DNA of 64,000 nt from Bifidobacterium sp. ESL0775. Lineage in GTDB: Bacteria; Actinomycetota; Actinomycetes; Actinomycetales; Bifidobacteriaceae. Below are positions 1-64,000 of this stretch, one piece after another (position 1 is the stretch's first letter; every line of letters begins with the position of its first letter). A program made the position numbers and the translations under genes. The stretch covers positions 1 through 64,000 of the forward strand of contig NZ_CP113917.1 of NCBI RefSeq assembly GCF_029395475.1, given 5' to 3'. The notes beneath the pieces were generated by a model. That model was not told where the DNA came from and searched no databases. It saw only the letters and a list, made by a program, of their open reading frames with translations.

Positions 1-66
1 AGGATGTCGTGCGTGTGTCCCGGGTGTGGGCGGTTGGTGTGGCCCGGGCGGGGCCGGGCATGCGAA

Positions 67-102
67 AGGCCCCGCGGGAGCTGGTGCTCAACCGCGGGGC
101 CT
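67..102 (-). terminator. rRNA operon terminator
   Basis: A GC-rich hairpin with stem arms AGGCCCCGCGG and CCGCGGGGCCT lies just past the 3' end of the 5S gene on the minus strand and is followed by a short T run. It fits an intrinsic terminator of the rRNA operon. Bases 1-66 hold nothing I recognise beyond G-rich sequence. Confidence 0.75.
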
Positions 103-112
103 TCGTTACGTG

Positions 113-232
113 TGGTGCGGCGGCGGGCTACTCTCCCACACCCTGTCGGGTGCAGTACCATCGCCGTGCCAGGCCTTAGCTTCCGGGTTCGGAATGGGAC
201 CGGGCGTCTCCCCTGGGCTATGGCCGCCGCAA
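113..232 (-). rRNA. rrf: 5S ribosomal RNA
   Basis: Read on the minus strand this begins GGCGGCCATAGC and contains the conserved CCCATTCCGAAC block of 5S rRNA, with complementary terminal arms. It lies downstream of the 23S gene in the order 16S-23S-5S. The ends are set by the terminal helix and may be off by a few bases. Confidence 0.95.
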
Positions 233-388
233 ATCTTATGTTGTGCGCAACCCGGGGGTTGCGGGATGTGGCGGCTCGGGAACCGGAAAGCGGACGCGTA
301 TCGGATGCAAATCGAGTTGTGCCATCCAAGCGCTAGTGCTGCCTGGAGTCAATCGCAGGGGATGCCCTCACGTCCCCAACGAATGGGG

Positions 389-5407
<5,019 letters not shown>

Positions 5408-5675
5408 AAACATGAAAGGCCGAGAAAATCGGCTCCATACAAAATAATTGACGGAACCATCCCATAAGGGGGGATGGTCCACACTAAAAACCCCGACACC
5501 CTTCAAAACCCCTCGGCTACCCGGCAGAACCGGGCGGGCATCGGACTGGCAATCAAAAAAAGCTTTACATATAAAAAGTAGTACAGACACACTCTTGAGT
5601 TCTCAAACCACCACCACACCAACAAACAATCTCAACTCTTGGAGAGGAAGTTGCCGTGTTGAGCAGCAAGAGATA

Positions 5676-5704
5676 AATATACGCGGAAATAAGACTTTGT
5701 GCAA
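5676..5704 (-). promoter_or_regulatory. rRNA operon promoter
   Basis: On the minus strand TTGCAC (5699-5704) and TATATT (5676-5681) are separated by exactly 17 bp, about 270 nt upstream of the 16S gene. This is the best sigma-70-type promoter in the region. The stretch 5408-5675 would be the transcribed leader used in antitermination and processing. Confidence 0.75.
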
Positions 5705-5757
5705 GTCAAAGGACACAAAAACCTTAAGAACCGTTGCAATGATGCGGCTCTTTCGGC

Positions 5758-5801
5758 GTGTCACTACAGGTGTCACTGCACCTTTATGCGTTATTGTAGT
5801 G
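5758..5801. repeat. Direct and inverted repeats upstream of the rRNA promoter
   Basis: Two direct copies of GTGTCACTRCA lie 12 bp apart, and CACTACA at 5762 pairs with TGTAGTG at 5795, with an inner AGGTG/CACCT pair. The element sits between the divergent rRNA promoter and the sirtuin gene. It could be a protein-binding site or an upstream activating site; the role is unknown. Confidence 0.4.
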
Positions 5802-5924
5802 CGGAAATATGAAGAATCAAATCGGACTGATCAATTCACACGCATAATGAGATAGGACGATAATTCACAATATATAGAGGTAACGCGTTCCTGGCCTATT
5901 CGTCCGCTGAATGGCGCTTTTGAC

Positions 5925-5930
5925 TACAAT
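5925..5930 (+). promoter_or_regulatory. -10 box for a leaderless sirtuin transcript
   Basis: TACAAT ends 7 nt before ATG 5938, which would place transcription initiation at or next to the start codon. No Shine-Dalgarno precedes this ATG. No convincing -35 box is visible. Confidence 0.5.
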
Positions 5931-5937
5931 AGTATCT

Positions 5938-6696
5938 ATGACTAAAAAAATTGCGGTATTGACTGGTGCAGGCATTTCGACGTCGGCGGGAATCCCCGAC
6001 TTTCGTGGACCAAACGGCGTGTGGACCAAACATCCTGACCAGATGAGCGTCTATGACATCGACGCGTTCATAAGCGACAAGAAGGCGCGCGAGTATTCCT
6101 GGGCATGGCAGAAGGCGTCGCCGGTGTGGAACGCGCAGCCGGGCGAGGCACACAAGGCGCTGGTCAAGTTGGAAAAGGCTGGGTTGCTGACGCTTCTGGC
6201 CACGCAGAACTTTGACGCGCTGCACGAGAAAGCCGGCAATTCCAGCGATCTCATCGTCAACCTGCACGGCACCATCGGCACCTCACACTGCATGAAGTGC
6301 CATGCCGAATACAAGACGGCCGACATCATGGACAATCTCGACAACGAGCCGGACCCGCACTGCCACCGCAAACTGCCGTATAGCGGCAACCAAACCTGCA
6401 ACGGGCTCATCAAAACCGATGTGGTCTACTTCGGCGAGATGCTGCCAGACGGAGCCATGGAAAAGTCAATGGCTCGGGTGGCCAAAGCCGATGAGTTCTG
6501 GGTGATTGGATCGACGCTTGAGGTCTTCCCTGCCGCCTCGCTGGCACCGACCGCCGTGCAGGCCGGGGTACCGATGACCATTATGAATATGGGGCATACG
6601 CAATACGACAATATCGCCACGAGGCTCATTCATGACGATATCGCAAAAGCGCTGCCAGAGTTGGTTGACGAGACTATCGCCGAAGCGGAGAAATAG
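5938..6696 (+). CDS. NAD-dependent protein deacylase (sirtuin, Sir2 family)
   Basis: The 252-residue product is a complete class of Sir2 enzyme that removes acyl groups from lysines using NAD+. Visible motifs are GAGIS (10-14) and GIPDFRG (18-24) for NAD binding, TQNFDALH (89-96), the catalytic His in NLHGT (about 110), four zinc Cys (118, 121, 142, 154) and FGEMLP (about 164). The usual TQNIDGLH reads TQNFDALH, a double change next to the nicotinamide pocket. An ATG 27 nt upstream (5911) is in frame, but 5938 fits the family start and lies 7 nt after a TACAAT box, so I prefer it as a leaderless start. It is divergent from the rRNA operon. Confidence 0.9.
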   Translation: MTKKIAVLTGAGISTSAGIPDFRGPNGVWTKHPDQMSVYDIDAFISDKKAREYSWAWQKASPVWNAQPGEAHKALVKLEKAGLLTLLATQNFDALHEKAGNSSDLIVNLHGTIGTSHCMKCHAEYKTADIMDNLDNEPDPHCHRKLPYSGNQTCNGLIKTDVVYFGEMLPDGAMEKSMARVAKADEFWVIGSTLEVFPAASLAPTAVQAGVPMTIMNMGHTQYDNIATRLIHDDIAKALPELVDETIAEAEK

Positions 6697-6816
6697 AAAC
6701 GGCAGCCCGAAAGCCAAAACAAAGACCATTGAGCAAGTGGGATGCCTGCGGTATCTATTAGCGGCTTTGGGACGCCAACGAAGAATCAGGGAATGACATC
6801 CTTGAGAAAGTGATTA

Positions 6817-7248
6817 TTGACGATGACTATGAACGCGAAAGAGGAATTCTACCGAATTCTGGCAGAACAGACAGAGATGGCGCTGGCCACTTCGGTAGAT
6901 AATATTCCCGATGTCCGGATCGTCAATTTTTATTTCGATCCTGCAGAAAACATGCTTTACTTTGCGACGTTTAAAGACAACAACAAAGTCAAGGAAATGC
7001 AGGCAAATGCCCATGTCGCTTTCACGACCATTCCTCGTAGCGGCAATGCGCATGTGAAAGCACAAGGAATTGCTCGCCCAAGCGGGAAAAGCATCGATGA
7101 GATTGCTGACGAATTCGTTGCCAAGATTCCCGCTTATGAGAATACTCTGCGTGCAGCCGACGGAAACCTGCTGTTGTATGAAATCAGTTTTAGTATGGCA
7201 ACCGTGACCAAGGATCTCAGCGATATCGATACTTTTACTATCAAGTAA
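6817..7248 (+). CDS. Pyridoxamine 5'-phosphate oxidase-like flavin-binding protein
   Basis: A small protein of about 143 residues with the split-barrel pattern of the PNPOx-like family: an N-terminal helix, VDNIPDVRIVNFYFD, then FATFKDNNKVKEMQ, which resembles the FMN-contacting strand and helix. Such proteins bind FMN, F420 or heme and reduce varied substrates; the substrate here is unknown. The start is uncertain. TTG 6817 has a GAGAAAG element 6 nt upstream; ATG 6823 and ATG 6829 are also possible. It stands alone between the sirtuin and a terminator shared with ilvA. Bases 6697-6816 hold no other recognised feature. Confidence 0.75.
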   Translation: MTMTMNAKEEFYRILAEQTEMALATSVDNIPDVRIVNFYFDPAENMLYFATFKDNNKVKEMQANAHVAFTTIPRSGNAHVKAQGIARPSGKSIDEIADEFVAKIPAYENTLRAADGNLLLYEISFSMATVTKDLSDIDTFTIK

Positions 7249-7351
7249 ACATCACTATAACTTGATGGCATTGATATGAGCAGGTGGGATTGCAGGTATC
7301 GTGTGATTCCTGATACGAGAATCGCAATATAACCAATGTACAAGTAATAAG

Positions 7352-7399
7352 GATGTGGGTTTGCCGCAATCTAATGCTGCAGCAAACCCACATCTTTTT
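7352..7399. terminator. Bidirectional terminator
   Basis: A perfect 13-bp stem (GATGTGGGTTTGC with GCAAACCCACATC) is followed by TTTTT on the plus strand. It lies between convergent genes and can serve both the PNPOx-like gene and the threonine ammonia-lyase gene. Confidence 0.85.
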
Positions 7400-7411
7400 G
7401 AATGAGATTCT

Positions 7412-8677
7412 TTAGTAGATACGCTTGGGGTCGAAACCGGCGTCCTTGAGAGACTTGAGAACCTGGGCGATGTGGTCGGGGCCGTTGGTTTCGACGGTGA
7501 CGCCTAGGGAGACCGAGTCGGTGTAGTGGCCGGAGGCCTTGAACTGGTCATGATTGAGCTCGATGACGTTGGCGCGGGCATCCGCCAGGACTTGCGCGAC
7601 CTTGACCAGCTGGCCCGGGGTATCGGGCAGCTCGACCTCGAAGTTCATGATGCGGCCGCGGGCGATCATGCCCTTCTGGATGACTGCGCCGATGGTGACG
7701 GTGTCGATGTTGCCACCGGAGATGATCGGGACGATGACGTGCTTGCCCTTAGCCGCGGCGAAGACCCGCGAGCGCAGGCTCAGGTGCTCAAGAGCGGCCA
7801 GAGAGACGGCGCCGGCGGCCTCGACCACCAGTTTGTGCTTCTCCATCATCAGGAGGATCATCTCGTTGATGTCGCGCTCGGAGACCGTGATCAAATCATC
7901 AAGGTATTCGTTCAGGATCGCGAACGTCAAATCGCCGGGATGACCGACCGCGACGCCCTCGGCGGAAGTGACCACCTTGTCGGCGGGAACGACCGTGCCG
8001 GCCGCGAAGGAGTTCTTGAAAGCGGGTGAGCCTTCGGGGATCGCGCCGATGACGCGGACCTCGGGCTTGAAGGTCTTGATGGCGAGCGCCACGCCTGCGC
8101 CCAGGCCGCCGCCACCCAGCGGGACCACGACGTCGGTGACGTTCGGGACATCCTCGAGAATCTCAAGGCCGATGGTGCCCTGGCCGCAAAGCACCTCGTA
8201 ATCGTCGAAGGGATGGACATAGACCAAGCCGTCACGCTCGGAAAGCTTGGACGCGTATTCGGCGGCATCGTCGAACAGGTTGCCGTGCAGCACCACGTTG
8301 GCGCCGTAGGACTTCGTCGCGTCGACCTTGAGCGGTGGGGTGCTTTCGGGCATCACGATGGTGGCCTTCGCATGGCGCTCGCGGGCCGCGTAGGCGACAC
8401 CTTGCGCGTGGTTGCCGGCGGAAGCGGTGACGATGCCCTTGGCCAATTCCTCATCGGACAGCGAAGCGATCTTGTTGTAGGCGCCACGAATCTTGAAGGA
8501 ACCAGTGACTTGAAGGTTCTCCGGTTTCAGGAGAATCTCATGGCCGGTGGCCTCGGAAAGGGCCGGCGAAGGCATGATGCACGTATGGCGCGCGGTACCT
8601 TTGAGTCTTTGGGCGGCCTTCTTCAATTCGGTCGCGTGATCGTGCTGCAGTGCTTTGACAACGTCCTCTTGTTTCAT
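7412..8677 (-). CDS. ilvA: Threonine ammonia-lyase with C-terminal ACT domain
   Basis: The 421-residue product is a fold-type II PLP enzyme that converts threonine to 2-oxobutanoate and ammonia, the first step toward isoleucine. The PLP lysine is K62 in the SFKIRGAYNK motif, and a glycine loop (GGGGLGAG, about residue 190) holds the phosphate. A C-terminal ACT domain (from about 335) suggests amino-acid feedback control. Length fits the short TdcB-like/IlvA form with one ACT domain. Upstream, TACAAT lies 6 nt before ATG, so the gene is probably transcribed without a leader from its own promoter although it sits 57 bp downstream of otsAB on the same strand. Confidence 0.93.
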   Translation of the reverse strand: MKQEDVVKALQHDHATELKKAAQRLKGTARHTCIMPSPALSEATGHEILLKPENLQVTGSFKIRGAYNKIASLSDEELAKGIVTASAGNHAQGVAYAARERHAKATIVMPESTPPLKVDATKSYGANVVLHGNLFDDAAEYASKLSERDGLVYVHPFDDYEVLCGQGTIGLEILEDVPNVTDVVVPLGGGGLGAGVALAIKTFKPEVRVIGAIPEGSPAFKNSFAAGTVVPADKVVTSAEGVAVGHPGDLTFAILNEYLDDLITVSERDINEMILLMMEKHKLVVEAAGAVSLAALEHLSLRSRVFAAAKGKHVIVPIISGGNIDTVTIGAVIQKGMIARGRIMNFEVELPDTPGQLVKVAQVLADARANVIELNHDQFKASGHYTDSVSLGVTVETNGPDHIAQVLKSLKDAGFDPKRIY

Positions 8678-8683
8678 ACGGGA

Positions 8684-8689
8684 ATTGTA
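8684..8689 (-). promoter_or_regulatory. -10 box for leaderless ilvA
   Basis: On the minus strand TACAAT is followed by 6 nt and then the ilvA ATG. No Shine-Dalgarno or clear -35 is seen, consistent with a leaderless mRNA. Confidence 0.5.
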
Positions 8690-8734
8690 CGGCAGGTCGG
8701 CACGGCATCCGGCCGAATGTCCAAAAATGCGAAA

Positions 8735-11386
8735 TTACTTTTTGGATTTCGCCGAATGCTTGGGTTTCGCGGAGGTCTTGGCCTTGGACTTGCCCGCGGG
8801 CTCGGCCTTCGCCGTGGCAACGGACGCCGGCTCTGGCTTGGATTCGGACTTGAGCTTGGGTTTCGCCTTCGACTCGATCTCGGGAGTCGAGCCTGCGGCG
8901 ACCGCTTCGGACTCGGCCACCAGATAACCCAACAGACGCGCCGTGTCGGTTGGGGTCGCGATGCGGGAACGGGCATTGGTGTCGCCTGGACCGACCTTGA
9001 CGGCCCAGCCGATCAGGGACTTGCCGTCCTGCTGGACATCGCTTTCCGCAGCAGCCGAAGAGGGAGCCTTCTGCGTTGTCTCGACGACTCCACGAGGCTC
9101 CGCGTTGCTGCCAGCGGCGGCGATGATGGAGGCGAACATCGTCTCGTCAGTGGTGTCGTCGCCCAAGGCCAACACGAAATCATAACGGCCACAGCGCAAC
9201 AATGGCTCCACTGCCTGCCCTTTGCTCACATTCGCCGGGCAGACCTCGATGACCTTGGCGTTGCGCATGACCATCAGATCGTATTGCGGGCAGATCTTTT
9301 TGAGCTCGGCCACCAGGCGTTCGCGCTGTTCCTTGGCGAGTTTCTGGTCGCTCAGGCGGTAATGCCAAGCCAGATCCGTGGACTTGTGCTCGATGAATGA
9401 TTCCGGAACACGGGCGACCGACTTGTTCATGATGGTCTCGATGATCGGGCGCCATTCCTCGGGATCGGGCAAGCCGTCGGCACGCTTCCATACGCGCTTG
9501 GAGGCCGCGGCGTCGGAGGCGACTGGCTCGCTGCGCCATGCGCCGTGCTCGGCGATGAGGCCGACCGGCAAATCGCCGAACCAATCCTCCATCGTCTCCT
9601 GCGTGCGCCCGGAAACGATGTACAGATCCACATCGGGGATGGAACCGACCTGGCGAAGCAAAGCCAACAGACGACGCGTCGGCTTCGCGCGGCCCGGGGT
9701 GCGCACCAGCTGGGTCAGCGTGCCGTCGTAATCGCACAGCAACAATTTGCGCTTGGACTGGCCCCACTGATGGACCAAATGGTCGCGCTGGGCGCTCTGC
9801 AAGCGGCGGTCGGCCATGCGCGGATCGCTGACCTGGCGCAAGGTGCTCAAGAACTCTGTGCTCCACAGACTCGCGGTGCGGTATTTCAGGCGGGCCTGCA
9901 TGGCGGCGTTGCGGCGCTTGGCCTCGCCGGAACCGATCTCGAGGGCCGAATGCAAGGCCTCGCACACGGCCTCGGTGTCGTAAGGGTTGACGATGAAGGC
10001 ATCGGTCAGCTCACGTGCCGCACCGCATTCGTCGGAAAGCACCAGCGCGCCATCGCCACCATCGCGGGCGGCCAAGTATTCCTTGGCGACCAGGTTCATG
10101 CCGTCGCGCAACGGGGTGACCAGCGCGACGTCGCCGGCGGTGTAGATGCCGCAAACCGGCTTGATGGGCAGCGAGCGGGTGATGTAATGGATCGGGGTCC
10201 ACGAAAGCAGCGAATACTTGCCGTTGATCTCGCCGACCAACTGGTCGACCTGGTCCTTGAGCTGGCGGTAGGTCTCAACGTCCTCGCGCGAAGGCGTGGC
10301 CAGCAGGTAATAGGTGACGTGGCCTACCCATTCCGGGTAGCGGCTGAGCATCAGGGCGAAGGCGCGCAGGCGCTCCGGCAGGCCCTTCGTGTAATCGAGG
10401 CGATCGACGGAGATGACGACCTTGTTGCCTTTGGTGCCGCGCTTGGCCGCCGCAGATTGCGCCAGCTTGACCTCGGAAAGGTCGTCTTCGGTGTATGTGC
10501 TCCAATTCTCACTGGCCTCGGCCGCGGCTTGGGATTCTGCGGAAAGCGAGGTGCTCACGCGCCTAGTGCGCTTGCCGCTGACAGCCTCGATGCCGTGGCG
10601 CATAGCCTGCGCGAGGCTGGAATGGGCGTTGCGGCGGTAGAGGCCGTAATCGATACCGATGGGGAAGGCGTCGACCGTGACGAAGCGTTGCGTCCCACCT
10701 TGCTGAACCGGAATGCGGCCGTCCTTGTCGACCTCGGTATGAAGCAGCGAGCGCACAGAGGCGAGGAAATTCACGCAGAAATCCTCGGTATGGAAGCCCA
10801 GCAAATCGGCCCCCATCAGGCCTTCAAGCAGTTCCTTGCCGTTGGGCAACTGGTGGAAGATCTCGGGGCTCGGGAACGGAATGTGAAGGAACCAGCCGAT
10901 TTTGAGCTTGGGGAAGCGGGCGCGCAACAGGGCCGGCAACAGCATGAGATGGTAATCCTGGATCCACACGGTGTCATCGGGATTGACCAGCTCGACGATG
11001 GCGTCGGCGAACTTCTGGTTGACTTCCTGGTAGACCTTCCACGTCGAGGAATCGAACTTGGCCTGGTGGGCGAAATCATGGAACAGCGGCCACAACGTAT
11101 CGTTGGAATAGCCGGCATAGTAGCCGTCGATTTCCCTTTGATCGAGGAAAACCGGGATGCAACGGTTGCTGGTGAACTCGTCGCTGATTTTCTCGATCTC
11201 GGCTTTGCTGCGGGTCTGGGGATCGATGCCGCTCCAACCGACCCACAGGCAATCGTTGTGGGATTTGTGGTAGGGGCCGATGGCCGTGGCGAGCCCGCCG
11301 ATGTTCTGGCTCAAGGCATACGTACCATCCTGCTTGGCATGCAACGACATGGGGAGTCTATTGGAAACGATAATCAAACGAGCCAT
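8735..11386 (-). CDS. otsAB: Fused trehalose-6-phosphate synthase and phosphatase (OtsA-OtsB)
   Basis: The 883-residue protein makes trehalose-6-phosphate from UDP-glucose and glucose-6-phosphate and then removes the phosphate. The N-terminal GT20 domain (about 1-480) shows [19 protein letters not shown] and [14 protein letters not shown]. The HAD-type phosphatase domain (from about 560) shows [10 protein letters not shown] with the nucleophile Asp, and [10 protein letters not shown] near its end. A Lys/Ala/Ser-rich tail of about 45 residues follows and looks disordered. I chose ATG 11386 because GAAGGAG lies 5 nt upstream; an in-frame start 30 nt further upstream lacks one. A single polypeptide could channel the intermediate. 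Trehalose protects against osmotic and drying stress. Confidence 0.93.
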
Positions 11387-11470
11387 GAATGCTCCTTCAC
11401 TCTTCAGGGGAACCACCTCTGCGCGTCCATGCGGATATCTTCAGCCATTTGGACGCATATCACTACTTAC

Positions 11471-11476
11471 AGTATA
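11471..11476 (-). promoter_or_regulatory. Candidate otsAB -10 box
   Basis: TATACT on the minus strand lies about 85 nt upstream of the otsAB start. Between 11503 and 11521 a TTTGCAA motif occurs twice in direct orientation, possibly an operator. The -35 is not clear. Confidence 0.35.
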
Positions 11477-11695
11477 AGCACCAAATTCCAGCGGAGAGAA
11501 CGGTTTGCAAAATGTTGCAAAGTGGCTTGGTAATACTAGACAAACATAAAACGTATGACCGGCGGTCTTATCGCAAGACAATCCACGCTAAACCGCGCGA
11601 TGAACCTAAAATGGAAGATTGACGGTTGGCGGCCGCGTCCTTGCCTATTACCAGACGGGCGGCGACAGCGCGACAGAACACGAAGAGGCGGATAT

Positions 11696-12691
11696 ATGGC
11701 GGAACAGGAATGGAAGGACAGCGGCGAGGGCGGAGTGGGCCTCGGGAAGGATGCATCGGCGAACTCGGCAGCGGCCGCGCGGACGGATTCGGCGATGGAT
11801 TCGGCGACGGACGCACAGACGAATCCAACAACTCCGAAAATGGCGGGGGCAGAGAATGGCAACGATGAGATCGCGGACGCCGAAGCCGCGCCGAACCGCG
11901 GGCCAGTGCAACAGATCGTCGTCATGATCGTGGCCGGGCTCATCGCCGGATTCTTCTCCGGGCTGTTCGGCATCGGCGGCGGGTCGATCATCGTGCCGAT
12001 GCTCGTCTGGCTGGGCATGAGCCAGCGCCACGCGGCGGCGACCTCATTGGCGGCCATCATCCCGCTTTCGATCTCCGGGGTCATCTCCTACGCGATGGGC
12101 GGGCATGTCGATTGGATCGCGGCGCTGCTGATGGTGGTGGGGACGATCATCGGCTCGCAAATCGGCAGCTGGCTTCTTTCGAGGCTTCCCGAGGTGTTCC
12201 TGCGTTGGTTCTTCGTGGCGTTCCTGGCGTTCGTCGTGGTCAGCCAGCTCATTCTGACGCCTTCGCGCAACTCCAGCATCCACCTGACCGTCATCAAAGG
12301 CATCCTGCTCGTACTGCTTGGGGTGCTCATCGGCATGCTTTCGGCGCTTCTGGGCATAGGCGGCGGGGCCATCACCGTGCCCGCGCTTTCGCTTTTGTTC
12401 GGGGCCAGCGATTTGATTGCGCGCGGCACCTCGCTGCTGGCGATGTTCCCCAGCGCCATCACCGGCACCATCGCCAACTGGAAACGTGGGCTGGTGCATT
12501 TGAAGAACGGCCTGATCATTGGCATTGCAGCTGCCCTGGGCACACCGCTGGGCGTGCAGGTCGCCTCGTTCGTGTCGGCGAAGATGGGCTCCTACCTGCT
12601 GGCGGCCTACCTTTTCATCATCATGCTGCGTTCCGCATGGACGGCTCTGAAGATCACGCCTGGCATCGGGCCGAAACTGCCACGGAAATAA
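11696..12691 (+). CDS. TauE/SafE family membrane permease (sulfite exporter-like)
   Basis: About 331 residues. A Ser/Ala/Asp-rich hydrophilic N-terminus of about 75 residues is followed by roughly eight membrane segments. The two family signatures appear as GLFGIGGGSIIVPML and LLGIGGGAITVPAL, one in each half of the inverted-repeat fold. Members move sulfite, sulfoacetate or other organic anions; the substrate here is not known. ATG 11696 has GAAGAGG 7 nt upstream; an in-frame ATG at 11555 gives a long unconserved extension and is not preferred. It is divergent from otsAB. Confidence 0.85.
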   Translation: MAEQEWKDSGEGGVGLGKDASANSAAAARTDSAMDSATDAQTNPTTPKMAGAENGNDEIADAEAAPNRGPVQQIVVMIVAGLIAGFFSGLFGIGGGSIIVPMLVWLGMSQRHAAATSLAAIIPLSISGVISYAMGGHVDWIAALLMVVGTIIGSQIGSWLLSRLPEVFLRWFFVAFLAFVVVSQLILTPSRNSSIHLTVIKGILLVLLGVLIGMLSALLGIGGGAITVPALSLLFGASDLIARGTSLLAMFPSAITGTIANWKRGLVHLKNGLIIGIAAALGTPLGVQVASFVSAKMGSYLLAAYLFIIMLRSAWTALKITPGIGPKLPRK

Positions 12692-12723
12692 GCGTTAATC
12701 GAGAATAGGAAGATTCAGAGATC

Positions 12724-12890
12724 ATTTTCTAGCATGCCGCCACGGAGCTGCTAGAAAAACCATCATTTAGCCGCTCTCAGTGACTGCTCTCTAGCATCGG
12801 TACGAGCACATGCCGAAAACGATCATTTACACGCCATAAATGAACGGTTTTCGGCATAACGTCACGAAGATGCTAGAAAACGGTCATTCG
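12724..12890. repeat. Palindromic intergenic repeats between the permease and tadA
   Basis: Two hairpins lie in tandem. The first pairs TTTTCTAGCA with TGCTAGAAAA. The second, 12811-12855, is a stem of about 20 bp with one mismatch, beginning TGCCGAAAAC and ending GTTTTCGGCA. A further half-unit (ATGCTAGAAAACGGTCATT) extends into the 3' end of the tadA gene. A shared motif GAAAAC-NN-TCATTTA occurs three times. The second hairpin may also act as a terminator for the convergent genes. Confidence 0.7.
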
Positions 12891-13533
12891 CAGCGCCTGT
12901 TGAACGCTTCCTTGCAAAAAACTTTGCTAACAGATTCACGCATTCCGATTCGCGCACGCCGCCGAGGACTTCGGGGCGAGCACCGACATGAGGATCGCGC
13001 GGAATATCCCAAACCGAGCCGCACGCGCCGAGCTTCGCGTCCCATGCACCGAAGACGATATGGCCGACATGGGCCTGCAGCGCGGCGCCGGCGCACATCG
13101 GACACGGCTCGAGGGTGACCACGAGCGTGCAATCAGCGAGATTCCAAGTCTTCTTGGCAGATATTCGCGAGTTCCCATCCGTCGCTGACGACTCAGCAAA
13201 ATTCCTCGCGCCAACACCACCTACGCTGGGTTTCTTCTCAATCCCTTTTGCGCTTTTATCGTCAGACTTATGAGAATCTTCCAATTGTATTACGTCAGTA
13301 TCTTTGAAATCATCCCCGAAACACCCATAATTCCTCGCCGCATCGCGCATCGCCAATACCTCGGCATGGGCGAGTGGGTCGCCGTCGGCCTCGCGGCGAT
13401 TACGGCCACGGCCGATGATCGAGCCACCGGCATCGAGCACGACCGCGCCCACGGGAACCTCACCCGCATCCGCCGCCTCGCGTGCCAAATCCAGCGCCAC
13501 ACCCATCGCGTTCCGCGCACTTGCCATATCCAT
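12862..13533 (-). CDS. tadA: tRNA adenosine(34) deaminase-like nucleoside deaminase
   Basis: The 223-residue product belongs to the zinc cytidine-deaminase-like family. HAE (56-58) carries a zinc ligand and the proton-shuttle Glu, and PCPMC (143-147) gives the other ligands, as in TadA, which makes inosine at position 34 of tRNA-Arg. TadA is usually about 150-170 residues. Here a hydrophilic stretch of about 59 residues (71-129), rich in Ser, Lys and Asp, separates the two zinc motifs. The last residues (NDRFLASS) are encoded inside an intergenic repeat unit. TAGACT ends 6 nt before ATG, so it may be leaderless, though GGAA also precedes the start. Confidence 0.85.
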   Translation of the reverse strand: MDMASARNAMGVALDLAREAADAGEVPVGAVVLDAGGSIIGRGRNRREADGDPLAHAEVLAMRDAARNYGCFGDDFKDTDVIQLEDSHKSDDKSAKGIEKKPSVGGVGARNFAESSATDGNSRISAKKTWNLADCTLVVTLEPCPMCAGAALQAHVGHIVFGAWDAKLGACGSVWDIPRDPHVGARPEVLGGVRESECVNLLAKFFARKRSTGAANDRFLASS

Positions 13534-13671
13534 GGTTCCAGTCTAAAGGCAAAGCGCAAAGCTTGAGGCATAATGTCGAAACGCGATTCGTTATAGTGGA
13601 TATGTATTGTGTCCGTTGCCTAAAACCGCAATGAAGCCCGACTACGAACAAAACGAAAGGAACCGAAAGCC

Positions 13672-15750
13672 GTGGCAATTTTCGAGCTGATCCTCTGTAT
13701 TCTGGGGGCCGTCGTGCTCTCATCGTTCATCAGCCGGTTCATTCCGCGAATATCGACTCCGCTTGTCCAGATCGCGCTCGGCGTGGCCCTCGCTTTTTTG
13801 CCCGCGTTCCCGCACGTCAAGCTCGACCCGGAACTCTTCATGGTCATGTTCATCGCGCCGCTGCTCTACGTCGAAGCGCACGAAATCGACAAGCGGATGC
13901 TCTTCAAAACGTTGAAATTCTCACTGCCAATGGCCATCGGGCTGGCGCTGGGGACCATGGCCGTCGTCGGATTCCTGCTGCACGCCGTGTGGCCGGTGAT
14001 CCCCCTGGCGGCGGCGTTCGCGCTGGGCGCGGCGCTCGGCCCGACCGACGCGGTGGCGGTGTCCTCGCTTTCCAGCGAAGCCTCGTTCACCAAAGAGCAA
14101 TCCGGCATACTGACCGGTGAGTCGCTGTTCAACGACGCTTCCGGCGTCATCGGCTTCCAGTTCTCGATCCTCGCCGCGGTGACCGGCTCGTTCTCGATGG
14201 CCAACGCGACCAAGGATTTCCTGCTTTCGTTCTTCGGCGGAATTATCGTCGGCGTGATTGCGGGCTTCCTTGCCAACTGGGTCTTCACGCTGGCGCGGCA
14301 ACTGGGCTGGGAGACGATGACCACCCGCATTCTGATGGAACTCTTCCTGCCGTTCCTGGTCTTCCTCGGAGCCGAAGAACTGCACATTTCCGGCATCCTC
14401 GCAGTGGTCGCCTTCGGTCTGACCGTCCACTTCGACCGCAACGGCATCGGCGGGCCGAACGTCGCCCGCACGAATATCGTCTCGAACAGCGTGTGGACCG
14501 TGCTTTCGTTCGTGCTGAACGGCACCGTGTTCATCCTGCTCGGCATGCAGCTGCCGGGAGCCATGGTCGCCAGCTGGAACGACCACAACGTCAGCAACAC
14601 CGCTTTGGTCAGCATCATTCTGCTGGTCACCTTCGTGGCCATCGCCATCCGCTTCCTGTGGGTCTGGCTTATCGCCGCGCCCACGCGCGACCGAGAGACC
14701 GGCAAGCGCGTCACCCTGAAGGCGCGCTCGTTGCGCGACTCGGCGGTCATGACGTTCGGCGGGCCCAAAGGCACCATCACCCTCGCGTTGATGTTCACCA
14801 TTCCTTATACCGTCGCGTCCGGCGACGCTTTCCCGATGCGCAATGAGCTCATCTTCATCGCCTCCGGCGTGATCGTCCTGACGCTGTTGCTGGCCAATTT
14901 CATGCTGCCATTGCTCGCGCCAGCCAAAGACGATGCCAATGAATCCGAAAAACTCGTCGAAATCACCATCGAGGAACTCAAACGCACCGTGCAGGAGCTG
15001 ACGGCCCGCGTGAACGACGACAACAGACGTGTGGTGCTGCCCGTCATCGATTCATACAACAATCGTATTACAAAACTCCGGCAACGCATGGGCGGCTTCG
15101 ATATCCAGGAATTCGAGACTCTGCAGATCGACGCGCTGCATTGGGAAAAGGATTACGTGCACGACCGGCTGGTCGACGCCCAGGCCGACACGCAGATGGA
15201 CGAGCACAATCGTCAGCTGCAAATCGAGGCGTGCGAGCGCATGCTCGACCAGATCATGAACACGTTGCGGCATACCGCCGACAAGAAGACCCATCATCGT
15301 GCGGTTTCGCAGATACGCGGGCGGGTGCATGCGTTGAAACGACAGATCACGGCCTTCGCCAGGCGAGCCAACAACAAATTCCGTCGCACCGCGCCGATGC
15401 TCAATGAGAATGAAATCTACTACTATCTGCGGGCCACCCAGATCGACGCCATCGACCACGTCATCAACAAGCTCTATAAGGAAATGCAAGGCGATACCTA
15501 CAAATCCGAATACTGCACACTGCTGCTGCGCGACTACCAGCGCGCCCGCGCGGAACTTCGCAGCCGCAAGGACGTCGCGGCCGCCGCGAAGGCCGCGCCG
15601 CAAATCGACGAGGTCAAGCACGAGAGCTATTCCATCGAGCTCGAGGTCATCCAGAACATGCTCGACAACGGAGAAATTTCGCGGAGCCAGGCGAAGCACC
15701 TGCGCAGGAACGTTTATGTGATGCAGGTTGATGCAGAAGCAGAATTATAA
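13672..15750 (+). CDS. Na+/H+ antiporter, CPA1 (NhaP/NhaK-like) family
   Basis: The 692-residue protein has an N-terminal transporter domain of about 12 membrane segments (1-420) and a long cytoplasmic C-terminal region predicted to be helical and charged. The family's ion-binding region shows GAALGPTDAVAVSSL and LTGESLFNDASGV. It would exchange Na+ or K+ for protons for pH and salt balance. The start is GTG 13672 with AAAGGAACC upstream. The C-terminus QVDAEAEL is nearly duplicated as untranslated sequence about 130 bp downstream. It is divergent from tadA. Confidence 0.9.
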   Translation: MAIFELILCILGAVVLSSFISRFIPRISTPLVQIALGVALAFLPAFPHVKLDPELFMVMFIAPLLYVEAHEIDKRMLFKTLKFSLPMAIGLALGTMAVVGFLLHAVWPVIPLAAAFALGAALGPTDAVAVSSLSSEASFTKEQSGILTGESLFNDASGVIGFQFSILAAVTGSFSMANATKDFLLSFFGGIIVGVIAGFLANWVFTLARQLGWETMTTRILMELFLPFLVFLGAEELHISGILAVVAFGLTVHFDRNGIGGPNVARTNIVSNSVWTVLSFVLNGTVFILLGMQLPGAMVASWNDHNVSNTALVSIILLVTFVAIAIRFLWVWLIAAPTRDRETGKRVTLKARSLRDSAVMTFGGPKGTITLALMFTIPYTVASGDAFPMRNELIFIASGVIVLTLLLANFMLPLLAPAKDDANESEKLVEITIEELKRTVQELTARVNDDNRRVVLPVIDSYNNRITKLRQRMGGFDIQEFETLQIDALHWEKDYVHDRLVDAQADTQMDEHNRQLQIEACERMLDQIMNTLRHTADKKTHHRAVSQIRGRVHALKRQITAFARRANNKFRRTAPMLNENEIYYYLRATQIDAIDHVINKLYKEMQGDTYKSEYCTLLLRDYQRARAELRSRKDVAAAAKAAPQIDEVKHESYSIELEVIQNMLDNGEISRSQAKHLRRNVYVMQVDAEAEL

Positions 15751-15795
15751 GGGTCTCCGACTGTACAACCCTACTTATTTCAACCTGCATCCTTC

Positions 15796-15887
15796 GCGCG
15801 CTTCGGGCGCGCTCACCTCGGCTACACGAAGCCCACTGGGCTTCTTGCTTAACGCCTCAGCAGGTTGATGCTGAGGCTGAAATCTAA
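15796..15887. terminator. Cluster of three hairpins and a duplicated gene tail between convergent genes
   Basis: Three stem-loops follow the antiporter: GCGCGC with a TTCG loop (about 15796-15813), GAAGCCC-ACT-GGGCTTC followed by TTGCTT (15828-15850), and GCCTCAGCA pairing with TGCTGAGGC (15854-15877). The middle one is the best terminator. The segment 15858-15887 repeats the last 30 nt of the antiporter gene imperfectly and would encode QVDAEAEI-stop, so it looks like a relic of a gene 3' end. Confidence 0.6.
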
Positions 15888-16682
15888 TCACACAACACCG
15901 GAGGAGATGTTGTTGAGGAGGAGCCATTGGGTGAGGTCGACGAATTCGGCGGGGCTCACGGCGTGGTCGAGCTGATGGTAGTGCTTCACCGTCAGCCATG
16001 TATGCTCCTCAAGCCAGGCGGTCGCGCCGTAGATCTCGTACTTCGGCAGGACGTTGTCGCGATCGCCGTAACCGTAGAACACCGGCTTCTCCATATCGTC
16101 AAGCCGGTCGTCGGCAGGAGCCGTGCCGGGCACCTGTCCCGGGGCCACAAAGCCTGAAAGCGCCGCGACCGCGCGGTAGCGCTCGGGATGTACGCGCAAC
16201 AGATGGATCGCGAGCGCCGCGCCCTGCGAAAACCCGATGGGCACTAATTCGCGTTCAGGATCGATATGCCCGGCAACCCACTTGTCGACGGCGACGGCGG
16301 CGGCGAAAATGTCCCTGTCCAGATCCTCGCCGGTGGGCACGCCGTCGTGGAACCAACTATACGCGCCGGACCCGCTGCCGAACTCCCCCGGCCCCTCAGC
16401 CTGGAGCACCAGCGGCGCGCGCAATGAGACGTAGTCATTGCCGGGCGCGACGTAACGCATCATTCCGGCCAAATCCTGCTCGTTCGAACCCCAGCCGTGC
16501 AGGCACAGGAACATCGGACGCGTCGGGCGCGCCTTGCCTCCGCCTTGGGAATAGACCACGTGGGAAATCTCCATCGGATCGCCAAAGCGTCCGGGAATGG
16601 CATCGGATTGGCGGCCGATCAAGCCGCCCTTTTCGCTTTCCGCCCCGCTGGAATGTTCGCTGCTCACTGCTTCATCGCTCAT
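15888..16682 (-). CDS. Phospholipase/carboxylesterase-type alpha/beta hydrolase
   Basis: About 264 residues in the abhydrolase_2 (carboxylesterase/thioesterase) family. Visible elements are LCLHGWGSNE for the oxyanion strand, the nucleophile Ser in GFSQG, Asp in GYGDRDNVLP and His in QLDHAVS. There is no signal peptide, so it should act in the cytoplasm on short-chain esters or thioesters; the substrate is unknown. ATG 16682 is chosen because TATCAT lies exactly 7 nt upstream and no Shine-Dalgarno exists; ATG 16691 and TTG 16709 are in frame but less likely. Confidence 0.85.
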   Translation of the reverse strand: MSDEAVSSEHSSGAESEKGGLIGRQSDAIPGRFGDPMEISHVVYSQGGGKARPTRPMFLCLHGWGSNEQDLAGMMRYVAPGNDYVSLRAPLVLQAEGPGEFGSGSGAYSWFHDGVPTGEDLDRDIFAAAVAVDKWVAGHIDPERELVPIGFSQGAALAIHLLRVHPERYRAVAALSGFVAPGQVPGTAPADDRLDDMEKPVFYGYGDRDNVLPKYEIYGATAWLEEHTWLTVKHYHQLDHAVSPAEFVDLTQWLLLNNISSGVV

Positions 16683-16862
16683 AGACACCATGATAAACGG
16701 CAAACCCAACAGCAGCCGAAAATGTTCACTCCAAGATTCAGAGGCAAAAACGAATCGTCAATGGCGCCAGTGAATGGTTGGCGGGGAAGCCTTGTGCGCA
16801 TCAGATATCAGACGGCAAACAGCAAACAAATTCGTCCAATCCGTCAGAAACAGGCGCAAAGG

Positions 16863-17552
16863 CTATTCGTCGTCACTGGACCCAATCGGCTCCAGCTTGC
16901 CTCCCCATTGCTGTTGCAGGGTCTTCATCGGCTTGGTGCCGCCCACAGCCATCCACAAGTCGTTGCTGAGCAACCGCAGATCTTTGGGATCCACCTTGCC
17001 GCCACCGTATTGGCTGATCAGGTTGCCCGCCTGCGAGCGCACCATGTCGCCGTCCATCGACGCCGCGGCCTTGGACTGGAAGGTGATGAACGCGACGCGC
17101 GTGGTCTTGCAGAGCGACGCGGCGTTCACGCCCGGCAATTGGCTGGAGGCGTCAACGTCCGCCCACCCGCTCGTGCAGGCGCCGGTCTGCTGCTCAATGC
17201 CTTGTTTCATCTGCGCTTCGTCGCCTTCCGGGGCTTTGGTCTTGCCCTGGACCACAGATACTCTCGGATCTTCGGCGATGATGTTTTTCGTATTATGATT
17301 GAACGTTTTAAGCGATACCACCAACGCCACCGCGACAACGGCAATGACCACAACGATGATCAATGCACGGAAAAGGAAAGACTTGTGGCCTCTATGCTGG
17401 CGCAAGGCCCGCGATCCACCCGCGCGCGATTCTTCACGGCGCAAATCGTTGACATTGTACGAACGGTAGCCGAGGTCGGAAGGGCCGTCACTTTCTTGCG
17501 GACGAGAGCCATCGTCGGCCGCGCCACTGAAGCGATCGGAATCGTCTTTCAT
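16863..17552 (-). CDS. Single-pass membrane protein of unknown function
   Basis: The 229-residue product has a polar N-terminal region of about 60 residues, one membrane segment (FLFRALIIVVVIAVVAVALV), and an external domain of about 140 residues with two Cys (in TGACTSGW and ASLCKTT) that could form a disulfide. I recognise no named family. ATG 17552 has AAAAGGA about 6 nt upstream, preferable to ATG 17558, which touches it. A role at the cell envelope is an inference from topology only. It is upstream of the esterase on the same strand, 180 bp away. Confidence 0.65.
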   Translation of the reverse strand: MKDDSDRFSGAADDGSRPQESDGPSDLGYRSYNVNDLRREESRAGGSRALRQHRGHKSFLFRALIIVVVIAVVAVALVVSLKTFNHNTKNIIAEDPRVSVVQGKTKAPEGDEAQMKQGIEQQTGACTSGWADVDASSQLPGVNAASLCKTTRVAFITFQSKAAASMDGDMVRSQAGNLISQYGGGKVDPKDLRLLSNDLWMAVGGTKPMKTLQQQWGGKLEPIGSSDDE

Positions 17553-17800
17553 GAACATCCTTTTCGTCCACGGACCTCACCGGGGCTTCCGGGATATCCA
17601 ATTCTCGGTTCCAGAAAGAGTCAGCGCAACCGCGGCCCGCTCCAGGAACCTGTTACTGGGATAAGTTTACCTCGCAGAAAAGCCATTCGTGACCATTTCG
17701 CTTCCGTTTTGCGCCTACGCTCAGCGGCCATGGAAACCATCACAAAACCAACGAATTGGATCATCGGGAATGCCGTCAAGATAGAAAGCGTCCCGCGAAA

Positions 17801-17907
17801 AGAGAAACCCCGGTGCCAGAAGCACCGGGGAAGAGAAGAGAGAAGAAGAAAGGGTTCAATTATCGGCAAATCCAAACTTCAAAATCACCGGTCAACTCTT
17901 GCTGACA
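17801..17907. repeat. 107-bp direct repeat, copy A
   Basis: This copy matches 19964-20070 at 104 of 107 positions by direct reading. It begins AGAGAAACCCCGG and ends TTGCTGACA. The pair brackets the LRR surface protein gene. Copy A includes the terminator of that gene. Confidence 0.95.
17802..17830 (-). terminator. Terminator of the LRR protein gene
   Basis: On the minus strand a 9-bp stem (CCCCGGTGC with GCACCGGGG) is followed by TTTCTCTTTT. It lies about 160 nt past the stop codon of the LRR gene. Bases 17553-17800 hold no gene I can support. Confidence 0.8.
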
Positions 17908-17991
17908 TCTCTTATATAACTACGCAATCCTTGAAGTGAGAATCGGATTACCTGAAAATTAGCTACAAACTTCGGCGTTCACCCAATCATC

Positions 17992-19863
17992 TCACTCACG
18001 ACGGCGAACCAGGAGGGCACCAGCGGCCAGGGTCAACGACATGACAGCTACAAGCGCTACCACAGCAACTGACGAACCGGTCTTCGCAAGCGACGAACCT
18101 GAATCCTTTACTCTTGCAGCAACTACCGTAACCGGTGACCATCCTACAAGTCTGCCATTAGCATCAAGCACTGCGATGGTATGAGCACCTGAATACCCGG
18201 CCGGGATACGCACGGTTACAAAATACCCGTTCGCATCTTTCTTGACCAGCAAAGCATGGCTTTGCCCATCTGAGGTCAATGCGACTGGATCCGAATAGAT
18301 GTAAGCATATACATAGTACGGACGGCCAGCATCAACAGCGGCCTTGCCACTGTCTCCAAGATTTCCTATGTTCATACGCACATCCGAACCCGCAACGGCC
18401 GAAGCTGGAGCCGACACCGAACCTTTGTTCGAGGCAGACAACGACGCAAACGTCGGAGCCACAGGAACACTTACGGATGCCGTTGCGCCAGAGGTCGAAT
18501 CAACAGGTTTTGAACTACCGCCAGAAACGGTAGGAGAGTTTTCATCGCCCGTGCTGTCAATCGTATACGGCTGTGAAATGGTACCCGAGAAACTTGTATC
18601 CCAGTTCAAAGACAACTTCTGCGTAAAGGTCAACGAAACGGTGCCGGGGGCAGTCAATGAATTCCACGTCACCACACCAGCCGAAGCATCATATGTACCG
18701 TTGGCAGGAGACACGGAACTCGGCTGGATATACTTACCGTCAAGTCCCACAGCGGTTTTCACCGACACAGAGGAACCAATCCTGACAGGATTCAGTGTGA
18801 TGCGCTGCCCTCCAGCAGGTTGCTTGTCAATATCACCATTCCCATATCCATTCTCGTATAGTTTTTGATTGATGATACCGCGAAGATGACTGATATCAGA
18901 TATCTGATTGCCTGCCACGGAGAAGCTGTTAAGCTTGGTTAACTGGTTCAAAGCATCCACATTGGTGAGACGATTACTTGCAAGCGTCAGATTGGTAATC
19001 TCGGAAAGAGCGGCAAGAGCATCCACATTCGTGAGCTCATTGCCATCAAGATACAACTCATCCAAATTGGTAAGTTTTGCAAGCTTATCCACATTAGTAA
19101 TATGATTTCGATTGAGCCATAAATCACTTAGCTTGTGGAGCGAAGCGAGGGCATCCACATTCGTGAGCTTATTGCCATCAAGATACAACTCATCCAAATC
19201 GACGAACTTTGCGAGTTTTTCCACGTCGGTAAGAGAGTCATCACTCAGATCCAGATTCGTGAGGTTGGGCAGTTTTTCGATTCCGTTCAAATCAGAAAAC
19301 TCACTGCCGGATATACCAAAACCTGCAAGGTTCGGCAATTGACTAGCCACATCGATAACCTCATGCGCATCAGCACTCGACAGTCTCTCATTCCTATGAG
19401 GATCTGCCACACTACAAGTCCCCTCACCACGATTACTGATGTATAATGCATGAAGGCCTTTAAGATGTCCTATCAACGAGAAATTCTTTCCAAGAGAGGA
19501 ACCTTGACACTCTGCTTGAATGGAACCTAATTTAGTCAGATATTGGACGCCCTCCCAATCACTAACTTTTTGTGGGAGTAAGAAATTACTGTTTTTCCCC
19601 GCCATACTGTCAATCATGTTCTGCGTGAAAATGTTATTCGGTTTCACACTTTCGCTTGTTGAAGAAATTGTAGACGCTACGGCCTTCGCCAGATTCTGAT
19701 CCGGGAAACATTGCGCTATCGTACTTGTGCCAACCACGCAGCTACTCTCATCTTGCGTGGCAACCAGCGCTTCCGATGCATTCGCTACGCCGACACCGAT
19801 GCCAGATACTACCATGCACGCGGCCGCAAACGATGCAGCCAATGAATATCTCTTCTTCGTCAT
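17992..19863 (-). CDS. Internalin-like LRR cell-wall-anchored surface protein
   Basis: About 623 residues. An N-terminal signal peptide (KKRYSLAASFAAACMVVSG) is followed by a cap region and about seven 22-residue leucine-rich repeats with the pattern LDELYLDGNxLTNVDALA. An internalin-like Ig/adjacent domain and a Ser-rich region follow. The C-terminus carries LAKTG (encoded at 18076-18090), a hydrophobic helix and RRRE, so the protein should be attached to peptidoglycan by a sortase. Two repeats are duplicated at DNA level with a 132-bp period (19019 and 19151). ATG 19863 follows AAGAGAG and starts the signal peptide; ATG 19887 is also in frame. Likely role: binding host or microbial surfaces. 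Confidence 0.88.
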   Translation of the reverse strand: MTKKRYSLAASFAAACMVVSGIGVGVANASEALVATQDESSCVVGTSTIAQCFPDQNLAKAVASTISSTSESVKPNNIFTQNMIDSMAGKNSNFLLPQKVSDWEGVQYLTKLGSIQAECQGSSLGKNFSLIGHLKGLHALYISNRGEGTCSVADPHRNERLSSADAHEVIDVASQLPNLAGFGISGSEFSDLNGIEKLPNLTNLDLSDDSLTDVEKLAKFVDLDELYLDGNKLTNVDALASLHKLSDLWLNRNHITNVDKLAKLTNLDELYLDGNELTNVDALAALSEITNLTLASNRLTNVDALNQLTKLNSFSVAGNQISDISHLRGIINQKLYENGYGNGDIDKQPAGGQRITLNPVRIGSSVSVKTAVGLDGKYIQPSSVSPANGTYDASAGVVTWNSLTAPGTVSLTFTQKLSLNWDTSFSGTISQPYTIDSTGDENSPTVSGGSSKPVDSTSGATASVSVPVAPTFASLSASNKGSVSAPASAVAGSDVRMNIGNLGDSGKAAVDAGRPYYVYAYIYSDPVALTSDGQSHALLVKKDANGYFVTVRIPAGYSGAHTIAVLDANGRLVGWSPVTVVAARVKDSGSSLAKTGSSVAVVALVAVMSLTLAAGALLVRRRE

Positions 19864-19915
19864 ACTTACTCTCTTTTCCAACACCATTGACAGGAAATAA
19901 CTAAACGCACAAACT

Positions 19916-19943
19916 ATGTTACACGGATTCGTAATTTATCCAA
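19916..19943 (-). promoter_or_regulatory. Candidate promoter of the LRR gene
   Basis: Minus-strand TTGGAT (19938-19943) and TAACAT (19916-19921) are 16 bp apart and lie about 50 nt upstream of the preferred start. Confidence 0.45.
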
Positions 19944-19963
19944 AAATAAAATATTAACATTAA

Positions 19964-20070
19964 AGAGAAACCCCGGTGCCAGTAGCACCGGGGAAGAGAA
20001 GAGAGAAGAAGAAAGGGTTCAATTATCGGCAAATCCAAACTTCAAGACCACCGGTCAACTCTTGCTGACA
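19964..20070. repeat. 107-bp direct repeat, copy B
   Basis: Copy B includes the same hairpin terminator but lies upstream of the LRR gene promoter with no gene whose transcript it would end. Bases 20071-20326 up to dcd hold no recognised gene. Confidence 0.95.
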
Positions 20071-20326
20071 GTTATTATGTAACCCCATAATCCTTGGGAA
20101 CAGGCTCAGATTCGCTGTGAATTATCTGAGAATTCGACAATTTTGCCTATTTTATGACCTTTAATGGCGGAAAACCGTAATTATAGGCTATTCAAGCAAG
20201 CCACAAACGCCTCGGACCGCCGCAACGTCTACACTGAGAGCGGAACAAGAAATTGCCGCGCCCACGGAATTTGGTGGGTGTCCATATCGACCGGGCGTAG
20301 GCAGGCAACCAGATTCTGGAGGAACC

Positions 20327-20908
20327 ATGCTGCTGTCTGATCGCGACATCCTCGCCGCCCAAGCCGACGGCCATATCTCACTGGACCCGTGGACACCCGA
20401 AATGGTGCAACCGGCCTCCATCGATGTGCGGCTCGACCGGTATTTCCGGCTGTTCAACAACCACGCCTACACCTACGTCGATCCGGCGGAGAACCAAGGC
20501 GACCTGACCGAGCAGTTCGAGGTGGGGCCAGACGAGCCATGGATCATGCATCCCGGCGAATTCGCGCTGGCTTCGACTTGGGAATACATCAAACTTGACG
20601 GCACCATCGCCGCGCGGCTCGAGGGCAAGAGCTCGCTGGGACGGCTCGGCATCCTGACCCATTCCACCGCGGGCTTCATCGATCCGGGCTTCGAGGGGCA
20701 CATCACGCTCGAGCTTTCCAACGTGAGCACACTGCCGGTGAAGCTTTGGCCGGGGATGAAAATCGGGCAGATGTGCTTCTTCGAGCTGAGCTCGCCCGCT
20801 GAGCACCCATACGGTTCGACCGGCGTCGGCTCGCATTACCAAGGCCAACGCGGGCCCACCCCTTCGCGTTCGTACGTCAATTTCTACAAGGCCGAAATCG
20901 AAGACTGA
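20327..20908 (+). CDS. dcd: dCTP deaminase, probably dUMP-forming
   Basis: The 193-residue homotrimeric enzyme deaminates dCTP to supply dUMP for thymidylate synthesis. Conserved blocks are PASIDVRLD (about 28-36), [12 protein letters not shown] with the catalytic Glu (about 98), and [24 protein letters not shown] near the end, which closes over the nucleotide. Sequence resembles the actinobacterial (Mycobacterium) type, which is bifunctional (deaminase plus dUTPase), more than the E. coli type; this is inference. GGAGG stands 5 nt before ATG 20327. Confidence 0.95.
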
Positions 20909-20971
20909 AGTCGTTTCGTCCTTTGCTAACTGTTTTATCCCGTCCGACGTCTAGCCGAATTCTGGACTACT

Positions 20972-21091
20972 GCGACGAAAAGCACCCTTCAACATGCTTT
21001 TCGTCGCGCCACAATCGTCAACGCGACCAAAAGCACGGTTGGGCATGCTTTTCGTCGCGAGTTTAATCTGGTTGCGACCAAAAGCACGGTT
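20972..21091. repeat. Palindromic intergenic repeats between dcd and rlmB
   Basis: The first unit pairs GCGACGAAAAGCA with TGCTTTTCGTCGC perfectly (20972-21008). The second (about 21022-21058) pairs GCGACCAAAAGCA with TGCTTTTCGTCGC with one mismatch. A third half-unit, GCGACCAAAAGCACGGTTG, follows at about 21074-21092. The order is hairpin, hairpin, half-unit. Confidence 0.8.
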
Positions 21092-21150
21092 GTGCTGACA
21101 CGCGCGGCGCGCTGACGAGGTTGGCGCGGGGTGCTGGGACAATTGGCGGT

Positions 21151-22155
21151 ATGGCTAACAAGAAGGGCCCGATCAAAGGTTCGGGCGGAAAACATCGCAA
21201 CGCGCTGAAAGGCCGCGGGCCGACGCCCAAAGCCGAGGACCGCGTGTATCACAAAGCATATCGAGCGAAGCAGCAGAACGAGAAACGCCGTTTCGCCGAT
21301 CCTCGGCTGGCGGCACGACGTCGCGCGGCTAAGTACACCTCGGAATCCGACGACTTGGTGGTCGGCCGCAACGCCGTGCTTGAGGCGCTGCGCGTGGGCG
21401 TGCCGAGCACGCAGCTTTACATCGCCAACCGCATCGAACACGACGACCGCACCCGCGAGATCGTGAAACTCGCCGGCATGCAGGGCCTCAACCTGCTTGA
21501 GGCCGACCGGCTGGAGATGGACCGCATCGCGCATTCGCGCAACCACCAGGGCATCATTCTCAAAGTGCAGCCGTACCAGTACCACACGCTCGCGGAGCTT
21601 GCCGACAAGGCCGACAAGAAGTCGCACGCCATGGAGGAGGCCGATTCGCAGAGCGCCCGCATCAACGCGAGGCCGCTGTTCATCGCGCTTGATGGCGTCA
21701 CCGACCCGCAGAACCTTGGGGCTGTCATCCGTTCGGCGGCCGCATTCGGCGCCAACGGTGTCATCCTGCCGGAGCGTCGTTCCGCCTCGGTCAACGCCGC
21801 GGCATGGAAGGTCTCGGCCGGCGCGGCCGCGCATCTGCCGGTCGCCCGCGTGGTCAATCTGACCAAGGCCGTCGAAGCGCTGAAAGAGCGCGGTTACTAC
21901 GTCGTCGGACTTGACGGCGGTGGCGACGCCATCGTCGGCGAAAGCGGTTTCGAAACCGATCCGCTGGTCGTCGTGCTTGGCTCGGAAGGCAAGGGCCTGA
22001 GCCGCCTGGTGCGCGAAGCCTGCGATTCCATCGCCGGTATCCCGATTTCCAGCGAAGTCGAGTCACTCAATGCCTCGGTGGCGGCGGGCATCAGCCTCTA
22101 CGCCGTCTCCCGCGCCCGCAGCAAGGCTGGAGAAAAAGCGGACAATAGCAACTAA
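21151..22155 (+). CDS. rlmB: SPOUT-class 23S rRNA 2'-O-methyltransferase (RlmB/TrmH family)
   Basis: The 334-residue product starts with a basic N-terminal extension (about 1-70, Lys/Arg-rich, likely RNA binding), then an RNA-substrate-binding domain (VGRNAVLEAL) and a knotted SpoU methylase domain with DGVTDPQNLGAVIRSAAAFG, VVVLGSEGKGLS and IPISSEVESLNASVA, the three SPOUT motifs. By family it should methylate a G in the 23S P-loop region. An in-frame start at 21121 exists, but ATG 21151 is preferred: GACAAT lies 7 nt upstream and there is no Shine-Dalgarno. Confidence 0.9.
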   Translation: MANKKGPIKGSGGKHRNALKGRGPTPKAEDRVYHKAYRAKQQNEKRRFADPRLAARRRAAKYTSESDDLVVGRNAVLEALRVGVPSTQLYIANRIEHDDRTREIVKLAGMQGLNLLEADRLEMDRIAHSRNHQGIILKVQPYQYHTLAELADKADKKSHAMEEADSQSARINARPLFIALDGVTDPQNLGAVIRSAAAFGANGVILPERRSASVNAAAWKVSAGAAAHLPVARVVNLTKAVEALKERGYYVVGLDGGGDAIVGESGFETDPLVVVLGSEGKGLSRLVREACDSIAGIPISSEVESLNASVAAGISLYAVSRARSKAGEKADNSN

Positions 22156-22175
22156 GCGGAGACACTACTCGTTTT

Positions 22176-22225
22176 GAGCCCGTGCCACATTCCAATCCCG
22201 CAGGATGCGGCACGGGCTCATGTTT
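22176..22225 (+). terminator. rlmB terminator
   Basis: An 11-bp stem (GAGCCCGTGCC with GGCACGGGCTC) is followed by ATGTTTTAA just past rlmB. Confidence 0.8.
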
Positions 22226-22253
22226 TAAGTTCGCATGCATGCCGTATTTGCCG

Positions 22254-22335
22254 TATTTGTCACCTTTTACGCGTTTGCTTGACCCGACTACGCAAAAGAT
22301 GACAAATAGGACAGCTAAATGTCACCTTTTGCGCA
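22254..22335. repeat. Palindromic intergenic repeats between rlmB and the DUF4032 gene
   Basis: TATTTGTCACCTTTTACG pairs with CGCAAAAGATGACAAATA with two mismatches (22254-22308), and a third direct half-copy, AATGTCACCTTTTGCG, follows at about 22318-22333. The layout, hairpin plus half-unit, matches the repeat cluster at 21 kb although the sequence differs. Confidence 0.7.
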
Positions 22336-22397
22336 GTGGGCCTGTTATCGCGAATAAAAAGTGACAGTTAGCACGGAAATACCAGCATAAAGCGAGC

Positions 22398-24182
22398 TCA
22401 GTGGCTCCAGACGGCGGCATCCTGGTCATATTCGTCCGGATCGTAGCCGTCATCGTCGGCATCGCCCGAATCGTCTGAATCGTCTGAATCGTTCGCAGCC
22501 ATGGCGCCGTCGCCATTATTCGCGGCAGCATCCGGGCCTTTATTCACGGAATTGGTTTCCGAGCCAGCGTCTATCGCGGATTTAATATTTGCATTACGAG
22601 CAGCGACCGTGGACGGGTCAGGCTGTGTCGGCCAGATGTCTTCGGGCACATCGGAATCGGTGTCGAGGTCGCAAGTGTCCCCTGCGGTTTGCGTGGCGCC
22701 GAGATTGCCCAAGCCGTCGCCCAAATCAGCGTAACCACCCCTTCCAATGTTGTCGACGTCGTCATTGTCGGAGCCAACGGTGTCCGCGGTATCGACGTCA
22801 TCGCCACCCTCGGCGCCGCCAGCGGCCTCGTCGTAGGTCGAGCTGTCGTCGACCACGCCGGAATCCGCGTCGGCGTTGATCTCGGCGAGCGCCTTCGAGT
22901 CGATATTGTATTGGGGCAGATTGTGCTTGATGTAATCGCTCGCCGCCACGGCCGTGGACACGTCATGTCCAGCTTTTTCGGCCATATACCAACGGTTTTG
23001 CAAAACCTCGTGGAAGAACTGCGCGGGCTCGATCTTGGAGCGGTATTCCTTGGGAATCATGCGCACGACGGGCTCGAAAACCTCACGCATCCAGTCAGTC
23101 GCGACGATCTCCAGCTCCTCGCCGTCACGCCAAGTGGAGGCACGGTAGGCGTCAAGGTCGTTCAACAGGCGGCGCGCCTGGTTCTCCTGCACGTCAAGAC
23201 CGGTGAGCCGCAACAGCTTGCGGGAGGCATAGCCCGCGTCGACCACGCGCGGACGGACCAGCACGCGCTTGCCGTCGTCGGCGGTTTTGACCTCGAGCTC
23301 GTCGACGTCGAAGCCCAGGTCGTTGAGCTTGTTGACACGCTTCTCGATCTTCCACATCTCGTCGGGGCCGAAGTCCTCCTGATCGGTCAGCGCGCCCCAT
23401 AGCGAGTTGTAGCGCTCGATCAGCCGGTCGCCGACCGCGACCTCGTCGACCTCGTCGGGCAGCAGCTTGCCGGAACTCAGGTCCATCAGCTCGCCGATGA
23501 TGTTGGTGCGCGCCAGATCCATGTCGTAATCGCGCTGGCCCACCGTCAGCGAGGTGTAGAGCGCGCCGGTCTCCGCGTCGACCAGGAATGCCGAGAACGC
23601 GTCGGCGTCGCGCAGGAAAAGGACGTTGGAAAGCGAGACATCGCCCCAGTAAAAGCCGGAAAGATGCAGACGCACCATCAGCACGGCAAGCGCGTCGATC
23701 AGTCGATCGGCGGTGTCCGGGCGCAGGTTTCCGGCGAACAGCGCACGGTACGGCAGGGAGAATTTGAGCTGCTTGGTCACCAGAATCGATTCCAGCGGCT
23801 CGCCTTCGCGCGTATGGCGGCCAGTGACCACGGCGATCGGCTTGACGGTGGGCAACTCCAGCTTCTGCAGGCGGCGCAAGAGCTCATATTCGTGCGCGGC
23901 CACACGGCTGGTGATCTCTTTCATCGCGTAAATCTCGTCGCCGACGTGCACGAAACGCACGACGTGCCGGGAGATGCCTCGCGGCAGGTTGGCCAAAAGC
24001 TCCTTGGGCCAGGTCGCCAGTGGCTTCTCCCACGGCAGGGTGAACATTTTCGGGTTCGAGCTGGCTGCGGTGATCTGCAGCGCCTGGGGCTCGGCCACAT
24101 CGATATCTCCGGCTTCGGCGGCCGTCACGGACGTAGCCTTGAGCGCTCGCGGATCCATTTGCATTCCACCGGTCAATTCCAT
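22398..24182 (-). CDS. DUF4032 kinase-like protein with acidic tail
   Basis: About 594 residues. The N-terminal half resembles lipopolysaccharide-kinase-type protein kinases: YAMKEI (ATP-anchoring Lys), FYWGDVSLSNVLFL (catalytic loop, with GD in place of HRD), and FLVDAETG (metal-binding Asp). The central part is the DUF4032 domain (RYNSLWGALTDQEDF, about 270 onward). A tail of about 130 residues is rich in Asp, Gly and Ser and likely disordered. Substrate unknown. ATG 24182 is chosen because TAGATT lies 7 nt upstream and there is no Shine-Dalgarno; this removes a 27-residue extension possible from 24263. Confidence 0.8.
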   Translation of the reverse strand: MELTGGMQMDPRALKATSVTAAEAGDIDVAEPQALQITAASSNPKMFTLPWEKPLATWPKELLANLPRGISRHVVRFVHVGDEIYAMKEITSRVAAHEYELLRRLQKLELPTVKPIAVVTGRHTREGEPLESILVTKQLKFSLPYRALFAGNLRPDTADRLIDALAVLMVRLHLSGFYWGDVSLSNVLFLRDADAFSAFLVDAETGALYTSLTVGQRDYDMDLARTNIIGELMDLSSGKLLPDEVDEVAVGDRLIERYNSLWGALTDQEDFGPDEMWKIEKRVNKLNDLGFDVDELEVKTADDGKRVLVRPRVVDAGYASRKLLRLTGLDVQENQARRLLNDLDAYRASTWRDGEELEIVATDWMREVFEPVVRMIPKEYRSKIEPAQFFHEVLQNRWYMAEKAGHDVSTAVAASDYIKHNLPQYNIDSKALAEINADADSGVVDDSSTYDEAAGGAEGGDDVDTADTVGSDNDDVDNIGRGGYADLGDGLGNLGATQTAGDTCDLDTDSDVPEDIWPTQPDPSTVAARNANIKSAIDAGSETNSVNKGPDAAANNGDGAMAANDSDDSDDSGDADDDGYDPDEYDQDAAVWSH

Positions 24183-24290
24183 ACCCCCAAATCTAGCGCC
24201 CGTGTGGGATAGTTCATAATCCTCTCTCGAACCCGGCCATCGCGCGGAAATGGCAACGAACACATATCATTCATAAGAAAAACAAGAAAA

Positions 24291-24316
24291 GGACCCGCAC
24301 ACAAATGTACGGGTCC
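24291..24316 (-). terminator. Terminator of the multi-sugar ATPase gene
   Basis: On the minus strand GGACCCG and CGGGTCC form a stem followed by TTTTCTTGTTTTTC. It separates the ABC ATPase gene from the DUF4032 gene. Confidence 0.8.
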
Positions 24317-24423
24317 CTATCAAACGGAGCGAAGTAAAAGAGAGGAAGACACTTCGCTGCACGCTTCGGACCGGAATCCAGAATTCCAGTTCACATATTC
24401 AGTTATCGACGCGAAGACGCGAC

Positions 24424-25551
24424 TCAGTTCAGGCGCAGCTCGGTGGCCGGGGAGAACAGGTGCATCTTGGACGGATCAATCTTGATCTTGACGGTGTCGC
24501 CGACCTTCGGCAGCTGACGCGGGTTGACGCGAATCGTGGTCAGCTTGTTCTGGTCGGACATCGTGGCGGCGGACTCGGCTGCGGAGCCGTCGGTGATGAT
24601 GTCGCCGTAGATATATCCGTCGGAGCCCAAGTCCTCAACATTCTGGACCTTGAGCGAGAAGGCGTTGGCCTCGTCGGGAGCGGCGAGCGAAGCGTCCTCG
24701 GGACGGAAGCCGACGACGATGCGGCCCTTGTCGTCCGGGGTGAGCTTGGCGACGGCGGCGGGATCGAGATCGATGGTGTCGCTGCCAATCTTCGCCTTGC
24801 CGTTCTCCACCGGGTGGGTGTTGATGTTCATGGAAGGCGAGCCGATGAAGCCGGCGACGAAGACGTTCTGCGGCTTGTCATAGAGCTCGGTTGGGGCGCC
24901 GACCTGCTGGAGGATGCCCAGCTTGATAACGGCGATGCGGTCGCCCATCGTCAGGGCCTCAGTCTGATCGTGGGTGACGTAGAGGGTCGTGACGCCGAGC
25001 TGGCGCTGCAGGGCGGCGATCTGCGTACGGGTCTGCACACGGAGCTTCGCGTCCAAGTTCGAAAGCGGCTCATCCATCAGGAAGACCTTAGGCTTACGAA
25101 CGATTGCGCGGCCCATGGCGACACGCTGACGCTGACCACCGGAAAGGGCCTTCGGCTTGCGGTCGAGGAACTCGGTCAGGTCGAGGACCTTGGCGGCCTC
25201 CTCGACGCGCTGGCGAATCTCAGCCTTCGGAACGCCGGCGATCTTCAGGGCGAAGCCCATGTTGTCGGCGACGGTCATGTGCGGGTACAGGGCGTAGTTC
25301 TGGAAGACCATGGCGATGTCGCGGTCTTTCGGCTGCATCGTGGTGACGTCCTTATCGCCAATGTAAATCTTGCCTTTGTTGACTTCCTCGAGGCCCGCGA
25401 GCATACGCAGGGTCGTTGACTTGCCGCAGCCGGAGGGGCCGACGAGCACGAGGAATTCACCATCTTTGATGTCAAGTGTGAGATCGGATACCGAGGGCTC
25501 CGTGTTGCCCGGGTAGATACGAGTGACATGGTCAAATACGACTTTTGCCAT
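24424..25551 (-). CDS. ugpC: Multi-sugar ABC transporter ATPase (UgpC/MsmK type)
   Basis: The 375-residue ATPase powers carbohydrate ABC importers. It shows Walker A GPSGCGKST, Q-loop VFQNYALYPHMT, signature LSGGQRQRVAMGRA, Walker B VFLMDEPLSNLD and the switch His in YVTHDQTEA, then a regulatory OB/TOBE region (about 235-375). No permease or binding-protein gene is adjacent. In bifidobacteria and streptococci one such ATPase serves several sugar importers, which fits. ATG 25551 has AAGGA about 9 nt upstream; the in-frame region upstream to 25650 is not conserved in type and is left out. Confidence 0.92.
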   Translation of the reverse strand: MAKVVFDHVTRIYPGNTEPSVSDLTLDIKDGEFLVLVGPSGCGKSTTLRMLAGLEEVNKGKIYIGDKDVTTMQPKDRDIAMVFQNYALYPHMTVADNMGFALKIAGVPKAEIRQRVEEAAKVLDLTEFLDRKPKALSGGQRQRVAMGRAIVRKPKVFLMDEPLSNLDAKLRVQTRTQIAALQRQLGVTTLYVTHDQTEALTMGDRIAVIKLGILQQVGAPTELYDKPQNVFVAGFIGSPSMNINTHPVENGKAKIGSDTIDLDPAAVAKLTPDDKGRIVVGFRPEDASLAAPDEANAFSLKVQNVEDLGSDGYIYGDIITDGSAAESAATMSDQNKLTTIRVNPRQLPKVGDTVKIKIDPSKMHLFSPATELRLN

Positions 25552-26262
25552 AATTAATATTCCTTTCATCGGCAGGTACGTGCCGAACGATCCGTAGTGA
25601 AGGGTTTTGCATCCACCCGCGAGCCAACTTCGGCAAGCGAATTTCCGCACTTTTCATTCCATTATGAGTGGGGCTCTGCAGGGTTCATCCCCTTGAAGCT
25701 CAAGCCCCACTATACACGGTTTGGATTGGGGAACCCACCGCGAGTTTCGGAGGCCATCGGAGGCATGGCGAGCCGATATCACCTTCGCTATTTTCCATCA
25801 TTCCGGACAGACCTATCTGCTACAATGTGAGAATTAAGAATCTGTTGTAACTAAAAAATCTAGTCAAATGGCATTTATTTGAATCTAAAAGTAGACAAAA
25901 TTTAAGCTGGAACTAATAAGACGAGCGCTTCACCGGCGATTGACGAATTACGCTCATAACGGAATCCGCACACTGCTATGCGTTTTATATAATTATTTTT
26001 ATTTTTTTTAAAAAACGTTTTATCTTCACTGAAGATAACATAATCCAGGAAATTCCTTCATCGTTCATCCTTATCAATCACGACCACGATTTGACAGCAA
26101 TGCTTCATTTTCCAACGTTCGGAGATGTTTCTTTCTGCAATCAGCTATCTTTCTTGGTTTTGATTCCTAACTTGGAGCCAATAAAATAAAATAATAAGCG
26201 TCAAACGATTCAATATGATTTTCATGTTGCAAAAACTAATAAAACTATCGGAAAATAGCAAT
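25552..26262. other. AT-rich intergenic region with two inverted repeats
   Basis: No gene is supported here. AGTGGGGCT (25667) pairs with AGCCCCACT (25703-25711) upstream of the ABC ATPase gene and could be a leader hairpin or operator. From about 25830 to 26260 the sequence is distinctly AT-rich. TTATCTTC-ACT-GAAGATAA (26020-26038) is a perfect 8-bp inverted repeat, a plausible operator upstream of the HTH gene. Confidence 0.5.
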
Positions 26263-26613
26263 ATGAATAATATTTCACACTCAAACAACCATATTGACTG
26301 GCTACGCGACATCACCCACGACGACTCCATCAACAAAATCTCCCAGCAGGCGGGGATTCCCTACGCAACGCTCTACAAGCGTTTCAAGTCGAACGAGCTG
26401 GCGACCGACGAGATCATCGCCATCGCCCGCAGCTACGGCATCAACCCCGTCGACGCCCTGGTGAAGACGAGCATCATCTCCGACGAGGAGGCCTCGGGAG
26501 TGCGCGGCGACAACGCCCTGCGCCTGTGCGACATCGAATCGATCGCCAAGGAAATCGTGCGCCGCGACGGCGAGAAGACCCAACGGACCACCAGGAACGA
26601 AAGCAACGTCTGA
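26263..26613 (+). CDS. Small helix-turn-helix-like protein of unknown function
   Basis: About 116 residues. The segment INKISQQAGIPYATLYKRFKS (about 24-44) looks like a HTH unit, followed by LATDEIIAIARSYGINPVDAL, typical of Cro/C1-type or phage-immunity-like proteins found in actinobacteria. It could be a transcription regulator, but no target is evident except the nearby inverted repeat at 26020. ATG 26263 is chosen by where similarity to an HTH protein begins; 26215 is also in frame. The 5' part of the gene is AT-rich like the region before it. Confidence 0.6.
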   Translation: MNNISHSNNHIDWLRDITHDDSINKISQQAGIPYATLYKRFKSNELATDEIIAIARSYGINPVDALVKTSIISDEEASGVRGDNALRLCDIESIAKEIVRRDGEKTQRTTRNESNV

Positions 26614-26795
26614 ACCTGGCCCTTTGCGGTAAAAAACTTGCGGTGAAAGTCGTGTGAATCAACAAGTTGAGCGGAAACATGCTGGGCGAAGTGGCGATGT
26701 CCACGCGCCCAGCCGCACATCGGCGTGCAAAACATCGAAAAATCACCGCGATATTCCTCTTTTAGCGCAAAAATCACGATAAAGCGAGACGGCTG

Positions 26796-26824
26796 TTGCG
26801 TCTGTAGGCGACATCCGTTATTCT
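26796..26824 (+). promoter_or_regulatory. Promoter for a leaderless Cys-rich short ORF
   Basis: TTGCGT (26796-26801) and TATTCT (26819-26824) are 17 bp apart, and ATG 26832 follows after 7 nt. Transcription would start at or next to the ATG. Bases 26614-26795 hold no recognised gene. Confidence 0.6.
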
Positions 26825-26831
26825 CGCAACC

Positions 26832-26954
26832 ATGACATCACAAATCTTCTCTGCGGACAGCAGCGTTCAGGCCGGGTTCAACCTTACCGGCATGAGCTGT
26901 ATCTCTCGTCCACGCACGATGATGTCTTGTATGACGACTTTTTGTTGTCGCTGA
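26832..26954 (+). CDS. Putative Cys-rich leader peptide of the cystine transporter gene
   Basis: A 40-codon ORF too short for usual gene calling. The C-terminal half reads MSCISRPRTMMSCMTTFCCR, with four Cys, two of them tandem TGT codons just before the last codon. It has no Shine-Dalgarno but a good promoter ends 7 nt before its ATG, so it is probably leaderless. It lies 340 nt upstream of a TcyP-type cystine symporter. Polycysteine leaderless short ORFs are known cysteine-responsive attenuators in mycobacteria. By analogy, stalling at Cys codons when cysteine is low would raise transporter expression. This is inference from layout and codon content. Confidence 0.55.
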   Translation: MTSQIFSADSSVQAGFNLTGMSCISRPRTMMSCMTTFCCR

Positions 26955-27294
26955 AAACCTTCGATCGTCGATCGTCAGCATTTCTGTATTCTTTTCGCGT
27001 TTTCCGAATGTCTTAGTGTCGCTTTGTGGTTGAAACCATCGTTTCGCAATCGATATTCAGCCGCATGAATCATCGATAACGATATTCAAGGAACCGTGAA
27101 TATATCCCGACGTTGAAATTCCCACGGTGAAACCGCCAGACGTTCTGGAAACCCACCAGAGTCTGCGTATCCCCTGTTTCATAACGGATATTCGAATACA
27201 AAATACTTGAGATCCATCAAGCGCAACGCTTCTTATCGCCAAAAATTCATTCCACATATCCATAATTTCATGCAAATTGATTGAGAGGAAGATC
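26955..27294 (+). promoter_or_regulatory. Long structured leader of the cystine symporter gene
   Basis: Several short hairpins are visible. GACGAC and GTTGTC pair around TTTTT, overlapping the tandem Cys codons of the short ORF. TCTGG-AAACCCA-CCAGA and CTTGA-GATCCA-TCAAG lie further down. No classic terminator with a long T run and no known riboswitch consensus was found, so any control might act on Rho or on translation. Confidence 0.4.
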
Positions 27295-28950
27295 ATGACC
27301 GCAACCATCTGGAACTGGCTGGCGCTCGGCGTCACCGTTCTGCTCTTCGCCGGCCTCGCCGTGCTGAGCCGCACCAAAAAGGCCGGGTTCAGCACCCGCG
27401 TCATCATCGCCACGGTGCTCGGCATCGCGATGGGGCTGATTTTCAAGGGCCACACCGACTACGTCGCCGCGTTCGGCACCGTCTGGTCGAACGCCATCGG
27501 GGCCATCGTCGTTCCGCTGCTGCTTTTCAGCGTCATCGCCAGCATCACCAACCTCGGCTCGTCCCTGCGGCTCAAGAACATCGGGGTCAAAACCGTGGTG
27601 TTCCTGCTCCTGAACACGCTGACCGCCTCGCTGATCACGCTCGGGCTGGCGCTGGCGTTCGGCGTGGGCAAGGGCTTCGACGTCGCCATGCCGCAACACT
27701 ACGAGGCCAAGCATGTCCCGCCGGTGCTCGGCACCATCGTCGGGCTCTTCCCCTCGAACCTCGTCGCCAACTGGGCCGCCAACCAGGTGGTTCCGGTCGT
27801 CATCTTCGCCATCCTCGTCGGCCTAGCCTACAACGCCGCCGCCTCGACACCCAAGGGCGAAGCCGCAGTCAAGCCGTTCAAGACCTTCGTGGACGCCGGT
27901 AACGTCGTGCTTTCCAAGGCCACGCAAATCGTCGTCGGCTTCACGCCTTACGCCGTGCTCGCGCTGATCGCCGCCGCCATCTCCAACAGCAACCTCATCG
28001 CTCTGGTGCCATTGCTGCTCGTGCTCGTCGTGGCCTACATCGCCATCGCGCTACAGATGTTCGTCGTTCAGCCAGCCATCCTCGGCATGACCACACGCAC
28101 CAACCCACTGCGCTTCTTCAAGTTCTTCTGGCCCGCCGGCGTAGTCGCGTTCACCTCCGAATCCAGTATCGGCACGATTCCGGTGACCGTGCGCCAATTG
28201 CGCAAGGGCGGCGTACCCGATGACATCGCCTCGTTTGTCGCCTCGCTGGGCGCGAACCTCGGCATGCCGGGATGCGCCGGCGTCTGGCCCACGCTGCTCG
28301 CGGTGTTCGCGGTCAATTCGTTGAATATGCATTACACGCCGTTGCAGTATCTGCTACTCGTGGCCCTGACCCTGCTGGTCTCCATCGGCACCGTCGGCGT
28401 GCCCGGCACGGCCACCATCACCGCGACCTCGCTGTTCGCGGCCACCGGCCTGCCAATCGCCTTCATCGCCATCGCCCAGCCGATCTCGCAGATCGTCGAC
28501 ATGGGCCGCACCGCCCTGAACGTGGCCGGCGCCGCAAACACCGCCGTCATCGTCGCCGCCACCGAGCACCAGCTCGACCGCGACCTCTACGACGGCCGCA
28601 AGGAGTTCGTCGATTCGGATCTGGACACGGACGCTGTAGACGCCGAGCGGGATTCATCCAAGGAATTAGTCAGCGCCACTACGGTCAAAGCGAATGTTGA
28701 AGCCAGCAACGAAACCGACGCGGGTGATACTACCAACACGAAGCGCAGCGGTTCACAGGGAAATTCCAATGTAGCAGGCGCCGGAACCGCGGCTTCAGCG
28801 AACACCTCGGCCTCGCCAAGCCCATCGCTGAATCTCTCGACTGCAGGCAACTTGCTGAGCTTCTCCCCGTCATCCGCGCTCGACGGCCAAGGCGATGACA
28901 TGTGCGGCCTTCGTTCGTCCGATGATGGGAACGAGCGCAAAACCGAATAA
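27295..28950 (+). CDS. tcyP: L-cystine-type symporter, DAACS family (TcyP-like)
   Basis: The 551-residue membrane protein has about eight to nine hydrophobic segments plus the re-entrant loops of the dicarboxylate/amino acid:cation symporter family. The SESSIGTIPV loop and GCAGVWP resemble TcyP, the L-cystine uptake protein, more than glutamate or C4-dicarboxylate members. A hydrophilic tail of about 110 residues after the transporter core is unusual and looks disordered. ATG 27295 follows GAGAGGAAG by 4 nt; TTG 27277 is in frame but unlikely. The substrate assignment is from motif resemblance and is supported by the Cys-rich leader ORF. Confidence 0.75.
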   Translation: MTATIWNWLALGVTVLLFAGLAVLSRTKKAGFSTRVIIATVLGIAMGLIFKGHTDYVAAFGTVWSNAIGAIVVPLLLFSVIASITNLGSSLRLKNIGVKTVVFLLLNTLTASLITLGLALAFGVGKGFDVAMPQHYEAKHVPPVLGTIVGLFPSNLVANWAANQVVPVVIFAILVGLAYNAAASTPKGEAAVKPFKTFVDAGNVVLSKATQIVVGFTPYAVLALIAAAISNSNLIALVPLLLVLVVAYIAIALQMFVVQPAILGMTTRTNPLRFFKFFWPAGVVAFTSESSIGTIPVTVRQLRKGGVPDDIASFVASLGANLGMPGCAGVWPTLLAVFAVNSLNMHYTPLQYLLLVALTLLVSIGTVGVPGTATITATSLFAATGLPIAFIAIAQPISQIVDMGRTALNVAGAANTAVIVAATEHQLDRDLYDGRKEFVDSDLDTDAVDAERDSSKELVSATTVKANVEASNETDAGDTTNTKRSGSQGNSNVAGAGTAASANTSASPSPSLNLSTAGNLLSFSPSSALDGQGDDMCGLRSSDDGNERKTE

Positions 28951-28977
28951 TCCGCGGACCAACTCCTCCTCATCGTA

Positions 28978-29024
28978 AAAGCCGTATCAATGACGCCAAT
29001 TTCAACGTCATGATACGGCTTTCA
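28978..29024. terminator. Bidirectional terminator
   Basis: AAAGCCGTATCAATGACG pairs with CGTCATGATACGGCTTT, giving T runs on both strands between the convergent symporter and M20 genes. Confidence 0.85.
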
Positions 29025-29077
29025 TATTCATCATGCTTATGGCTCCAGTTCAAACAACCGCAACCAGGCAAAATACC

Positions 29078-30526
29078 TCATCCGTGGGGCTGGGTTTCGG
29101 GCGGAATCACCGACTTGTAGGGCTTGCCCTTGAACTCCTGAGCGTAGGCATCCTTCGCGGCCTGCAAGAGCTCGGGGTCGGTCAGGGCGTCGTAGGCGGT
29201 CAGGGCGATGGTCTTGGCGGCCTGCACGAGACCCTTGTGAGCCACGCTGGACTGGCCGTTGGCCACCCACTGCCACGAATGCGCGGGCGTACCGAGCGGC
29301 TCGAAACCGCCATAATACTGCGCGGTCGGGGTACACCAGCTCACGTCGCCGACGTCGGTGGACGCCTGGCCCTTGGTGTTGGTGGTGTAGATCAGCGGGA
29401 ACTTCGGCAGCGCCATGCTGGAATGGGCGATCTCATTCGCTTCTTCGTCGCTCAGCGCCGGGTTCGCGGCCTTCACACGCTCGGCGAGCGGGCCCTCGAA
29501 GCCCTCGGGGTTATTCGTCTGAATCTTGCGCTCGAACTCGAGCTCGTCCTGCGTAAGCTGAAGCGGCCCGACCAGATCGAGGTTCCTGTCCATGTCTTCG
29601 CTCAGCGGATGGTTCGGCACGTAGTTGGCGCAGGCCGAATCGAAGTCAATCGACAGTTCGGTGTCCGTCATCATCGCGGCGCCCTTGGCGATCTTGACCA
29701 CACGGTCGTAAATCGGCTTGGCCTGCTCAAGATAGGGGGCGCGCACGAAGAAGTAAAGGGTCGCCGTGGGATGCACAACGTTCGCGGACTTGCCGCCGGC
29801 GTCGAGGTAGGCATAGTGGATGCGGGCCTCATCGATGATGTGTTCGCGCAGGAACTGCACACCCACCGTCATCAGCGTGGCGGCGTCAAGCGCATCGCGC
29901 CCCTGCTCCGGAGCCGCGGCAGCATGGGCCGCGACGCCCTTGAAGCTGAAGTTAGCCTGCATCACGGCAAGTCCCGATCCACCGGCGACCGTCGTCATAT
30001 CGGAAGGATGCCAGGTGAAGGCCGCATCGACGTCGTCGAAAACGCCATCGCGGGCCATGAACGCCTTGCCGTAGCCGCTTTCCTCGGCCGGGCAACCGAA
30101 AAGTTTCAGCGTACCCTTGAGGTTCTTTTCCTCCATCAGGGTCTTGAGCGCGACCGCCGCGCCCAAAGCGCCCGTGCCGAGCACGTTGTGGCCGCAACCC
30201 TGCCCAGGATCGCCCGGAACCACCGGCTTGCGGTCGGGATTGCCGGCCTCCTGGCTCAGGTTGTCGAGCGCGTCGTATTCGGCGGTGATGCCGATGACCG
30301 GCTTGCCCGAACCGTACGTGGCAATGTAGGCGTAATCCATGCCGGCCACGCCCTTCTGGATGTCAAAGCCCTCTTTTTCGAGCACTTTGTAATGCTGCTC
30401 GACGGACTTCGGCACGGTGAAACGCGTCTCCGGCGTCTCCCAAATGCGGTCCGCGGCCTCGATGAACTCGTCTTTCTTGTCGTCGACGATGTCCATGATC
30501 CGCTGTTTGTTGCTGTCAACTGCCAT
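29078..30526 (-). CDS. M20 family amidohydrolase (AbgB-like)
   Basis: The 482-residue protein resembles the AbgB subunit of p-aminobenzoyl-glutamate hydrolase. Metal-binding features include ITAEYDAL, PGQGCGHNVLG, CPAEESGYG with the catalytic Glu pair, and a distal His region (PAHSWQWVA). A dimerisation domain interrupts the metallopeptidase fold (about 200-330), as usual. It may cleave N-acyl amino acids or aminobenzoyl-glutamate; no AbgA or AbgT partner is in view. ATG 30526 has AAAGGAAG 6 nt upstream, so the longer frame to 30796 is rejected. Confidence 0.85.
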   Translation of the reverse strand: MAVDSNKQRIMDIVDDKKDEFIEAADRIWETPETRFTVPKSVEQHYKVLEKEGFDIQKGVAGMDYAYIATYGSGKPVIGITAEYDALDNLSQEAGNPDRKPVVPGDPGQGCGHNVLGTGALGAAVALKTLMEEKNLKGTLKLFGCPAEESGYGKAFMARDGVFDDVDAAFTWHPSDMTTVAGGSGLAVMQANFSFKGVAAHAAAAPEQGRDALDAATLMTVGVQFLREHIIDEARIHYAYLDAGGKSANVVHPTATLYFFVRAPYLEQAKPIYDRVVKIAKGAAMMTDTELSIDFDSACANYVPNHPLSEDMDRNLDLVGPLQLTQDELEFERKIQTNNPEGFEGPLAERVKAANPALSDEEANEIAHSSMALPKFPLIYTTNTKGQASTDVGDVSWCTPTAQYYGGFEPLGTPAHSWQWVANGQSSVAHKGLVQAAKTIALTAYDALTDPELLQAAKDAYAQEFKGKPYKSVIPPETQPHG

Positions 30527-31073
30527 GAAACACTTCCTTTCGGGGCTCGCGGCCCTGTGCGCTTCCATGAGATGGCATCCGTCGCGCGCACGCAGGCAGC
30601 GTTTTGGCGATTCATTGCCATTGCGCACCCGCGCATGCCACGACCGATGTTCATACCATAAACCCGGTTGATTACCAACATATTCACATGCCCGCATATC
30701 GGGCTCGCCGAACCCCAGGATATTCCCTTGATTCCGTGGGCTTTTCACGACTTCGACGAGATCATAACATAATACAAAACACCATGTGATAGTCATCGTT
30801 TTCGTGGCCGTTTCGATAAACGTTCATAATCCATCCGGCGCAACGCGACATCAGGACGATTCGCAAGATTTTAGCTTTCCGCCCACTTTAAAAGCGCTGG
30901 CCTATTTCAATGCGATAATAATACATCTATAGATTATTTATCCGTTTAATATCGGTTTCGACAGCAAAACGGGAACCAGGAACGACAACATAGCGGGATA
31001 CAGCCGGCAACGCACAAATCCATGCTATACGAGATATTGTGGGGTTTAGCACCTCAAGCGAAAGGCGGCGACG
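30527..31073. other. Divergent intergenic region
   Basis: This 547-bp region separates the M20 gene from the LytTR system. It turns AT-rich near 30900-30960. No AgrD-like peptide gene or clear LytTR direct-repeat site was found. Confidence 0.5.
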
Positions 31074-31793
31074 ATGCGCAACATACGAATCGGAGTAGTG
31101 GAAGACGAGCCCGCCGCATGCCAGAAAGTGCTCGACTACCTCAACCGCTACCAAGCCGAAAACGACGAGAACTTCACCGTTTCGGTTTTCGACGACGGCG
31201 CGAAAATCGTGGAAGGCTACCGGCCGATCTATGACATCCTGCTGCTCGACATCGAAATGAAAGAAATGGACGGCATGGAGGCCGCGCGACGCATTCGCAA
31301 AATCGACAGCAGCGTCGTCATCGTGTTCATCACCAACGCCTCGCAATACGCCATCAACGGTTACGAGGTGCGGGCGCTCTCCTACCTCTTGAAACCCGTG
31401 CCGTACTTCGCGTTCAGCCAGGAAATCAAACGCTCCATCGAGACGGTGCGGCGGCAGGCCGACGATTCGATGCTCTTCGAGGCCGGGTCGCAACGCACGC
31501 GCATCGAGCTCAAATCCATCGTCTACATCGAATCAATTCGTCATACAATCATCATCCATACGCTTGACGGCAAACTCTCCGTCACCTCGACGCTCAAAGA
31601 ACTCGAAGCGCAACTGGCCGGGCATGACTTCTTCCGCTCCAATTCCTGCTATCTGGTCAACCTGCGGCACGTCACCGGCATCGAGGACCAAGATTGCATC
31701 ATGAGCAACGGCGAGCGCCTGCGCATCAGCCGCCCGCGTAAGAAGGCCTTCGTCGCCGCGCTGGCCGGCTACATCAACGGCGGCCTGCAATGA
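31074..31793 (+). CDS. LytTR-family response regulator (AgrA-like), pair 1
   Basis: The 239-residue regulator has a receiver domain with acidic pocket VVEDEPA, phospho-acceptor Asp in ILLLDIEM (about 58), and Lys in SYLLKPVP, then a LytTR DNA-binding domain (about 135-235) with IELKSIVYIES and FFRSNSCYLVNLRHV. It forms an operon with the next gene, overlapping by 4 bp (ATGA). The pair resembles Agr/Com peptide-sensing systems. Its target is unknown; the convergent GtrA-GH3 operon next door is a candidate. Confidence 0.92.
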   Translation: MRNIRIGVVEDEPAACQKVLDYLNRYQAENDENFTVSVFDDGAKIVEGYRPIYDILLLDIEMKEMDGMEAARRIRKIDSSVVIVFITNASQYAINGYEVRALSYLLKPVPYFAFSQEIKRSIETVRRQADDSMLFEAGSQRTRIELKSIVYIESIRHTIIIHTLDGKLSVTSTLKELEAQLAGHDFFRSNSCYLVNLRHVTGIEDQDCIMSNGERLRISRPRKKAFVAALAGYINGGLQ

Positions 31794-33127
31794 ACACGAT
31801 CACCAACGCGCTGCCCAACATTCCGCGGCTTTACACCGGCATCTGCGAATGGCTGGCCTGCGTCGTGTATCTACTGGTGATTTATCGGCGGGCGCCGAAA
31901 TGGCGGAGCGCGCTCGTGGCGGCGATCGGACTGCCGGCGATTATCGGCATCCAATATTTCGACGGGGCGATGAGCCTTGACTTCTGGATTTTAGGCATGC
32001 TTCTGGCGGTCGCGGGCATGTATCTGGTCATCTTCCTCGGCGCGCAAACGACACCGCGCGAAGGGCTTTACGTCACCGCCCGCGCCTTCGTGCTCGCCGA
32101 ACTCGTGGCCTCGCTGCACTGGCAGATCGCGACGTTCATCGGGTTCAACAACCACCGCCGTCCCCGTGCGCCCGTTTGGGGACTCGACCTACCCACCGCG
32201 ATATTGGCCACAATCATCTATTTGGTCGGTTTTGGCCTGGCCTGGGCCATCGAACGACACAATTTCGAACGGGACAAGCCGATGAACCCGAGCCGCACTG
32301 CGGTGGCGGGCTCCATCATCATCACCATCGTTACCTTCGCGGTGAGCAACCTGAGTTTCGTCTCGACAAACACGCCCTTCTCCGGATCCGTCGGGCAGGA
32401 GATCTTCTACATCCGCACGCTCGTCGATTTGTGCGGATACGCCATTCTCGGCGCGCAACAGGAGCAAGCGAGGGTGGCGCGGGCCAATGTCGAACTCGCC
32501 TCCATCAACGCGAAGCTGCAGAGCGAGCACCAGGAGTACCTGCAATCCAAGGAAAACATCGAATCGCTCGGTCGCATTTCCCACGACCTCAAGCACCAGA
32601 TCACCGCGCTGCGGGCGGAAGTCGACCCTGAGCACGCGGCGGCGGGTTTCGAGCAGCTTGAGGCGTCGGTGCAGGAATACAGCGCACAGGAGCACACCGG
32701 CAATTCGGTGCTCGACGTCATCCTCACCTCGAAAGTGAAGGCCTGCGCGCAACAGGGCATCACGTTGACCACCGTGGCCGACGGCAAGCTTTTGGCCGAT
32801 ATGAGCTCGATGGATATCGCCACGCTGTTCGGCAACGCGCTCGACAACGCCATCGAGGCCGCCTCCCAAGTCGCGGAGCCGGAACGGCGCCTGATCAAAC
32901 TCGCGCTTTACGAGCACGGGCAATTCACGGTCATCCGCGTCGAGAATTATTACGAATCCACCTTGCGCACCGATGACCAAGGCGATCTGCGCACCACTAA
33001 ATCCGACCAGCGCGCCCATGGCTACGGCGTGAAATCGATCAAACACATCGCCGGCCTCTACCATGGCGACGTCACCATCAAGGCCCGCGACCACTGGTTC
33101 ACGCTGACGGTGCTTTTGCCGCGATAA
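31790..33127 (+). CDS. AgrC-like sensor histidine kinase, pair 1
   Basis: The 445-residue kinase has about six membrane helices in its first 210 residues and a cytoplasmic helical region with the phospho-acceptor His in RISHDLKHQITALR. A GHKL ATPase domain follows, with the N box GNALDNAIEA and a G box in HGYGVKSIKHI. This layout belongs to the HPK10/AgrC class, which senses peptides or small signals within the membrane. It is translationally coupled to the response regulator. Confidence 0.9.
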   Translation: MNTITNALPNIPRLYTGICEWLACVVYLLVIYRRAPKWRSALVAAIGLPAIIGIQYFDGAMSLDFWILGMLLAVAGMYLVIFLGAQTTPREGLYVTARAFVLAELVASLHWQIATFIGFNNHRRPRAPVWGLDLPTAILATIIYLVGFGLAWAIERHNFERDKPMNPSRTAVAGSIIITIVTFAVSNLSFVSTNTPFSGSVGQEIFYIRTLVDLCGYAILGAQQEQARVARANVELASINAKLQSEHQEYLQSKENIESLGRISHDLKHQITALRAEVDPEHAAAGFEQLEASVQEYSAQEHTGNSVLDVILTSKVKACAQQGITLTTVADGKLLADMSSMDIATLFGNALDNAIEAASQVAEPERRLIKLALYEHGQFTVIRVENYYESTLRTDDQGDLRTTKSDQRAHGYGVKSIKHIAGLYHGDVTIKARDHWFTLTVLLPR

Positions 33128-33131
33128 AACA

Positions 33132-33213
33132 AACGCACAAGTCGGCCGATAGGTTATCCACAATGGCGGAATTTCGCCAATCGTATATTCCTATCAACCG
33201 ACTTGTGCGTTTT
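33132..33213. terminator. Long inverted repeat between the kinase and the GtrA gene
   Basis: AACGCACAAGTCGG pairs with CCGACTTGTGCGTT followed by TT on the plus strand. The arms are 52 nt apart. It sits between convergent genes and likely terminates one or both. Confidence 0.7.
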
Positions 33214-33264
33214 CATCGACATCGTCGGCACCGTACGTGACGGCGGCGCCGACATACTACCGTC

Positions 33265-33927
33265 TTACTTCTTTTCGGCCTTGTCGCCCTTCTTGGCGGG
33301 GGCGATCCACCACTTCAGCAGCGGGTAGCTGATGATGACGGCCAAGAGCGTGTTGACCACCGAGGCGAGGGTGGAGGAAATGGCGTCATTCCAGCCGAAG
33401 CCCTTGCACAGCGTGGTGATGTAGCCAGGCAGCAGCAGGCCGCAGACCACGATGATGATGGCCAGGATCGCGTACTTCCAAGCCGCGGACTTGAAGCTCG
33501 CGTCGGACTTGAAGACCCACTTCATCTGCACCACGAAGTTGACGGCCTGCGCGCAGATTTCGGCGATCAGGAAGGTGAGGAAGCCGCCGAGGCCGTTGGT
33601 GCTGGGCTTCGAGTAGTTGAAGATGAGGAAGCTGAACGGCTGGGTCAGGTGCATGGCGTGCACGAACAGCGCGGTCAGGATCCACACGGCCACGAAACGT
33701 GTGATCGTCGAGATGTTCGAAAGCACGTTGAACTTGATGAACTCCCAGAGGTTCGGGTACTTGTTAATCAGGCGCTTGCAGGCGGCGATGAAGCCTTTGC
33801 CTTCGACGGTTGCGTCGGGCTTGCTGTTTTCAGCAACGTCTCCGGCGCCGTCTTGAACGGTTCCAGGTTGGCTGCTCACATCAGGGGTCGGCTCGTCGAT
33901 TGACGTTTGTGCGGACTGTTTACTCAT
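33265..33927 (-). CDS. GtrA-like family membrane protein
   Basis: The 220-residue product has a polar N-terminal region of about 55 residues, then four membrane helices in the GtrA pattern (KFNVLSNISTITRFVAVWIL, and VNFVVQMKWVFKS between helices). A Lys-rich tail (PAKKGDKAEKK) is cytoplasmic. GtrA proteins are thought to flip polyprenol-linked glucose or help assemble cell-surface polysaccharide. The start codon overlaps the GH3 stop (33924-33927), so the two are translationally coupled, an interesting link between a glucosidase and a glycolipid-type membrane protein. Confidence 0.88.
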   Translation of the reverse strand: MSKQSAQTSIDEPTPDVSSQPGTVQDGAGDVAENSKPDATVEGKGFIAACKRLINKYPNLWEFIKFNVLSNISTITRFVAVWILTALFVHAMHLTQPFSFLIFNYSKPSTNGLGGFLTFLIAEICAQAVNFVVQMKWVFKSDASFKSAAWKYAILAIIIVVCGLLLPGYITTLCKGFGWNDAISSTLASVVNTLLAVIISYPLLKWWIAPAKKGDKAEKK

Positions 33928-36371
33928 TTGTTTTCAAGCTCCTTCGCTACGCGCTTGTTGGCGGAAATATTGCGGAAATAACCGGCGATGAACGAACCGG
34001 CGCCCCGGAAGGTGTGGCCGTTCGCGATCTTGACGACGGCCTGGACCATCGCCGAGTCGATCATGCCTTGCGTCATCTTGCACATCGCGCGAGGCGGCAT
34101 GTTCAGGATGAAGAGGATGTTGAGGTCGGGCTGACCGGTCTTTTGGCGGACCTTCGCCTCCTGCTTGGCAAGTACTTTGGCGACGGTGCGCGCGACGAAA
34201 CCGCGCGAATCCGCCCACGAGGAAATCGGATCGTTCTCGCCAAAGACAACGGTTTTGCCAGGCGCGACCACACCATGGCCGAAGAGCGCCGTCATCTCGT
34301 TGTCGGTGACGTCCTTGACCTGGCCCTTGAGATAATGGCCGAGCACCGGGTTCGGCGGGCACAGATCGATATCGCCCTGCACCATCTGGGTGGTCGAAAG
34401 CGCGAGGTTCTCGACGCTGTCGCCGACCAGGATCTCACGCTCGCCGGTCTCGGTCTTCCAAGTGCCGGGCACCACGTCATAATGACGGAATGTATAGCGG
34501 TCGAACGGGATGGTGACCGTCTTGCTTTCATGCGCGTCGAGGAAGACCTTCTGGAATCCCTTGAGCTCGCGATCCGGGCGCATCGCGCCGCCCTGCGGCC
34601 CGCGAACGTACATCTGGGCGACGGTGGCGCCCGGGATATCGGAATCGTTGGTCAACGTAAATGTAATACCATTTTCGTCACTGCTCAAATCCGAGTACGT
34701 AAACGAGCTGTAGCTCAGGCCGTAGCCGAACGGGAAGCGCACGGGCACGCCGGCGGTCTCGTAATAACGGTAGCCGACGAACGGGCCTTCGCGGTAGATG
34801 GCGTCGCGGCCGATGGCCGGATACCAGCCGGAGCTGGGGACGTCCTCGTACTTGATCGGCCAGGTCTCGGCGAGATGGCCGGAGGGATTGACCTCGCCGG
34901 TGAGCACACGGGCCGTCGCACTTGCGCCGGCCTGCCCGGAAAGACCGATATAGAGGAGCGCGGAAACGTCGTCGAACCAGGGCAGCTCGACGGGGGAGCC
35001 AGCCACAAGCACGATAACCACGGGCTTGCCGGTGGCGACCAACGCCCTCACCAGCTCGTTCTGGCCTTCGGGAATGGCCATCGTGGAACGGTCGAGCCCT
35101 TCGGATTCGCTGCGTTCGTCGAGACCGACGACGGCGATGGCCACATCGGTGGTGTCGGCCGCGGCCAAGGCGACGGCGTCCTCGACCAGGACGTTGTTCT
35201 TGCCGCCATGACGCTCGTAGCCCTGCTGGTAGCCGGCGACTTCCACGCCGTCGATCTTCTTGAGCTCGTCAAGCAGGTTCTCCTCATTGGTCGCATTGAC
35301 CTTGGAGGAGCCGGAACCCTGATAACGCGCGGTTTTGGCCATGTCGCCGACAACCGCGACACGCGTGCCGGGCTTCAGGGGAAGCACGGGGGCGATCTTG
35401 CCGTCCGCGCTGCCGTTCTTCAGCAGCACGCTGGTGCCTTCGGCGACACGACGGGCGATCTTGTGATGGCCCTTGGCCACATCATCGGCCATGAGGTCAT
35501 CGCGGCCCACGCCTTCGAAACGTGTACGCTCGGCAAGCTTGGCGACCTCGCGGGCGCGGACGTTGATGTCGGCTTCGGCCAGCGTACCGGCCTTTACCGC
35601 GCCGACCAGCTCACGCACGGAGGTGTAGCCAGGCGAGGGCATCTCGAGCGTGCCACCGGCCTTCACCGCGGCGACGGCGGAATTGGAGCCGCCCCAATCG
35701 GAGATGACCGCGCCGTCGAAGCCCCACTCCTGGCGGAGGATCTCGGTCAAGAGATGCTTGTTCTCATGCGAATACGTGCCGTTGATCTGGTTGTAGGAGG
35801 TCATGATGGCCCACGGACGGGCCTCGCGGATCATGATCTCGAAACCGGTCAGATACAGTTCGCGCAGCGTGCGTTCGTCGACCACGGAATTGGAGGCCTG
35901 GCGACGCAGCTCCTGGCTGTTGACCGCGAAATGCTTGGGGCAAGAGGCCACGCCATTGCTCTGGATGCCCTTGACCAGCCCAGCGGCCATACGCCCGGCG
36001 ACCTGCGGGTCTTCGGAATAATACTCGAAATTGCGGCCGCACAAGGGGTTGCGCTTGATGTTCATGCCCGGGCCGAGCAGCACGTTGACATCGAGGTCAT
36101 GCGCCTCGCGCCCCAGCGCTTTGCCCATCTCCTCGGCCAACGCCGGGTCCCAGGAGTTCGCCACCGTGCCGGCGGTAGGGAAGCAGGTCGCGGGCTTGGA
36201 CGCGCCGATGCCCAGATGGTCGCCGGCGCCGAGCTGACGACGCACGCCGTGGGGGCCATCGCTCATCACAAAGCTGGGAATCCCGGCCCGTTCGTTGCCG
36301 CGCGAATCCCATTCGGAGCCACCGGAAAGCATCGCCGCTTTCTCTGTAACGCTAAGTTCTTCGAGTTTCAT
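33924..36371 (-). CDS. Cytoplasmic GH3 beta-glucosidase
   Basis: The 815-residue enzyme has the usual GH3 order: TIM-barrel-like domain first (SDGPHGVR, KHFAVN, and the nucleophile Asp in GAVISDWGG, about 225), then the alpha/beta sandwich with the acid/base Glu probably in SEGLDR (about 424). A PA14-less fibronectin-type III region follows (VRFPFGYGLSYSSFTY). There is no signal peptide, so it should hydrolyse imported beta-glucosides. ATG 36371 has AAGGAGG 3 nt upstream. It overlaps the GtrA gene by 4 bp. The substrate cannot be read from sequence. Confidence 0.9.
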   Translation of the reverse strand: MKLEELSVTEKAAMLSGGSEWDSRGNERAGIPSFVMSDGPHGVRRQLGAGDHLGIGASKPATCFPTAGTVANSWDPALAEEMGKALGREAHDLDVNVLLGPGMNIKRNPLCGRNFEYYSEDPQVAGRMAAGLVKGIQSNGVASCPKHFAVNSQELRRQASNSVVDERTLRELYLTGFEIMIREARPWAIMTSYNQINGTYSHENKHLLTEILRQEWGFDGAVISDWGGSNSAVAAVKAGGTLEMPSPGYTSVRELVGAVKAGTLAEADINVRAREVAKLAERTRFEGVGRDDLMADDVAKGHHKIARRVAEGTSVLLKNGSADGKIAPVLPLKPGTRVAVVGDMAKTARYQGSGSSKVNATNEENLLDELKKIDGVEVAGYQQGYERHGGKNNVLVEDAVALAAADTTDVAIAVVGLDERSESEGLDRSTMAIPEGQNELVRALVATGKPVVIVLVAGSPVELPWFDDVSALLYIGLSGQAGASATARVLTGEVNPSGHLAETWPIKYEDVPSSGWYPAIGRDAIYREGPFVGYRYYETAGVPVRFPFGYGLSYSSFTYSDLSSDENGITFTLTNDSDIPGATVAQMYVRGPQGGAMRPDRELKGFQKVFLDAHESKTVTIPFDRYTFRHYDVVPGTWKTETGEREILVGDSVENLALSTTQMVQGDIDLCPPNPVLGHYLKGQVKDVTDNEMTALFGHGVVAPGKTVVFGENDPISSWADSRGFVARTVAKVLAKQEAKVRQKTGQPDLNILFILNMPPRAMCKMTQGMIDSAMVQAVVKIANGHTFRGAGSFIAGYFRNISANKRVAKELENK

Positions 36372-36587
36372 GGTCCTCCTTATTAAAAAATCCTGCCGTC
36401 CTACCGTCTTGCCAAGCAATTCCGGATCGGACGTTAGTCGGCACATCCATGCGGTGCCACGCCACTTGTGCCACCCCGCATAAATCCACCACTGGCAAAT
36501 CTATGTAATCGATAATTTCAATGCCTGACCCGTTTAAAGGCTCAGGCTGTCATTCGCGCAATTCACTCGCGCGAATATTCGTAAAGG

Positions 36588-36627
36588 GGATGAAGCCCCA
36601 CCACAAGGCTGCGGCGAGGCTTCATCC
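36588..36627 (-). terminator. Terminator of the first membrane GH3 gene
   Basis: GGATGAAGCC and GGCTTCATCC form a 10-bp stem followed on the minus strand by CCTTTACG, just downstream of the stop at 36661. Bases 36372-36587 hold no recognised gene and should contain the promoter of the GH3-GtrA operon. Confidence 0.7.
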
Positions 36628-36660
36628 AAGCGATTTCGGACTAGCGGAATCGCCTAGAGG

Positions 36661-39591
36661 TCACTGCTCATCAGGTGCAGCCGCATCGACCGAATCACTG
36701 GTGACGGAGACCTTGGCTTCGTTACGGCGGCGGAGGTAACGGCGGACCGCTACGATCTCAAGGCCGACGAAGAGGACCGCGGCGATGGCCCAGACGACAT
36801 ACATGGCCGTCTTCCAGACCGGGGTGGCGGCCTTCGGCTCGCCATTCTGATACTCCCAGCTGTTCGCCACGGAGTAGAGGATGTTCTTCGAGGCCCGACG
36901 CATCGCGATCACGGAGGTCGCAGACTTGTCGGTGATGTGGTTGGTCACCTTGGTGGTGGCGAGCATGGTGTCGCCGCCGTTGCGGATGATCTGGTCGGCG
37001 TTCTGATAGCCGTAGACACCGAAGTAATCGGTGACCACGAAGCCGTGGAAGCCCCACTCGTCACGCAGCACGGAGTTGAGCAAGCCGCTGTTGGCGCCCG
37101 CGTAAGTGGGCCCGATGTAGTTGAAGGAGCTCATCGCGGCGGTGGTGCCGCCGGTCTTGACGCCCATCTCGAACGGCTTCAGGTAGATCTCGCGGATCGA
37201 CTGCTCGTTGGCCCAGGTGCACAGCATGTTGGTGCGGTTGGTTTCCTGGTCGTTCAACGCGAACTGCTTCATGAAGGCGTAGACGCCCTTGGACTGCGCG
37301 CCCTGGATCTGGCTGGCGGACAGGGCGCCGGCGAGCTCGCCGTCCTCGGAGAAGTACTCGAAGTTACGGCCGGAGAACGGGCTGCGGTGCGTGTCCATGC
37401 CAGGGGCGTACCAGCCGTCCACGTGCATGTCGTGCGCCATGTCGCCGATCATCTTGCCGAATTCCTTGTTGAGGTCCTTGTTCCAGGAACAGGCGAAGGA
37501 GACCTCGGCCGGGAAGCCGATGGAGCCGACTTTGGTGAAGTTGTTGTTCAGGGCTGCGGGGCCATCGGCGTCGGTGGTCTTGATCTTGCCGATCGAGTCC
37601 ACCGCGGGCGTGCCGTAACCGCCGTTGGCGATCAGCTCGTCCATGTCCTTGAAGCTCATCTCGTCGAGCAGCTTGTCCCATTCGGGATCATCGTAGGACT
37701 TGCCGCGCAGAGCCGCCAGACGGATGTTGTTCTTCGCGCCCGTGGTCGGCATCTTGTCGCCGGACTTGTTGTGCTCGGCGGGCTTGTAGTTGCCGTTGTT
37801 GACGAACTCGGACTTCGCCTTGTCGCTCATCGCGAAATTCGTCGGGGCAGCGGTGGCCGCCTGATAGTTCGCGAAGTGGTCCTTGCGGGAAAGGTAGGTC
37901 ACGTCGCCGGCCGCGTTGTCGAACCGGTTGGTGGCCGCGGCCTTGTCGCCCGCGTGGGTCTTGGACTTGTTGTAGGTGATGGTGGACGGGATGTTGACCG
38001 TTTGATGATCAATCGCCGTATGCGCGTCGGAGTTGATGGAGATGTCGTAATCGCCCTTCTCCAGCACGTAGGCCTTGGCGGTCTTCGAATCGTAGGAGGC
38101 CATGTCGTCGTCCTTGAAGGAGATCTTGACGTCCTGGGACTCACCGGGCTTCAGGAGCTTGGTCTTGCCAAGCGCCACGAGGTTGGTGGAGGCCTTCTCG
38201 ATGCCGCCGTTGGTGTAAGGCGGGTCGAAGTAGGACTCGACGACGTCCTTGCCGGCCTTGTCGCCGGTGTTCTTGACGGTCACGTCGAAGGAGATCTTGC
38301 CGTCGGCGTGGTCGATCTTGCCCATCTTCTGGCTGAACTTGGTGTAGCTCATGCCGTAGCCGAACGGGTACTGGACGACGTCGTTGTAGTTGATGAGGCC
38401 TTCCTTGGCGGCGGTCTCATAGAACTTGTAGCCCAGGTAGATGCCCTCGGTGTAGTTGACGAACGTCGGCTTGATGGTCTGCAGCTTGCCGGTGAAGTCC
38501 GGAACCTTCTGGATGAACTGGTCGACGTTGTTGTACTGGAAATCACCGTAGTTGTTGATGTTCACGGACTTGTGAAGGTCACGCAGGAACGTATCAGAGG
38601 TCTTGCCCGAGGGGTTGACGGCGCCGGAAAGCACCTTGCCAAGCGCGGTGAAGCCGGTCTGGCCGGCAGGCGGGCACCACAGCACGGACTTGATCTGCGG
38701 ATAATCCTTCAGGAAGCTGAACTGGAACGCGTTGCCGCCGTTGTAGACGAGGGTGACGTTCTGGAAGTTCTTGGTGACGGCATCAAGCATGTCCTTCTCG
38801 GACTGGTCGAGCTCGAGGAAGGACTGGCCGTCCTTGAAGTCCTCGTAATCCTTGGAGTTGTTGTGATAGGGAACGCCCTTGGCCTTCATGTTGCTGGGCA
38901 GGTCGTTGCCTTCGCCACCCTGACGGGCCAGAACCACGACGGCCTGGTCGGAGAAGCTCTTGGCCTGGCTCATCGCGTCGGCCGGATACTGCTTGATCGG
39001 GGTCTCGGGCAGGTCCCATTCGGGGGCGAACATCACCTTGGGCTGCGGGCGGTTCTTGGCGTACTTGACGTACATGTCGCTCAGCTTGGTGTTGGTCTGA
39101 AGCCCGGCGTTCTTCATGCCTTCGAGGATGGAGACGGTCTTGTACTGCGTGTTCATGGCGCCTGAGCCGGAGCCCGAATAGATCGGGTTGGTGGAGGCCC
39201 AGCCGAAGACGTTGACCTTCTTGCCGCTCAGCGGCAGGTTGGAATCGTCGTTCTGCAGCATGGTGATGCCTTCGGCCTGCACATCCTCAGCGAGCTTGTT
39301 GGCCCGGCTGATAGTGTTCTGCGAAAGTACGTATTTCTTGGACGTCACGTTGTTGAGCAACGTGGACATAGGACCGGTGAGCATCATGGATACCGCGGCG
39401 ACGATGGCCACCAGCACCACCAGCCACGTCTCGCTATGCACAAGCTTGCGGGTCCCGGTATTTTGAACCGTCTTCTTGTTGACGGCGACGCTGATGACAA
39501 TCGCCAGAATCAGAACGACACCGATGGCCACCAGATAGGGCACCAGCGACTTGATGACGTTGACGACATCAGCCATGTTGATCTGCAACAT
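36661..39591 (-). CDS. Membrane-anchored GH3 enzyme with permuted domain order (A)
   Basis: The 976-residue protein has two N-terminal membrane helices (about 13-34 and 52-72) and one near the C-terminus (about 928-950, followed by RRYLRRRNEAK). Positive charges place the catalytic part outside the cell. The GH3 domains are in reverse order: the sandwich domain with acid/base Glu in GGEGNDLP (about 225), the fibronectin-like domain (GDKAGKDVVESYF), then the barrel with KQFALNDQETNR and nucleophile Asp in VVTDYFG (about 853). Reversed GH3 order is known for some rumen bacterial beta-glucosidases; dual membrane anchoring is unusual. GAGAGGA precedes ATG 39591. Confidence 0.85.
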   Translation of the reverse strand: MLQINMADVVNVIKSLVPYLVAIGVVLILAIVISVAVNKKTVQNTGTRKLVHSETWLVVLVAIVAAVSMMLTGPMSTLLNNVTSKKYVLSQNTISRANKLAEDVQAEGITMLQNDDSNLPLSGKKVNVFGWASTNPIYSGSGSGAMNTQYKTVSILEGMKNAGLQTNTKLSDMYVKYAKNRPQPKVMFAPEWDLPETPIKQYPADAMSQAKSFSDQAVVVLARQGGEGNDLPSNMKAKGVPYHNNSKDYEDFKDGQSFLELDQSEKDMLDAVTKNFQNVTLVYNGGNAFQFSFLKDYPQIKSVLWCPPAGQTGFTALGKVLSGAVNPSGKTSDTFLRDLHKSVNINNYGDFQYNNVDQFIQKVPDFTGKLQTIKPTFVNYTEGIYLGYKFYETAAKEGLINYNDVVQYPFGYGMSYTKFSQKMGKIDHADGKISFDVTVKNTGDKAGKDVVESYFDPPYTNGGIEKASTNLVALGKTKLLKPGESQDVKISFKDDDMASYDSKTAKAYVLEKGDYDISINSDAHTAIDHQTVNIPSTITYNKSKTHAGDKAAATNRFDNAAGDVTYLSRKDHFANYQAATAAPTNFAMSDKAKSEFVNNGNYKPAEHNKSGDKMPTTGAKNNIRLAALRGKSYDDPEWDKLLDEMSFKDMDELIANGGYGTPAVDSIGKIKTTDADGPAALNNNFTKVGSIGFPAEVSFACSWNKDLNKEFGKMIGDMAHDMHVDGWYAPGMDTHRSPFSGRNFEYFSEDGELAGALSASQIQGAQSKGVYAFMKQFALNDQETNRTNMLCTWANEQSIREIYLKPFEMGVKTGGTTAAMSSFNYIGPTYAGANSGLLNSVLRDEWGFHGFVVTDYFGVYGYQNADQIIRNGGDTMLATTKVTNHITDKSATSVIAMRRASKNILYSVANSWEYQNGEPKAATPVWKTAMYVVWAIAAVLFVGLEIVAVRRYLRRRNEAKVSVTSDSVDAAAPDEQ

Positions 39592-39834
39592 GAGAAGTCC
39601 TCTCTTTATGTTTCACATATCATGAATGCGTAATGGCCGCCGCGTCTCATTTGACGTAACAACCACATCTACTCGCTCAACTTCGAACAAAGCCATGCGA
39701 CGATGCTACATTCACACAGTTTTATTTTGTAATGGCAATCTTGAATTCTTAAGGATGTGGCTCAGCCTGTCATTTTCCGCGCACGTTTTGCAATCAACGC
39801 CTATAGTTCCATCTTGATAATGTTAGGCACAAAT

Positions 39835-39892
39835 GACTGGGCCTCCGTCTCGCCCACCATCAAACAATGGTCAGCAAAACGAAGGCCCAGTG
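39835..39892 (-). terminator. Terminator downstream of the second membrane GH3 operon
   Basis: ACTGGGCCTCCG pairs with CGAAGGCCCAGT across a 35-nt loop. It lies just past the small membrane protein gene. Bases 39592-39834 are AT-richer, hold no gene, and should include the promoter of the 36.7-kb GH3 gene. Confidence 0.6.
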
Positions 39893-39937
39893 CCATCGCA
39901 GGATGGATCCGCATCCATCCGATTCAGCCTCTAACGG

Positions 39938-40432
39938 CTACCGGAGATCACCGTGGTCCTTGCGGCACGCACGGATAATCAAAGCGATTATCGCCACGAG
40001 ATAGAACAGCACACCCACCACGGAAATGTTGAGTGCCGTCACCTCGCTATGCGGGTAATTGACAGGGATGAAGTAGATATCGGCCGCAAGAGAGACGCGC
40101 GCGAGAACGAACATCGCGAACGAGACGACCAACAGCACTTCACCTACCATAACCAACACATCGGCGAGAACGCCACGGCCTGGGCCAGCGGTTGTCGCCT
40201 TGCCCTGAGGCAGGAAGATGACTTCGCAGGCGATGGCGATCATCGCCACAATCGTCAGGGACAAAGGCCAGATGCTCATACCGCTGCCAGCCAAGTAACC
40301 GGTAGTGGAAGTAATGACATATACAATCACTCCCACCAATGCGGCAAGCACGGCAACACACTCAAGCAGAGAACCTTTGAGCGAGAACGTCGGACCAGAT
40401 ACTTTTCCTGTGTCAATCGTTGCTTCAGTCAT
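39938..40432 (-). CDS. Small four-helix membrane protein, unknown family
   Basis: The 164-residue product has four hydrophobic segments (about 22-46, 53-72, 87-110, 132-156) with short loops and a basic C-terminus. I recognise no family. It starts 3 nt after the stop of the large GH3 gene, so the two are co-transcribed and probably work together, for example as a membrane partner of the anchored enzyme. That role is inferred from position only. Confidence 0.75.
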   Translation of the reverse strand: MTEATIDTGKVSGPTFSLKGSLLECVAVLAALVGVIVYVITSTTGYLAGSGMSIWPLSLTIVAMIAIACEVIFLPQGKATTAGPGRGVLADVLVMVGEVLLVVSFAMFVLARVSLAADIYFIPVNYPHSEVTALNISVVGVLFYLVAIIALIIRACRKDHGDLR

Positions 40433-40435
40433 GAC

Positions 40436-43400
40436 TTACTCCTTCCCCTTTGTAGGTTGTTCGCCGACATCCGACGAGTTTTTCCCGCGTAGACGGACCA
40501 CCGCATAGCCAATGATGCCAATCAAGGTCAGCAAGCCGGTCACAACGATGGCCGCGAGGTACGCCGCACGCCACCAGGTAATGATTTCCTTGGTATGAGT
40601 GGTGGAATTGACGCCGTTCATAGCATTGGAATTGGCGATCGCCCACAATGCGTAGTGCATGTCGGTTTGGATGGCCTTGACCAGCTGGGGATCGCTGCCC
40701 AATGTTTCAGCATTCCAATAGGGCACGCCTTGCTTGCCGAATCCGCAGAACGCCATGGTGCCTGCGATGATTGATTCCTTTGGCGCGGCAGACGGCGAGA
40801 CAGAGGTGAAATCAGTGACGGAATACCCGGTGAATCCCCACTCCTGACGAAGAATGGAGTTGGAAACCCCGTAGTTCGCACTGACAGGAACCCCTCCGCC
40901 ACGGTTGAACGACGTCATGATACCCAATGCACCCTGCTTGTATGGAGTGACAGCGGAACCGACGATGCCTTCCGGCAATGAGGTCTTGGCCCCGGATTCA
41001 CCGATTCGTTTATCGCTGGATTTGAAAGAAGCGGGCTCTCCCTTGGCTTCAATCGCCTGTTCAAAGTTCCGCAGCTCCATTTCGCGGGCGCGCTGCTCGC
41101 TCATGAACGTCGCCACACCTTTACGATTAATCTCCTGATCGTTAAAGGCGAAATGCTTCACGTTCACCATGGTGCCCTTGGATTGCGAGCCCTGCGTCAC
41201 CGCACTCCCCACATATCCGGAGAGAACCGGATCTTCGGAGTAATACTCGACAGAACGCGCGTTATAGGCATGACGGTGAAGGTTCATCGCCGGCCCGATC
41301 ATGATAGGCAAGTCGAAAATAAGACCCGACTCGCCCAACACGATTTGGCCGTTGCGGTATCCCAGCTCCTTGTTCCAGCTATACGCAAGATTCGTCGCTG
41401 AAGGAACCACAGTGGTGCCTTTATTCGCGTACTTCGGGTCCTTGGCATCGGGGAATGCCTCCCCTTGGTATTTTCCTTCGTTGAATTTGTGGGAATCCGA
41501 GCCATTCGGGCCATCATCGGTAATCTTGTTTCCCAACCCAATCGAAGGAATAGCGCCAATGGCATGTAGCGCCTTCTCCGCGAAATTCATATACTCCGGA
41601 ATCGTTATTTGCCGGACCAAAGCATTCCATCGCTTGTCGTTGAAGGATGCGCCTTTCAAGTCGTTGAGTTTCAGATGCGTGGACTTGTCTCCAACTTTGT
41701 AAGAGGAGGTGTCGCCTTTCTGAAGCGGAATGAAATCGTTGTTCAGCAACTTCGAAAGTTTCGCGTTCGCGGCAAGCCCGGAATAGGTCTTCGGGAAGGT
41801 GCCATTCCAGTTCGAACGGCTCAGGTATTTCACCGTTCCCGGCGCGAAAGCATTGTAATCCATAGCGGAGTTGCCGGCCGAAAGCTGATTCGTGATCTTC
41901 TTGCCCGTGCTTGAAGTGGAGAAGGTGCGTGCATCGACATCACCATTCCACTTCCAAGTGTAGGTCTTAGACGCGTCCCCCGCAGAGGTCATACCGTCGG
42001 CCACACTGTGGCCTTGCGCGGCAAGCACATTGTTGAGAGCGTCATGCGAATCATTGCCGATGGCGAAGTAATAGCTGCCCGGATCAACGATGTAGGTCTT
42101 GGCATGCCGAGCGTCATAACTGGCAAGATTGGCCATATCCACATCCATGGTCACAGACTGGGATTCACCAGGCTTCAGCATCTTGGTCTTTTCGAAGTCC
42201 ATAAGCTGAATCGCGGACTTCTCAATGCCATACTGCTTGTCGTACTTGGTATATGGCACCGAAGCATAAAGCTGCACGACCGCTTTGCCCGGGACGTCGC
42301 CAGTGTTGGTGGAAGTGACCGAGACCGTCGCGGTCTTCTTATCACCACGAATCTTCACACTGTCAAGTTTCTGGGAGAACTTGGTATAGCTCAAGCCGTA
42401 GCCGAAGGGATAGGCGACTTCATTGCCGTATTTCCAAGTACCGTCCGTAGTGGCAGGGGTGCCATCAGCGTTGGCATATGTACCGGCTTTGGCGGTCTTG
42501 GCGTTCTGCTCGGCGTCCCCACCGGAAACAGTATCCGCATAACGGGTCTCGTAATAGCGATAGCCAGTATAAATGCCTTCTGCCTCAATCAGATATGAAT
42601 TGACGTTGGCGGTCTTGGCGAACTTCGAAGCGTTCTTCCACGGAATATTGCCGTAGTTGGCCATGGCCGGCGCCAAAGCGGAGTTCACAGCCATCACGTC
42701 GCCGAGATGGGCTGAAGGGGAGACGGTGCCGTTGAGCACATCAGCCACACCGTAGAATCCATAGCATCCCGGATTACCAATCCATAAAATAGAGCTAACT
42801 TTAGGATCTTCCTTCAAGTTTTCGATTTCCATAGGAATAGTTGAATTGACGAGCACTACAACCTTTTTGAAATTCGCCTCTGCTTCATGGACCAGCGCCA
42901 TCTCATTGTCATCAAGACTTAGGATGTTACCGGTCGCCGTATTTACATTTTCAGCACGACCGGCCTTGCCAGGAGAATAAGCATCGGTGCCTTCTCCGCC
43001 AGGACGCCCGACCACAACGATTGCCGCGTCATTGTATTGGGAATATTGCGAATTATATTGAGGATTCAGCTTACTGAGCTGATTGGGGCCCAACTCGCTT
43101 GGATCGTCAAACTTGGTGACCTCAGCATATTCGGGCTTATCGCTGCCTCCTCCGAATTTCGGCTTGGTCCAATGCTTATCCGAAAAGAAGGTCTGATATG
43201 CCTTGAGCGTGGAAGGATTCAAATCAAATCCGCGCTGTTTGAAGGCATCCGTGACGCTTACTACCGAGCCGCCATCGGCAACCGATGCCACAGAGCTGCT
43301 GTATATCGGTGCATAACTATGTACTCCGAACATAGTAATTTTTGCATTCTTTGCAATTGGCAATGCACCTTTTTCGTTTTTCAACAGCGCATAGGTTTCC

Positions 43401-43684
43401 GGGGCTTCCTGCATGGCGAAAGATTTGAAACCTTCGTATGCGCTTTTCGCGGTTTTGAACTCGGACTTGTAATTCCAACTGTTGCCCTTGTCCGCAGAGC
43501 GATCAGTCACCGTCTCTTCACTACGAGTGCCAAAAAACGCATCGACCGAAGTACGGTAAGTCTCAAAAACCGTCCCGGCGACAACCGACACCGCCAGCAC
43601 GAACGCACCGATTGTGACCAAGGCACGCCACGGTCGCGCAGAGGCCGCGGAACCTCGATTCCTCTTATCCTGATGTTGTGTCAT
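40436..43684 (-). CDS. Membrane-anchored GH3 enzyme with permuted domain order (B)
   Basis: The 1082-residue protein starts with a basic cytoplasmic stretch and one membrane helix (about 20-42), and ends with another (about 1040-1062) plus a charged tail. Between them lies a reverse-order GH3 unit: acid/base Glu in GGEGTDAY (about 231), fibronectin-like region (TNTGDVPGKAVVQLY), then barrel with VKHFAFNDQEINR and nucleophile Asp in YSVTDFTS (about 956). It is a distant paralogue of the 36.7-kb gene but differs in N-terminal topology. GGAG lies about 9 nt before ATG 43684. It is divergent from LytTR pair 2, a likely regulator. Confidence 0.85.
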   Translation of the reverse strand: MTQHQDKRNRGSAASARPWRALVTIGAFVLAVSVVAGTVFETYRTSVDAFFGTRSEETVTDRSADKGNSWNYKSEFKTAKSAYEGFKSFAMQEAPETYALLKNEKGALPIAKNAKITMFGVHSYAPIYSSSVASVADGGSVVSVTDAFKQRGFDLNPSTLKAYQTFFSDKHWTKPKFGGGSDKPEYAEVTKFDDPSELGPNQLSKLNPQYNSQYSQYNDAAIVVVGRPGGEGTDAYSPGKAGRAENVNTATGNILSLDDNEMALVHEAEANFKKVVVLVNSTIPMEIENLKEDPKVSSILWIGNPGCYGFYGVADVLNGTVSPSAHLGDVMAVNSALAPAMANYGNIPWKNASKFAKTANVNSYLIEAEGIYTGYRYYETRYADTVSGGDAEQNAKTAKAGTYANADGTPATTDGTWKYGNEVAYPFGYGLSYTKFSQKLDSVKIRGDKKTATVSVTSTNTGDVPGKAVVQLYASVPYTKYDKQYGIEKSAIQLMDFEKTKMLKPGESQSVTMDVDMANLASYDARHAKTYIVDPGSYYFAIGNDSHDALNNVLAAQGHSVADGMTSAGDASKTYTWKWNGDVDARTFSTSSTGKKITNQLSAGNSAMDYNAFAPGTVKYLSRSNWNGTFPKTYSGLAANAKLSKLLNNDFIPLQKGDTSSYKVGDKSTHLKLNDLKGASFNDKRWNALVRQITIPEYMNFAEKALHAIGAIPSIGLGNKITDDGPNGSDSHKFNEGKYQGEAFPDAKDPKYANKGTTVVPSATNLAYSWNKELGYRNGQIVLGESGLIFDLPIMIGPAMNLHRHAYNARSVEYYSEDPVLSGYVGSAVTQGSQSKGTMVNVKHFAFNDQEINRKGVATFMSEQRAREMELRNFEQAIEAKGEPASFKSSDKRIGESGAKTSLPEGIVGSAVTPYKQGALGIMTSFNRGGGVPVSANYGVSNSILRQEWGFTGYSVTDFTSVSPSAAPKESIIAGTMAFCGFGKQGVPYWNAETLGSDPQLVKAIQTDMHYALWAIANSNAMNGVNSTTHTKEIITWWRAAYLAAIVVTGLLTLIGIIGYAVVRLRGKNSSDVGEQPTKGKE

Positions 43685-43962
43685 TTCCCACTACTCCTTT
43701 GTATAGAGTATGAAGGGTCAAGAATCTGACTCTTCTCAATTTAAAACTAGAAACAATCGACCTGCACGTGGAACCCGACAAGCACGAAACACTTTTTTGG
43801 ACGCATGAACGACACAAGGGCCCAACCTGACTCACATTACCTATGGCTTCATGTAGAAGACCGATGGGCGCTGTCCACAGGAGACACCGATGCCGGATAT
43901 GCACAATTTCATCGGATGCCGTACAGTTGTCAGTAATCCATAAAAGATTCGAGGACAGAGAC

Positions 43963-44688
43963 ATGCTGGTGACGGTCGCGGTGATCGAGGACGATGCTTC
44001 GGCGTCGAGACGCCTGACAGAGTGCCTTGATAGATTCAGCGCGGACCCGAACAACAAAGACGTCGAATTCAAGGTGACGAAATTTGTTGAACCTACCGCA
44101 TTTCTCGATCCATACCGCGCCGATTACGACATCGTTTTCATGGACATCGAGCTGCCCAACATGAACGGCTTGGAAGCGGCCCATCGCCTGCGTGCCATCG
44201 ACGCGCACACCATTCTCATTTTCGTCACCAACATGGCGCAATTCGCAGCGAAAGGCTACGAAGTCGACGCGCTGGATTACATCATCAAACCGTTTTCTTA
44301 TCCCGATTTCGCCCGTAAACTCACACGAGCTGTGACACTGTGCCGGAAAAACTGCAAGACAGTGGCCATCACCCAACGCGGAGGCACCCAGCTGGTACTG
44401 CTCCGCGACATTTCCTATGTCGAAGTCAAAGGCCATACCTTGCTCTACCACACAGAACAGGGCAACATCACCGGCACGGGGAGCCTACAGGATGTCGAGG
44501 AAAAACTAAGTGGCGAAGGCTTTCTCAGATGCGGCAAATCATATTTGACAAACCAACGTTTTATCAAGAATATTCATGGCTCTGAGATTCTTCTGACCAC
44601 AGGCGACCAACTGCCCATCGGTCGTTCATACCACAAGACGTTCCTGGCCTCCCTTGCACAAAGTCTCGGCAATGACCATGTTCTATGA
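43963..44688 (+). CDS. LytTR-family response regulator, pair 2
   Basis: About 241 residues: receiver domain with acidic pair IEDDA, phospho-acceptor Asp in IVFMDIELPN (about 60), Lys in YIIKPFS, and a C-terminal LytTR domain (RDISYVEVKGHTL, FLRCGKSYLTNQRFI). ATG 43963 follows GAGG by about 8 nt; longer in-frame starts (43843, 43933) lack similarity. It overlaps the next gene by 17 bp. It is divergent from the GH3 operon and upstream of the GPH symporter and GH2 genes, either of which it may control. Confidence 0.9.
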   Translation: MLVTVAVIEDDASASRRLTECLDRFSADPNNKDVEFKVTKFVEPTAFLDPYRADYDIVFMDIELPNMNGLEAAHRLRAIDAHTILIFVTNMAQFAAKGYEVDALDYIIKPFSYPDFARKLTRAVTLCRKNCKTVAITQRGGTQLVLLRDISYVEVKGHTLLYHTEQGNITGTGSLQDVEEKLSGEGFLRCGKSYLTNQRFIKNIHGSEILLTTGDQLPIGRSYHKTFLASLAQSLGNDHVL

Positions 44689-46027
44689 AGCTGATCTCTT
44701 TACTGTAGGCGCGGTGCCGCCGCCCCAACCGGTAATCGGGCATATCCTATGGTTTTTCAACGCCTGCGGGTTTCTCATCGAAATGTGCATCGCAATCGGA
44801 ATGTTTACTTGGAAGCTCGAGCGGAAACCACACTTCGCCAGACGTCTGACATTATGCCTGCTACTGATGTTCTCCATCGGCTGCTGTTGGTCGCTTTTCA
44901 TACCCACCAACGCATGGACCCTTATCCTGCGGTGCACAGTCTTCTATCTGATGTGCTATCTGGGCCTGCTCTGCTGCCTGGTGCTGAATACACGGCAATC
45001 GCTGTTTTATCTGGTTGCGGGCATCGCCACGCAGCATCTCTGCTATTGCGCCGGTATCATCGTCGCCTTGCTGGCCAACCCAGGGCATCTGGCCATAGGA
45101 ACATTATCGAATTCGCTGGTCTATCCTTTGACCCTTGTCCCTTGTTTCACATTGTCTTATCTGGTATTCGCGAGGCCGCTGGAAGGAAAGGCGCCGGATA
45201 TTGCCTTCAACGCCAGGATTCTTCTGCTGCTGGTTGGCGTGCTGCTGTGCGTCAACGTTTTCGCCTGTCTTTTCGACGACTTCGTGGCGAAAGTGCCATT
45301 CCCTCCGCTCGCTTACATGATGTGCGTACTCACCCGGCTGGTAACCTGCTGCTTCCTGCTGGTGCTACTACGGGAAATCATGGATCGCAGTGAGGCCGAG
45401 CATGACAGCATTGTGCTTCAGCAACTCCTTGCCCAGCAGAAGTCGCAAATGATCAAGGACAAGGAAACCGTCGACCTCATCAATGTCAAGACGCATGACC
45501 TGAAAAAGCAGCTGTCCACATTCGGTAACCATATAGGGGCCGACGAAATCAACGACCTGAAAAACCTGGCTGATGTCTATGACTCTTCGGTACACACCGG
45601 AAACGAGACTTTGGATATCCTGCTGGCTCAAAAATCCTTGATTTGCGAACAACATGGCATCCAATTCGAACGACTCATCGACGGAAAAGCCATTGATTTT
45701 ATGAAGCCCAGCGATATCTACGCCCTTTTCGGCAATGCCATGGACAACGCGATGGAAGCGCTAGACAAAATCGACACCTCGGATCTACGTTTCATCCGCA
45801 TGCAGGTAAAAGCAGAAAAGGGGATGGCGGTGATTCACGTGAGCAACCCATACAGCGGTGAGATTACGCTCGACAATGGCCTGCCAGTAACCACCAAGGA
45901 CGACCATCGCAATCATGGCTTTGGTATTCGTTCCATCCAGATGGTAGCGGAGCACTACCACGGGGCGGTAAACGTCGAGACCAGAAATAATCTGTTCGTT
46001 CTTAATATCATCCTATCGAGCGAGTGA
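44672..46027 (+). CDS. AgrC-like sensor histidine kinase, pair 2
   Basis: About 452 residues with six membrane helices in the first 220 residues. The cytoplasmic part has the His in VKTHDLKKQLSTF, N box GNAMDNAMEAL, and G box in HGFGIRSIQMVAEHYHG. Same HPK10 class as pair 1. The start is uncertain among ATG 44672 and 44678, both inside the response-regulator gene, so translation is coupled. Confidence 0.88.
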   Translation: MTMFYEADLFTVGAVPPPQPVIGHILWFFNACGFLIEMCIAIGMFTWKLERKPHFARRLTLCLLLMFSIGCCWSLFIPTNAWTLILRCTVFYLMCYLGLLCCLVLNTRQSLFYLVAGIATQHLCYCAGIIVALLANPGHLAIGTLSNSLVYPLTLVPCFTLSYLVFARPLEGKAPDIAFNARILLLLVGVLLCVNVFACLFDDFVAKVPFPPLAYMMCVLTRLVTCCFLLVLLREIMDRSEAEHDSIVLQQLLAQQKSQMIKDKETVDLINVKTHDLKKQLSTFGNHIGADEINDLKNLADVYDSSVHTGNETLDILLAQKSLICEQHGIQFERLIDGKAIDFMKPSDIYALFGNAMDNAMEALDKIDTSDLRFIRMQVKAEKGMAVIHVSNPYSGEITLDNGLPVTTKDDHRNHGFGIRSIQMVAEHYHGAVNVETRNNLFVLNIILSSE

Positions 46028-46103
46028 GCTTCCTGCGGGTTTCAAAACGGAACCACCTGCAGTTCATGAATCTAAAACCGCACTTCACGACATTCGCATT
46101 GTA

Positions 46104-46133
46104 TTGGACCTTAAAGTCAGGGCAGACTAGATA
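46104..46133 (+). promoter_or_regulatory. Candidate promoter for the symporter-GH2 operon
   Basis: TTGGAC (46104-46109) and TAGATA (46128-46133) are 18 bp apart, about 70 nt upstream of the symporter start. Confidence 0.45.
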
Positions 46134-46201
46134 ATCGACAACCCGTACGCGCACGGTTCATCGATGACCGTACACGTCCGCTGAAAGCAAAAGAAGGCCG
46201 G

Positions 46202-47764
46202 ATGAGCAACGATACCGCAAACCCGAAGGAACAAAACCGATTCGAAAGGTTCTTCGAGCACGGCGCCATCAGCACGCGCATCACCAGCAGCACCGTGAAA
46301 CCTCCGGAAATGCTGCTGGGTTACCTTGCCGGACCGTTCTGCGCCATTATCTCCAACGCGATCTTCGCCTCATACCTCAACAGGTATTATTCGGATGTCC
46401 TGGGCTGGACAGACACCTCAAGATTCGGTGGCTTCTCGGCGGCCCTGCCAATCGTGTCGGTGATCGCGGTCATCGTCGGCAACCTCGTCATCGGCCATTT
46501 CATCGACAACACGCGAACCCGACAGGGCAAGGCCAGGCCTTTCATGCTTCTGTCCGTGCCATTTCTCGTAGTGGCCATCGTTCTGCTGTTCCTCGACCCG
46601 CGCAACACGTCACCTATGGTCCAAATGATATGGATCGCGATCTCCTATAACCTTTACTACGCGGTCGCCTACCCATTGTATTACACTGCCCACAGCTCCA
46701 TGGTGGGGCTTTCCACACGTGACACCAGCCAAAGAGGCCTTTTGGCCACGCTCTCCAACGCATCGAATGTCGCCGCCACCGGCATCGGGGCGAGCATTGT
46801 GGTGCCGATCGTGCTGCAAAGTTTCCTCTTCGTCCAAACCAACGGCAAAATCGACACCGCCAGAAGCTACGGCCACTGGCGCATCTTCGCCATCGCCCTG
46901 TGCGTACTGACCGCCCTGGGCATTCTCTGCGAGTATTACTTCACCCGCGAGCGCATCACCGAAGAGAACATGACCCTCAACATCAAGGAGGAAAAGCTCC
47001 CCGTTTCGACCCAGGCCAAGGCATGCATGTCCAACAGCTATTGGTGGATCATCATCGCTTATTTCTTCCTTTTCCAGCTTTCCGGCATGATCAAAAACGG
47101 CTCGATGAGCTATTACAGCCGCTGGATGTTCTCCGGCGTCAACACCGAGGCCAAGGCCGGTGCGGCCATGTCCGCACTTGGACTGATCGGCGGTATCCCC
47201 ACGGCCATCGGCATGCTGCTCGCCTGGCCCATCGCCAATAAGATCGGCAAACGCAATGCCGTCGGCATCGGAATGGTCATCGCCGTGATCGGCGGATGCG
47301 TCAGCTTCATCAACGTCCACAGTTTCGTGGTGGTATGCATTGGCGTCGTGCTCAAAGGCATAGGCTCCATACCAGCGATGTACGTGACGCTCGCCCTGCT
47401 CTCCGACGTACTCGACCATCTCGAGGCGAGGAACGGATTCCGCTCCGATGGTTTCACCATGTCGGTTTACGGGGCGATCATGGTGGGCATGGCCGGTCTC
47501 GGCAACGGCATGATCAATATGCTCCTGACCTCGGCCGGTTATAATCCCGCGTTACAGACGCAGAACACCGGCGTGCAGACTGTTCTGGTCGCTTGTTATT
47601 TGGGCGCCGAGCTGGTGTGCTATACACTGATTGCGATTCTAATGATTCCTCTCAATGTGGAAAAACATATCAAAGACGACCAAGCGACTATTGTCGAACA
47701 CCAGAAACAGGCGGTCGAAGAACAGGGCGGTACGTGGACCGCACCGGCATCACCGGAGCAATGA
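46202..47764 (+). CDS. GPH-family glycoside:cation symporter
   Basis: The 520-residue protein has about 12 membrane segments and MelB-like features, such as the DNTRTRQGKARPFML loop (about 100-114) after helix III and the ISYNLYYAVAYPLYY helix. GPH transporters import oligosaccharides or glycosides with Na+ or H+. AGAAGG lies 2-3 nt before ATG 46202. The downstream GH2 gene, 86 bp away, probably hydrolyses the imported sugar. Confidence 0.9.
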   Translation: MSNDTANPKEQNRFERFFEHGAISTRITSSTVKPPEMLLGYLAGPFCAIISNAIFASYLNRYYSDVLGWTDTSRFGGFSAALPIVSVIAVIVGNLVIGHFIDNTRTRQGKARPFMLLSVPFLVVAIVLLFLDPRNTSPMVQMIWIAISYNLYYAVAYPLYYTAHSSMVGLSTRDTSQRGLLATLSNASNVAATGIGASIVVPIVLQSFLFVQTNGKIDTARSYGHWRIFAIALCVLTALGILCEYYFTRERITEENMTLNIKEEKLPVSTQAKACMSNSYWWIIIAYFFLFQLSGMIKNGSMSYYSRWMFSGVNTEAKAGAAMSALGLIGGIPTAIGMLLAWPIANKIGKRNAVGIGMVIAVIGGCVSFINVHSFVVVCIGVVLKGIGSIPAMYVTLALLSDVLDHLEARNGFRSDGFTMSVYGAIMVGMAGLGNGMINMLLTSAGYNPALQTQNTGVQTVLVACYLGAELVCYTLIAILMIPLNVEKHIKDDQATIVEHQKQAVEEQGGTWTAPASPEQ

Positions 47765-47850
47765 CAATGATATAGATACAATCTCGTTCGTCTCACCGAA
47801 ATCCAGCAGAAATTCGCGCCCCGCCGGCGCGCCAGCAGAAAGCAAAACCC

Positions 47851-50667
47851 ATGCAAGCCACACCATTCAACGATTCTTGGGCCTACAGGCATTTGGACAG
47901 CAACGAGACGTTTACGCCGGTGACCTTGCCGCATGATGCCATGCTTTACGAGCCGCGTCTGGAGAACGCCCCGGGTGGGACCAACACTGGGTGGTTCGAC
48001 GGACGCGATTATGAATATATCCGCCATTTCAAGCCCGGCGAAGACCTGCGCGGTGGCACCATCATTCTTGAGTTCGAAGGCGTCTACCGGCTCGCTGAGG
48101 TCTTCGTCAACGGCCAAAAAGCCGGCTCATGCGACTACGGGTACACCGGGTTCACGGTTGACATCACCGACCTGGTCACCTTGGGCGAGGACAACGAAAT
48201 CCGGGTGGTGGCCCACAACGCCGACCAGCCCAACTCCCGCTGGTATTCCGGTGCGGGCATCTACCGTCCGGTGACCCTTTGGGCAGGGCCGCGCGAGCAT
48301 ATCCGTTTCGAAGGCATCGGGGTACGTACGATATCGACGAATCCGGCGAGAATCGAAATCACGCTGCAGGCCACCGGCCCGGGCAAGGCGCATGTTGAAA
48401 TCTTTGAAAGAAAAGGCGATGCCGACGCATCAATGGCCACTACGTCACGGACGTTTCCAGCAACACGCTCTGTGCCGATGTCCAAAGGTATTACAAAAGG
48501 AGCTTCTGAGTCAACGCCGACAATAGCGTCCACGGATTGCGAAACCGATGACGATGGCAAGGCAAGCGTCACGATCGACATTCCCGATGCGAAATTGTGG
48601 AGCCCTGAGCATCCTGATCTCTACACCTGCCAAGTAAGCTATCAGGCCGCAAAAGACGGCAAGCCTACCGCGGGTCACACTACTAATACCACTGTCGCAA
48701 CCGCCGCCGGTACCAACGCCGTAACCGCCGGGGATACGGCCACTGGCACCGCCGCCGACACCGCTGGAGATACCGCCGCCGACACCGCCGCAGAGACTAC
48801 CACCGACACCGCCAGCACGACTTTCGGCGTGCGCACACTGGCTTGGGGCGATAGCGGATTCCTTATCAACGGCAAACGCACCATCATGCAAGGCGCCTGC
48901 ATCCACCACACCAACGGCATACTGGGAGCCGCCGCGTTCCCCGATACGGAACGTCGCAAGGTCCAAGAGCTGAAAGCCCAAGGCTACAATGCCATACGTT
49001 CGGCCCACAACCCGTGTTCCAAAGCGTTTCTCAAGGCCTGCGACGAGCTGGGCATGCTTGTTCTGGACGAATACATCGACCACTGGTACATCCACAAAAC
49101 CCTTTACGATTATGTCGATTATTTCTCGGCCAATTGGCGCAAGGACCTGACGGCCATGGTCTCGAAGGACCGCAACCATCCCAGCGTCATCATGTATTCG
49201 ATCGGCAATGAAGTCAGCGAGACCGCCGAGAAGAAAGGCATCGCGTTGACCCGTTCCATGGTGAACCTGTTGCATACCTTGGATTCCAGCCGACCGGTGA
49301 CGTGCGGAATCAATATTTTCTTCAATTTCCTCAGCTCGATCGGGTTCGGCGTCTATTCCGACGACAAGGCGCGCAAAGAGGTCGAAGCGGAATCCGGAGA
49401 ACGCGCCCCGAAACTTTCTCGAGAGGACATCGTTCCGGGAGCATGCGTGACTCCCGGAGCCCAAAACGGACAAGCAAAACCCAAACACAAAGCCGTGGGC
49501 AGCGAGTTCTTCAATAATCTCGCGGGAATCATGGGCGCCGATTTCATGAAAACCGGAGCCACGCTACACGTCTGCGACGTCAAGACCCGCGACGCCTTCG
49601 CACAGCTCGATATCGCAGGTTATAACTACGGCATCAAACGTTATCGAAAAGACCTACAACGCTATCCGCATCGGCTCATCCTCGGTTCCGAAACGTTCTG
49701 TAGCGACGCCTATCGGTTCCGCGAAATGGCCAAAGAGAACCCACGGCTTATCGGAGACTTCGTATGGGCAGGCATGGATTATATGGGCGAAACCAGCGTC
49801 GGAGCCTGGGAATACGAGGATTACGCCCCTGCGGAAAACGGTTTCGGCTGGCTCACCGCCGGCTCGGGCCGCCTCGACTTGACGGGAAGGGTGACAGGTG
49901 AGGCGCTATACACCCGCGTCGCGCTTGAAAAGAGCCAAGGCCCCTATCTCGCGGTACGGCCGGTGAACCACACAGGCGACAAACATTCCCCAAGCGCTTG
50001 GAAAATGACCGACGCCATGCCTTCCTGGAGCTGGGAAAGCTGCGAAGGACGCAAGGCGAACGTGGAAGTCTATGCGCGCGCAGCGAGCGTCGCCCTGATC
50101 CTGAACGGACAGGAAATCGGTCGAAAACCATTGCGCAACGACTGCTTGGCACGTTTCAGTTGCACTTACCAACCCGGAATTCTCGAAGCCATAAGCTTCG
50201 ACGAAAACGGCAAGGAAATCGGTCGGTGCACCTTGACCAGCGCCCAAGGTGCGACCAGACTCACTGCTTCTCTGGAGCCCGAAAGCGGTTTTGAAGAATC
50301 ACAATCCCTTTCGACGGACACACCGGAACGCAAGCAAAACAACGCTTCCGTCGCCTGCCAACCCGGACATCTGGCATACGTACGCGTGCGCTATACCGGT
50401 ATCAACGGAATCACCAAACCGCTAGAACGCGGCACATTAAGCGCCAAAGTCAACGCTGGCCGTCTGGTTGCATTCGGATCTGCCGCCCCTTACAATCCAG
50501 ACAGCTTCTTCACTGGCAACACCGACACTTACTATGGCGAAGCTTTAGCCATTATCGAACTGCCCGACGCAACTGACGGCCAACAATCCGATGGCGAAAA
50601 ATTGCCAGTCATCCTGAACGTCACCGACGGCAAGTTGGAAACCAGCCTCGCCATCACAATCGTGTAG
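47851..50667 (+). CDS. GH2 family beta-glycosidase (beta-galactosidase-like)
   Basis: The 938-residue enzyme has an N-terminal sugar-binding domain, an immunoglobulin-like domain, a TIM barrel (about 330-650) and a DUF4982-like C-terminal region. The acid/base Glu is in MYSIGNEVSETA and the nucleophile Glu in ILGSETFCSDA. There is no signal peptide, so it acts inside the cell, fitting the neighbouring symporter. Two unusual low-complexity insertions lie in the Ig-like region: a Ser/Thr-rich one (about 188-228) and a Thr/Ala/Asp repeat (about 276-326). The preferred substrate could be a galactoside, glucuronide or arabinopyranoside. Confidence 0.88.
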   Translation: MQATPFNDSWAYRHLDSNETFTPVTLPHDAMLYEPRLENAPGGTNTGWFDGRDYEYIRHFKPGEDLRGGTIILEFEGVYRLAEVFVNGQKAGSCDYGYTGFTVDITDLVTLGEDNEIRVVAHNADQPNSRWYSGAGIYRPVTLWAGPREHIRFEGIGVRTISTNPARIEITLQATGPGKAHVEIFERKGDADASMATTSRTFPATRSVPMSKGITKGASESTPTIASTDCETDDDGKASVTIDIPDAKLWSPEHPDLYTCQVSYQAAKDGKPTAGHTTNTTVATAAGTNAVTAGDTATGTAADTAGDTAADTAAETTTDTASTTFGVRTLAWGDSGFLINGKRTIMQGACIHHTNGILGAAAFPDTERRKVQELKAQGYNAIRSAHNPCSKAFLKACDELGMLVLDEYIDHWYIHKTLYDYVDYFSANWRKDLTAMVSKDRNHPSVIMYSIGNEVSETAEKKGIALTRSMVNLLHTLDSSRPVTCGINIFFNFLSSIGFGVYSDDKARKEVEAESGERAPKLSREDIVPGACVTPGAQNGQAKPKHKAVGSEFFNNLAGIMGADFMKTGATLHVCDVKTRDAFAQLDIAGYNYGIKRYRKDLQRYPHRLILGSETFCSDAYRFREMAKENPRLIGDFVWAGMDYMGETSVGAWEYEDYAPAENGFGWLTAGSGRLDLTGRVTGEALYTRVALEKSQGPYLAVRPVNHTGDKHSPSAWKMTDAMPSWSWESCEGRKANVEVYARAASVALILNGQEIGRKPLRNDCLARFSCTYQPGILEAISFDENGKEIGRCTLTSAQGATRLTASLEPESGFEESQSLSTDTPERKQNNASVACQPGHLAYVRVRYTGINGITKPLERGTLSAKVNAGRLVAFGSAAPYNPDSFFTGNTDTYYGEALAIIELPDATDGQQSDGEKLPVILNVTDGKLETSLAITIV

Positions 50668-50697
50668 CAGGCCGCACGCCCAAGTAGTATTAAGGGT

Positions 50698-53292
50698 ATG
50701 AGCGACTTGAACGCGTTGGACTTGGAACCCGGGGAGATCGTCGGCGGATACACGCTGATCTCGCGACTGGGCGGCGGCGCGATGGGCTCGGTCTGGCGGG
50801 TGCGCGACGACGGCGGACAGGTCTACGCGATGAAGATTTTGCGGGATTCGCTCAAGGACGATGGCGAAACCGGCGGCAGCTACCAAAACGACGACATATC
50901 CGCGGAAAACAATTCCGGGAGTTACACAGACGTCAACAGCGTCAACGGCTCCACGGGTTACGATTCCACAGGCAACAATGCAGCCGGCAATGGATATGGC
51001 GCTTCCGGGTACGGCCAGAACAACGGGAACGTGGGCGCAGGTAATACATCACAACCGCACCATCACCACAGCCACGACCCACACGTCACGGCCCGCGAGC
51101 GCATGCGGCGCGAGGCGGTGGCGATGCGCAAGATCAACCATCCCGGGGTCTGCGCCATCGTCGACATGGAACTTGATGATTCCCTCGCTTTCATCGTCAC
51201 GGAACTGATCGAGGGCAAGAATCTGCGCGACGACGTGGCGGCGAACGGGCGGTACGTCGGCGATGACCTGCAGCGCCTCGCCTCCAAACTCATCGACGCC
51301 GTGCGCGCGGTGCACGCGCAGGGCATCATTCACCGCGACATCAAGCCGACCAACGTCATGGTCTCGGCTTCGGGCCCCGTCTTGGTGGACTTCGGCATCG
51401 CCATGACCGCCGGCGAAAGCCACGTCACGCGCACCGGCTTGGTGATGGGCACGCCCGGCTTCATCGCCCCAGAAATCATCGACGGCGCGGAAAGCAATGA
51501 GGCCACGGACTGGTGGTCGCTCGCCAGCGTCATCGCCTTCGCCGCCACCGGCCGGCCGGTGTTCGGCAGCAAACCGATGATGGCCGTGCTCGAACGCGAG
51601 GCCAGCGGCAACGCCAACCTCGCCGGCCTGCCACCAAACACACTCAACGCCCTGCGCAGCGCGCTCGACCCGGACCCAGCCAAACGTTGCAGCCCGGACC
51701 AACTGCTGCAAGCCATTTCGCTCGACGCCTTGAACCCCTTCGCCAACGGCGAATTGGATGACGAGGACGACGGCATCGGCAATGAACCAGTTCTTGGAGC
51801 CGGCAATTTCGGTAATACACTGGGCGCCGGGAATCCCGACAATCCCGATAATCCCGCTTCCGATACGCCCAATGGCACGGCACAAGGGGTGGTGCCCCCT
51901 TTTGGCCAAAGGCCTCGAACTGATCCGACTCCGCCGAACAAAGCCTCGAATAGCCTTCGAACCTCATGGACGGATAATCCCGCCGGATCCCCCACGCAAT
52001 CACTTGGCTCCCCGCAACCGCAATTACGCGGCTCGACGCGGGCCATGCCGCGACCCACCGGCAATCGGCAACCCGCCGGCAATCGGCAAGCCCCGTCAAC
52101 GCAAACGCTACGCGGACAGGATCAGCCGGAAGCGGGAAGCCCGGCTGCAACAACCCCAGACGAGACCGTGACCGAGGCACTGCCCAGCCCTTCGGCGCAG
52201 GACCTCACGGCGACGTCCGCGATGCCGCAAAACAGCGGCCCAGCAACGGCGACAATGCCGCTTGATACCGACATGACGCGCGGCATGGAACCGACGTCAA
52301 CGCTGCCCACCTCGAACCCGCCCGCCGCACAACAAAGCGAGGCTGGCACGATGCCGCTCGCCGTGTCACCGGCGATGCAGACGCTGCAGCCCCTTGACCC
52401 CAGCCGGCAAGCCCAACCCGTGTCGTACGCACCCTATATATACGGTCCCGGCCAACCGAACATGCAGGTGGCCGCAGCGCCCCAGCCGTTGGAACCAATC
52501 GCGAACCCCGCGGACGTACGGCGCGGCAAGCTGATCTCAAGGTCCAGGTTGCCGCTATGGCTCGCCACGGTCCCGCTCGCGCTGCTTGCCGCCACGGCTC
52601 CGTTGGTATCGCTTTGCTGCGCCGCGGCCCTCGTCTGGCTCCTGCTCACGCTCGGCTACAGTGAGGAGGCCCAGCTCGAGCGCGAGGGCAAGCGCGGCGG
52701 CATCCGCAAGAAATCCGACATGGCGTTGCGTGTGGCGAGCCTGCCCTGGCATGTCCTCAAAGCCCTGGTCTTCGCCATCGTGCGCGCGCTGGGCATGGCG
52801 CTTATCGCCGATGTGGCGCCGATCGTGGTCAGCCTCGTCTCCGGCCTGCCCACGAAGATGGTCGATATCGTCATCGGCTCGTGGCGCATCCCGTTCCCCC
52901 TGTCCGCGGACCTTTCGCTCTCGTATTCCAGCGCGGCGCTCGCGATATTCATGGCCGCGGCATGGCTCATCACCGCCTTTGGCCCGAAAACGACGATATT
53001 GCGCATCGGCGCGGGACGCCTGCGCGGGATGAAGCCCGAACCTGGTACCGGCGACCCAGCGATGACGGCCTTGCCTGAATCCGCCGCACCGCCAAGCGAT
53101 GAATACCTTGGAACCGAAGACGAGCTGGATGACGAAGCCGAGGATATCGAAGAAACCGCCAAAACCATGCACCACCTGACGTGGCGCTGGATCCTGCTGA
53201 TCCTATGGATCATCCTCACCTTGGCGGCCTTGGCACTGGCCCTGACGAACCGCCAGATCGACTGGGTTCCCCTGCCCAATCCGCAGTTGTAA
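50698..53292 (+). CDS. Multi-pass membrane Ser/Thr protein kinase
   Basis: The 864-residue kinase has a Hanks-type domain: GGGAMGSVW, ATP Lys in YAMKIL (46), catalytic HRDIKPTN, metal-binding DFG and GTPGFIAPE. Between the ATP Lys and helix C a stretch of about 76 residues (55-130) rich in Gly, Asn, Ser and Tyr ends with QPHHHHSHDPH, which is very unusual. A Pro/Thr-rich linker (about 360-590) follows, then four to five membrane helices and a short external end. It has no PASTA repeats. TAGTAT lies 7 nt before ATG and there is no Shine-Dalgarno, so it is probably leaderless. Confidence 0.9.
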   Translation: MSDLNALDLEPGEIVGGYTLISRLGGGAMGSVWRVRDDGGQVYAMKILRDSLKDDGETGGSYQNDDISAENNSGSYTDVNSVNGSTGYDSTGNNAAGNGYGASGYGQNNGNVGAGNTSQPHHHHSHDPHVTARERMRREAVAMRKINHPGVCAIVDMELDDSLAFIVTELIEGKNLRDDVAANGRYVGDDLQRLASKLIDAVRAVHAQGIIHRDIKPTNVMVSASGPVLVDFGIAMTAGESHVTRTGLVMGTPGFIAPEIIDGAESNEATDWWSLASVIAFAATGRPVFGSKPMMAVLEREASGNANLAGLPPNTLNALRSALDPDPAKRCSPDQLLQAISLDALNPFANGELDDEDDGIGNEPVLGAGNFGNTLGAGNPDNPDNPASDTPNGTAQGVVPPFGQRPRTDPTPPNKASNSLRTSWTDNPAGSPTQSLGSPQPQLRGSTRAMPRPTGNRQPAGNRQAPSTQTLRGQDQPEAGSPAATTPDETVTEALPSPSAQDLTATSAMPQNSGPATATMPLDTDMTRGMEPTSTLPTSNPPAAQQSEAGTMPLAVSPAMQTLQPLDPSRQAQPVSYAPYIYGPGQPNMQVAAAPQPLEPIANPADVRRGKLISRSRLPLWLATVPLALLAATAPLVSLCCAAALVWLLLTLGYSEEAQLEREGKRGGIRKKSDMALRVASLPWHVLKALVFAIVRALGMALIADVAPIVVSLVSGLPTKMVDIVIGSWRIPFPLSADLSLSYSSAALAIFMAAAWLITAFGPKTTILRIGAGRLRGMKPEPGTGDPAMTALPESAAPPSDEYLGTEDELDDEAEDIEETAKTMHHLTWRWILLILWIILTLAALALALTNRQIDWVPLPNPQL

Positions 53293-53548
53293 TACAACCA
53301 AGCCGAAGGGGCGACAACTCACACAACTCCCATCAAAAACCTATAGCCAAACCCAAACCCGACCATCACCATGTGACTTGCGCTACGAATCCCCGCGATC
53401 CCCTCAGCCCTCAGAGATTCATCTACCCATGCGGGCAAAATAAGAGAACATTCAGTTTTGTGAGTACACTTGCTACTTTGGTCGCCCAAACGGTGTAAAC
53501 ACTAAGATTCGCCGGCACTTGGCACCAAGTAACTACAAAGAAGGACAC

Positions 53549-54520
53549 ATGGCACAACAGGGCACAAGTAAGTCGCAGAAGCGCAAGGCGCGGGCGAAGC
53601 GCCAGGCCGAGCAGGAGGCGCTTGAGCGCGCGCAGGCCGAGGAAGCCGCGAAGGAACGCAAGCAGCAGACCATTATCGGGGGCATCGTCGTCGCCGTCAT
53701 CGTGGTGCTTGTCGCCGTCATCGCCATCGTCACGCTTCACTCTGTCCACAAGAAAGCGCAAGTGCAGAAGGTGTCGAACAGCACTTCGTACAGCGCCCTG
53801 CAAAAGGTGAAGGTCAAGCCCACCGTGGTCGACGACAAGGGCGGCATCCTCATCTCCAAGGACGGCTACGGCAAGAAGCTCGACAAGGCCCCGACCGTCG
53901 AGATCTACATGGACCCGCTGTGCCCCGGCTGCGGCTCGCTGCACCGCCAGATCGACGGCGACCTCGACAAGCTCGTCGACGCCGGCCAGATCAACCTGGT
54001 CTACCATCCGATGAACTTCCTCGACCAAGATTCCACCGACCAATATTCCACGCGCGCCGCGGGGGCCATCCTCTACGTCGCCAGCCACGACGCCAACGCC
54101 GAGCATCTGATGGGCTTCGTCAGCAACCTTTACAACAAGGACTACCAGCCAGAAGAGGGCCCGGATTACAAGGCGACCGGCAACGACAAGATCAAGGAAC
54201 AGGCGCTTAAGGCCAGTGTCGCCGAGGATGTCATCGACAAGGCGTTCGACGGCCGGTACAACAAGTGGCTCACCGCCTCGTACAATTACACGATCACCCG
54301 CAAGGAGCTGCAGAACCAGAGCGGGCAGAACAAGGGCAGCATGAGCACGCCGGCAGTCACCATCAACGGCACACTCATCGACCAGAGCGAGATCTCCCAG
54401 CTGAACATCCCGCAGGAGCAGGCCCTGCTGAAGTCGTTGGGGCTTAAGGACTCGCAGGTCGGCGAGCGCGGCGTGATGCCGAAGATCGGCGGCACGGGAG
54501 CCCCTCAATCGTTGCAGTAG
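53549..54520 (+). CDS. Membrane-anchored DsbA-like thioredoxin-fold protein
   Basis: The 323-residue product has a charged cytoplasmic N-terminus of about 40 residues, one membrane anchor (TIIGGIVVAVIVVLVAVIAIV) and an external thioredoxin-like domain with a CPGC active site in DPLCPGCGSLHRQ, plus the cis-Pro region MSTPAVTING. It should form or isomerise disulfides in exported proteins, as other actinobacterial DsbA-like proteins do. GAAGGA precedes ATG 53549 by 5 nt. It is a single gene with its own terminator. Confidence 0.9.
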   Translation: MAQQGTSKSQKRKARAKRQAEQEALERAQAEEAAKERKQQTIIGGIVVAVIVVLVAVIAIVTLHSVHKKAQVQKVSNSTSYSALQKVKVKPTVVDDKGGILISKDGYGKKLDKAPTVEIYMDPLCPGCGSLHRQIDGDLDKLVDAGQINLVYHPMNFLDQDSTDQYSTRAAGAILYVASHDANAEHLMGFVSNLYNKDYQPEEGPDYKATGNDKIKEQALKASVAEDVIDKAFDGRYNKWLTASYNYTITRKELQNQSGQNKGSMSTPAVTINGTLIDQSEISQLNIPQEQALLKSLGLKDSQVGERGVMPKIGGTGAPQSLQ

Positions 54521-54602
54521 CGATAAGTTGAGGCCGCTCAAAAGCGATGAGGCCGATTGGATGGGGATGAACCCAAGATAGCCGACAGCCTCAAACAACA
54601 AT

Positions 54603-54645
54603 CCGGCGGGCAGATGCCCAAACAGCAACCTGTCCGCCGGTTTTC
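54603..54645 (+). terminator. Terminator of the DsbA-like gene
   Basis: CCGGCGGGCAG and CTGTCCGCCGG form a stem followed by TTTTC. Confidence 0.8.
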
Positions 54646-54843
54646 ATACGTGAGTCGCTGTGGCCTTCCAACAACAAGCGCATCAATACAGCAGTGGCAA
54701 GTTCTTTTGCACCAATAAGATAAACGTCAGACTAATCCCTTTTATGCATCGACGTTTTCGGCGTCGCACCCACCGGCGTAATCGAGCCTTCCTGTTAAAA
54801 TTCGACTTGTCTGGTTTCTTCTCGGCGACGACGGGAAGCCAAC

Positions 54844-54917
54844 GCCTCCTTAGCTCAGATGGCCAGAGCGGCCGCCTTGTAAGCGGCAGGTCGTCGGTTC
54901 GATCCCGACAGGAGGCT
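54844..54917 (+). tRNA. tRNA-Thr (anticodon UGU)
   Basis: The acceptor arms GCCTCCT and AGGAGGC pair fully. The anticodon loop CTTGTAA is closed by CCGC and GCGG, and the T arm GTCGGTTCGATCCCGAC is standard. Discriminator is U and CCA is not encoded. Confidence 0.96.
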
Positions 54918-54951
54918 CACCGGTGCAATGAAGCGGTGGACGTAGAGACAG

Positions 54952-55004
54952 GCAGTAATGAGTAGTGATCAGTGGTAATTAGCAGTAACAAGTAGTGATC
55001 AGTG
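54952..55004. repeat. Tandem direct repeat after tRNA-Thr
   Basis: GCAGTAA-NN-AGTAGTGATCAGTG occurs twice with a 30-bp period (54952-54974 and 54982-55004). It lies 35 nt past the tRNA gene. No integrase or prophage is near. Confidence 0.7.
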
Positions 55005-55204
55005 ATGTTGTATTCACGGTTGAGACGGGCGGTGCGCTTGAATCGCCGTGATTTGTAGTTTGCAGTATTGAATTGGTGCCCACGAAAGTGGGTTGCCTGC
55101 GTTGTGGCATGGCCGCGTTGGCCGCGCATTTCCGGCGTGAAGGAGGCGCCGGTCTTACTCTTCGCTCGAGTAAGTTAGCGTTGTCTTCTCTAGTGAAGGC
55201 AGCG

Positions 55205-55278
55205 TCCAAGGACGAAACTTCCCCCAATTTGCTTCGTCCTTTAGGGGCGGGAACATCCCCTTCTCTCCCGCCCCTTTT
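55205..55278 (+). ncRNA. Candidate small RNA with two C-loop hairpins (6C-like)
   Basis: Two adjacent stem-loops are seen. AAGGACGAA and TTCGTCCTT enclose a loop with CCCCC (55208-55241). GGGGCGGGA and TCCCGCCCC enclose a loop with CCCC and are followed by TTTT (55244-55278), a good intrinsic terminator. Paired hairpins with C-rich loops are the hallmark of the actinobacterial 6C RNA, though here the loops have five and four Cs. Just upstream are CCCAC-GAAA-GTGGG and CTTACTC/GAGTAAG hairpins, so the transcript may be longer. No protein gene is supported in 55005-55485. Confidence 0.4.
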
Positions 55279-55393
55279 CCTCTCTTTCAAGGTTATTCAT
55301 CGGGCTTCAAGGCCGTCGCTCGCAATCCGGCGTCGAAGCGGCCGGGTGATGTGCCTTCTTTGCAAAATCTTGACTTCATGGGCGGGACTCGTA

Positions 55394-55423
55394 TTGCACC
55401 CTTTAAGGTTGTGCCGCTAGACT
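55394..55423 (+). promoter_or_regulatory. Candidate promoter of the Rpf-like gene
   Basis: TTGCAC (55394-55399) and TAGACT (55418-55423) are 18 bp apart, about 60 nt before the start codon. Confidence 0.5.
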
Positions 55424-55485
55424 GGATACCAGATTGCAAGACTAGGCATGCGGTGCATGTCTGAATATTTCTTCAGGGGGCTTGG

Positions 55486-56937
55486 ATGGCACGTCGATGG
55501 ACTCCGCGGCGTTTTGTGACGTTGCGCAGGATTCGCGTGGCGCTTTGCGCAGGGGTGGTGTTGGTGGCCAGCATCGTCTTTTTCGCGATCACCGCTCGCA
55601 AAACCGTGGCGCTGAACATCAACGGCGAGACCAGAACCGTCACCACCTATTCGGCCTCCGTCCCCAGGCTCCTTGAATCGCAAGGCGTCAAAACCAAAAC
55701 CCACGATTTCATCGATTCCACCGACGAGAAGGCCGGCCTCAAGAACCACGACGTGGTCACGGTGCGCAGCGCCTATCAGGCCACCATCGACATCGAGGGA
55801 CAGGAAGTGCCCTTCTGGACCTACGCCACCAGCGCCGACCAGCTGCTCGGCTTCTTCAAGTCCAATGACCAGAACGCCGCGAAGGTGTCGGTCAACGTCG
55901 GCAACGTCTATAACCAACTCACCGGCGGATTCGTCATCAACAAGGCCGGCCCCGTCACCGTCATCGCGGACGGCAAGACCTCCGTCGCGCCGAACGGCAA
56001 GCTTACGGCCGCTTCGATTCTCGATTCCAAGAACATCACCATCGGCAAAGAGGACCGCGTCAGCGTCAGCGTCGAGAACGGCCAGACCATCCTGCGTGTC
56101 CAACGCGTCACCCACGGCCAGGAGACCAAGGACGTCGCCTTGCCATTCGCCACACGCACCGTGGTCGATTCGAGCCTGCAGCCCGGCCAGACCGAGGTCC
56201 GTCAGGTCGGCCAGAACGGTAACAAACAGCAAATCTACGATGTCACCTACGTCGACGGCCAGGCCGAAAGCTCGACCCTGAAATCCGAAACCGTCACGCA
56301 GGCGGCGATCGACCAAGTAGTGGCCGTGGGCCCGGCCGCACCCGCCACACCGGCGCCTTCGACCGGTAGCGGCAGCGGGTCGAGTTCTGATGGCAATTCG
56401 GGCGGCAACGATTCGGGTAATAACTCGAACGGCAATTCGACTCCCGCCCCCGCGCAACCAAGCACGCCTTCCGCGCCCGCACAGAACCCGGCTCCAACCC
56501 CCGCTCCTACCCCGTCTCCGGCTCCAGCTCCAGCTCCTGCTCCGGCCCCGGCTCCCGCGCCGACACCGACGCCTCCAAGCTCAGGCGGCAGCGTCCTGTG
56601 GCATCCGTCGCCTGCGGCCGCGCAGATCTACGCCCGGGGGGCGGCGGCGCAATACGGCTGGACCGGCCAGCAATACAACGATCTGGTAACACTTTGGAAC
56701 AAGGAATCGGGCTGGCGCTGGAACGCCGGCAATCCCAGTTCGACCGCGTACGGCATACCCCAGTCTTTGTATTACGCAGGCGCGGCACCCGATTGGCGCG
56801 ACAATGGGGCGACCCAAATCCAATGGGGTCTCAACTACATCAAGACCCGCTTCGATTACGGCAGCCCGTCGGCCGCATGGCAAAAGTGGCTTTCCCGCTG
56901 CAAGCCCCCGTATTCGGGCTTCGGCGGCTGGTACTGA
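55486..56937 (+). CDS. Rpf-like cell-wall protein (DUF348, G5, transglycosylase-like)
   Basis: The 483-residue exported protein has a signal anchor (about 18-38), DUF348 ubiquitin-like repeats (LNINGETRTVTTYSASVPRLL and following), a G5 domain (about 190-280), a long Pro/Ala/Thr linker (about 285-365) and a C-terminal catalytic-type domain (YNDLVTLWNKESGWRWNAGNP, with a candidate Glu in KESGW). This layout resembles RpfB and related actinobacterial muralytic proteins that act during growth and division. GGGGG stands 5 nt before ATG. Confidence 0.88.
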   Translation: MARRWTPRRFVTLRRIRVALCAGVVLVASIVFFAITARKTVALNINGETRTVTTYSASVPRLLESQGVKTKTHDFIDSTDEKAGLKNHDVVTVRSAYQATIDIEGQEVPFWTYATSADQLLGFFKSNDQNAAKVSVNVGNVYNQLTGGFVINKAGPVTVIADGKTSVAPNGKLTAASILDSKNITIGKEDRVSVSVENGQTILRVQRVTHGQETKDVALPFATRTVVDSSLQPGQTEVRQVGQNGNKQQIYDVTYVDGQAESSTLKSETVTQAAIDQVVAVGPAAPATPAPSTGSGSGSSSDGNSGGNDSGNNSNGNSTPAPAQPSTPSAPAQNPAPTPAPTPSPAPAPAPAPAPAPAPTPTPPSSGGSVLWHPSPAAAQIYARGAAAQYGWTGQQYNDLVTLWNKESGWRWNAGNPSSTAYGIPQSLYYAGAAPDWRDNGATQIQWGLNYIKTRFDYGSPSAAWQKWLSRCKPPYSGFGGWY

Positions 56938-57047
56938 GCTGTTGGTTCCGTCCAGATTCAGGTCGAAATTCAACTTTCATTCCCTGCGTACTTCATTGTT
57001 CGGTTTGCGCAGATTATTGACTCGCGAGTTAAGGGTATGTTGAAAGC

Positions 57048-58010
57048 ATGAGTGAACATACGACAGACGCCAATAGCTTGGATCATAACGGTCACCTGCT
57101 GGGGGCGGGGGACGTGCGGCGGATCGCGAGCGAGGCGGGGATCAGCCCGACCAAGAAATTCGGGCAGAACTTTGTCATCGATCCGGGAACCGTGCGGCGG
57201 ATTGTGCGCGAGGCCGGGGTAGGCGCGGATATCCGCGTGCTCGAGGTCGGGCCGGGGCTGGGCTCGCTTACCTTGGCGCTTTTGGAAACCGGAGCCGCCG
57301 TCACGGCGGTGGAAATCGACCCAGCACTGGCGGCACGTCTGCCGGAAACCGTCGCCGAATTCATGCCGGAAGCCGCCGGCCGGCTTACCGTCGTCACCGC
57401 CGACGCCATGAGCCTGAGTCCTGAGACCCTGCCCGAGTTCGCGCCGAATCATCAAAACGGTAACGCCCAATCCTTGAAAACCGAGGCAACTTCCACGGCC
57501 AATAATGCGAATGACGGCAACCCATTCACGCTGGTTTCCAATTTGCCATACAATGTGGCGACGCCGATATTGCTAACATTGCTGGAACGGTTCGGGAACC
57601 TTGACCATTTCCTCGTCATGGTGCAGAAAGAGGTGGCCGACCGGCTCGCGGCCAAACCCGGCTCCAAAATCTACGGCACCCCAAGCGTGAAACTGGCGTG
57701 GTACGGCCATACCGAACGCGTCGGGCTCGTTGGCCGCAACGTCTTCTGGCCCGCGCCGAACGTCGACTCCGCGTTGGTCTCATTCACCCGGTACGGCAAA
57801 GACGACAAACGAAACATGGCCGCAAAAGCCAATCGCGAGAAGGTGTTCCAGCTCATCGACGCCGCCTTCGGCCAGCGCCGCAAGACCCTGCACGCGGCCT
57901 TGAAAAAACTGGTGCCAGCCGAGGCGTTCGCAAAAGCCGGTATCGACCCGACCAGGCGTGGCGAGACCCTGACCATCGGCGAATTCACCTCCCTTGCCGC
58001 TGCAATCTAG
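57048..58010 (+). CDS. rsmA: 16S rRNA dimethyladenosine transferase
   Basis: The 320-residue enzyme (KsgA) dimethylates two adenines near the 16S 3' end. It shows [10 protein letters not shown] (about 33-42), the SAM-binding [15 protein letters not shown], and the catalytic [12 protein letters not shown] polar stretch of about 30 residues before NLPYN ([20 protein letters not shown]) is a species-type insertion. TATGTT lies 6 nt before ATG 57048; GAAAG is also near, so it may be leaderless or weakly Shine-Dalgarno driven. Confidence 0.95.
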
Positions 58011-58024
58011 TCAGGTAATGTTGC

Positions 58025-58192
58025 CAAGTTTCAGCGCTTTGACGGCGCGAATCAGCGGCCCAAAAATGGCGATAGCTGAAACTTGTGCCATAAACAAGCC
58101 ACTCACCGCCACCCAGCGATGCAAAAATGGCGCAACTAGAAATTAACGCCATAAATAAGCCGCTTGATGCGACTCAGTGGCTTATTTATGGC
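58025..58192. repeat. Palindromic intergenic repeats after rsmA
   Basis: CAAGTTTCAGC (58025) pairs with GCTGAAACTTG (58075). GCCATAAATAAGCC (58148) pairs perfectly with GGCTTATTTATGGC (58179-58192). GCCATAAACAAGCC at 58087 is a third partial copy, and AAAAATGGCG occurs twice. The 335-bp gap to the next gene contains no ORF I support. Confidence 0.75.
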
Positions 58193-58345
58193 GCAACCGT
58201 AATATGCTGCGCCGGGCACACTAGGCCACCTCACGCGTCAGACTCTCACGGTAGAGTGAAACCGTCGATATTTCGCCAAATCCCCTACGCGTCGGGGCAA
58301 ACCCACGCGCTGAAAAGGAGACGGCACGGTTGACAGGAACGAACA

Positions 58346-58981
58346 ATGCAGCAATTTACCGATGAACGCCAGGCACGCAAGCAATATGTGCATCACCGCC
58401 AGGTGCGCATATTCTCGACGATTGCGGCGGTCATGGTCGTCGCGCTCATCGCCTCCGTCCTCGTCTTCTTCCACACCATCGGCAAAAGCAACGCCGGCGT
58501 GCCGCAGGCGCAAACGAATTTCGGAGCACCGCTGGTCTGCGCCTCCAACGCCGCGGATAAGAGCGTGACCTTCTACCAGCAGAACGGGAATGTGAAGGTC
58601 AGCGTTTACAACGGCACGAAATCCGTCGGTTTCGCCAGGGCCGTCGGCGACGCGCTGCAGAACCGGCATTTCAACGTCGTCAGCGTCAGCAATTTCGATT
58701 CCCGCAAGGTGGAGCGCACCACCATTTACTACGGGCAGAACAACATCACCCAGGCGTACACGGTCTACGCCAATTTCACCGATGCGAAACTGGTGATGGA
58801 CAACAGGACGGACGATGTCGTCAGCGTGGTGCTGGGCTCGACGTTCAACAACCTGGCCAGCAAGGAATCAGTGCCGGCGCCGGGCTCTCAAATCAAGAAC
58901 AAAGACGGTTGCACGCCACCTGATAAGGTCAACAAGGCGAAGCTTCCCGCCGACGTCACCCGTCCAGCCGCCCAAAAGTAG
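58346..58981 (+). CDS. LytR C-terminal-domain membrane protein
   Basis: The 211-residue product has a short cytoplasmic N-terminus, one membrane anchor (IFSTIAAVMVVALIASVLVF) and an external LytR_C domain (VKVSVYNGTKSVGFARAVGDAL), followed by a Lys/Pro-rich end. LytR_C domains are often attached to LytR-CpsA-Psr enzymes; here the domain stands alone, so it probably has a binding or helper role at the cell wall. AGGAACGAACA precedes ATG. Confidence 0.85.
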   Translation: MQQFTDERQARKQYVHHRQVRIFSTIAAVMVVALIASVLVFFHTIGKSNAGVPQAQTNFGAPLVCASNAADKSVTFYQQNGNVKVSVYNGTKSVGFARAVGDALQNRHFNVVSVSNFDSRKVERTTIYYGQNNITQAYTVYANFTDAKLVMDNRTDDVVSVVLGSTFNNLASKESVPAPGSQIKNKDGCTPPDKVNKAKLPADVTRPAAQK

Positions 58982-59119
58982 CCGACGAGAATCATCCGCT
59001 CCCGCTTAGTTTTTAACTTCCGCGCAGCTTGATTCATCACAAATTCAAGAGGCCTTAGAAAAGCCATGAGTTTGTGCGGCCGCTGGCTTTGAAACCACAG
59101 ACCGCACGCGTTTCCCGCG

Positions 59120-60547
59120 CTATTCGGCGATCAAACCAACTTCCGAGGCCCAACGCTTGAGCTCGGCGACAGCGGTGTCGTGGTCGGCGGGGCCGTGATC
59201 CAAGCGGTAGTCGAGCATGTGCTTGTAGGCGTGGCCGACTTCGGGGCCAGGCGCAATTCCCAGGATTTCGATGATTTCGTTGCCGTTGATGTCCGGGCGA
59301 ATCGCGTCGAAGTCCTCCTTCTCCTTGAGCTCTTTGACGCGGGCCTCGAGCTCGTCCATCGCGTCCGAGAACATCAGCGCCTTGCGCTTGTTCTGCGTGG
59401 TGGCGTCAGCGCGGGTCAGGCGGTTCAGACGCTCGTAAAGATGGCCGGAATCCTTGACATACCGGCGCACGGCCGAGTCCGTCCAAGGCTCGTCGACGTA
59501 GCCGTGGAAACGCAGGTGCAGGTTCACCAGTTCGCTGACGTCAGAGACGATATGGTGGTCGAAACGCAACGCCTTCAAACGCTTGCGCACCATCTTGGCA
59601 CCCACGGCGTCGTGATGGTGGAAGCTCACCTTGCCATGCGGCTCGAAGCGACGCGTGGCGGGCTTTCCAATATCGTGTAGCAGCGCGGCCAAACGCAACG
59701 TCAGGTCGGGAGCCGGCACGGGGCCGTCGGGGCCGGTTTCCAGAGCGATCGCGCGGTCGAGCACCATCAGCGTGTGCTCGAAGACATCCTTATGACGGTG
59801 ATGCTCGTCAATCTCCAGCTTCAGCGCGGGAATTTCAGGTAATACAATATCGGCCAAGCCGGAATCGACCAGCGCCTCGATGCCCTCGTGCGGGCGTTCG
59901 GAAAGCAGCAGCTTCGTGATTTCGTCACGCACACGCTCGGCGGAGACGATGGAGATGCGGTCGACCATGTCGGTGATGGCCTCGGCGGTGTCCGGCTCGA
60001 TACGGAAGCCGAGCTGGGCGACGAAGCGCACCGCACGCATCATGCGCAAGGGGTCGTCCTCGAAGGATTGCCGCGGATCGACCGGCGTGCGCAGGATTCC
60101 CTTGGCCAAATCGCTAGCCCCGCCGAACGGGTCGACGAATTGCAGATCGGGCACACGCAGAGCCATGGCGTTGACGGTGAAATCGCGCCGCGAAAGGTCG
60201 CCTTCCAGCGAATCGCCGTACTCAACGGCCGGCTTGCGGGAATCGGGATCGTATTTGTCGGAGCGGTACGTCGTGACTTCGACCTTGACTTCGGTGCCGT
60301 CCTTGCGACGCCGCATCGCGCCCAACGTGCCGAATTTGCGGCCCATATCCCAAAAGCCGTCGTGGCCGAACCGCTTCAGAATCGGCTCGAACTGCTCAGG
60401 CCGCGCGGAGGAACAGAAATCGAGGTCATGGCTTTTGCGGTGCAGCAGCAGGTCGCGCACGGGCCCGCCCACCAGCGAAAGCTCGTAGCCTTGCTCTGCG
60501 AACATGCGCCCCAGCTCGATGGCCTCAGGCCACACCTCAAACTCCAC
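59120..60547 (-). CDS. cca: CCA tRNA nucleotidyltransferase with HD domain
   Basis: The 475-residue enzyme adds or repairs the 3' CCA of tRNAs, needed here because tRNA-Thr lacks an encoded CCA. It shows the class II polymerase head LVGGPVRDLLLHRKSHDLDF with the metal-binding DLD, the RRDFTVNAMAL motif, and a C-terminal HD phosphohydrolase-like domain (LAALLHDIGKPATR). GTG 60547 is chosen since GGAGG lies 7 nt upstream; ATG 60607 is further and unsupported. It is divergent from the Nudix gene, as in Mycobacterium near the origin. Confidence 0.93.
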   Translation of the reverse strand: MEFEVWPEAIELGRMFAEQGYELSLVGGPVRDLLLHRKSHDLDFCSSARPEQFEPILKRFGHDGFWDMGRKFGTLGAMRRRKDGTEVKVEVTTYRSDKYDPDSRKPAVEYGDSLEGDLSRRDFTVNAMALRVPDLQFVDPFGGASDLAKGILRTPVDPRQSFEDDPLRMMRAVRFVAQLGFRIEPDTAEAITDMVDRISIVSAERVRDEITKLLLSERPHEGIEALVDSGLADIVLPEIPALKLEIDEHHRHKDVFEHTLMVLDRAIALETGPDGPVPAPDLTLRLAALLHDIGKPATRRFEPHGKVSFHHHDAVGAKMVRKRLKALRFDHHIVSDVSELVNLHLRFHGYVDEPWTDSAVRRYVKDSGHLYERLNRLTRADATTQNKRKALMFSDAMDELEARVKELKEKEDFDAIRPDINGNEIIEILGIAPGPEVGHAYKHMLDYRLDHGPADHDTAVAELKRWASEVGLIAE

Positions 60548-60737
60548 GATTTGCCTCCAACGTTCGAATTTCACGCGCTTCCAGCATACCGTCACCGTTG
60601 CACGCATGTGCCATTACTGAACACATACCTTGATATATAGATGAACGACGCGAAACGAGCGGGCACGACTGGCCGGTTTTGTGCCCTTTGATAAGCCGTT
60701 ACCCTACCTGCACATCCGTCTGAGTAAGCTGGGTTGT

Positions 60738-61394
60738 ATGATAACGCCCGCAGACCTGGCTCGCATGATAGCCAACGCCTCGGGCGAGCGCGCCCAAAAT
60801 GGCGAGAAACATGACAAGTTGCTGTATACCTCGCAGTCCGAGGAGCACATCGTCCGCTTCATCGAGCCGGACGGGGCGCCGACACCGAAGATGATGCCGC
60901 ACCACCGCGCCGCCCACGGGCCCACGAAATTCGCCACGCTCGACGCCCAGGAACTGCCGGTCGCCCGCGAATATTCAGCCGGCGGCTTGATTTTCGACGA
61001 CCGCAACCGCGTCGCGCTCATCGCCCGCCATTCCCGCAGTGGCCACCTCGAGTGGTGCCTGCCGAAAGGCCATATCGAAAAGGGCGAGACGCCTGAGCAG
61101 ACCGCCGTGCGCGAGGTGCACGAAGAGACCGGGATATTGGGCGAGGTCGTGGATTCCATCGCCACCATCGATTATTGGTTCACCGGCCAGTCCGAGCGCG
61201 TTCATAAATTGGTCCATCACTTCGCGCTGAAGCAGATCGGCGGGACGCTCACGGTGGAAGGCGATCCGGACCACGAGGCCGAGGACGCCATCTGGGTGGA
61301 TTTCGATGACCTTGACAACGTGCTGAGCTATCCTAACGAACGTAAAATCGCGTGGCTTTACGCCAAGAAACTGAACAGGCAGGCAGAAGGTTGA
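60738..61394 (+). CDS. Nudix hydrolase
   Basis: The 218-residue product has a complete Nudix box (residues 111-133): GHIEKGETPEQTAV and REVHEETGI, with the metal-binding Glu residues. The N-terminal 75 residues are hydrophilic and of unknown role. By position it corresponds to the MutT-like gene next to the CCA enzyme and DUF6049/murJ in actinobacteria. ATG 60738 has TAAGCT 7 nt upstream and no Shine-Dalgarno, so it is probably leaderless; the in-frame start 60681 is less likely. Confidence 0.92.
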   Translation: MITPADLARMIANASGERAQNGEKHDKLLYTSQSEEHIVRFIEPDGAPTPKMMPHHRAAHGPTKFATLDAQELPVAREYSAGGLIFDDRNRVALIARHSRSGHLEWCLPKGHIEKGETPEQTAVREVHEETGILGEVVDSIATIDYWFTGQSERVHKLVHHFALKQIGGTLTVEGDPDHEAEDAIWVDFDDLDNVLSYPNERKIAWLYAKKLNRQAEG

Positions 61395-64000
61395 AACACT
61401 CGCACCCCTGCGTCACCGACGCCAATGCGCCCGGCTTGCGGCCAGCCATATCCAAGCGGATATCGGCTGTTGCGGCGACGGTGACCGCGATGCTGTGCGC
61501 TTTCGCCTTGATGGTGCCATCGGGCGCGGCCTTCGCGAGCAACCCATCGGAGGCGGATCCGCCGGAAAGCTCCTCGGAGGGCGGCGGCTCGGTGGATCCG
61601 AGCAGCTCGCCCGAGACGCCTAACCCCGGTGAATCCGGCGGCGAGCAACCCAAGCCGGCGACACCGACGCAACCAACGACCCCGCAGGGAAACGCGACTT
61701 CCAAAGAGCCATCGCCAAACCGGCAGACGACATCGCCCCGCTCCTCGAATTCCTCGGTATCCAGACAATCGACGCAAAGCGGCTCACAGGACGACACGGC
61801 GGCCGACGACCAAACCAGCGATGTCGATGACAAAACCGCCAAGCTCACCATCGACGCTTCGACGCCCGTGGTCACTTCGAACTCCGGCTATCACCTGAGC
61901 GTGACCATCAAGAACATCAGCGACGACGCGTTGCCGGAAGGCACGCTGACGGTCTCCGTCAATGACTATTACACGTTCGCCTCGCGCTCGGACCTGCAGC
62001 AATGGGCGCAGGGCAATTCGCGGATCCAAGTGCCCAACCAAATCGGGCAGGTCGCCGTCCCGTCGATCGCGAAAGGCGAGAAGACCAGCCTCACCATCGA
62101 CGCGAATCCGGACCAGCCGAGCCTCAAGAACATGCTCTCGTGGGGGCCAAAGCCGGTCCGCATCGATTACTCATTCGGCACGCTGCCGCAAAGCAACGGC
62201 AGGACCCGCACGTTGCAGAAGCAGACGTACCTCAACACCACCCACACCTTCCTGACCCGGTCGACCGACGGCCTCAAAACCGCCAACACCCCGCCGATGG
62301 ACATCACCCTCGCCATGCCGCTGACCAGCGACAGCTGGCAGACCGACGGCAACAAGATGACGCAGCTGATGACCGCGGGCGAGGTCGATGCCAGCAAAAT
62401 CGTGAACGCAGGCAAGCTTTCCCAAGCCGTCGACCAGCTCATCAGCAAGCACCAGAACCTGCAGGTGATTACCGACCCGACGCTGGCGCAAAGCCTCGCC
62501 GTGCCGCCGTTGTCGAGCGGGATCATGCAGCCGGGTGATTTCGACATCACCACGTATTCGGCGATCAACGACGGCGCCGCCTACGAAAAGGCCGGCATCG
62601 CAGCCAAGGCGTGGAATGCGGAGACCGGCGTGCAAGAATACCGCGCGGCGCTCGGCGACAACAAGGCCAATCCGGCGCTTTACGCCTGGCCGGGCCACGG
62701 GCAGTGGACGATAGCATCGCTGGAAGCGGCCAAAGCGCAGGGTTATTCCACCGTCATCGCTCCCGACGCGACAGGCGCCGCAGATAGTAATACAAATTCC
62801 ACCATCCGCACGGGCAAGTACATCATCCATACCAACGCTGGCGACATCACCGTGCTCACCGCGCAGGACGAGCTAAGCAGGCTTGCGCAAGGCAAGCCCA
62901 CCGACAAGAAGGTGGACGGGGAATCGAGCGCCGCGGGCAGGCTCGCCCGGTTCATGGCCCAAAGCGCCTTCTACCAGATGGAAAGCCCTTACGCCACACG
63001 CAACCTGCTGGTCTGCTTCGACACCAGCACCGCCAATTCCGAAAGCTCGGCGCAGGACGCGGGCACCCTGATGCAGACCGTGGAGCAGGCCCCGTGGCTC
63101 AAGCTGAGCAATCTGGGCGAGCTGAACCAGGCCGAAGCCTACCTTTCCGGGGAGAAGGCCGCCGCGATGGTGCCGAGTTCGCCGGACATCCACGCTTCCG
63201 CGCTGAACCGTACGCGACAGGCCCTTTCGGATCTCACGGCCAGCGAAAACGACATCGACCGCTTCAACACCTCCATCCTCGACGAGTCTTCCGCCCAATC
63301 GTCGACGGGCAACGGCGAGAAAAGCGGGCAGACCGGCTCTTCGAACGGAACGGGTTCAGGGGCGGATTCGAAATCGGGTTCGGGGTCGCAGTCCGGGTCG
63401 GCTTCGGATTCCAATTCAAGCTCGAGTTCCGCTTCGAGCTCGGACGCAAATTCCGGTTCCAAAACCAACGGAGACACCAGCGGCAAATCAGGCCAATCAA
63501 CGAATTCCAGTACGTCCGGCAACGCCGACAAATCCGGCAAAACCTCCGATTCCAGCAAATCCAACGATTCAGGCAACGCCTCGTCCTCAACGCCCACGAA
63601 CGGCAGCGGCAATGGCAACGGCAATGCAAACAACCAAACCGACACCGGCGACGCGCAGGCTCTCGCCCGCCAGGACGCCGACGCCACGGCCAAGCGCTCC
63701 AAAAACGGCTGCGACTGGATCGCCGCCATCACCACGCTGCAGAACACCATCGCCCTGCACGCGCTTTCGACCAGCGACGTCGTCACCAAACGGATGACCG
63801 CGAGCGCCCAAAACCTCGCCGCCCAGCTGATGAACGGCATCACCATCACCCCTTCGGAGTCCATCACTGTCCTGAGCGAGACCGCGAAAATGCCAGTGAC
63901 GGTGAGCAACAACCACCCTTACCCAGTCAAGGTGAAGATCTCATCGCTTTCCGATTCGATGGAAATCGTCACGTCCCGATTCGCCACGCTTTCCATCCCC
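61391..64000 (+). CDS. DUF6049-like secreted protein (3' end outside the window)
   Basis: An open frame of at least 870 codons runs to the window edge without a stop. The start is probably TTG 61391, overlapping the Nudix stop by 4 bp, with AGAAGG touching it. A signal peptide (SAVAATVTAMLCAFALMVPSG) precedes a Ser/Pro-rich region, then the domain pattern of large exported actinobacterial proteins found between the Nudix gene and murJ. A Ser/Gly/Asn-rich low-complexity stretch (about 635-755) interrupts it. Function is unknown; a role in envelope assembly with MurJ is inferred from neighbourhood. Confidence 0.75.
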   Translation, partial: MKHSHPCVTDANAPGLRPAISKRISAVAATVTAMLCAFALMVPSGAAFASNPSEADPPESSSEGGGSVDPSSSPETPNPGESGGEQPKPATPTQPTTPQGNATSKEPSPNRQTTSPRSSNSSVSRQSTQSGSQDDTAADDQTSDVDDKTAKLTIDASTPVVTSNSGYHLSVTIKNISDDALPEGTLTVSVNDYYTFASRSDLQQWAQGNSRIQVPNQIGQVAVPSIAKGEKTSLTIDANPDQPSLKNMLSWGPKPVRIDYSFGTLPQSNGRTRTLQKQTYLNTTHTFLTRSTDGLKTANTPPMDITLAMPLTSDSWQTDGNKMTQLMTAGEVDASKIVNAGKLSQAVDQLISKHQNLQVITDPTLAQSLAVPPLSSGIMQPGDFDITTYSAINDGAAYEKAGIAAKAWNAETGVQEYRAALGDNKANPALYAWPGHGQWTIASLEAAKAQGYSTVIAPDATGAADSNTNSTIRTGKYIIHTNAGDITVLTAQDELSRLAQGKPTDKKVDGESSAAGRLARFMAQSAFYQMESPYATRNLLVCFDTSTANSESSAQDAGTLMQTVEQAPWLKLSNLGELNQAEAYLSGEKAAAMVPSSPDIHASALNRTRQALSDLTASENDIDRFNTSILDESSAQSSTGNGEKSGQTGSSNGTGSGADSKSGSGSQSGSASDSNSSSSSASSSDANSGSKTNGDTSGKSGQSTNSSTSGNADKSGKTSDSSKSNDSGNASSSTPTNGSGNGNGNANNQTDTGDAQALARQDADATAKRSKNGCDWIAAITTLQNTIALHALSTSDVVTKRMTASAQNLAAQLMNGITITPSESITVLSETAKMPVTVSNNHPYPVKVKISSLSDSMEIVTSRFATLSIP

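Follow-up and report, generated by a model that had tools for sequence, protein, structure and literature searches.

Background

In the mycobacterial systems closest to the one described here, stalling of the ribosome keeps the ribosome site downstream from being masked. The mycobacterial case of a polycysteine, leaderless short ORF was reportedly shown by Canestrari et al. in 2020. The available text of PMC9031893 describes attenuation in mycobacteria by the cysteine-dependent speed of the ribosome on a leaderless polycysteine short ORF, and work on these ORFs is also cited in the available portions of PMC9094748 and PMC13236596. Cysteine leader peptides have been predicted in bifidobacteria as well: in the accessible part of their paper, Seliverstov et al. 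(2005; PMC1262725) proposed them for the cys operons of mycobacteria and P. acnes and for the cbs gene of B. longum, found no terminator and suggested Rho. A sequence-only reading of the present locus had known of no description in bifidobacteria, a statement that the 2005 prediction overturns. In our literature search, which had most subscription papers outside its reach, no such leader was described on a bifidobacterial transporter; the words “leader” and “cbs” do not occur in the available text of a study of B. longum sulfur metabolism (PMC11540073), nor does “cysteine” in that of a review (PMC11550727). According to the part of PMC4782308 available, leaderless starts make up 10% of transcription start sites in A. 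muciniphila and 15% in B. pseudolongum, and we count their commonness in the latter in favor of an attenuator.

The locus lies in the window, by which we mean the first 64,000 nt of Bifidobacterium sp. ESL0775 contig NZ_CP113917.1, part of a one-contig genome of 2.26 Mb. Like the mycobacterial polycysteine ORFs, it combines a candidate leaderless short first ORF, contiguous Cys codons and a probably cysteine-related target; the contiguous, conserved Cys codons near the ORF end that mark the mycobacterial type are found here as two in a row (CC in 10 of 11 genomes, YC in one). Unlike them, it has a probable cystine transporter as its target and a 40-codon ORF that has just two Cys in tandem and is predicted to fold on itself, the spacer between ORF and gene measures 316–462 nt across the 11 genomes, and ribosome-site masking was not found. 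With the B. longum cbs leader it shares the genus, Cys runs near the stop codon and the failure to find a terminator, but the gene is a different one, and the accessible part of PMC1262725 makes no mention of leaderless starts, a transporter or a conserved bifidobacterial leader structure. As in classical attenuators, such as those of trp in Corynebacterium and Streptomyces (PMC1262725), codons for the regulated amino acid stand in the leader ORF, whereas no terminator/antiterminator pair was found.

A candidate leaderless ORF with terminal cysteine codons

The candidate promoter on the + strand (26796–26824) consists of TTGCGT at 26796–26801, 17 nt, and TATTCT at 26819–26824. Because a generic sigma-70 scan did not include it among its calls, the case for this promoter is comparative: a TAnnnT ending exactly 7 nt before the ATG, and a TTG at the place of the -35 element, recur in 11 of 11 relatives (leaders read by eye). 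The 7 nt between TATTCT and the ATG at 26832 are CGCAACC, in which a purine-rich Shine-Dalgarno sequence is absent. This ATG opens a candidate leaderless upstream ORF (uORF) of 40 codons (26832–26954, +), MTSQIFSADSSVQAGFNLTGMSCISRPRTMMSCMTTFCCR followed by a stop. Its Cys residues occupy codons 23, 33, 38 and 39, and it ends TGT TGT CGC TGA; the tandem Cys codons 38–39 (26943–26948, +) are the proposed sensor. A 340-nt spacer (26955–27294, +), in which C exceeds G 1.36-fold, leads from the uORF stop to the ATG of a transporter gene at 27295, and the ribosome site of that gene, GAGAGGA, lies at 27283–27289 (+). The promoter elements with their spacing, the missing Shine-Dalgarno sequence, the 40-codon ORF with four Cys and tandem TGT TGT before its last codon, and the 340-nt leader had all been described in the sequence-only reading and are borne out by the DNA and its translation. 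Elsewhere in the window, the ABC transporter ATPase ORF 24424–25650 carries an msiK RNA (RF01747, 63.5 bits) at its 5′ end, at 25554–25612 (-).

Of 112 Bifidobacterium genomes, 11 have a relative of the uORF at the same place before the SDF-family transporter (G000, G025, G082, G083, G084, G086, G087, G088, G090, G092 and G093). Searched with a profile of the 11 uORFs, the 112 genomes gave exactly these 11 matches with E values up to 2.1e-12, all of them upstream of the transporter; beyond them, no match anywhere is better than E 0.015, and from there on the matches are noise. Since the profile was built from the same 11 sequences, the weight of this result lies on the shared place and on the absence of others. 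With a single uORF as query, eight of the 11 were already found at E 6.6e-6 or better. Common to all 11 are the MTS start, the reading frame and Cys39; Cys38 is present in 10, so that the uORFs end CCR, CCRR or CCH in 10 genomes and YCR in one. Lengths of 32, 34, 40 and 42 codons occur, and the middle varies in both length and sequence, being replaced in L008 and L010, while Cys23 and Cys33 are retained in all eight uORFs of equal length. A lack of conservation of the frame or of the Cys codons in relatives, which the sequence-only reading had named as grounds for abandoning its proposal, was looked for in the 11 genomes and not seen there. Conservation of the uORF is limited, in that at least 7 of the 22 genomes with the transporter have no such ORF.

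Substitution rates do not prove coding. For the eight uORFs of equal length (L006, L008 and L010 being left out), pN/pS is 0.52 in the reading frame, the two alternative frames give 1.45 and 0.55, and the variable columns by codon position are 15, 21 and 21 of 39, third positions being no more variable than the others. The coding case therefore rests on the start, stop, frame and CC end. Within the window's own genome, TGYTGYCRNTGA matches 41 times, 10 of them with an in-frame start, and only the uORF of the window combines a short-ORF end with an ATG 7 nt after TAnnnT; among 30 of the 41 matches, TAnnnT lies 4–9 nt before the start in two, namely, this ATG and a GTG at 9 nt (L271). The conserved MTS start and CC end would also suit a small peptide with a function of its own, such as metal binding. 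We regard this as very improbable, as the middle of the peptide varies so freely, the uORF profile brought up three candidates in a protein database with none at E 0.01, and the uORF is found only in genomes where it precedes the transporter.

The downstream gene as a probable cystine transporter

The gene at 27295–28950 (+) encodes a TcyP-like symporter of the SDF family (PF00375), for which BLASTP and motifs suggest cystine as the likely substrate. With the GltP, DctA and SstT models, its scores fall well short of the cut-offs. Against E. coli proteins, BLASTP gave 153 bits (31%) for TcyP, 148 bits (26%) for GltP and 71 bits (22%) for DctA. Like TcyP, the transporter has GCAG where GltP and DctA have LDGS and LDGT, and DMGRTALNV where GltP has DMARTALNV; these common motifs and the somewhat greater identity to TcyP agree with the TcyP-like gene named in the sequence-only reading. 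Among the relatives listed in UniRef, three are named “L-cystine uptake protein,” and most carry the name of a dicarboxylate/amino acid symporter. Cystine is not certain as the substrate, because the closest solved structure carries the name of an aspartate transporter (213 bits) and the GltP score nearly equals that of TcyP. About 110 residues follow the symporter domain (window positions about 28610–28950, +) as a Ser/Ala/Thr-rich, poorly conserved tail.

Relatives of the transporter scoring at least 350 bits are present in 22 of the 112 genomes. The gene is split in G086 (C1:117821–119456) and G030 (C10:88768–90118), the pieces lying in different frames; G086 retains the uORF. Short remnants of the transporter occur in G019, G061, G020 and G038.

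Cysteine ORFs ahead of other genes, and the missing CBS

Three more transporter genes are preceded by short candidate leaderless ORFs, MNFMLCCCR in G065, MNFVLCCCR in G057 and MMFMFCCRR in G064, each followed by a stop, with the same 7-nt TAnnnT geometry, 288–292 nt ahead of the transporter. In the corresponding leaders L017, L018 and L019, we observed a GCACCC/GGGTGC-type hairpin a few bases past the stop of the short uORF, different from both the window leader and the CBS leader. No such ORF was seen ahead of the transporter in L011–L016 and L020, nor in the transporter loci of B. primatium (L087) and B. polysaccharolyticum (L088).

The same device precedes CBS genes of the genus. For 29 of 30 CBS-like loci, a candidate leaderless ORF ending CCCR, CCCCR or CCCCCR stands ahead of the gene, with TAnnnT 7 nt before the ATG in 27 and 6 nt in two; L194 has no such ORF. 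These loci are the best 30 from a TIGR01137 search of the 112 genomes, 10 of which pass the TIGR01137 cut-off, with the other 20 close below. From among the matches listed in a genus-wide search with a Cys-ORF pattern, 20 stretches were taken, 12 of them with an in-frame start, of which only L303, a CBS locus, resembled a leaderless Cys uORF; the same pattern over 19 genomes proved too unspecific and was not used. Outside the genus, 27 loci (L091–L116 and L133) yielded no CC-ending ORF with the geometry and five CC ORFs lacking it. The recurrence of Cys codons just before the stop on both a gene of cysteine synthesis and a probable cystine transporter argues against a leader ORF that is translated without responding to cysteine, for example for RNA protection or a constant expression level; we think such a leader improbable, though it would be compatible with the evidence insofar as our case for a cysteine response is drawn from sequence.

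The CBS leaders (L166–L195; e.g., L181:2722–2820, -) contain a strongly conserved element of their own just after the uORF stop, in which a possible hairpin and the motif GCATAACTTGAGATAGGA come after the Cys codons and stop. Its consensus fold is weak (-3.79 kcal/mol, with changes on both sides in one of eight pairs), and the best match to this motif in the transporter spacers covers 11 of 18 bases.

Matches to the CBS model in the 11 genomes with the long uORF are weak throughout, at E 2.8e-13 to 1.1e-11; in the remaining 11 genomes with the transporter, all reach E 4.4e-141 or better. Cystine uptake should thus matter more in the former. Three caveats apply to this association. First, the 11 genomes may represent one clade, so the association may reflect one event. 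Second, nine further genomes lacking a strong CBS match (G002, G012, G013, G050, G085, G089, G091, G094 and G109) also lack a strong transporter match. Third, PF01053 enzymes are present in 18 of 18 genomes checked, so the absence of CBS does not establish auxotrophy.

Predicted folds of the leader RNA

The consensus fold of eight leaders (L006, L008 and L010 being left out of the alignment) predicts that most of the uORF RNA forms a long imperfect hairpin (about 26834–26926, +), with the G of the start codon in the first pair; this hairpin was absent from the sequence-only reading. Because the structure was derived from the alignment on which it was then tested, the test favors it, and the following values should be read in that light: the paired share of cells is 94.9%, a value that none of 500 shuffles reached; nine cells show changes on both sides and the covariation score is 0.178, each reached by one shuffle in 500. 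Two of the five covariation measures fall within the shuffles: 79 of 500 shuffles do as well in the number of pairs changed on both sides, and 413 of 500 in further pair types. Versions of the structure slid along the alignment pair in 23–56%. The hairpin over the tandem Cys codons, which the sequence-only reading had noticed, is found as a predicted 6-bp pairing of GACGAC (26933–26938) with GTTGTC (26944–26949), the Cys codons lying in its 3′ arm (26933–26949, +); 97.9% of its cells are paired, and no pair is changed on both sides. The end helix of the long hairpin, sought in all 11 leaders, has 6–8 pairs in each, a length at which helices can arise by chance; L008 has G-C for A-U, and L010 has, at another place, one non-pair.

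These pairing statistics, together with the weak selection at the codon level, would agree with a conserved RNA element, the long hairpin, that binds a protein or a small molecule, the ORF being incidental. We consider this explanation improbable. The start, frame, CC end and stop survive the length changes and, in L008 and L010, the exchange of the middle for another sequence; the CBS ORFs and the short transporter ORFs are too short for the hairpin, yet retain the CC end and the geometry. Rfam gave no match in the leader. When T-boxes and other Rfam leaders were sought in 20 related loci, only two tRNAs and no T-box were found.

Masking or termination

If the leader works by ribosome stalling, its output could resemble the mycobacterial one, with the ribosome site masked, or be termination within the spacer. 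Predictions for the transporter and CBS leaders differ in this respect. In folding predictions with the Cys tract blocked, the ribosome site was freed in 17 of 29 CBS leaders, with the reverse in two, and in only 2 of 11 transporter leaders, with the reverse in four (freed and reverse denoting a change of over 0.05 in the unpaired ribosome site). The mean unpaired fraction of the CBS ribosome site rose from 0.37 to 0.59 with the Cys tract blocked, compared with 0.41 for other blocks. Analogously, the longest complement to the ribosome site is 6.24 nt in the CBS leaders versus 5.30 in shuffles (sd 0.85), and 6.0 versus 6.03 in the transporter leaders. Those two tests are the only ones that speak for masking in the CBS set; direct pairing between the Cys tract and the ribosome site is not special there (median fractions of windows pairing as well, 0.56 for the short and 0.84 for the longer duplex). 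Roughly one in two of the 29 CBS leaders (within L166–L195) also contains CGTTTC-like stretches complementary to GAAACG of the ribosome site, mostly 50–100 nt upstream of the CBS start and with some matching changes (L186, L190); from sequence, a masking hairpin of CGTTTC with GAAACG is possible.

For the transporter leaders, the duplex tests gave no uniform answer. With short duplexes, the median fraction of spacer windows pairing as well was 0.35, and 1 of 11 leaders fell at or below 0.05. With longer duplexes between the uORF end and the ribosome site, the median was 0.17; two of 11 stood at 0.00, pairing better than every other spacer window, while three exceeded 0.5, thus pairing worse than half of the other windows, among them the window's own leader at 0.93. 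The consensus fold does pair uORF positions 26928–26932 with 27270–27274, just upstream of the ribosome site. Consistent masking of the transporter ribosome site was rejected, the Cys-block folding, duplex and complement tests being mixed or null. As an explanation of the whole locus, the same sensor acting through masking is in our view rather unlikely; it is a version of the explanation that we prefer, and its probability overlaps with the latter.

As for termination, no intrinsic terminator was found on the + strand between 26600 and 27400 of the window. All 11 transporter leaders and all 29 CBS leaders have more C than G in the spacer. This bias is a weak sign of Rho, since 3 of 20 other 5′ stretches of the window (from mechanical gene calls) also reach a C-over-G of at least 1.36. 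In L005 (G084), about four tandem copies of the 18-base unit TTTTATACAAAGTAATTA lie just upstream of the transporter ribosome site and are absent in relatives. The transporter and CBS leaders seem to share their sensor and may differ in output.

Proposed mechanism and significance

We believe that the leader is probably a cysteine-responsive, ribosome-stalling attenuator, a reading based on sequence and its comparison among genomes. Transcription would start at the uORF ATG, and a ribosome would load on the leaderless 5′ end, read the 40 codons and melt the hairpins of the uORF. With ample Cys-tRNA, TGT TGT CGC would be read, the ribosome would stop and leave, and the RNA would refold, with the transporter held down. 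With Cys-tRNA in short supply, a stall on codons 38–39 would keep the small hairpin open and the stop region of the RNA covered, and expression of the transporter would follow; both the cysteine response and its direction are as we infer them. Given such an attenuator, we would give an even chance to termination, probably Rho-dependent, within the 340-nt spacer and an appreciably smaller one to ribosome-site masking; any other output appears a minor prospect. Against an attenuator stand the mere two tandem Cys codons, the Tyr-Cys of one genome, the transporter loci that have no such ORF, substitution rates that fall short of proving coding, the uncertain substrate and the mixed or negative tests of the output. 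The sequence-only proposal of cysteine attenuation of cystine uptake is upheld in part, namely, in the conserved leaderless geometry, frame and terminal Cys codons, in the motifs shared with E. coli TcyP and in the like leader ahead of the CBS of the genus; consistent masking, the mycobacterial output, was not found in the transporter leader.

The transporter target, the long hairpin-folded ORF and the association with missing CBS are new. A further reading, which we hold tentatively and at less than even probability, is that a Bifidobacterium clade lacking CBS has placed leaderless Cys-ORF sensing on cystine uptake instead of synthesis, by means of a 40-codon ORF that forms its own hairpin and acts by spacer termination, not masking. 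A native cysteine-responsive leader could be a genetic tool in bifidobacteria. If the proposal is true, ribosome-sensed cysteine control in these bacteria would extend from cysteine synthesis to cystine uptake, and a sensor consisting essentially of a promoter, a start ATG and several Cys codons would recur in Actinobacteria and track the way in which each lineage obtains cysteine.
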